DNA of 34,884 bases from Chromera velia (lineage: Eukaryota; Sar; Chromeraceae), in NCBI GenBank assembly GCA_018398765.1, contig JAHBMJ010001757.1, forward strand, positions 73,184 to 108,067. The letters are read 5' to 3'. The translations under genes were made by a program, and so were the position numbers. The notes beneath the pieces are model-generated. The model searched no databases, was not told the DNA's origin, and saw only the letters and a program-made list of their open reading frames with translations. This document shows positions 1 to 34,884 of the stretch, in pieces (the first letter of the stretch is position 1; each line of letters starts with the position of its first letter).

Positions 1-197
1 GGGGGGGGGGGGAAGTTGGGGAGGGGAGAAGGAGACCGTCAAGCGATGGACCGAGCCAGGGACGCGCGTACACACAAGCACAGACGCGAACACAAAAAGT
101 CATTCATACACACAGATAGACGAAAAGGTAAAAATACAGAGACGCGCGCACGCACGCACACACACACGCACACGCACACACACACACATACATATGC

Positions 198-229
<32 letters not shown>

Positions 230-420
230 TCTCTCAGAGAGAGAGAGAGAGAGAGAGAGATACAGGTGCACTGGGATGCAAACATACAGACAAATGCAAA
301 CACAGACAGACGCAGAATCGCAAGCATGCATGCAAGCACGCGCACACACAAACGTGGGGGCGGGGGGCAGGAATACAGACCGCCAGACATACAGGCGGAC
401 CATGCATCAGCCGCATTTAG
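1..420. repeat. Microsatellite cluster: G-run, (CA)n and (GA)n
   Basis: The window opens with a 12-base G run. A (CA)n-rich stretch follows around 150–192, then two (GA)n blocks at about 203–229 and 236–260, separated by a short GTCTCTCA segment that can pair back on the GA tract. The sequence is then CA- and CAGA-rich to about 350, with a G-rich patch near 353–368. Open frames exist on both strands here but encode only His/Thr or Arg/Glu runs, as expected of a translated microsatellite. I see no gene. The G run at the very edge may reflect a contig end. Confidence 0.9.
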
Positions 421-1221
421 AAAGAACCGGGAGGTCGTCGACCAAAGAACCCACTCAAAATCGGCATGGGAAAGAAGAAGGAACGCATGCCTGCTTAAGC
501 CGTTACAGAACTTTGCTACTTTGTGTTCCTCTCCCCTTACATTGTTCTCTATCAGCTAGTCTGCTGCGTGATGAGCTCCAGGTTCCGGAGGTCGATACGA
601 GCGCGCGGTCTGCTTGTTGATACGAGTGAATGTGCGCCCCTGGTGTTTTGTTTCGACCTGCTTTGGGGGATCAAGAAGATCTGTTTCCCCTTTCGACCCC
701 TCGCGTCCTTATTTGTTGCCCCCATGGCTAATCTTCTCCTGAGCCGTTCTTTTTCTTGTCCTAATTTTCTGCAGCCGAGCTGGGTCGAACACTTCAGTCT
801 CCAAAGAGGCGTCGAGCTGAGAAGACAACGCTTATCGGCGAGCTGATTGTGTGCATGAGGGGCGATCAATTGATTGCGCAATAAAAATGTAATAAAACCA
901 ACTCGGACCGCAATGAATGGGAAGCGTAGTCAAAAGTTTTGTTCACTCAATCATGCAGACGTATACTACAGATCCGTTGAGAGTTATTTGACACTCGTAG
1001 TACTAGTCTAGTACTAGATGATACACGAGATCATTAGATCGACTTAAAAAAAAAAAAATTAGTATACAAAATTATGAGTCCTGACCTGTCTGATGGTTCT
1101 GTGAATTTTATTATGAATCGATTTCATACTAAAATTGCAGCAATTCGCTCTAGAATTCACTGAGTAAGATTCATTATAGCAATTTATAGGACCTAAGTAG
1201 AACTAAAAAATTAGACTAAAG
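421..1221. other. Intergenic, no gene seen
   Basis: Mixed-composition sequence to about 880, then AT-rich sequence up to the inverted-repeat element. Short ORFs overlap on both strands with no recognisable domain. A small palindromic cluster of GTACTAG words occurs at about 998–1018, and a 13-base A run lies near 1046. Nothing here can be called a gene. Confidence 0.6.
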
Positions 1222-1488
1222 CTCCCTAAAGAATTGGGAGTTGAATAACTTGAATTGGGTGTCGAATTGGTAGTACTACTAATTTTTTACCGTCAGTAAC
1301 TCCCAATTTTAAAAAATTAGTACCTAGTTTAGTGAAAGAAGTACATGAAGTTTGAAGCTAAAATTTTGTGTACGGGCTAGACAGGGGCTCACTAGTCTCT
1401 AGCCGCAGTTATTAGACTCTAATTCATTATTAGGAACAAATTTTATAAACATTTAGAATCACCTAAAAATTGGGAGTTACCAATTTTT
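1222..1488 (+). repeat. Left terminal inverted repeat of the 1222–2950 element
   Basis: This 267-bp arm matches the reverse complement of 2693–2950. It carries a 9-bp insertion near 1244–1253 relative to the right arm. At 11 of the 13 substituted positions this arm has A or T where the right arm has G or C. Confidence 0.88.
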
Positions 1489-2082
1489 TTTTAGGACTAA
1501 CTACCAATTTTTAAGAAAATCAACACCCAATTTTTTTTTTGGGACTACCAATTTTATAACTTCTCCTAAAAAGTAAAATATATGTGGAAAGAAAAAACGC
1601 TGTAATAAAACAGTGTTGCGGCTGCACAGAACTTCATAAATCCATAACTTTTGTATAGTTTCATAGTGTTATTCATGCTCGAAGTCCCTCCCGGCGTGAC
1701 ACATCGGCAAAATATACTTGTATGGCTTTCTTTCTCTTGCACAACCACGCAAAAACCAGATCTTCCAGAATAAAACGATCATATGAATAACGTCCCCCCT
1801 GTAGAATAAAACGTTTGCAAACCTTCTTATGATACGATTCAAAGCCGTAGCATTTCGCTGTGTTCAACCCCCCAAACCGGCGGATCCACACCGGGAAGTG
1901 CGAGTAGAAGTGAGTCTTCGGGACCGCCCACCCATAAGACGGCAGCTGCTAGTCTTCGTAAGCCTCAAGGTGGGAGAGAGAACGAAACGGATCAAGGGAA
2001 AGAAAAAAAAAAAAAGAAGAATTTTAAATTGAAAAGTGAAAGTTCTTGTCAGCGCCTCCCTCCTCCCCAGCGCTCTACAACC

Positions 2083-2493
2083 ATGGTCGTACAAAGCCGA
2101 CAGAGGGAGAGGTCAAAGGAAATGGACGAGGATGGATTTGTTATCCCCACCGAGTTTCGGGAGAGATTCGCTGTGGAGAGAGAGCTGAACATCGCTCATA
2201 CAATGTTTTCAGATGTCAAGTTCACCGTGAAGATTTGGGAGCTGAAAGAGCTCACAGATGATCACAGAAAAAAGGCAGACATCGGAATTTTCCCAGATGA
2301 TTCCTTAGTCGTTTTTCAGTACACCCATGTTGTCCCCCCCCAAAATCTATCAGAGGAGAAGAAGAAGGAATATAATCTCCATTTGAGGCGTCTGGGAACC
2401 ACTAAGTGGGAGATGTTCGGGAGAGAGGGGCATGATCTGAATAAAGATCAGCAGCCACTGTCCGGCATATGGAGGGATTATGAATTCTGGTAG
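2083..2493 (+). CDS. Hypothetical 136-aa protein inside the TIR element
   Basis: The ATG at 2083 sits in a strong Kozak-like context (CAACCATGG), and the frame is open for 136 codons to TAG. The protein is charged and soluble, with no signal peptide or membrane segment. It opens with a basic MVVQSRQRERSK stretch. A mixed alpha/beta-looking middle follows (e.g. FSDVKFTVKIWELKEL, then SLVVFQYTHVVPPQ), and the end is rich in Trp, Gly and Asp (GIWRDYEFW). I do not recognise the family. I see no DDE or DDD triad, zinc finger or helix-turn-helix, so it does not look like a transposase, although 136 residues is too short for a complete one. It is intronless, unlike its neighbours, and lies wholly between the inverted repeats. 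It may be captured host sequence or an accessory protein. That it is a real ORF is likely; function is unknown. Confidence 0.6.
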   Translation: MVVQSRQRERSKEMDEDGFVIPTEFRERFAVERELNIAHTMFSDVKFTVKIWELKELTDDHRKKADIGIFPDDSLVVFQYTHVVPPQNLSEEKKKEYNLHLRRLGTTKWEMFGREGHDLNKDQQPLSGIWRDYEFW

Positions 2494-2692
2494 GCTTACA
2501 TGGTCAATTAGATCGATTTTCACTCTGTTTTTTATACTGGTACGTGCAGCTTGTGTAGAGCTGTCCACTGTCCGTTTTGCATTGCATTAGCGGTGCACTA
2601 TGACACATAAAACAAAAGTTTTAAGTTGACTCCCAATTTTTTTTTTTTTTACTACCAATTTTTTTTTCGGCGGTCCTAAAAAATTCCTATTT

Positions 2693-2950
2693 AAAAATTG
2701 GTAACTCCCAATTTTTAGGTGACTCTAAGTGTTCATAGAATTTGTTTCTAGTAATGAATTAGAGTCTAATGACTGCGGCTAGAGACTAGTGAGCCCCTGT
2801 CTAGCCCGTACACAAAATTTTAGCTTCAAACTCCATGTACTTCTTTTACTAGACTAGGTACCAATTTTTTAAAATTGGGAGTTACTGGCGGTAAAAAATT
2901 GGTAGTACTACCAATTCGACACCCAATTCAACTCCCAATTCTTTAGGGAG
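2693..2950 (-). repeat. Right terminal inverted repeat of the 1222–2950 element
   Basis: This 258-bp arm is about 95% identical to the left arm once the 9-bp gap is removed. Inside it, at 2630–2690, lie further copies of the short ACTCCCAATTTT and ACCAATTTT words interrupted by T runs. Confidence 0.88.
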
Positions 2951-3107
2951 AACAACATTGATTTAGCATGATCTGCCACTGACAATTTGCTGGGGTATAC
3001 ACCAATGCCGGACCACTGCACCTCTGGTCGGACGCACTGGGACGGCAGAAAACTGACAACACCATATACAACACCATATATGAATCATAATATAATAAAT
3101 TGTATAT

Positions 3108-3139
<32 letters not shown>

Positions 3140-3239
3140 AATATAAAGTTTTAAAATTTTCTATCTTTTTCAAAATATTATGCATGTAGGGCCTAGAATA
3201 CTATGTTATCCAGAAAGCCTAGCGCGGAACTAGGCGCAG

Positions 3240-3281
<42 letters not shown>

Positions 3282-4228
3282 AGTACTGATAATGATGAAT
3301 CATTGATGATCAATTAATTAAATAAATGAATGAATCTCATGGCAGACTCATGCACTTTTTAGCTATTGAACTTTGAAACTTCAAAGACCTGGCTTATAAT
3401 TTTTATAAAGAGAGAAAGATTCAAAAAAAGGGAGACACACAAAGATTGCAAGCAAAGATAAAAACCAAGTGACACTCTGAAAAAGTCTAAGACGTTTGCG
3501 TTCTTCCGTCCAGCCAAACACCCTACTCGCTAGAGGAGTTTCCCTCCAGATTAATACAAAGGTCTTCTTGTGTTTCTTTTCTGTTGCAAGTTGACGCCTT
3601 GCAATTTCTTTGCGTCAATCGATTGATTGACTTCATCAGACATGAAAGATGCGGAGGCAGCCAATCAGCAGCAAGAACACCACGAAGTATCAGCTTTCAG
3701 CTGTGTCACCTGCAGGCAAAAAGAACGGAAAAGGGGATGGTAAATTTACACGTATGAGAAGGTTAAACTTGTCATCGCTTTTGTAGCAGACGCAGACAAA
3801 ATGTGAAAAACAAAAACGCCTGTCACGAGCGAAGCGCAAAAAGACAAAGACGAGACCCGCAGAGATGCACGGAAGGAACAAAAATAGCAAGAACGAAAGG
3901 GGGGGGGACCCGCTCTCGTCGGTTGCCAAGCGCCTGAATCAGTGAGTGAGTGATTGGCCGGCGAGGCATACTTCTTCACTGAGGCAGCGGCTCATCCCGT
4001 CAAACGAAAAAAGCTCGTGTCTCTAGCTGCGATCCTTTTCACATACATGCACCGGATTTGCTCACCTTTTGATCCCGCCCGGGATCATGCGTTGTTTATT
4101 CCATCGGTCCTATTTCGGGCTCATCGGGTCGACTTCCCACGGCAGGAGTATATCCACTTTGTCTCGGATCTCCATCCTTTTCATCCGCAGGGAGACTCTG
4201 CTCAGCACAGAGACCGGAAGCCATACGC
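2951..4228. other. AT-rich intergenic region with (TA)n and (CAAT)n
   Basis: A (TA)n tract runs at about 3114–3139. A GC-rich stem-loop (CCTAG…CTAGG) at about 3219–3235 stands immediately before about ten tandem CAAT units at 3242–3280. The rest is mixed sequence. The ORFs here are short, overlap on opposite strands and show no domain, so I call no gene. Confidence 0.6.
3242..3280. repeat. (CAAT)n tetranucleotide microsatellite
   Basis: About ten uninterrupted CAAT units directly follow a short hairpin (CCTAG, 7-base loop, CTAGG). A hairpin followed by a simple tail is a common 3' end for non-LTR retroposons. A similar arrangement occurs near 34289–34336, so this may mark a retroposon 3' terminus. 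Confidence 0.8.
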
Positions 4229-4563
4229 GTGCACCGAGAAAGAGAGAGAGAGAGAGAGTCGAGGTATCGGTATGAATGTTCGAATAAAGGTCGCGTATCG
4301 ATGAACATGTTTGTCCGGTTTGTGGAGGAAGGGAGAATGGGACGTCAGGAACAAAAAAGTAAGCGAAAAAAGCAGTTGGACGGACAGACCGGAGCGAGGG
4401 TTGTCAAGATGCCTCGACCCCTCTCTGGCTTCTCACACTCCCCGAGCCACACGTCACGACAGCAACAGAAACACATACACACTCACACTCACACAAACTC
4501 TCTCAGACACGCGCGCCCACACACACTCACATGTGGAGAAACAAAGCTGCGTCTAATGGAAGG

Positions 4564-4569
4564 AAGAGC

Positions 4570-4617
<48 letters not shown>

Positions 4618-4649
4618 AACTGACCGACCTTACAGAAGAGGGACCACAT

Positions 4650-4688
<39 letters not shown>

Positions 4689-5339
4689 GAGTCGTATTCC
4701 CTCACTCTCTCTCTCTCTCTCACTCACTCACACACTCCCTCCCTCCCTCCCTCACTCACTCACACCCTCACTCACTCTCACCCTCACTCACTCACTCCCT
4801 CACTCACTCACTCACACGTCACACACTCCCTCCCTCACACACTCCATTCCTCACACACTCCCTCCCTCCCTCACTCACTCACACACTCACTCACTCACTC
4901 CCTCCCTCACACACTCCCTCCCTCACTCACTCACTCACTCACTCACACACTCACTCACTCACTCAATCACTCACTCACCCACTCCCTCCCTCCCTCCCTC
5001 ACTCACTCACTCCCTCCCTCCCTCACACACTCCCTCCCCCCCTCCCTCCCTCACTCACTCACTCACTCACACACTCACTCAATCACTCACTCACCCACTC
5101 ACTCCCTCCCTCACTCACTCACCCATCCACTCGCTCATTCACTCACTCACTCGCTCATTCACTCACTCACTCATTCACTCACTCACTCACGCACTCACTC
5201 ACTCACCCACTCACTTACTCGCTCATTCACTCTTTCACTGACACACTCACTCACTCACTCACTCACTCACTCACTCACTCACTCACACAGTCTTACACTC
5301 CCTCCCTCCCTCACTCACTCACTCACTCTCTCACTCACA

Positions 5340-5379
<40 letters not shown>

Positions 5380-5380
5380 G
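4564..5380. repeat. Large CTCA/CTCC simple-sequence array with GA, CT and CA flanks
   Basis: A (GA)n tract at about 4573–4613 is followed by (CT)n and (CA)n at about 4651–4688. About 650 bp of 4-base periodic CTCA, CTCC and CACA units then run to about 5340, closed by (CA)n at 5347–5378. The plus strand is almost pure pyrimidine plus A. The array gives a long open plus-strand frame (4229–5401) made of Ser, His, Thr, Leu and Pro repeats, which I treat as an artefact. The array abuts the 3' end of the minus-strand gene at 5331–6741, and the (CA)n tract overlaps its last codons. Confidence 0.92.
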
Positions 5381-6741
5381 ACCGACCGACCTTGCAGATG
5401 AGACACCACACAAGGGCACCAGTGAAGACAAGTGCGTAGGCGACGAGAGACCAAAACAGCTCCGTGTTGCAGTAAATCCACGAAGAAGGTTCCTTGTGGG
5501 TGGCGCAGTATTCATCCTTCTCTTTCCATGAGTATGGAATGTAGGGTGCGTGTTCCTTGTGAGGCTCTGGAGTCACTGGCATTTCCGGGGCGGTTGAATT
5601 CACGGGTGCAGCTCGCATGCTGGGAGGCTTCTGCTGCCAGCGGCATCTCTCCTGCAGAAACAATCGAAAGAATCGAGCAAACAGTGAACATCTGATTGAT
5701 GGAAAAGTGCTCTTTACGGAGGCGGCTGGCGCATGCAAATTCATCCTTCTGACCCACACGAATGGTACAATAGAAGTGGGGCAGAAGCTGCATGGAGAGG
5801 GCGGCAGTTCCTCCCTGGGCTGGGTGTCGTATGGGAATTGGAGAGGAGAACATTGAGGTAGTCAAGATCGAAGGGGGCTGGGAGAAGACGCAAAAGAAAA
5901 GTGATGGGAGAAGAGCAGAGAGGGAAGATAGGAGAAGAAAGAAAGGCAAATTGGAATCAAAGTGGGAACGAAAGAAGGAATGAATGGAGGAAGGGCACAA
6001 CGTCAATAGCATGCAATACCGCGTGAGCCAGTGATCATTCGAGCGATCATTCACCTGAGCGTCCAACAAGTTTCGTCTCAGGTCTCTTCCTCTGTGATTT
6101 TAAGGGAGAGTGGCCAGGCATGCGCACAGACGTGCGCTTACACACACACACACACGACTTGAAAAGCGGCCGAACCTCACTTACCAAGCACTTCAAATGT
6201 TTGTACGCGTCTCCACTCCCCAGCTGGTCGCACTGCTTGCGGCACTCTTCATATTCTGCAACGCACACAGAATGAATGGATGAGACAAGCCACGAAAAAT
6301 AAAGGATCGGACGCGCCCCTCATTTGCCGGGCCCCTTCACGTTCTTTATTCCGAGATGGACCCACAGACGGGGCCGTGCAACACCTAGACAAGCACCCAC
6401 ACCAGGCAGATGCTAATGTCAACTCTTCGCCCCCCTCCCATGCTCACCCGAGCCTACTTACTGTAGTCAGTGACGTCTGCCTGAGGCCCCACGATGTTTG
6501 ACTGTGTCGGGTTTTTTTCCTTCGCCTCTACCGGGGGGGGGAGGGTGGGGGCACTCTCAGTCAATGCAGCTGCCGACAAGATGGCCTCACTGGCAGACAG
6601 CACCTCACTGACGCCAGATTGGGCTGTGCCAGAAGAAGAAGACAGACACCCACTCAATAGGCAGACAAAGATGGAGACAAACAACACTTGCTTGAATCCA
6701 TTGCCTCCTCCTGTCCCTACTGGGGGAAGTCTAAAAACCAT
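5331..6741 (-). CDS. Putative membrane protein with twin CX3C motif (3 exons)
   Basis: Three exons join in phase: 6741–6462, 6255–6185 and 5651–5331. The introns start GTAAGT and end CAG. The product is 223 aa if read to the first stop. Residues 17–33 are hydrophobic (signal peptide or anchor), followed by a Ser/Ala/Pro-rich linker. Cysteines 98, 102, 116 and 120 form CX3C–X13–CX3C, the spacing of small Tim chaperones and other disulfide-relay substrates; the second intron falls between residues 117 and 118, inside the last CX3C. Two more cysteines (166, 178) precede a membrane span at about 183–203 with Cys near its end. The last 19 codons run into a GT microsatellite and read as a VC repeat. 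The true end may therefore be a donor after codon 204, with another exon beyond the CTCA array. The cysteine pattern suggests an oxidising compartment (mitochondrial intermembrane space or secretory lumen). That is inference; no family is recognised. Confidence 0.7.
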
Positions 6742-7510
6742 CCTGCTCCACTGACGGCTTTTCAGAGCGACCCTGGAAAACTTTCGAGATCCACCAACTT
6801 CACTGCGCGCCAGTCGACCCGTCGCACCTCTCACCCAACGGTTTGTGAATGAGGCTAGAGGCCCGTCAGTCTGAAAAAGGATCTCTTGATCTTCGACAGT
6901 GCCGAAAATATCTTACAGGCACACGTCAGTGGATCCAGTGCGCAATCACATGTAACTCACTTTAGATCAATTGTGGCAGGGCAGGGGCTGCCTCCTTAGT
7001 GACGAGAGCGAGAACGCGTGCACACTGAACAACTGCCACATCGAGCCATAGAGACACTGATGTCATGAGATGCGTGCTGAGTCCCCGGCTGACATGGTGC
7101 ACGGCTCGCTAATTGCGCGCGATATCGCGCAACGCACCGACCTATACAGCTTTTCTTTTTGTCAGGAAGGATCCTATAGATCATATATACTTGCGGCCGG
7201 CCCTTGAAGTTATACAGGAAGTCGGGCACCTACCTAATCAAACAAAAGTAGGCAAAGTGAGGCGAAAAGAAAATTTCCAAAAAAAAAAGATGTGAGAAGA
7301 TGGTCTATTTGATTTATAATGTATCATAATGGGGACCTTTTTGAACAAAAGTAGTGTAAAGTAGAGAGTACTACTTGTGGTACTATATTATATTATATAG
7401 TATTATGTGGTATCTGATAGCACCTGAAAAAAGAAAATAACGATCACCCACGTCTCTGGATATCTGATGATGTCTGTGGTGGTCTGCGGGCCTGTGGAAG
7501 CCTGTAGCCT
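6742..7510. other. Intergenic between the minus-strand gene and the hAT element
   Basis: The sequence upstream of the minus-strand gene should contain its promoter and 5' UTR. An in-frame ATG at 6834 could add 31 residues. The rest is mixed to AT-rich. ORFs at 6996–7295 on both strands lack features. No gene is called. Confidence 0.55.
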
Positions 7511-7518
7511 ACTGTAAC
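7511..7518. repeat. Left 8-bp target-site duplication of the hAT insertion
   Basis: ACTGTAAC lies immediately before the left TIR and is repeated exactly at 8793–8800. Eight base pairs is the diagnostic duplication length for hAT transposition. Confidence 0.92.
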
Positions 7519-7555
7519 TAGTGACCATGTTTGATTTGATTTGATTTGATTTGAG
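7519..7555 (+). repeat. Left 37-bp TIR of the hAT element
   Basis: Identical to the reverse complement of 8756–8792. It starts TAGTGACCATG and continues into four GATTT units ending TTGAG. Confidence 0.94.
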
Positions 7556-7895
7556 ATAGGGCTTAAGCTCAAATCAAATATCCAGTCAGGGAGGACCTAG
7601 TATTTAAAGACCTATCAAATATGATCAAATATTTGATCAATATGACTTTCAACCTCAAATTAATATGAAGGTCCCGAAAAAACTTTTGCAAGTACCGATC
7701 CGTCACGCATACTAATTTAAATGAAAAAACCTAAATCTTGATGGTTTGCTCTCAAAAAAAAAACGTTTTGAGCTGCATTGAAATTAACGTTTCACCCCCT
7801 TTTACTTCATGCAGAGATAAACCGATCAGCTGAACGTTTTCCCAAACAGCTGTGTTAACTTTTCTGGTGCTGGAACATCTTTTACGGCCCCCTTT

Positions 7896-8502
7896 TTGAG
7901 TGTCTGCAAACATTTTACACCCCGTAAAGACATGTCATACAATCCGACAGGGTCGAACGGGAAGAAGGAGGCATTTGTTTTTAGAGCCGGGTACGCAAAA
8001 AAAATATGGTCGATGCAAAAGGGGGCAAATGTGATTCAGTATCAGGTGAAAATACAAGGAGCCGAGGGGGAAGGAGAAACTATTTGTGGCTGTGAGTATG
8101 CAGCAGCGGCAACCAGTTCTTTTTAAACCCACATCATCAATCAGCATGGCTTGGCATGGCTTGACGATCACGTCTGACAAACATGTGCAGCTGCTCCAAG
8201 AAAGACAGAAGAAGCGGTTGGAGGGGGCAGGGGGGACGAAGCAGCCTGACGTGCGAACGTTTTTCCCCACCAAAGATGAAGCAGAAGCCGTGGTCGCACC
8301 ATATGCAGAGACGCATAAGATTCTGAGAAGAGAATCAAGTACGATATGCTGACCACTAACTTTCTGGCCAGTGCTGGCTGGCCTCATCTCACAGAAAACG
8401 AGGCATTGCGAAAGCTGGTCAAGGCACTGGACCTCCGCTACGATTTCTCATCTGTGGGGAAGTCATATGCAATTTCAAATCTATCAATTTTACGTTCTTA
8501 AT
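7896..8502 (+). pseudogene. Broken hAT transposase (BED zinc finger plus N-terminal hAT region)
   Basis: Three blocks survive in two frames. 7896–8126 ends in a BED-type finger: a Cys-x-Cys pair (ICGCEY) is followed, after TSSF and a TAA stop, by THIINQH in the same frame, giving the C…C…H…H pattern. The +1 frame (about 8160–8350) reads KQPDVRTFFP, resembling the KQ-x-x-I-x-x-FF segment that often follows BED in hAT proteins. The original frame then resumes near 8330 with DMLTTNFLASAGWPH and LRKLVKALDLRYDF, matching the hAT pattern of G-x-P-F, E-N, F-x-x-L-L and L-x-P-x-Y. The stop at 8127–8129, two frame changes and loss of everything downstream make it non-functional. Its position between hAT TIRs confirms the assignment. 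Confidence 0.82.
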
Positions 8503-8755
8503 CTCTATTAGTACTAGAGTGAGTCTCAGTAACTAGTGTATATACACTGCCACACAGGCATATTTTTTTTATGGAACTAATAAGTTATAATTATATATAT
8601 ATTTTTTTAAATTTTTGAAACACATATCAGAAATGTTCTGATAACTATTGTCATGAGAAAAATGATCAGAGTGACAGTAAGTTAGTGACTCAGTGAGGAA
8701 CCCTAAGAGGTTAACCTCAAATCTTACCTCAAATATCAAATATTTGAGGTTGAAG

Positions 8756-8792
8756 CTCAAATCAAATCAAATCAAATCAAACATGGTCACTA
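8756..8792 (-). repeat. Right 37-bp TIR of the hAT element
   Basis: Perfect inverted copy of 7519–7555. Immediately inside is a small palindromic stretch around AAATATCAAATATTTGAGG. Confidence 0.94.
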
Positions 8793-8800
8793 ACTGTAAC
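8793..8800. repeat. Right 8-bp target-site duplication of the hAT insertion
   Basis: ACTGTAAC, identical to 7511–7518. Confidence 0.92.
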
Positions 8801-11800
8801 TCTAACACTAACTACCTGTTACTACCTGTAGATACCTGACGTCATATTTTTTAAGAAACTATAAGTAACCATAACATGCAAATACATTCAAACCCTAGAT
8901 TCAAACCGTTAGAGACCGTCCATACCAATGATAGCTAAATAACCTATTGTGTAGATCTGAGTGTGGATGGTAATGATGGTTAATTCTAGGGTTAATTGAA
9001 TTAATTCCGAATCTATCACGATCAACTTTCAGAGTAAGTTGGTACCTAAAGCTTCAACCCAGGTTTTTGAGTTAAATACTAGGCTAAATACCGTTAATTA
9101 AAACCGTTGTACATCATTCATTATCCACATTAGTCCACATCTACAACATGGTTTTTTACCTTTATATGGTTTCATTTTTAAAGTGAACTTAAAACCTCTA
9201 AAAACCTCCATATAAAAACTGCTAAACAAAGTGGTGGTTCATGTTTTTTTATTCTGAAATTTAAACACTAAGTACTTCTTAGTAAAAATTTGTAGTGGTC
9301 ATCAGTGACCCATACATTATCACAGCGCTGGTTCATACAAGAATTTAGCTATTAAAATTTCAGGCCAATTTTTTTTCTCTTTTCTAAGAAAGAAAACAAA
9401 AGAAAAGGAACTAGGTCTGTACATTGCACGAATTTAGGATCTATAGACATAAAATTGGAAAACAAACTCACAGAAAAGACTAAACGCTTTGATACAGTCT
9501 CTTGAACAGTCGGTTGATCTATCGACCGCTAGATCGACCGGCTTCACCGAAATTGTGACCGAATGAAGGGGGGGGGATCCGATGATGAGTATAGATGAGT
9601 GGAGATAGGCAGTGCAGGTGGGGAAGCAGAGAAGGGTTTGAAAAAACGAAATGAATGTGCATTAACTCTGAGATTCGACTCTCCCTCCAGGTTCCAGTCC
9701 TTGCCTGCAAAAGAGAACCGACGCCTTCATTTACCATAGAGGGAAGCAGACCACAGACCCCCAAAACAGACACATGCAGAACGGAACGCACGGCATCCCG
9801 CCACACGCTTTGTCAGACTCGAACTGCAGCACGCACTACTCGTTTCTAGTCGATTCGAGCGGCGCAAATAGTCGTCCTCCCAATCTTCACCCCTTCACGT
9901 GATGAGGGAAGCTGGTTAATTTCTTTCTCTTTCTCTGCCTGTTCTTCGTCCTCCTTCACGTACTCCCTGCATGCCTCTACCGTTTCTCTCTCTTTCTGTC
10001 TCCAGGCCTAACACCACGACATAAACAGAGACTATGAGACACAGACCGAGCTGCCCGGGGGGGGGGGGCACCCTCAGCGAATTCTGTCCTTTCCTTCTCG
10101 TATTGCATTCAGCAGTCCCTCTCCCTCCCCCTTCTCCCTCTGCTTTCCTCTTCGTTGTCGTCTCTTCTGATGCTTGATCGATCGAGACGGGACGTGAACT
10201 GATGAAGAAAGAGCTCAAAAGAACGACAGACCGACTGAGAGGCATAGTTCAAAGTCCAAAAATACGGGAGAAATGAATGTATTGATTCAAAGAACGACGG
10301 CCGTTTCAGACGTGTTCCTGGCCACCCGACGGGGGGCATTTCCGTTTTTTCCTTCCATTGCCCCTCCTTTACTCCCTTCTATGGCATCTGTTCATTCGGC
10401 ATCTTTCGTAGACCCCAGCAGGATGAACTTGTTGTCGCTACACTTACAATGGTTGACTGACTGACTGACAGGGGGCATACCCGGGGAGAGGAAGAGGCCT
10501 AGAAGGATAGAGGAACAAATTGAAGGCAGGAAAGGACGGAGGGAGGAGAGTTGCAAGTCCATAACGGGAGACGCTGTCTTTCTGTCTATCTGCCTGGAAG
10601 GGAAAAACACTTACAAGATTCCCAAAAGGAATGAGGAGGGGGCAGAGGGGAACGACGACTACACAGGGGTGGTCTCTTTTCGCTTCATGCCCTTTGTTGA
10701 ACGACACAACCAATGCAAGAGATCAACGCCCATCCCTTGTTTTCTGTTTCTGTTTCTCCTTCTCCACGCCTTACGCTTGTTCTCTGGTCCACCAGAAAGA
10801 AACGTCATCGTCAACAAAAGAAGACTGAAGGAAACGTACAGCAAGAAAAGTCCTTGTCCTACCTGCTAGAGCTTGTCGTCAAAAGAAGAAGATAATAATA
10901 CATGGAAAGATCGAGACAATCAATCTCATGCCTGCAGTCTTCTTTCCTCGTGTTCATACTTCTATGTATTGTTGCCGAAGGCCAATCATGGGGGGTGCAT
11001 GGAGGAGTGAAATAAAGGAAAGAAAAAGTACGGACTGCATCAAAGTCCAAGTCGGGCACGGCACGAAAGGTCCTGGCGGATCGATCGAGGACATGCATCT
11101 GTCTGGCAACTAAAGGAGGCAACAAAGAAGTCAGCCAAATAAAGTCAACAAACCAGCGCACTGACAGGTGCCCATGGGCAGAGAGGGAGACTGAAAGTAC
11201 AGCAAAAAGAAAAAAAAAAGAAGACAGAGAGCTTCCCTCTTTCTCTCTCTTCTTCTCAATCCCTCGTCTCCCCCCCCCCTATGTTCTTTCCCTTTTGTCC
11301 TTCAATCCGTCTCCCGGTCTGCCCAGACATAGAGAGCCTTTGTCCCTGCCTGCCTGCCTGTCTGTCTGTAAAGCTGTCGTAACGTTCCACCCCCCGCTCT
11401 CTCTAACTTCCTGCCGATCAAATCGAAGGGCAAGCAAAAGGAAGGAGAGAACCAACCGGGCATACGAATGGGTGAACGAAATGAAAAAGAGAAACAAAGA
11501 AGAGCTTGGGTAAAAACTCTTTTGATTCGGCCCGGGGAGCCTATTCCCATGTCCGTCGCTTGGGTCACTTGCACCCCCTCTGTTTTCTTTCCTTTTTGTT
11601 TTCTGGTCGAGCGAGCCTCCTCCTTTCCGTTCCTTTTGAACGTGGAAAGAAAAAGAATGGCAGCGAAGGGAAACGCAAATACGAAAAGGTAGGACAACTT
11701 TCACGACAATGGAAAGAGACATGAAAGAAAGTTAAATTACATCGCCCAATAAGATCAAAGGAAGAAGGAGAATGAGAGCAGATTGGTTCAACAAAATTAA

Positions 11801-12766
11801 GCAAGCAAGATCAGCAGGATAGGAAAGAAAGAAGAAAGAAGAAAAAGGGTGAAAGCGCGTGAGTTCTTTCTCACCCGACAGAAGGAAAGTAAGAATTCAC
11901 TAGGTGGACAAGCAAAGAGGCAAAGAAAAGAAAAGAAAAGAAAAGACAGAAGGCGAACCGGATCAAAGGAGAGCTGCTGCCCCTTTTGGGTTGGAAGTCA
12001 CAGTCTGAATTCTTTACACCATCGTACACACACACTCACATACTTACTTACTTACATTTGTGATACGTACACACGCAAGCACGCGCAGACAAATGGAGAC
12101 TACACAAAACGAGAGAGAGAAAGAGAGACGGCAATGGATGGATTCGCTTCGCAAATTCCTGCACTTAAACAATGTGGTGTTTCATTTCTTTTCGTGTGCT
12201 GCTTTCTGCCCTCCCCCTCCTCCGCCTTCTTTTCTTCTCCCTCCAGCGTTTCCCTCGAACTCTCCACCTGACTTGCTCTACTTCCTCTCCTCTTTCAGGT
12301 CATTCACCCCCCCTTCCTGCCTATCATCTGTTCTTGATAGCTAGCTCTTTTGTCCCTCCTCAATCCACTCAGGTGCTGGCAGCGTTCTTCCTGCCCCCCG
12401 TCCATCTCGAAAGGGACATCGAAAGAAACGATTCCAGCAAGCCCTGCCGGTTTCTCTCGTTGCTGCATACAAACACACAAAGCACGCACACACACACACA
12501 TACACACACACCGAACGTACACACAGACAAAGCACTAGGATAAATGTGTGGGAGGATGCACGCACGGATTTCCTCATGTAAATGCACAAAAAAAGCCGGT
12601 AGCCCACAGCGAGGCAGTTCTTCATACCCCAACGGAGGAAAGCCTATCGGAGGAACATCAGCCCGCCCGATGGCGAACAGAGAGAGTGCAAGTGATGGAG
12701 GGAACCTCCTCACTGTAGAAAGGATTTGGAAAGACCGGGCTTCCCATCAACGCTTCAACATGTCCT
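8801..12766. other. Long region without a confident gene
   Basis: 8801–9500 is AT-rich with no ORF of note. From about 9510 the GC content rises, and purine- and pyrimidine-rich tracts dominate to 12766, including a 9-base C run at about 11271–11279, (CA)n near 12487–12512 and GAAAA-type repeats at about 11925–11945. Many ORFs of 60–150 codons overlap on both strands (for example 11279–11722 minus, 12172–12543 plus), but none shows a domain and all are rich in residues expected from biased composition. It could include 3' UTR or further exons of the minus-strand gene that starts at 16231, but I found no phase-consistent exon. Confidence 0.5.
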
Positions 12767-15700
12767 TCACTTATGTATTCTACGGCGTCTCATTATTGTG
12801 ACTGCCAGAAGAAGAGAAGATTGACGATTGACTCCAAAGATCCGAAATAAGACTGACAGAAAAAAATCGAACGGGGCGCAAAGCGAGACAGACCCACAGG
12901 CGAAGCACAAACAAAGCGACAGACAGGCCAGACGGACAGAGAGACATGGAAACAGACGGACTGACGCTACAAGAAGAACGACCAGCCCGAGGACGCCCCC
13001 TGCGGACACAGGCAGTCCCAGATGTGCAGTTCCACTCGCCGAAGGGTTCCCCTTCCCCCCTTTCCCTCTGCCCCCTCCAGTCATGTCTAAAGCGACGCAG
13101 GCGAGGGAATCCGATCGAAGAAGGGGGGGGAACTTCAACTTCGAGAGCGAAGTCTGACGAGCAATCAGAGCCGGGGAAGCAGAAGAAGAAAAAGAAGACT
13201 GCACGACATCAACAGGGGCACCCTCCTTCCCGTGGTCTCCTCTCGAGGTTTCCTTCTCTGCTTTGTCCCGCTGTACCTGCGGCGGCTGCTGCTGTTGTCT
13301 GGAAAAGCCGAACATGGCTGACAAGGCAAATAGAAATCCTTCTCTGTTTTCCTCCTCGGCTTGCACCCTTTTCTTTTCTGCCTCCCGTCGACCGGTTGCC
13401 CCGCTCTCTCTGTGCAGATGACTGAGAGTGCTAATCTTTTTTGCCCTTTCCGACCTCACTCTCTGCCCATTCTGGGGGTGAGAGTGGCTGACTGGAGGAG
13501 GGGACGAGGAGAGCGCAAGATCCAGAGACCTGCAGACAGGCGGGAAGGCAGAAAGACATGCAGTCATTTTGCGACAGAGGGAGGGAGACAAAAGGGAGTA
13601 GATTGGCGGACTCACAATGAAACAAGCCTGTGAGGAATCACGATAAGAAGAAAGGATGAAGGCGATGAGGCAAGCAGTACGGGGAACTGAACAAGCAGAC
13701 AAGAAACGCAAAAAGAGAATAAGCAGGGACGAAATCAGACGGAAAGCAACAGAGGGGGAAACTAGAACAGAAAACAATCGACGGAGAAACTAGAACAGAA
13801 AACAATCGACAGATCGACTCACGAGGCCCACAGGAACCGAAAAGAAAGAAAGAAAGAAAGAAAGAAGGAAGGAAGGAAAGAAGGAAGGAAGGAAGGAAGG
13901 AAAGAAAGAAAGAAAGAAAAGAAAGAAAGAAAAGAAAGAAAGAAAGAAAGAAAGAAAGAAAAGTGGCTGCACAAGTGGACAGACCAAAACCAAAGCTGCC
14001 GGCTCCGATGGACGCTCTAGAGGCTTCCGCTTCATTCGAAAAAAAAGACAAAATTAGCAACTAAGTGCACGAAACCTCTCTTCGTCAGACGAAGATTCGG
14101 GGTCCCTTCCTTGCCCCCGGCTCCCTCCCACCAAAATGAAAAAACGGACCAAGGCCCAGAGAAAGGAAGAAAAACCCAGCCAACAAAACGCAAAAAACAA
14201 TCAATCAAAAAAAGCACACACCCACATGTTCAGGTCTCGAAGTGCCTCCTCAATGTGACCCTCGAATTCCTCCTCCTCCTCTTCCCGACCCTTGTCAGAC
14301 CCCCCCCCGCCCCCCCGTCTCCAGCCCAACTCCCCGGCCCCCCCCGCGTATTGAGGGGGATGAAAAGACCTGTAACGGTCCTCCCGCAGCAACCACAACG
14401 GGGACGCACTCGACCCTCCTCCCGCGTTGCTCATTTGGATGCCACTCACCACTCTGCGAAGGAAACTGGCAACATCTAAAGATGAGGAGGCAGAGCCGTC
14501 TCCGTCTCCACGAACGCCCCTTGGAATGGGAAAGTGGGGAAGGCGATCACCCCTGTCTACTCTACCACCAAATGAGGAGGACTCTCGGAGAGCCAGCACA
14601 CGACCTGCATGCCGATGACATTCCCTCCCCCCCCCCCCCNNNNNNNNNNNNNNNNNNNNNNNNNNNNNNNNNNNNCCCCCCTCGATATTCTGCCATGACC
14701 CATTTCTCCCACGTGCAGCTGGGGAACGGGACCTAGACCGGGACCCTGACACACCTGGCGAGGATGCATCGGAGCCTATATAGAATTCTTCTGTGAAACT
14801 TCGTGTCCCGGAAAGCGATAGAGAGAGCAGAGGATCTCCCTCATCATCTTCATCATCTGACACCTCACCTCCCCGTCTCCTCCTTTCCGCATCCCACACC
14901 CCTTCCCTCTCACACCTGTCAAGGAGAGAGGAGAAGGAGAGGACAGAGGGGGCGCCTGCGGGACTGAGTGGAGTCAGATCACCCCTTTGCCCCCCATGCC
15001 ACAGACCTCCACCATGGGCAGATGCGCGATCAAGAGAGTCAAAAGAAAACGGGTCGATGGGACTTGAGGGTGGGGAGTGACGGTGCAGAGGGGAACAAGC
15101 CTTGGTAGGATCAGGGAGGGATGGGTTCGAGAGCACAGGCGACAGGGGAGGGCTGAAGATACGAGGACCCCTGCCTCCCTCTGCACCATGAGTGCATCGG
15201 CCAACCTCACTAGAGGCTCCAGAAGACCCACCCCCATCCCCACCCTCGTCTGCTTCAACTCTAAAAAGAGAGTCGTTAGGGGAAATGGTCAAACTACGCT
15301 CCCCATCCGCTTCAGTGCCAGCCACAGCGTGGGCCCATGCACCCGGGGGTAGGGGCCCAGAACGGTAGGGTGAGATCTTCCCACCCTCAATGGGACTGCT
15401 ACGACCTGAAATCGGTCCTGAAGGGCCCACTCCACCTGTCCTAGGGGGGCCGTCCTGTGCTCTTTCGTACTCGCTCAAATGCAGTGGCTGCACTTTATCC
15501 TCCTCGTGTTCCTGCAGGGCCGCAGCTGCGGCAGCCGCAGTGGCAAGAGAGGATTTGTTACTTCGAATCGTCTCGCTTGACTCTGTCTGGATTCTGTGGG
15601 GCGACGGGGGGGACAACCCTGTGCCCCTCCCCATTCCCATTCCAGGCCTGTCAACTAAGGCAAATCGCCCCCCTGGAGGCCCTGCACTTCTCTCCGAGTG

Positions 15701-16231
15701 GCATCTGGAGTCTTGACTGCTGTAGGCAGACATCATCGTCACCTCAGGCAAACGAAGCCCCGCGTCCATGCGGACCGATCCGAACGCGGAGACGGGAACG
15801 GGGTGAGAAAGGACGGGGTCATGGCTGTAGAGCGGCTCGAAACGGCGGCTCTCTCCCCTGTGAAGAGAGGCATCGTGAGGCCTGCAAAGAACGCAAAGAG
15901 AGGCAAAAGGAAGCAGACAGAGGGCTTACAAGACTGGGAAGTGAGAACAGGGACACTGCTAAAAATAAAGCGACACGAACCTGAGTGTCCGTTGCTGTTT
16001 CTGGTTGTCCGTGGCTGTGGTCTCATCCGAAGGATACGAAGAAATATGGATTTCCCTGGACTCTTTCTGCAGGTCACTTCCTACAGCAGGAGCAGGGCTG
16101 GAGTCACCCTTTCCGACCGAGCCGCTGCCACTTGAGAACACTGTCTCGCTCCCATGCTTTACAACAGAGTCATGAGCACGGGACGTCTGCTGATGCGGCT
16201 GCTGAGCTCGATGAGCCTGTGTCTTCTGCAT
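12767..16231 (-). CDS. Large low-complexity protein, function unknown (3 exons modelled)
   Basis: The first Met codon (16231) follows an in-frame TGA. Exon 1 is 16231–15981. It joins in phase to exon 2 (15881–14226) across a 99-bp GT–AG intron. The best onward junction is a GTGGGT donor to a CTGCACAG acceptor, with exon 3 at 13409–12767. The product would be about 849 aa, rich in Ser, Gly, Pro, Arg and acidic residues. Exon 2 has a run of alanines followed by acidic residues, SP/RSRSRS-type segments and poly-Glu near its end. Exon 3 has a QQQQPP run, then a hydrophobic segment (AGGVLGLVVLLVASV) and a Cys/Leu-rich tail. No catalytic domain is recognised; Ser/Pro-rich disordered regions suggest a phosphorylated scaffold or RNA-associated protein, a guess only. 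Exon 3 is much less certain than exons 1–2. A 36-base assembly gap interrupts exon 2, and a pyrimidine-rich tract (13840–13963 on this strand) lies in the second intron. Confidence 0.55.
13840..13963. repeat. (GAAA)n/(GAAG)n polypurine microsatellite
   Basis: About 120 bp of GAAA and GAAG units form a pure purine plus strand. On the minus (coding) strand of the surrounding gene it is a long polypyrimidine tract inside the modelled second intron (13410–14225), well upstream of the acceptor. Confidence 0.9.
14640..14675. other. Assembly gap (36 N) inside a poly-C run
   Basis: Thirty-six unknown bases are flanked by CCCCC runs on both sides (14630–14639 and 14676–14682). On the minus strand the flanks encode glycine repeats, so the gap is probably an unsequenced G/C homopolymer within exon 2. 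The frame is preserved if the gap length is correct (36 = 12 codons), but that length is probably an estimate. Confidence 0.95.
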
Positions 16232-16673
16232 CGTGATCTGTCTGGTACAGGCTCTTCAGTCAGGACTCGGGTCCGCACAGGAGATCGAACCGACTTCTAT
16301 GGTGACAACAACCGTCTGTACAACAGCCTCTCCTAAGAAGCAGCTGATTGTCAGTAAGCCAGCAGCTGTATTAATGCTGAATGGATGAAACTGAACAGCC
16401 ACGGTTTAGGAGCTCTTCCCTCAGAACGGTCTGTGCAAGCTAACCGGCTGCAAGACTGGACTTTGGAGGTAAACACATTCACAAGATACCGACGCTAACG
16501 GGGTTAAGCAGACTGACTCATGCTCGTGAAGGCGATCAGTCCAGTTGTGGCAGCCGGGGCCCGCCCGTGCCCGCTCCGCGAAACCTAAGTCGGGCCCCGG
16601 CCGGCCGCGTGTGCAACAGTTGTTTCAAGCTATAGTGTTGCACACGAAGAGACGTCTCCGGCCATGAAGCATC
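16232..16673. promoter_or_regulatory. Shared divergent intergenic region with 11-bp inverted repeat
   Basis: The minus-strand gene starts at 16231 and the plus-strand SET gene at 16674, so these 442 bp must hold both 5' ends and probably both promoters. A GC-rich patch lies at 16551–16608. A perfect 11-bp inverted repeat, CGTGTGCAACA and its complement, occupies 16608–16618 and 16636–16646 with a 17-base spacer, ending 27 bp before the SET start codon. It could form an RNA hairpin in the 5' UTR or bind a dimeric factor. No TATA box or initiator is clear. Confidence 0.45.
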
Positions 16674-19396
16674 ATGAAGCGATTGACCTGTGTACATACA
16701 CCTCCTTTGATGGCAGGCGCATTCGCGACATCCATGTGCATGCTGTGTGGCACAGGAAGACGCCTGCAAGAAAGCGACGCCTGGGATTCAGCACTTTGGC
16801 GGGACTTTGATCTTAGCGCGCTGTTCACTCAGGTGAGAACTGGCCTCCTGACAGTCCAGTTTGGTGAAGGGTAGTGGTCACCTGGATAGTTTTTAGAGTT
16901 TGGCTTGCGTCATTCTGTCGAAAACTTCTGCATCTTCCTCTGTGAAGGAAGGAAGCAAACGAGGAGGGAGGCAGCCGGCAATGCTTCCGATCCCAGTGAA
17001 CACGGACGCCCTGAAGAAGGACCGGGTTCCGTTCTGCCTCCGTCACATAGAGTCCTTCTTCAGAGACCTTCGGGGAGATTTTGAATTTCAATTCTCAGAA
17101 TCAGGAGATCCTCTGTTTGACTTTCGGTGGTGCAGCGCTCAGGAGGCGTACAGAGAGAGTGTAATTGCAAGAAAACTGGTGGACGCGTTCCGAGTCTGCT
17201 TCCTGTCTGACCAAGATTTGTGCGTCTGCGAAGGACTCGCGTATGGGGAGGAGGGCACAGACAAGAGTCACTTCGCATTTGTAAGTCTTCTCTCTGAATG
17301 CTCTCTTTTGCTTTTCTGTTGTTCGTGCACTTTCGTAGTTTGACTCAGGCTGACGCTCTTCCTTCAACCTTCCTCTTTGGCTTTGTTTTGTGCACCCTAG
17401 CCTGGTTACCTTCCCTGCACATTCCTTCCCTGCCCCTCAGCCATCATCCACCGGATACACGTGTGTGTGTCGGTGCTCTACGATCTGTTTCCTTCACTCA
17501 TTCGTCGTCAGGGACCTCCCGACACTGTGCTTCTCTCCATTACACAGACATGTGCACGAGAAATGAATGTAATGAAACGCTCCAATACCTTTCTACGTGA
17601 CACTTCCCTTGCACCCGCAAATGCAGGGGAGTTGGTTGAATAAAAAGAGACAGATGGGTACGTGAAGCATGTGTTGACGTTGGTTCATATGTGCATGCCC
17701 TTTGACATCTGTGCAGGAAAGCGAGTCCAACGAACGCAAAGGTCTCTTCGCAGTGCGGAATGCACTGTCTGCTTGGATTTCTTCCCAGCAGGACGAGGTG
17801 AAGGAGAAAGGGGAGGGTGCAAAGTCTTCATCTTCTTCTGCTTCTGCCGGCACCACGAATGGACAGACGGCAGGAGAGGAGGCAGAGCAAACGCTTTGCA
17901 CTGCTCGCCGGCTTCTCACAGAGGTCGAGTCAATGATCGGGTCCTTCTGTGCTCCCGCAAACGTTCCGCTTTGTCTCCCCTCAGCGGGGGATGATCCCTC
18001 CTCTAGCGCAAAAGAAAAGGAAAAAGAAGAAGCGGAGAGGGTAACTGAGTTCCTCAGAGAGGTTGGAAGTCCCCCCGTGGTCGGTCCTTTCACTCTCTCA
18101 GCGGGGGCCGGTAGGGGACTGCAGAGTTTGGCCGCGATTCCAATCGGGGCTCCTGTTTTTTCTCTTCCCGAGTCTGCGACTTTGAGTGTATACTCTGCAC
18201 TCGAAAGCGAAGAGTTTGGTCAGGCTGCGGTTTTTCTCTTGCACCCAGAGAGTCGGGAAGTGGTTGTGAGGGGGTGTTTGAAAGAGGGGTCGAAGGGAGG
18301 AAATAGATATTTTGAGACTGACGGGGAAGAGAGAGAAACTGCGTGGAGGCGCTCTGCCTCTCGACACGTTGCAGAAATGGGAGAAGTCGATTCAGACACA
18401 GTTTTGCTTCTCTATCTTCTTCACCTTCGGCGTGTAGGAGTTCCGACTGGGAGCGAGCGGGGTGGAGGAAAAGGAAATGGTTTTGATTTGCTCTTGAAAT
18501 TCTTCCCTGAAAGACAAGAGAGTCTGTTGAACGGACCTCCTGAGGTTTTGGAATTTCTTGGCAATGTAGAGGTGACAGCGAGAATTGAAGACCAGCTAGA
18601 GAAGCTGTTTCAGCTTTTCTGCAATCTTTTTCCAGCATTGCCTATCCTTTTCCCCGACATTTTCGCTTATCTGGACCATTTCAATTGGGAGACCTTTCTG
18701 TGGGCAAAGCTGATAGTAGAGACTCGAGGCATGGCCCTCGAGGTATCTCCCCCCCCTCGATTTCCCGAGTGGACCTCTTCCTCTTCCTCTTCCGCGTCGA
18801 GGAAAGGAGGGGATGAGAAACCGTCAGAAGAAGAGGAGGAGGAAGAGGAAGAGGAAGGCTTGGAGTTCTTCCCCTCTTTGTGTAAAGTCTCACATGAGAA
18901 GCTACGAGGTGAAAGGTTATCCGTCAGGATTCCGCACTGGGCAGGAGCAGAGGGGCACGTGTCGGTGTCACTCCCCCTGAGGGTCACGGTCCTAGTGCCT
19001 GTTGCTGACCTGATGAATCACTCATTCAGGGCACAGTGCGGCGTCCCGAAGTTTAATCGGAATTCGAGGTCAGAAGGGGAAACCGCCTTGGTTGACTTTT
19101 CCTTTTCCCTTCCCATCGCCTGGCTGGCGGTCCGACTGTCCATTTGTGTTTCTGCATATGACATGCATCGTGTTGGAGCTCTGCTGAATTCCTCTCGATT
19201 CTCTCTCCCGCTTTCTTTCCTGTCTGGCCATCGAACGGAACAAAAGTCTCCCTGCGCGTCTATTTGTGCACTCACTCGTCTGCGTTCCTGCCTGTGCAGG
19301 TCTGCATGCTTCAAGTTTCTTTCTCCTCTCCACCCCTTCTGACCCTTCAGTTTCTTCCTTTGTATTCTGTGTATGCGTGTGTGAGAGAAACGGAGA

Positions 19397-19428
<32 letters not shown>

Positions 19429-22080
19429 ACTTCACGTCATGTCGGTGCAGACGGGTCGAGATCCTGTGCGAGGGTGGGGTGAGTGGTCCGGGTGTTGAGG
19501 TGTTCCTCTCCTATGGGCCTCTTCAGGTGTGTCAGTTGGTGTGAGGGTGTGCATCCATCCTGCATGTCCGATTTTTTTTTTGTATTCATTCGGATTGGTC
19601 CTCTGGTTTCCTTTTCGCTTTTTAGCCCGTATTTGTTTTTTGTCCGTGTGTATTTGTGGAAGATAAGAAAACGAAGTCGTAAGGTCTGTCCAGGCTACAG
19701 TCCAGCTGGTTGTCCTTCTCGTTCTTTCTCTCTCTATTACTCACTCTCTCTCTCACTCCGTTTTTCTTTCATCTGTCCTTTTTCCGCTTTCCTGCTCGAG
19801 TGTATGGCTTTTCTCTAGGAGGACACAAACGACACGCGAAGCACGGAGGCAGATGCGAAAGAAAGAAAAGCTAAGATGCAATCTTGCCCTTCCGGTGTCT
19901 GTGTTCTTGCGCTTGCAATGGCAACTGCTGACTACAGGGGACAGTATGGTACAGGAGGTTGATGAACTGTTGCTTGGAACTTTTTTTTTGTGACTGGATG
20001 AATGGATGACACACACGTGCACGGCTATACGGGTGTGGGGAGACTGGTTCGGTTTGTCCCTTTTTGATTTGTCCCTGCAGAGCTGGGAGGGTCTGAGTCA
20101 CTATGGATTCTGTCCGCGCGGTGAGACTGCACCCGGCTCCCTGCCTAGTTCGTCCAGCTCCTCCTGTTCTTCTTCTGCCTCTGCCTCCTCTTCCTCTTCG
20201 TCTTCCACTGCGGCACCTTTAAAGGAAATCTTCGGGGGCATCAACCTGTCTTTGGTGAATTTGAACGACTCCCTCGCTTTGGTGATTGAGCCGCCTGACG
20301 GGGATCCGACGGAGGAATTGAAGACGGCCCTTTTGGACCATCTCGAGATTCCACGACTCCATTTCCTCAGGGCTGGAATTCCACGTCTCTCCCCTTTCCT
20401 TCTCAGGTAGGTGGGTTGGGTTTTTGGAGGGGAAGGGGGGGGGAAGGGAAAGCTATTTGTTGGAAATGAATCAACACGCCTGTACTGAGTTTTCAGCGTT
20501 TTTCTTTTTTTTTTCGCCTTCTCTAGAGGGATTTCGGTTCTTGCTTGCCTGGTTACCTCCTCGCCCTCTTGTTAATCTTGGATAATTTGCTGTTTATGAA
20601 AGAGTTCACTGTAAACTCCTTTCGCGGGTTTGATCTCCTTTCTGAACTTGAGTTTCTACAAACAGTACGTCTAGGTCACTCTCTGTAAGGCTGAGGTGTC
20701 GCTTTGCGTGTCTGTCTCCGTGCGAGTGGCATATTCGTACACCAGACAGGGAGACAGGGAGACACTGCAGTCGGTTCATCAAGTCCCATGAATGAATCGG
20801 ATGCTTGTGGAGTCTCTCTCTGACATTCCATGCATCTGCACAACGTCTCTCTCTCTCTCTCTCAAACACTGACCCCCCTGCCTCCCAAGTCTGTCGTCAG
20901 TTTCTTTCTTTCTTTCTTTCTTTCTTTCTTTCGACTCTCATTGTCGTTTTCGTCACGTGTAGCCGCCCTTGCTTCTTTCTCTGCTTTCTGATTGATGCAT
21001 GAGAGAGATGAATGAATGGATGGATGAACGAAGCAGGTGTGTGCGCATGGCCCTCCACGGAGACATTGTCGGGGCAGTGAACAGAGTAGAGAGCGAAGGA
21101 GAGGGAAACGGGGAAGAGGGCGGAGGGGCGGGTGGCGGACTTCAGGCCCTTCTCTCGGAACCGAGCCAAGATTGGCATCACGAGGTAGGTCAGCAGCCTG
21201 CAGAGCAGAGCAAGGACTCACTCAGCTGAGAGGGTCGGAGGGGGACCCCGTGTGGGAATGTGGGGTGGGGGGTATGCATGGGCGTACGTTGTGAGTTGAT
21301 TGCACGGGCTTCTCTTCTCTCCTTCCTCTCCTCTAAAATGAAAAGGAGAAACATGCGGTTGCACTCATTTGCCTTTCCCCTCATTTTTTCTGGACACCCG
21401 CATTTGCGCTTTTCCATCTGGTTGTTTATCTCGTTGCAGGGTGTCTGCTTGGAGGCGCTGTCGACGATCGTGAAGGGACTCCGAACCGCCTCCGACGGGA
21501 GGATTCGTGCCCTTCAGGAGATTGAGAGAAGACCTGTGTGGGATCAGCCGATCTGGTGTGTTCGGTCGGAAATGAATGCGTGAACATACGTGCAACTTCT
21601 CCTTTCTTTCTTTTCCTTCTTTCTTCTTCGATCCTCCTCCCGCTCTCTTTCACACTTTCCTTTTCTGTGGGTCTTCCGTCTTCTCCCCCCCTTCATTCTC
21701 TCGCTTTTCTCTTTACGTGTTTTTTGGTACATCCATGTCTCTTTTTGTTTCTTCCTTCTGCGTTGCTGAGGCTTTAGTACATCGGCCCCCTTCCGCGTCT
21801 GTTAGAAACACGCTTCTCGACTGTGCTGACTGAGGGGGGAAAGAGGGGGTGAGTACGTACGCGCGTGAGTCCACCAGGCGGAAGTCTCAGTGGACAGGCC
21901 AGTATACGTTTCGATCTCTCTTTTTGCAGGTACGGTCGGTGGTCGAGTGACCTCTTCGCGTGTCTGCGAAGTTCTGCCGCCATTGTTACCGCAGCAGAGG
22001 CCGAACTCTCCCGGCTGAAAGCTGTGTGTGAAGCAAACAGCATGACTCCTCCTGATGCAGACCTAGATGAGACAATGTAG
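16674..22080 (+). CDS. SET-domain protein methyltransferase with Rubisco-LSMT-type C-terminal domain (8 exons)
   Basis: Exons are 16674–16832, 16948–17280, 17717–19068, 19451–19526, 20081–20406, 21037–21184, 21440–21555 and 21930–22080. All junction phases match, giving 886 aa. The split SET domain begins near residue 290 (GAGRGLQSLAAIPIGAPVFS). FLWAKLIVETRGM lies at about 491–503, VPVADLMNHS (cofactor-site NH motif) at 591–600 and VFLSYG (catalytic Tyr) at 632–637. Exons 5–8 continue with SHYGF and helical sequence typical of the Rubisco-LSMT substrate-binding domain. Such enzymes methylate lysine or histidine on non-histone proteins (Rubisco, actin, RelA), so this one probably uses S-adenosylmethionine on a soluble target. 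It is long for the family (about 450–600 aa) because of an N-terminal extension and Ser- and Glu-rich insertions. Exon 1 is the weakest call (the 16947 acceptor is AAG). Introns 3 and 5 contain (GA)n and (TTTC)n. Confidence 0.87.
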
Positions 22081-22423
22081 CTTCATATTTGAGTCGATCA
22101 ACTAGTCAATCAACTAATCCATAACAATCATGACATGCCAGTATGAAAATATAAACTTTCTGTTCTTATATTTCAACAAGTTTTTATCTACAACTTTCCT
22201 AAACTTTCCATAACTTTAAAAACAGTTTCTGGAACAGACTTTAAAAAGAGAAACCAAATTTGTATATTATTGTATAGGGTACTAGATAGGGTAGTATAAG
22301 GTATGTAGCAGCCTTACCAGCACGTAGTAGCAAGAAGCTTCATTTAGCACTGCTGAAAGCCTAGTGAGGGGGTCGCATTAATTCAAGCCCCTTACGATGA
22401 AGATGTATGAAGGTGACTGGGAG

Positions 22424-22824
22424 TGTGAGAAGTTCGGCCCCAGCGGACCGAAGTCTCAGTGTTCTGCGACCTCATAATGTTAAACGACCAGCTGCAGGAA
22501 CTATCGCGAGTGCGCGCACCACGAACGTTATGCAGATAAATGCATGTAAGCATATACGATTGAATTGATTGATGGATCACTATAGAAAAAACAGACAAGC
22601 CAGCAATAAGATCAGAGTATGAGAGTAGGTGACTGTAGGTCCAAAGTGACCAGATCATATCCGACCGTGTGTGGCTTGTACACGATGATTATAACTCTGT
22701 GAAGAGTGAGTGACTGCATTGGACAGACTCTCGAAAGACGTTTCTATATGTTGTGTAGCATCATGTTTCTGTATTTGCACCTTCTAGCTTCAATCTACCA
22801 AAATAGACCCAATCTTTCCAGTGG
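22424..22824. repeat. Dispersed repeat, copy 1 (about 400 bp)
   Basis: This aligns in direct orientation with 25463–25866 across its full length at roughly 85–90% identity by eye, starting TGTGAGAAGTTCGGCCCC and ending CCAATCTTTCCAGTGG. The first 30 bp contain an imperfect palindrome (TTCGGCCCCAGCGGACCGAA). Minus-strand reading gives related peptides in both copies but with stops, so there is no good evidence of coding. It may be a SINE or a fragment of a longer retroelement. Confidence 0.88.
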
Positions 22825-22832
22825 TGCTCCTT

Positions 22833-23167
22833 CATCAGTGGGTTAACTCAAAGGGGTACTTTCATAATAATTATAAATTTTTATAGTGACTCTGAATTTC
22901 ATAATAATTATGGGGGGTCACCTGATTTTGGAAGTCGATTTCTCACCCAAAAAACACTTTCTCAAAAAACGGTTTAAACGAGTTGATTTGTCTTATAAAG
23001 ATAAATCTTTTTGGCTGTAAAACTCCTTCAAATTCTTATTTTTTTCATGAGACCATCTATAATGATTATAAAGATTTTATAGTCACTATAATGATGTTAT
23101 ATTATTAATTTTATAGTCACTATAATGATGTCATATTATTAATGATTAATGAGTTAACCCACTGATG
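22833..23167. mobile_element. MITE-like element with 18-bp perfect inverted ends
   Basis: CATCAGTGGGTTAACTCA at 22833–22850 is matched by its exact reverse complement at 23150–23167. The 335-bp interior is AT-rich, non-coding, and built from TATAGTGACT/AGTCACTATA words, including an exact-length 34-bp tandem duplication at 23075–23142. Small size, terminal inverted repeats and lack of coding sequence fit a MITE. No target duplication longer than 2 bp can be seen, so the superfamily is open. It begins 8 bp after the end of the dispersed repeat copy. Confidence 0.7.
23075..23142. repeat. 34-bp tandem duplication inside the MITE
   Basis: Two 34-bp units (23075–23108 and 23109–23142) begin TTTTATAGTCACTATAATGA and differ at one base (T/C). 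Confidence 0.9.
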
Positions 23168-24583
23168 TTGTATCGGGCAAGAACTGGAGCTTTCAGAATC
23201 AGACTGATGGCGTGTTCTGGCAGCTGAGCAGAGAGAAGAAGAAACAGGTCTGGCGGCAAGGTATGCATGTGAGAGATGAGCGGAGTGATGCGGAGTGACT
23301 GAATCAGATCTTGGACTGATCTTCGACTACCCCTGCGACTGCCCCCATATTAGAAGAATAGAAAGGATTGGGAAGGAGAAGGAAGCATAAAAGGAAAAAA
23401 GAAGAGTGAAAGAGAAGGAAAGGAAAGATGAAGACGAAAGGGAAGAAGCAGTCGTCCCACTGACAGAAGATCTGCACGAACATGTATGGAGAGATAAGGA
23501 AATGGCTAAGACACCCGCACAGAAGCAACAGAAGATGATACACAGCATCAGAGCCTAACAAAAAGAAGCAGCTACAATTGGAGCAAGGTGAGTTACAAGA
23601 GTTCATAGATATTCGTGAGGCAACCTGGTTGAGACTACGAGTGAGATGGATAGATTCAGTATGGCTGGACAGGAGTAAAGACGGCCAGTCGTCTGTAGTC
23701 TCCGACAGAAGGAAACGAAAAGGGGGATCAGATCTTACCTTGGCCGACGGAAGCTAGGACGGAAGTGAATGAAAGGCACAGGGGCTTAGCACAATGAACC
23801 ACCACATCATTTCCAATACTTACAGCTATTCACGCGGATGTTTGAAGACTGATGGAGCAAGCTAGAGAGCAAGGAGAGAGGCCAAAACGTACTTGGCAAC
23901 TTGAGTGATCTGCGTATGAATTCGGTCTCCAATACTTAGATTGTTAGCTAGGAATGGGGGTATCCTGACAAAGATGCGGGTTTTGCTTTCACGTACATAA
24001 GTATTGAAGCCAACTTGTGAGAACAAGCAAGGATTCCAGAAGAGAGAGAATCGTACTTCCAAGAAAAAGACGATTATACAAATAGGATGGAAAGATCGGA
24101 AGGAATTTTAAAGAAAGGGAGAAAAAGAACTATAGAGAAATAGAAGGTATCAGTGGTGACTTTAACTGGTGAGTGGGTAACGATGAGTGAATAGAAGCAT
24201 GCTATCTAAACCTTCAGAATGACTGCCTGTGCTGATCCTAGACAGCCCTGACGGGCTGCCTGGGGTCTTATATATGACCTTCTCCAGGCGGTCCTTACGG
24301 ACCACCTGCGGCACCCCAAGCAGTCAAAGGGTCTTTCTGTATTCTCTTTATAGTATGAAAAACGTTGAAAAAAATTGAAAAATGCTTTTATTCTAGGATT
24401 TAGTATCTGAACGCAACTTTAAAGATTCATTTACAATGCTTCAAATTGAATCAATAAATCAAAATTTTTATATAATTTTAGATATTATTTTATAGAAAAG
24501 AATTAAATCAAATTTTCTAAATAATTTTCTAGAGTAAATTTCCGGTTTGCGATAAGTTTATAAACAATGTAAAGTTGTATGTG
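23168..24583. other. Repeat-rich intergenic region, no intact gene
   Basis: 23170–24230 is purine-rich on the plus strand with frequent stops in all frames. Short readable pieces (e.g. LRLRVRWIDSVWL near 23625–23665) hint at a decayed coding sequence, but no family is recognised. At about 24238–24325 is a GC-rich cluster of small palindromes. 24340–24570 is strongly AT-rich. Confidence 0.5.
24238..24325. repeat. GC-rich palindrome cluster, copy A
   Basis: Consecutive short stem-loops stand out from AT-rich surroundings: CAGCCC-TGAC-GGGCTG and GGTCC-TTAC-GGACC, together with GCCTGGGGTC and CCACCTGCGGC. The last two words recur in the cluster at 25249–25355. Function unknown. Confidence 0.6.
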
Positions 24584-24853
24584 TTACTTTTTGTTTACTT
24601 GGATTGGCACCTCCCAGATAAGCTTGAAATCTTCTGTCTCATCATGGTGATGAAGGATACAGGCATCGATTGTCTGTCTGAATGTTCTGCGGTAGTTCTT
24701 TTCAGCTATGGCCTGTTCTTCTGTTATGTCCTCCATGTGAAACACCTCTCTCCGTTTTTCTACCTCTTCCCTCTTAGATTCTTCTTCTGCCGTATTTACT
24801 GAAAAGGACATGCCATCAAGCAGACGCCCCACCTCCCTCAGTGCAGTCAGCAA
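24584..24853 (-). CDS. Possible small ORF or gene fragment (89 aa)
   Basis: This minus-strand frame has a balanced, coding-like composition. An amphipathic, strongly charged centre (EEESKREEVEKRREV) is followed by EEQAIAEKNYRRTF and a His/acidic segment, ending IQVNKK before the stop. There is no homology I recognise, no splice partner and repeats on both sides, so it may be a relic exon or part of a decayed element. The plus strand across it reads as hydrophobic nonsense. Confidence 0.3.
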   Translation of the reverse strand: MLTALREVGRLLDGMSFSVNTAEEESKREEVEKRREVFHMEDITEEQAIAEKNYRRTFRQTIDACILHHHDETEDFKLIWEVPIQVNKK

Positions 24854-24922
24854 GCGGGAAGGCCGAGTGCGGAATTATCAATCAGTGCAGTCAGTAAGTG
24901 GGAAGGCTAAGTACAGAATCAA
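24838..24922. repeat. Two-copy tandem repeat (44 and 41 bp) differing by transitions
   Basis: 24838–24881 and 24882–24922 both start TCAGTGCAGTCAG. They differ by six substitutions, three C/T and three G/A, plus a 3-bp deletion. The second copy has T or A at every changed site. Confidence 0.85.
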
Positions 24923-25462
24923 TCAGTGAATTAATCAATAGATGTACAATGATATGCAATGATGTGCATTTCTAGTGACAAGCTAGAGTGAAAAGAGATG
25001 AAAGTTGAAAATAACCGTCAACTTAATGTGTATCCACTGGTATCTATCGCTGATCACGACCGCCGAACAAAAAGTTGCTGCCGGTCTGCATGACCCGGTC
25101 GGACCTTTGATGCGCGGCATGCATATATAGATCGCGAGGTCGCGTTGGTGTGTCTCTCGCGCAAACCTGGTTGGGCACGTGCACCGTGGTTTGTGACGAC
25201 ACGAAGGCACTAACCTTCGCCCCAGGCAACTCTCAACAACGAAGCCCTAGGCAGCTCTATATAAACTTAGGCAAAAGCACCTGGGGTCGCCCCAGGCAGC
25301 CCTGGCGCCACCTGCGGCGTGCCTGGAGTACCCCAGGCGCCCCAGGCAGGTTTAGACAGCATGAGTAGAAGTGAGCATAAATTTGTGAGAGGTCTTCCGA
25401 GAGATGTTCAAGAAAAAAAAAAAGAAAACGGGATGAATGGTGAGTCGCCGGGACAGGGGGTA
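24923..25462. other. Intergenic, includes second GC-rich palindrome cluster
   Basis: Mixed sequence with no supported ORF. 25249–25355 is a cluster of CCTGGGG/CCCCAGG words able to form hairpins such as CCTGGGG-TCG-CCCCAGG. It shares CTGGGGTC and CCACCTGCGGC with 24238–24325. A CTCTATATAAAC box just before the cluster (25254–25265) looks TATA-like, but no gene follows directly. Confidence 0.5.
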
Positions 25463-25866
25463 TGTGAGAAGTTCGGCCCCAACGGACTGAAGTCTCAGTG
25501 TCCCGCCACTTCATAATGTCAAGCGACCAGGAACTATCGCGAGTGCGCGCACCACGAGTGTTATGCAGATAAATGCGTGCAAGTACGTATGATCGAATTA
25601 ATTGATAGATCACTATGGGAAAAACAGATAAGCCAGCAATAAGATCAGAGTATGAGAGTAGGTCCGAAGTAACCAGATCATACCCGACCGTGTGTGGCTT
25701 GTGTACGATGATTGTGACTCTGTGAAGAGTGAGTGACTGCATTAGACAGACTCTCGAGAGACGTTTCTATATGTTGCGTAGTATCATGATGATTACGTAG
25801 CATCATATTTCTGTATCTGCACTTTCTAGCTTCAATCTACCAGAATGGACCCAATCTTTCCAGTGG
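25463..25866. repeat. Dispersed repeat, copy 2 (about 404 bp)
   Basis: Direct-orientation partner of 22424–22824. Relative to copy 1 it lacks a short segment near 25660 and has a local duplication of an ATCATGATGATTACGTAGC-type segment near 25779–25805. It ends with the same CCAATCTTTCCAGTGG, after which the flanks diverge. It lies about 130 bp before the earliest possible start of the VTT gene. Confidence 0.88.
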
Positions 25867-26320
25867 AGTGAACACTACGTGACTAAAATTAATACTAGAT
25901 GAAAGGTTTATTCTATGCATATTAAAATTTATTCCCCCTTATTCCCTCCCTTCTAAAAAAAAGAAAAAAGATCTTTGTCGTCTAAGCCGTGTGGGAATGT
26001 CTGTGCGTCGACTGGCCCCGGGAAAAAAGAACTGGCATTCCGTGGCCAGCGCTAGAACTCAACGCGTAGGTACGTGCGTGGCGACCTTTGCGCGCGCGGC
26101 GTTGCATGCGAATGAAGGTCATGCAATCAGTCTTCGAAAGGTACGTGAAAGTTTGGAGGTATTTTGGAGTCGCAGAGCCCGCAGTACACGCAGATTTACA
26201 TCCTCAGCTTGTCGCCATTCACTCACAAAGACCTTATTCTTCTGGCCTGTGGTTGCCTCTTCAGTGAAGGCGCCTTTCTTAAGCATTCACTGGTGTGAGA
26301 CAATAGCAGGAGACGTTGAA

Positions 26321-29113
26321 ATGACATTGAGCACTCCTCCACGAGGGGTAGAATGGCGGGACAGGCGCTTGTCGGCTTCTACTGTGGACTGCGAAGGCGA
26401 GGGAATCAAAGAAGATTCTCCGTCAGGTTCTCCCTCCTCGGCTGGAAAGGAAACTTGCCCACCTGAGGGAGTGAAGCAGAAGGAGCCGAAGGAAAAGTTC
26501 TCTGTCAGATGCAAAGGATGTTTGAAGAGGGTTCCCTGGAGGACTCTGACTCCAATCTTTTTGGCCTTTGGACTGGCTGGGGTTCTCGCAGGCACAGTCA
26601 GTTTGACGCGGGAGGGAAAGGTGGAGGCTTCTGTGACCTGAGTCTTCTGTCTGCATATGTCCTTATGTGATGGTTTGCTTGCAGGTTTATGTGATCGGTC
26701 CTGTCCGCGTTGCTGGGTGGATTGCAGCTGCGCTTGGAGTGGAGAGAGGCGAGGTACCCTCTGCCCAGGGGTTCATTGTGGCGTTCGTGCTGATTGCTAT
26801 CGCGTTCCCTGCCTGCCTGCCCACCGGAATGTTCGAGTTCATCATGTCGTTCTTCATGGGGTGGTGGTGTCTAATTCCCGCTTTTGCAGGGAGACTCGCA
26901 GGTAAGTAGACTCGCTCTTCTGGCTGGGTACGTTCATTGTGGATCCTGTAGGTTAGTCCTGCACACTTTTGTCCGCGTGTGTTTCTTCGCATTGCTCTCC
27001 CAGCTGTCCTCGGCCCTTTCTTTCTCTCTTCTCTCTGTGTGTGTGTGTGTGTGTGTGTGTAGTTGTTGATATAGACACAACCTTCTTGTCTCGCCGTTTG
27101 CTCTCTGTGTTTTCCAAGTTGTTTCTCCACCCTGACCTACCTCGCACATGCGGTGCTTCTTGCAGTCACACTTTTGCTTCTTTAATTTCCGGCCATGCTC
27201 TGTTTCCTTCCATTCCTGCTGGCATTCCGAGGTTAATTTCTTTTCTGTTCCGTCCCTGCTGAATTAAGTAATTAATTAATTGTCTTCAGGCTCCACGGCA
27301 GCCTTTTACCTCGGACGCTCCTGTTGTCGTCGTCGTGCCGGGCGTCTCCTTTCCGAGTTCCGGCGGTTGAAGCTGTTCTCCATCGTGGTGAAAGAGGCCC
27401 CCTACAGATACCTGCTCATGCTGCAATTCACGTTTCTCCCAAGTCTGTCTGGCTGTCTTTCTGTTTGTCTGTCTACCTTGTTGCTCGTCAGAGAGGTGCA
27501 ACGTCTTCAATTTTTCCGCTCCTCTCTCCATTTGTGTTCTCTCCCTGTCTCTGTGTGTGTGGGCAGGGGGGGGCTCATTATTTTTCAGCATGCCCTCATT
27601 TTTTTTAGATCTTTCTTACACACAGAGGCGCTTTGTGGACGTGACTCAGCAGCGCCCCGTCCTTTCACCTGACTAATCTCATTTGGATTTCCTCGAAATT
27701 CCCCCCATGCGTGCGTGCAGGGGCCGTGAAGACATATGGAGCAGCGGCACTCGACGTGACCTGCCCCCCGTTCGTTACTGCGATCATGATCGCCTCCATT
27801 CCAGGCACCACAATGAGTGTTGCGACGGTACGTGAGCTGGCCGACAGACAAAAGAAAATCCAGAACAGTACTCATACACACACGCGCACGCACCATGCAA
27901 GACCTTCCTGCTGAGAGACTTATAAGAGACGCCTGCATGCACAAACGAGAAAGGAAGGGGTGGGGGAGGGTGGGTGTACTTTCGCGTATACAGCCTCCCT
28001 GACTATGCGATAGAGCAACTAGCGGCAGCCCCCCCTTTTTTTTTTCTTTTTTGTCATCTCGTGAGCGATTCTTTTGATCCAATGCTCTGCATGGGTCCTC
28101 TCTGTCTCTGTCTCTGTGTCTGTCTGCAGGGTTCCACCGCAGGAGACCTGACGGCTTTTCTGGAGGGGCGGCAGCCTCCAAGTGAGTCTCTCCATCCATT
28201 CCTGTTTTTCTCTTTTTTGTTGACTTCGCAGACTGCTGCATGATTTGGACTCCAGCTCGTGTGGACGGAGGCACTCCGGTTCATCTTTGAAAGAGAGAGC
28301 GTTTTCTGAGTCTCCTTTGTAGAGTCCCTCTTTTGTGCTATTGATCCGCCAGAGAGGTTACGGCTGTCTCGGGGAGGCACGGGATGATGTGGCCTCAAGT
28401 GATTTTCGGCCTCTGTTCAGCATCTTCATTGACGTGTTTCTTTCCTCCATCTTCGTACCTGTGTGTGAATGTGTGTGTTCTCTTGAACGATTGCCTGTGT
28501 GCGTGCAGACACCGCCCAGATTGTCCTGCTGTGTGCGGGCGTGGTGTTCATGGTGTTCTTCTGTGTCTGTTCCCAGAGGGCTGTGGGAAGAAAATTGAAA
28601 GCCCTGGAAAGCCTTTTGGAAGAGGCAGAGAAGAGAGAGAAGATGGAGGAGGGTGAGGGAGAGGCAGAGAGAGAGGAGACCATGAGGGACATGATGGTAA
28701 AGGAAGTAGGGGAGATTGATGATGTTGTCGAGGGAGAACAAGCACCTCTGTCGCAGTCTCCGTGTGCGAAGGAAGCCTCAGAGAATACCGCAGTGGGCGC
28801 AAATCTCGGGGAGGGCGTACAGACAGGAAACCGCCGCTGTCCACCCTCCTCCTCCCACGAGGCGATTCCGGCCCCTCTCCCTTCTGACGCAGCAGGAGCA
28901 GGAGGAGGATCTCCTGCAACGGTTTTGCCAGTTGAGAGCAATGGCGGGTCTTCGTGTGGGTCTTCCGGAGACCTTTCTTCATCCCCGGTCCTCCCCCCCC
29001 AAGCGGACAGTGAGATGATCGCCGTGGGGGTACTGGATGAGTCATCTGCGCGTTGTTTACCGAAAGCCAGCTTTCCGTTCTCACCCTCGCAGGGAGAGGC
29101 CGGGCCTGTTTGA
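26321..29113 (+). CDS. VTT-domain (TVP38/TMEM64-type) multi-pass membrane protein (6 exons)
   Basis: Exons are 26321–26620, 26685–26901, 27290–27442, 27721–27827, 28130–28181 and 28509–29113. All phases match, giving 477 aa; an upstream in-frame ATG at 25997 would give 585. The first membrane span is at residues 76–95. Exon 2 adds two or three spans (GFIVAFVLIAIAFPA; FIMSFFMGWWCLIP) with CLPTGMF between. Then come STAAFYLGR, the Gly-rich/GR motif of VTT proteins, FTFLPRAVKTYGAAALDV spanning the exon 3–4 join, IASIPGTTMSVATGSTAGD and a last span, IVLLCAGVVFMVFF. Order and motifs fit the VTT (SNARE-associated/DedA) family, whose eukaryotic members act at ER and Golgi membranes, some as lipid scramblases. 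The roughly 180-residue C-terminal tail starts as an acidic coiled coil (RKLKALESLLEEAEKREK) and becomes Ser/Pro-rich. Family assignment is fairly firm; the start codon and donor 27443 (GTCTGT) are less sure. Confidence 0.83.
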
Positions 29114-30560
29114 GAGATGGAGGCAGAAAGTTAGGGAGAGCTTGTCCGAAGAAGAGAGGCAGGAGCTGGTTTAATCAAGTCAAGTCAATCGACCCTTCTG
29201 ATCTATGCGTTCGTGATGGATGGATGAGGGGGTGGATTGCGGTGTCCTCTGATCTGTTTCTTCTGTTGTCTGTCTTCTCAGCTGTCAGGTTTTGGTTTGG
29301 TCGGGATGGATTCAGTGATTGGCTCCCCTGACCCTTTACTGCTTGCTTTGCATGAGATCTCTTTTGTGGTACCCCCTGAAAGGGAGCCTGGCAGTCGTCT
29401 GACGTCTTGTCTGGGAAAATTTCGCAGTTTGTTTGGACAATTGAAACTGAGAGAGATGCGATGCTCTCTGTGTCTGTCTTTGAAGTATACGGGAGAGGGA
29501 GGGGGTGAGTGGAAGAGGACAGAGAGAGAGAGAGAGAGAAGAGAAGAGAGAGAGAGAAACAAGAGTCGGAACGTCAGACAGGAAACATGGAAGAGAGAGT
29601 GGATGGAACGGAAATCACAAGGAAAAAGAAGTCTTTCTTTGCATCAATCAGAGAAGGATCAGTCGTGCGATGATGAAGCGAAGGAACGAAGAAAGGAAGA
29701 ACGGGTAGATCCACCAATATCTGATTGATTGATGGAAACCCTGTTTTCTTCACTTTTCTGCTCTCGTATTATGCCTTTTTGTGTAGCGTGCCTACGTGCC
29801 TCTTTGTTGTATCGTTTTTCTTTCTGCGCGCATATCATGAACGGAGGGGAACCTGTAGGAAAGTCCGCCGAACTTCCTGCGTGTTTTTCTTCCTTATGCA
29901 TATCTCTGTTTTTCGATCTGTCGTGGCGTGCTTCTCGTTGTTTGTCTTGTTGTGTACAAAATCATGCGTTTTCTTGTGTCGCATGTTGTTTGTTTTGTCT
30001 TTTTGGACGTTCGTGGAAGTGGAGCAGTGAAGTCATCTCGTGAACAGCTGGGGGAAAGGGGGTCATGTTGATGTTTGGCAACTGCACCTTCTGCAAATTC
30101 CCTGCATGCGTGTTCTCAGTGTTGTGTGTGTGAATCACAACAGTGGAGTTGGCGCCAACAGACTGAGAAGAGAAGAGCAGGTGGTGTTTGATGGCGGAGT
30201 CGATGCTGACCTTTTTTTGTCCTTATCTTTGCGTCTCTCCATCTCTCACTTTGCGTGCTGGGCCGTTGCAGTTGCGCTTCTGTCAGAGAAGCCTACGAAA
30301 GGAAATTGCGGGATCGTGGACAGGCTCTGCAGTGCGCACGTAGTCTGTGTATTTTCAATAATACCTTGGCAGTGCTGCTCAACCTGCAAGGATCCTACTG
30401 CGGAGGCAATTCCACTGAGGTCAATTGAAATCCTCCGTTACCTATGAACACTGGCACGTCCCAGAACACGTCTATAAAAACATGTATTCAGACAGTCTAA
30501 CAGTATTCTGGCTGCTAAATCTAGCATACATTCCACAACCGTGTTTTTTACTAGCGTTCA
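29114..30560. other. Intergenic region between the VTT gene and the LINE
   Basis: Probably begins with the 3' UTR of the VTT gene. A (GA)n-rich stretch lies at about 29519–29557. Plus-strand ORFs of 100–163 codons occur (29237–29728, 30040–30447) but show only Arg/Glu repeats or hydrophobic low-complexity sequence and no domain. I call no gene. Confidence 0.5.
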
Positions 30561-30589
30561 CAAGCTTCATTGTCAGTGAATTTATCATC

Positions 30590-33034
30590 GGTGTTTGTGT
30601 GCTTGTAAAAGAGGAACGGTGGAGCGAGCTGAAACCCGAAATCTCCCTTATGGGCCCGAGTCTAGTTGAAGTGAAGATTATAGTGGGTGGGCGCAGGGTG
30701 CATGTATTCGGTTTTTACCTTCCCGGGTCCTGGTCCGATCACAGGGACAGTAGGGTCCCTGACCTCTTGAAGGATGTATTTGGGGGGGTCCCTCTTAAGG
30801 CAGACAGGGTGGTGATGGGGGATTTCAATGCGTACTCAGGCAGCCTCGTCCCCAAAAATCTTTTGTGGTCCCGTGCAGATCTCCTCCTCCCGCCGAGGGA
30901 TTCTGGGGGGGTTGATGGGAGGGGAAAAAATGATGAGGGCTCGGAGGAGCCTGACAGACCCTCGTTCGTCTGCACGTCTCAGTGCAGCAAAGACGTTAAC
31001 CGCAGTGGGAGGGACTTTATTCAAATTTGTAGTGATATGAATCTTGTTCTTTTGAATGGACTGACGGGAGAAGCAGGGGGAGAGTCCTTTATTTTTCCTG
31101 GTGAGTGCACCCACTATTCTAGACAGAGCAGCATGTCTACGCCCACTTCCCTCATTAATTACGTACTTACTGATCCATCTACCGTACAGAGGGGTTCTAA
31201 TTAGGAGGTTGACTTTGATGGTATTGCCTCCACCAACCATGTGACCGTTTCCTTCTCCTTCTCCCCTCCCTCGGCCGAACCCGAATTTGAAGATGCTCTC
31301 CCACCCCACCAAAACCTCTCTGATTGTCCTCCCCTTTTCTGTTCAAACCGCACAGCCCCAGTCTCTGATGAAGAAATCGCGCCGCTTGCAGCAGTAGTGA
31401 GACTGTTTGCTGAGGATTAATGGCCTGGCTTGTGGGCCTATCATGAGCAGATCGAACCATTCGAGGAGCCGCCTGCTCCTCCGCCTCCCCCAGTGTCCCC
31501 GCATCCCCAACCAGGGCTGACTTCGGAGGATGGTGACGATCGTGTATGTCTGCACAGGTTAGTTGAGGAATGGTCGCGTGTGCTGGTAGGGCCAATCAAG
31601 CAGACAGGGGACAAGGGGCCTGGCCTAGAAGGTAGACGATCAAAGAGAGAGGCATGGTTTGATTTGGAATGTAAAGCTTTACAAAAAGAGGTTAGAGAGG
31701 TAGACGAGAGATGGAAGCTAGTGAGAGATGGGAATGGAAGGGGAATAGAGTTTGATAGACTGCAGAGGCTTCTCCGGGTTTGTCATACTCTGTTCAAAAG
31801 AAAAAGAGTTGCGTGGGAGAGAGCACAAGCCCGGAGGGTACAAGAAGAGTTGTTAAAAGACCCGTTTGCTATCTGGAAGAGAAAAAAAAAAGCTGCCTCA
31901 GCTGGGGGAGCCTCCTGTCCTTCTCTACGTGAGTTCTTGAATCATTGGGCAAGGGTGTTTGAAGATAAGAATGAAGAGCCTCTCCCTTCTGCCCTCCCAC
32001 CTGCCCCTCCTCCTTTCCACCCTTCTATTTTACCCTTCTCTTTCCATCAAATCTCCTCTGCTCTAAAGAAAATGAATAGAAAGAAAGCCTCCGGCCTTGA
32101 AGGAATCTCCCCCGCTCAGTTTGACCTTTGTTTTACACACTTGGTGTGCTCTCATTTTTTACTTTTTGTTTTATTTAATTGTATGTATATCTTTGTATGC
32201 TGGCCTCCCTTCTGGAATATACTACGTATCTGCCCTGTTCCTAAAGGCCCTGCCTCTCCTTCTCCCAATGAATAGAGGCCTATTCACGTTGTCAACCCTT
32301 TCGCAAAACTTTTTGGTTTGCTGATGGATGGCCGTCTGCGCTCTCAAGTTGAGTTTGACGTCAGGTAGTTAGGTTTCAGACAAGGGGTGGGAACGAGGGA
32401 AGGGGTAGGCGTACTTGTTTCTGCCATTCTCTCCTCTAAAAAGAAAAAGAAAGCTCTGCTGGCAGGCTTTGTTGATTTTTCTAAAGCCTTCGACACTGTG
32501 TTAAAAGGTAAGCTAATTCAGAAACTGAGAAGAGAAGGTGTGTGTGAGGCAGATGTGTGTATGATATATGTAATGTACAGGGAGGTCTGGGGAAAGGTAG
32601 ACGGGGACTCTTTACGTTTTCAGAAGGGCGCTGGGGTAAAGCAAGGTGATGCTCTTTCTCCCATTCTCTTTCTTATCTATATCAATGACCTTCCCCGTGT
32701 GTGTTCAGTTAGTAACAACGAGGGGACCGTAGACAGAGAAGCAGAGAGAGCAGGATGGTCAGGCAGCAAAATGGGGGAGGGCAGCATCGAGGAGCCCGAG
32801 AGAGAGCCCAAACCTGCCCTCCTTGACAACTGCATCTTAGGCAGTCTGGGGTATGTGGATAATTTCTGTTTCCTTACTCATTCCGTCTCAGATCTACAAA
32901 AGAAGTTCTCAGCCTTGGAAAGGTATTGCAAGGAATGGGGATTGACTGTGAACTTAAAGAAAACGAAAATCTTACGCCTGTCTGCCTTGGCTCTGGGGCA
33001 GTCTGCAGGTAGAGTCATATATGGTGGGAGCTAG
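30590..33034 (+). pseudogene. LINE ORF2-like: endonuclease plus reverse transcriptase, four internal stops
   Basis: A single frame (that of 30425–33034) carries both domains despite stops at 31202 (TAG), 31418 (TAA), 32273 (TAG) and 32366 (TAG). The endonuclease part has VHVFGFYLPGS and the catalytic VVMGDFNAYSG at about 30809–30838. The RT fingers read KKASGLEGISPAQF near 32074–32120, then P-x-NE-stop-RPI, and stop-LGFRQG where families have QFGFR. The palm has LAGFVDFSKAFDTV (32459–32500) and VKQGDALSPILFLIYINDL (about 32635–32692). The active-site box reads YVDN (32852–32863) instead of the usual Y/F-ADD: the second catalytic Asp is replaced by Asn, which should abolish polymerase activity. 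LTVNLKKTKIL follows, as expected. The ORF is dead on two independent grounds. Confidence 0.88.
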
Positions 33035-33056
33035 TGGTGGGAGGGAAGTTGAATAG

Positions 33057-34013
33057 ACATCTGAATACAAATATCTGGGGTGTGTTTTTTTTTAAGGGGG
33101 GTGCTTGAACAAGATAATTGAGTCCCGTATTGTTTCTGCTTTGCGGGCTCTAGGAGGGGTAATTGGGTTGATTGCGAGCATGGGCCCACTCAGTATTGAT
33201 GCGCAGGTAACAGTCTTTAGAGCCTGCTAAACCCCCGTAGCGCTCTACTACCTTGAATGTCTGCCAGTACAGGATGCAGACCTGCTGGCTCTTGATGCTT
33301 TACAGCTTTGGTTTGCCCGTTGGTATGGTTATTTGTCTGCTCATAGCCTCCGCCTGCCCTCTCTTTGCATCCTTGGTCTTCGTCCCTGCAAAGCCTTTCT
33401 CTGCTTCTGCGTGGCTGACTGGTGGCACTCTTTTTCCATCATAACACACACTATTCTTGCAGCCATGTTGCATGCTTTGAAGAATAACTGCTGCCAACAA
33501 TTCACAAGGTCTATAGACAGGCTGCTTCGTTGGGTTGATTTGATTTCTGTCCGCTCGCTGAGGGTCAAGCCCGATCTGTCTTCCCAACGCAGGCAGAATG
33601 GTCGTAGAGTACAAGGCACTAGCTTACTTTTCTTCAAGAGTAAGGTGAGACAGAGAGTTGTAAAGGAATGCATGAAGGCTTCTGAGGATGATGGACAATC
33701 TTCCTCTCACTTTCCCCTCCTTGCTAAACTCACCCCTCTGCAGCGCGACTTCCCATCCTCCCGCCGTATGTTTGTCTTCTTCCTGTGCAGCAAGTCATCC
33801 TCCAGTGTTCCTTCCGTCTCTGTCCTTCCCTGTTCTGCCCCGTCGGTTACAGATGGCTCGATCTTTTCTTTTTTGCGCATGCTGACATACAACCCGATGG
33901 GCGGGCAGGGTGGGCTGCCTGATGGTTGCTCTGATAGAAAGCTGTGCACTTATAAAGCCTGCTGCCAGTGTGTAGATGATTTTATTCATCGGCTCTCTGT
34001 CTGCCCCCGATAG
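33057..34013 (+). pseudogene. LINE C-terminal region in +1 frame, with Cys/His knuckle
   Basis: After the stop at 33032–33034 the element continues one frame over. EYKYLGCVF (33063–33089) is the post-RT Y-K-Y-L-G motif, ending at a TAA at 33093. KIIESRIVSALRALGG follows, with another TAA at 33228, then an open stretch from 33231 to 34013. The end reads CTYKACCQCVDDFIHRLSVCP, matching the C-x-x-C…D/E…H-x-L-x-x-CP knuckle that closes many LINE ORF2 proteins. This supports the coding part of the element ending at 34013. Confidence 0.78.
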
Positions 34014-34340
34014 ACTGCCGAACAAGGCTTTTTCCAGTGGTTAGCATTAATTCAATCAGACCGCTTCACTTGTTGTGACTCAGTGACATCCTTTGCATCC
34101 GCCTCCTTTTCTGATCTGGAGGTTTGCAAGTTCATCACATCGCTCTTACGCTCTCAACCCGGGGGGGCCTCTCTCTTCTTTATAATTTCTCATCATATTG
34201 TAGTAAATAATTAATTAGATTAAGTTTGAATAACTGTCGTCTACTTAGCTTGCAGCTGGCATAATTAAACAGACCTATGCATATATGCGCCGCCCGGGAG
34301 TTCTAACTCCACCTAGGGTTTGACATCAATCAATCAATGA

Positions 34341-34376
<36 letters not shown>

Positions 34377-34884
34377 TTTAAATTGAAATTTCATGATGAC
34401 TAGAATGATGATGATGATCATATTATATTATGTTTAACAATTCGATCAAATTACTGATTGAATTCCCATGGTTCAATTCCGGAGGATTGGCTTCCTGCTA
34501 GATTTCTTACCCAAATACCAAATGTCTAACATGCGGCTTCTATGCAAGGAAAACGCTTTGATATCTAGTTTAATATAGATGTACCCCCCTTCCGGACCGG
34601 CCCATCAGCTAGCCCATCAGACTCTATTAGTCACTCTAATGAATTGTTATTTCGATCTCTTTAACTTATAGACTGTAAGTTCTGATAAGGCGAAGCAGAA
34701 TTCTAGGCAGACCTCTACCAAATTATGTAAATCTAGATTAAAATTAAGTAAAATTAAGTTCAATCTAGTTAACTATGTACGGACTCAATCGATCGGAGTA
34801 TTTGAAAAAAGCTCAAATCCTCAATCTAGGGCTGGGAAAAGGTTCATTGAGAAAAGGTTCAAATCTGAAAAGGTGAACCTGTTG
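34014..34884. other. AT-rich sequence downstream of the LINE
   Basis: The first 150 bp may be LINE 3' UTR, with GC content dropping sharply near 34175. At about 34289–34336 a GC-rich hairpin (GGAGTT-CTA-AACTCC-like) is followed by three CAAT units and then (TA)n at 34345–34371. The rest has no ORF over 60 codons and no recognised feature. Confidence 0.55.

Follow-up and report, generated by a model that had tools for sequence, protein, structure and literature searches.

The locus considered here raises the question whether a pair of long inverted arms around an intact reading frame marks a transposon that has captured a host gene, a transposon with an unfamiliar protein of its own, or a rearranged piece of host DNA. 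It lies in a stretch of 34,884 nucleotides of the Chromera velia genome (assembly GCA_018398765.1, contig JAHBMJ010001757.1, positions 73,184 to 108,067 of the forward strand), in the following called the window. Our analysis indicates that the element very probably is a non-autonomous, internally deleted member of a family of cut-and-paste DNA transposons related to the CMC clade, to which CACTA/EnSpm, Mirage and Chapaev belong.

The inverted arms reported in a first-pass annotation of the window were recovered in two ways. A repeat search of the window paired 247 nt at 1250-1496 and 2685-2931 without gaps at 94% complementarity, and a genome search with the element as query paired query positions 1-275 with 1464-1729 at 91% identity. 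The bounds of the element were set where the alignments of its copies begin and end (query 3 and 1727) and by the ends of other copies (Table 1); of the originally proposed span of 1222 to 2950, the outermost two bases on each side, CT...AG, belong to the flank. The ATG-started frame of 136 codons, here called ORF136, is present as described. It had been regarded as the only frame of the interior, which in fact holds more, because the C-terminal end of a transposase gene on the minus strand had been overlooked. The tblastn match of this remnant reaches position 1969, across an in-frame stop and past the deletion junction. An Rfam search over the window gave 0 matches. Elsewhere in the window, long simple-repeat tracts (CTCACTCA, CA or GA) occur near the element at 4629-5383 and 119-274, and the plus strand at 30425-33031 carries pieces of a non-LTR retrotransposon, namely an endonuclease-like frame (PF03372, E 0.00048, below the cut-off) and a reverse transcriptase (PF00078, E 1e-16).

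Table 1. Features of the element, in window coordinates
Feature	Position	Strand	Remarks
Whole element	1224..2948	.	1725 bp, CCCTAAAG...CTTTAGGG; read as an internally deleted, non-autonomous copy
Left terminal inverted repeat (TIR)	1224..1496	+	Found by repeat search and genome search
Right terminal inverted repeat (TIR)	2685..2948	-	Identity to left TIR 91.7%
AATTGGKWR cluster, left end	1232..1553	.	9 words, both orientations
AATTGGKWR cluster, right end	2630..2940	.	9 words, both orientations
Transposase C-terminal remnant	1673..1939	-	88 codons and stop
Deletion junction	1937..1941	.	Query breakpoints 716/719; about 750 bp extra here in copy L013
ORF136	2083..2493	+	136 codons, ATG start; open copy of the probable second protein of the family

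Searching for further copies by the terminal repeats had been named as a check on the transposon reading, and the assembly (177.8 Mb in 4040 contigs) proved to contain many of them. With the whole element as query at least 148 matching pieces were found in the 40 scored of 163 first-look candidates, and with the left arm alone at least 43 pieces in the 40 scored of 213 candidates; the scored matches of both searches together fall on at least 63 contigs, and five of them, the window copy included, cover the full query. Ends and flanks could be set for 33 copies, 31 from the window's family (with the window copy as L048) and two from a sister subfamily, after exclusion of copies with a missing, truncated or interrupted end or an end of contig (L014, L016, L019, L023, L028, L034, L037, L038, L041, L042, L043, the outer copy of L032, L049, L051 and L052). 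Their termini typically read CCCTAAWG with slight variation. Identical dinucleotides flank 30 of the 33 copies as scored by script, and 31 when L054 is read directly (TA/TA), compared with two of 33 in a control taken 5 bp further out; three identical flanking bases were seen at none of the 33. Among the 30 script-scored copies the duplications comprise ten dinucleotides, with TA the commonest (11/30), and in this flank comparison the target duplication was absent at L017 and at the window copy. Moreover, two empty sites were found, in which the joined flanks of L022 align to an uninterrupted repeat in L019 and those of L015 to one in L029; in both alignments the joined flanks carry two surplus bases, as expected from a 2-bp duplication. 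In two further flank pairs, L012/L036 (80% identity, several gaps) and L032b/L026, the junction is ambiguous. The reading as a DNA transposon with TIRs and further copies is thus borne out. An origin by inverted duplication of host DNA on the spot would agree with the missing target duplication at the window copy, but it is extremely improbable in view of the numerous copies, which lie at different places in the genome, share their ends and come with 2-bp duplications and empty sites.

Several other loci deserve mention. The element L046 (1692-3368) has the most similar TIRs among the 33 copies compared (99.2% over 256 nt) and is possibly the newest insertion in the set. Near back-to-back TIR pairs of the window's family, MITE-like and about 0.55 kb long, occur at C214:23527-24077, C454:14624-15140 and C96:14315-14880. 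The 6.4-kb locus L050 was considered as an autonomous copy and rejected, since it consists of a 1.7-kb element and a 4.7-kb insert with reverse-transcriptase pieces. This insert (416-5132, element coordinates 270-4986) carries endonuclease/reverse-transcriptase-like pieces, and it matches in part sequence that lies outside the elements at L035 and L040.

The internal deletion becomes apparent from the comparison with longer copies, in which additional sequence is present at query 716-719. A fuller layout, probably the parental one, was found in the sister element L053, which spans 3652 bp with TIRs of 276 nt at 97% complementarity, a target duplication AG and the same CCCTAAAG end as in the window, and which has the transposase gene on the plus strand and an ORF136 homologue divergently on the minus strand. 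The same layout, in frameshifted pieces, is found in L035 (2975 bp) from the window's own family. Both genes of L053 are broken, by two stops in the ORF136 homologue and by a single stop (2555-2557) in the transposase frame at 1757-3571, and an autonomous copy with both genes intact was not found. The transposase comprises at least about 600 aa and runs leftward in the fuller form. In L052 and L054 the frame starts at the position of the L053 stop, so the sister subfamily seems to share this stop; in the window's family, L058 and L035 encode an amino acid at this point. The shared stop may have been inherited as a defect in a lineage that was mobilised, or it may reflect a process akin to readthrough.

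On the reading that we favour, the fuller form, represented by L053 and in pieces by L035, would consist of TIRs of about 270 bp ending in CCCTAAWG, a leftward transposase gene and a divergent, rightward ORF136. The window copy would have lost most of the transposase gene and retained both ends, so that the transposase of fuller copies could mobilise it in trans; insertion would leave the 2-bp duplications seen at other copies and not visible at the window copy. The sequence of L009 and L010 likewise runs uninterrupted across the deletion junction, and the flanks of these two loci and of the window copy show no match among any of them. Hence, on this reading, the short form itself has multiplied.

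The origin of ORF136 can be judged from its distribution. The genome contains 83 matches to it, of which 73 are at most 4 kb away from a transposase match, oriented divergently in 71 cases and otherwise in two (C2441 and C539). Of the remaining ten, the two at C431 and C851 belong to loci that have element TIRs, and eight adjoin an element end; seven of these eight were fetched (the end of L064 being cut short), and L051 adjoins an end of the sister type. All 83 matches are therefore found in element context and no free host gene is among them. A match at C4019 inside an open frame of 1781 aa was dropped, as it runs into N. The first-pass annotation had offered gene capture by a Pack-type element as one explanation, with ORF136 as a passenger host gene or exon between TIRs. 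This would suit TIRs around a frame unlike known transposases and the mere transposase remnant in the window copy, but it conflicts with the distribution of the 83 matches and with the presence of a homologue at a like place and in like orientation in a sister subfamily with other TIR words, and we regard it as very improbable. Judged from these matches, ORF136 does not stem from the capture of a host gene, and the situation named in the annotation as fatal to a transposon, a frame found as a host gene and TIRs lacking other copies, was not encountered.

The unlikeness of ORF136 to known transposases was upheld in the protein families and solved structures searched. Neither ORF136 nor the 191-aa sister protein has a Pfam match, and a PDB sequence search with an ORF136 profile and a transposase piece gave best E values of 0.59 and 0.65. 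Searches for relatives of both proteins in viral contigs yielded 59 and 597 pattern matches, none of them confirmed. An AlphaFold prediction from the single sequence reached a mean pLDDT of 63.2 for the best model and of 41-45 for the four others, which is too low for any conclusion on the fold. The suggestion that a novel frame could be the transposon's own protein holds insofar as ORF136 belongs to the family; its transposase is a separate, CMC-like gene. Most likely, ORF136 is the family's own second protein, standing in place of ORF2/TnpA of the CACTA elements.

Whether this protein has been under selection was asked at two levels of divergence. Between the subfamilies, the 136 codons of the window align without gaps to L051, with differences at 70 third, 50 first and 30 second codon positions; dN amounts to 0.30-0.34 over twelve comparisons (NG86), about 0.32, and dS is saturated, too large to compute. 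These values and the excess of third-position changes indicate strong long-term constraint on ORF136. Changes among members of the sister subfamily are few and also lean to synonymous ones, both in ORF136 (dN 0.023 and dS 0.110 for L051/L053, 0.026 and 0.111 for L051/L052) and in the transposase (dN 0.037 and dS 0.066 for L053/L054).

Within the window's family, 25 gap-free copies over codons 1-135 were compared among the fetched loci. The 87 singleton changes fall into 23 synonymous, 56 nonsynonymous and 8 stop changes (28.8/53.6/4.6 expected), and the 75 shared changes into 29/43/3 (29.7/41.3/3.9 expected). Over codons 12-135 with 27 copies, the corresponding counts are 19/56/5 for singletons (26.2/50.5/3.4 expected) and 34/44/4 for shared changes (32.0/46.2/3.9 expected), and the frame is free of stops in 15 of 27 copies compared with 11 of 25 over codons 1-135. 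The transposase fragment gave singleton counts of 20/40/3 for residues 21-109 (19.6/38.5/4.9 expected; 9/25 stop-free) and 21/52/4 for residues 2-109 (24.4/47.1/5.5 expected; 5/17 stop-free). These counts indicate neutral decay of ORF136 within the family, and that the frame is still open in the window copy is accordingly to be read as survival and not as evidence of use. Purifying selection, proposed earlier as something to look for among the copies, is hence undetectable inside the family and strong between the subfamilies.

It might also be argued that ORF136 is kept in the short copies by a cis action or a benefit, for example against silencing, and that short elements are selected as such. 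The 11 stop-free frames among 25 gap-free copies and the constraint between subfamilies speak in favour of this idea. However, the changes within the family look neutral, the transposase fragment behaves alike, and at a mean divergence from the majority sequence of 3.5% some open frames are expected to survive anyway; selection for the short form is thus quite improbable. As an internally deleted family member, the window copy would carry a gene that selection preserved for as long as there were autonomous lineages and that is now decaying in these copies, as the two selection tests together suggest.

The ends of the element were described early on as rich in repeated words, and this impression was confirmed by counting. 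The pattern AATTGGKWR, picked after the sequence had been read, occurs 19 times in the window, compared with 2.56 on average and at most 7 in 100 shuffles; 18 of the 19 words lie in the two element ends, and half of the count reflects the fact that each arm is a copy of the other. The sister element has 0 such words and shows its own near the ends, AAGTC(N)RGTT six times plus AAAAAGTC, of which AAGTC(N)RGTT has zero occurrences in the window element. Identity between the subfamilies is 54-58% for ORF136 and 66-71% for the transposase fragment. According to the available part of PMC2613891, plant CACTA elements have a second protein that binds the repeats of the ends, and this protein and the repeats differ among subfamilies, with the transposase staying similar. 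The lower conservation of ORF136 and the differing words fit this division of labour, without being proof of it. By analogy, ORF136 would do a job of the ORF2/TnpA type, binding the end words in order to help or regulate excision. It is conceivable, although we hold it rather doubtful, that ORF136 represents a new family of small transposon proteins which recognise end words and change along with them.

The window copy on its own is ordinary. The two subfamilies in one genome, with the same termini, different end words and diverged second proteins, form a matched pair that could serve as a test bed for the joint change of a helper protein and the end repeats. Should ORF136 indeed recognise the end words, they would provide a compact system to test the divergence of a helper protein together with its binding sites.

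The affiliation of the family depends mainly on its transposase. The fragment in the window has 129 matches in the genome, including relatives at 65-67% (for example L052, L053 and L054) and lower. In L058 the motifs follow in the order FTGDD (132), CLDC (155), HDILH (229) and DEGE, which corresponds to the CMCT signature of D, C(2)C, H(3)H and E given in the available part of PMC12730594. FCLDC and HDILH are present in the frames of L035, and one signature residue each is missing in L053 (HDILY), L054 (without the first C) and L057 (without the first H). L058 reads LYAND where L053 and L035 have LYADD. No transposase piece reached a Pfam transposase family above threshold. The best match of any piece was DUF1258, obtained with L058 at E 0.041 and 13.8 bits (cut-off 33.1), residues 45-162 aligning to profile positions 96-213 of 253; the other copies and pieces do not match DUF1258, and their remaining matches, HetR_C (E 0.23) and ATP-synt_ab (E 0.24), are at chance level, the rest giving none. 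The profiles PF02992 and PF06869 gave 0 matches over the genome, with the controls silent too, so that this result is uninformative. PF00124, a marker for plastid DNA, had no match in the assembly; its control gave one. Long open frames of more distant CMC-like transposases were noticed in L055 (1655-3400, minus strand, 582 aa) and L056 (992-2356, plus strand, 455 aa); with DVMH/DIMH motifs and two C-X-X-C pairs they possibly represent a second, better preserved lineage, and by profile they align to the transposase group with a probability of 94 and a pairwise E of 1e-7.

A different superfamily with short duplications, Tc1/mariner-like or Harbinger-like, might resemble the CMC group by chance, and TA as the commonest target together with the lack of a Pfam match above threshold would be compatible with this. 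The targets are not only TA, though, but ten dinucleotides, and the motif order in L058 as well as DUF1258, the Mirage family, as the best weak match speak against it, so that we consider such an assignment quite improbable. For CMC elements, target duplications of 2-5 bp and termini 5'-CA..TG-3' 'in most cases' are described. The 2-bp duplication agrees at 31 of 33 copies, the window copy not among them, and the termini here are CC..GG; hence, we call the family CMC-like and do not place it within a named member. A search of the literature, not exhaustive, found no report of this transposon family, and a term search of the main text of the Chromera genome paper (PMC4501334) gave 0 occurrences of CACTA or EnSpm.

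In its manner of working, the window copy would resemble a non-autonomous element of the CACTA type. Among the known systems, the family shares much with the TRC elements, that is, SmTRC1 of Schistosoma, the TRCs of Tribolium and Aedes, and Spongebob of Hydra. As described in the available parts of PMC1636069 and PMC4298943, these have CCC termini (the Tribolium TIR begins CCCTA), 2-bp duplications (at 7 of 14 SmTRC1 copies) with empty sites, and a C-X-X-C and D-X-[LM]-H motif. The CCC core and the 2-bp duplication are thus found here as well. In contrast, the TIRs measure 10-54 bp there and about 270 bp here, motif I (D-G) corresponds to YADD, box A reads D-I-L-H-X3-E-G instead of the L-G of TRC, and the window's family has a separate, divergent second gene. 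Because hmmscan of the transposase pieces gave no match to Transposase_21, the family is not filed as TRC. With the plant CACTA/En-Spm elements it has in common the combination of transposase and second protein, deletion derivatives moved in trans (here by inference) and subfamily-specific repeated words near the ends, as far as these are covered in the available parts of PMC4158355 and PMC2613891. Plant elements differ by CACTA...TAGTG termini and a 3-bp duplication, compared with CCCTA and 2 bp here, and for this reason the family is not filed with them; its genes are moreover divergent, and ORF136 has no Pfam counterpart. The likeness to Mirage, with which DUF1258 is equated and which is placed near CACTA in the available part of PMC3985635, comes from the sub-threshold match of L058, the other pieces being without one. 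Judged from the sequences, the evidence reaches as far as a CMC-like (CACTA/Mirage type) transposon near TRC/Mirage, which would combine CCC ends, 2-bp duplications and long TIRs with a divergent second gene of an unfamiliar kind.
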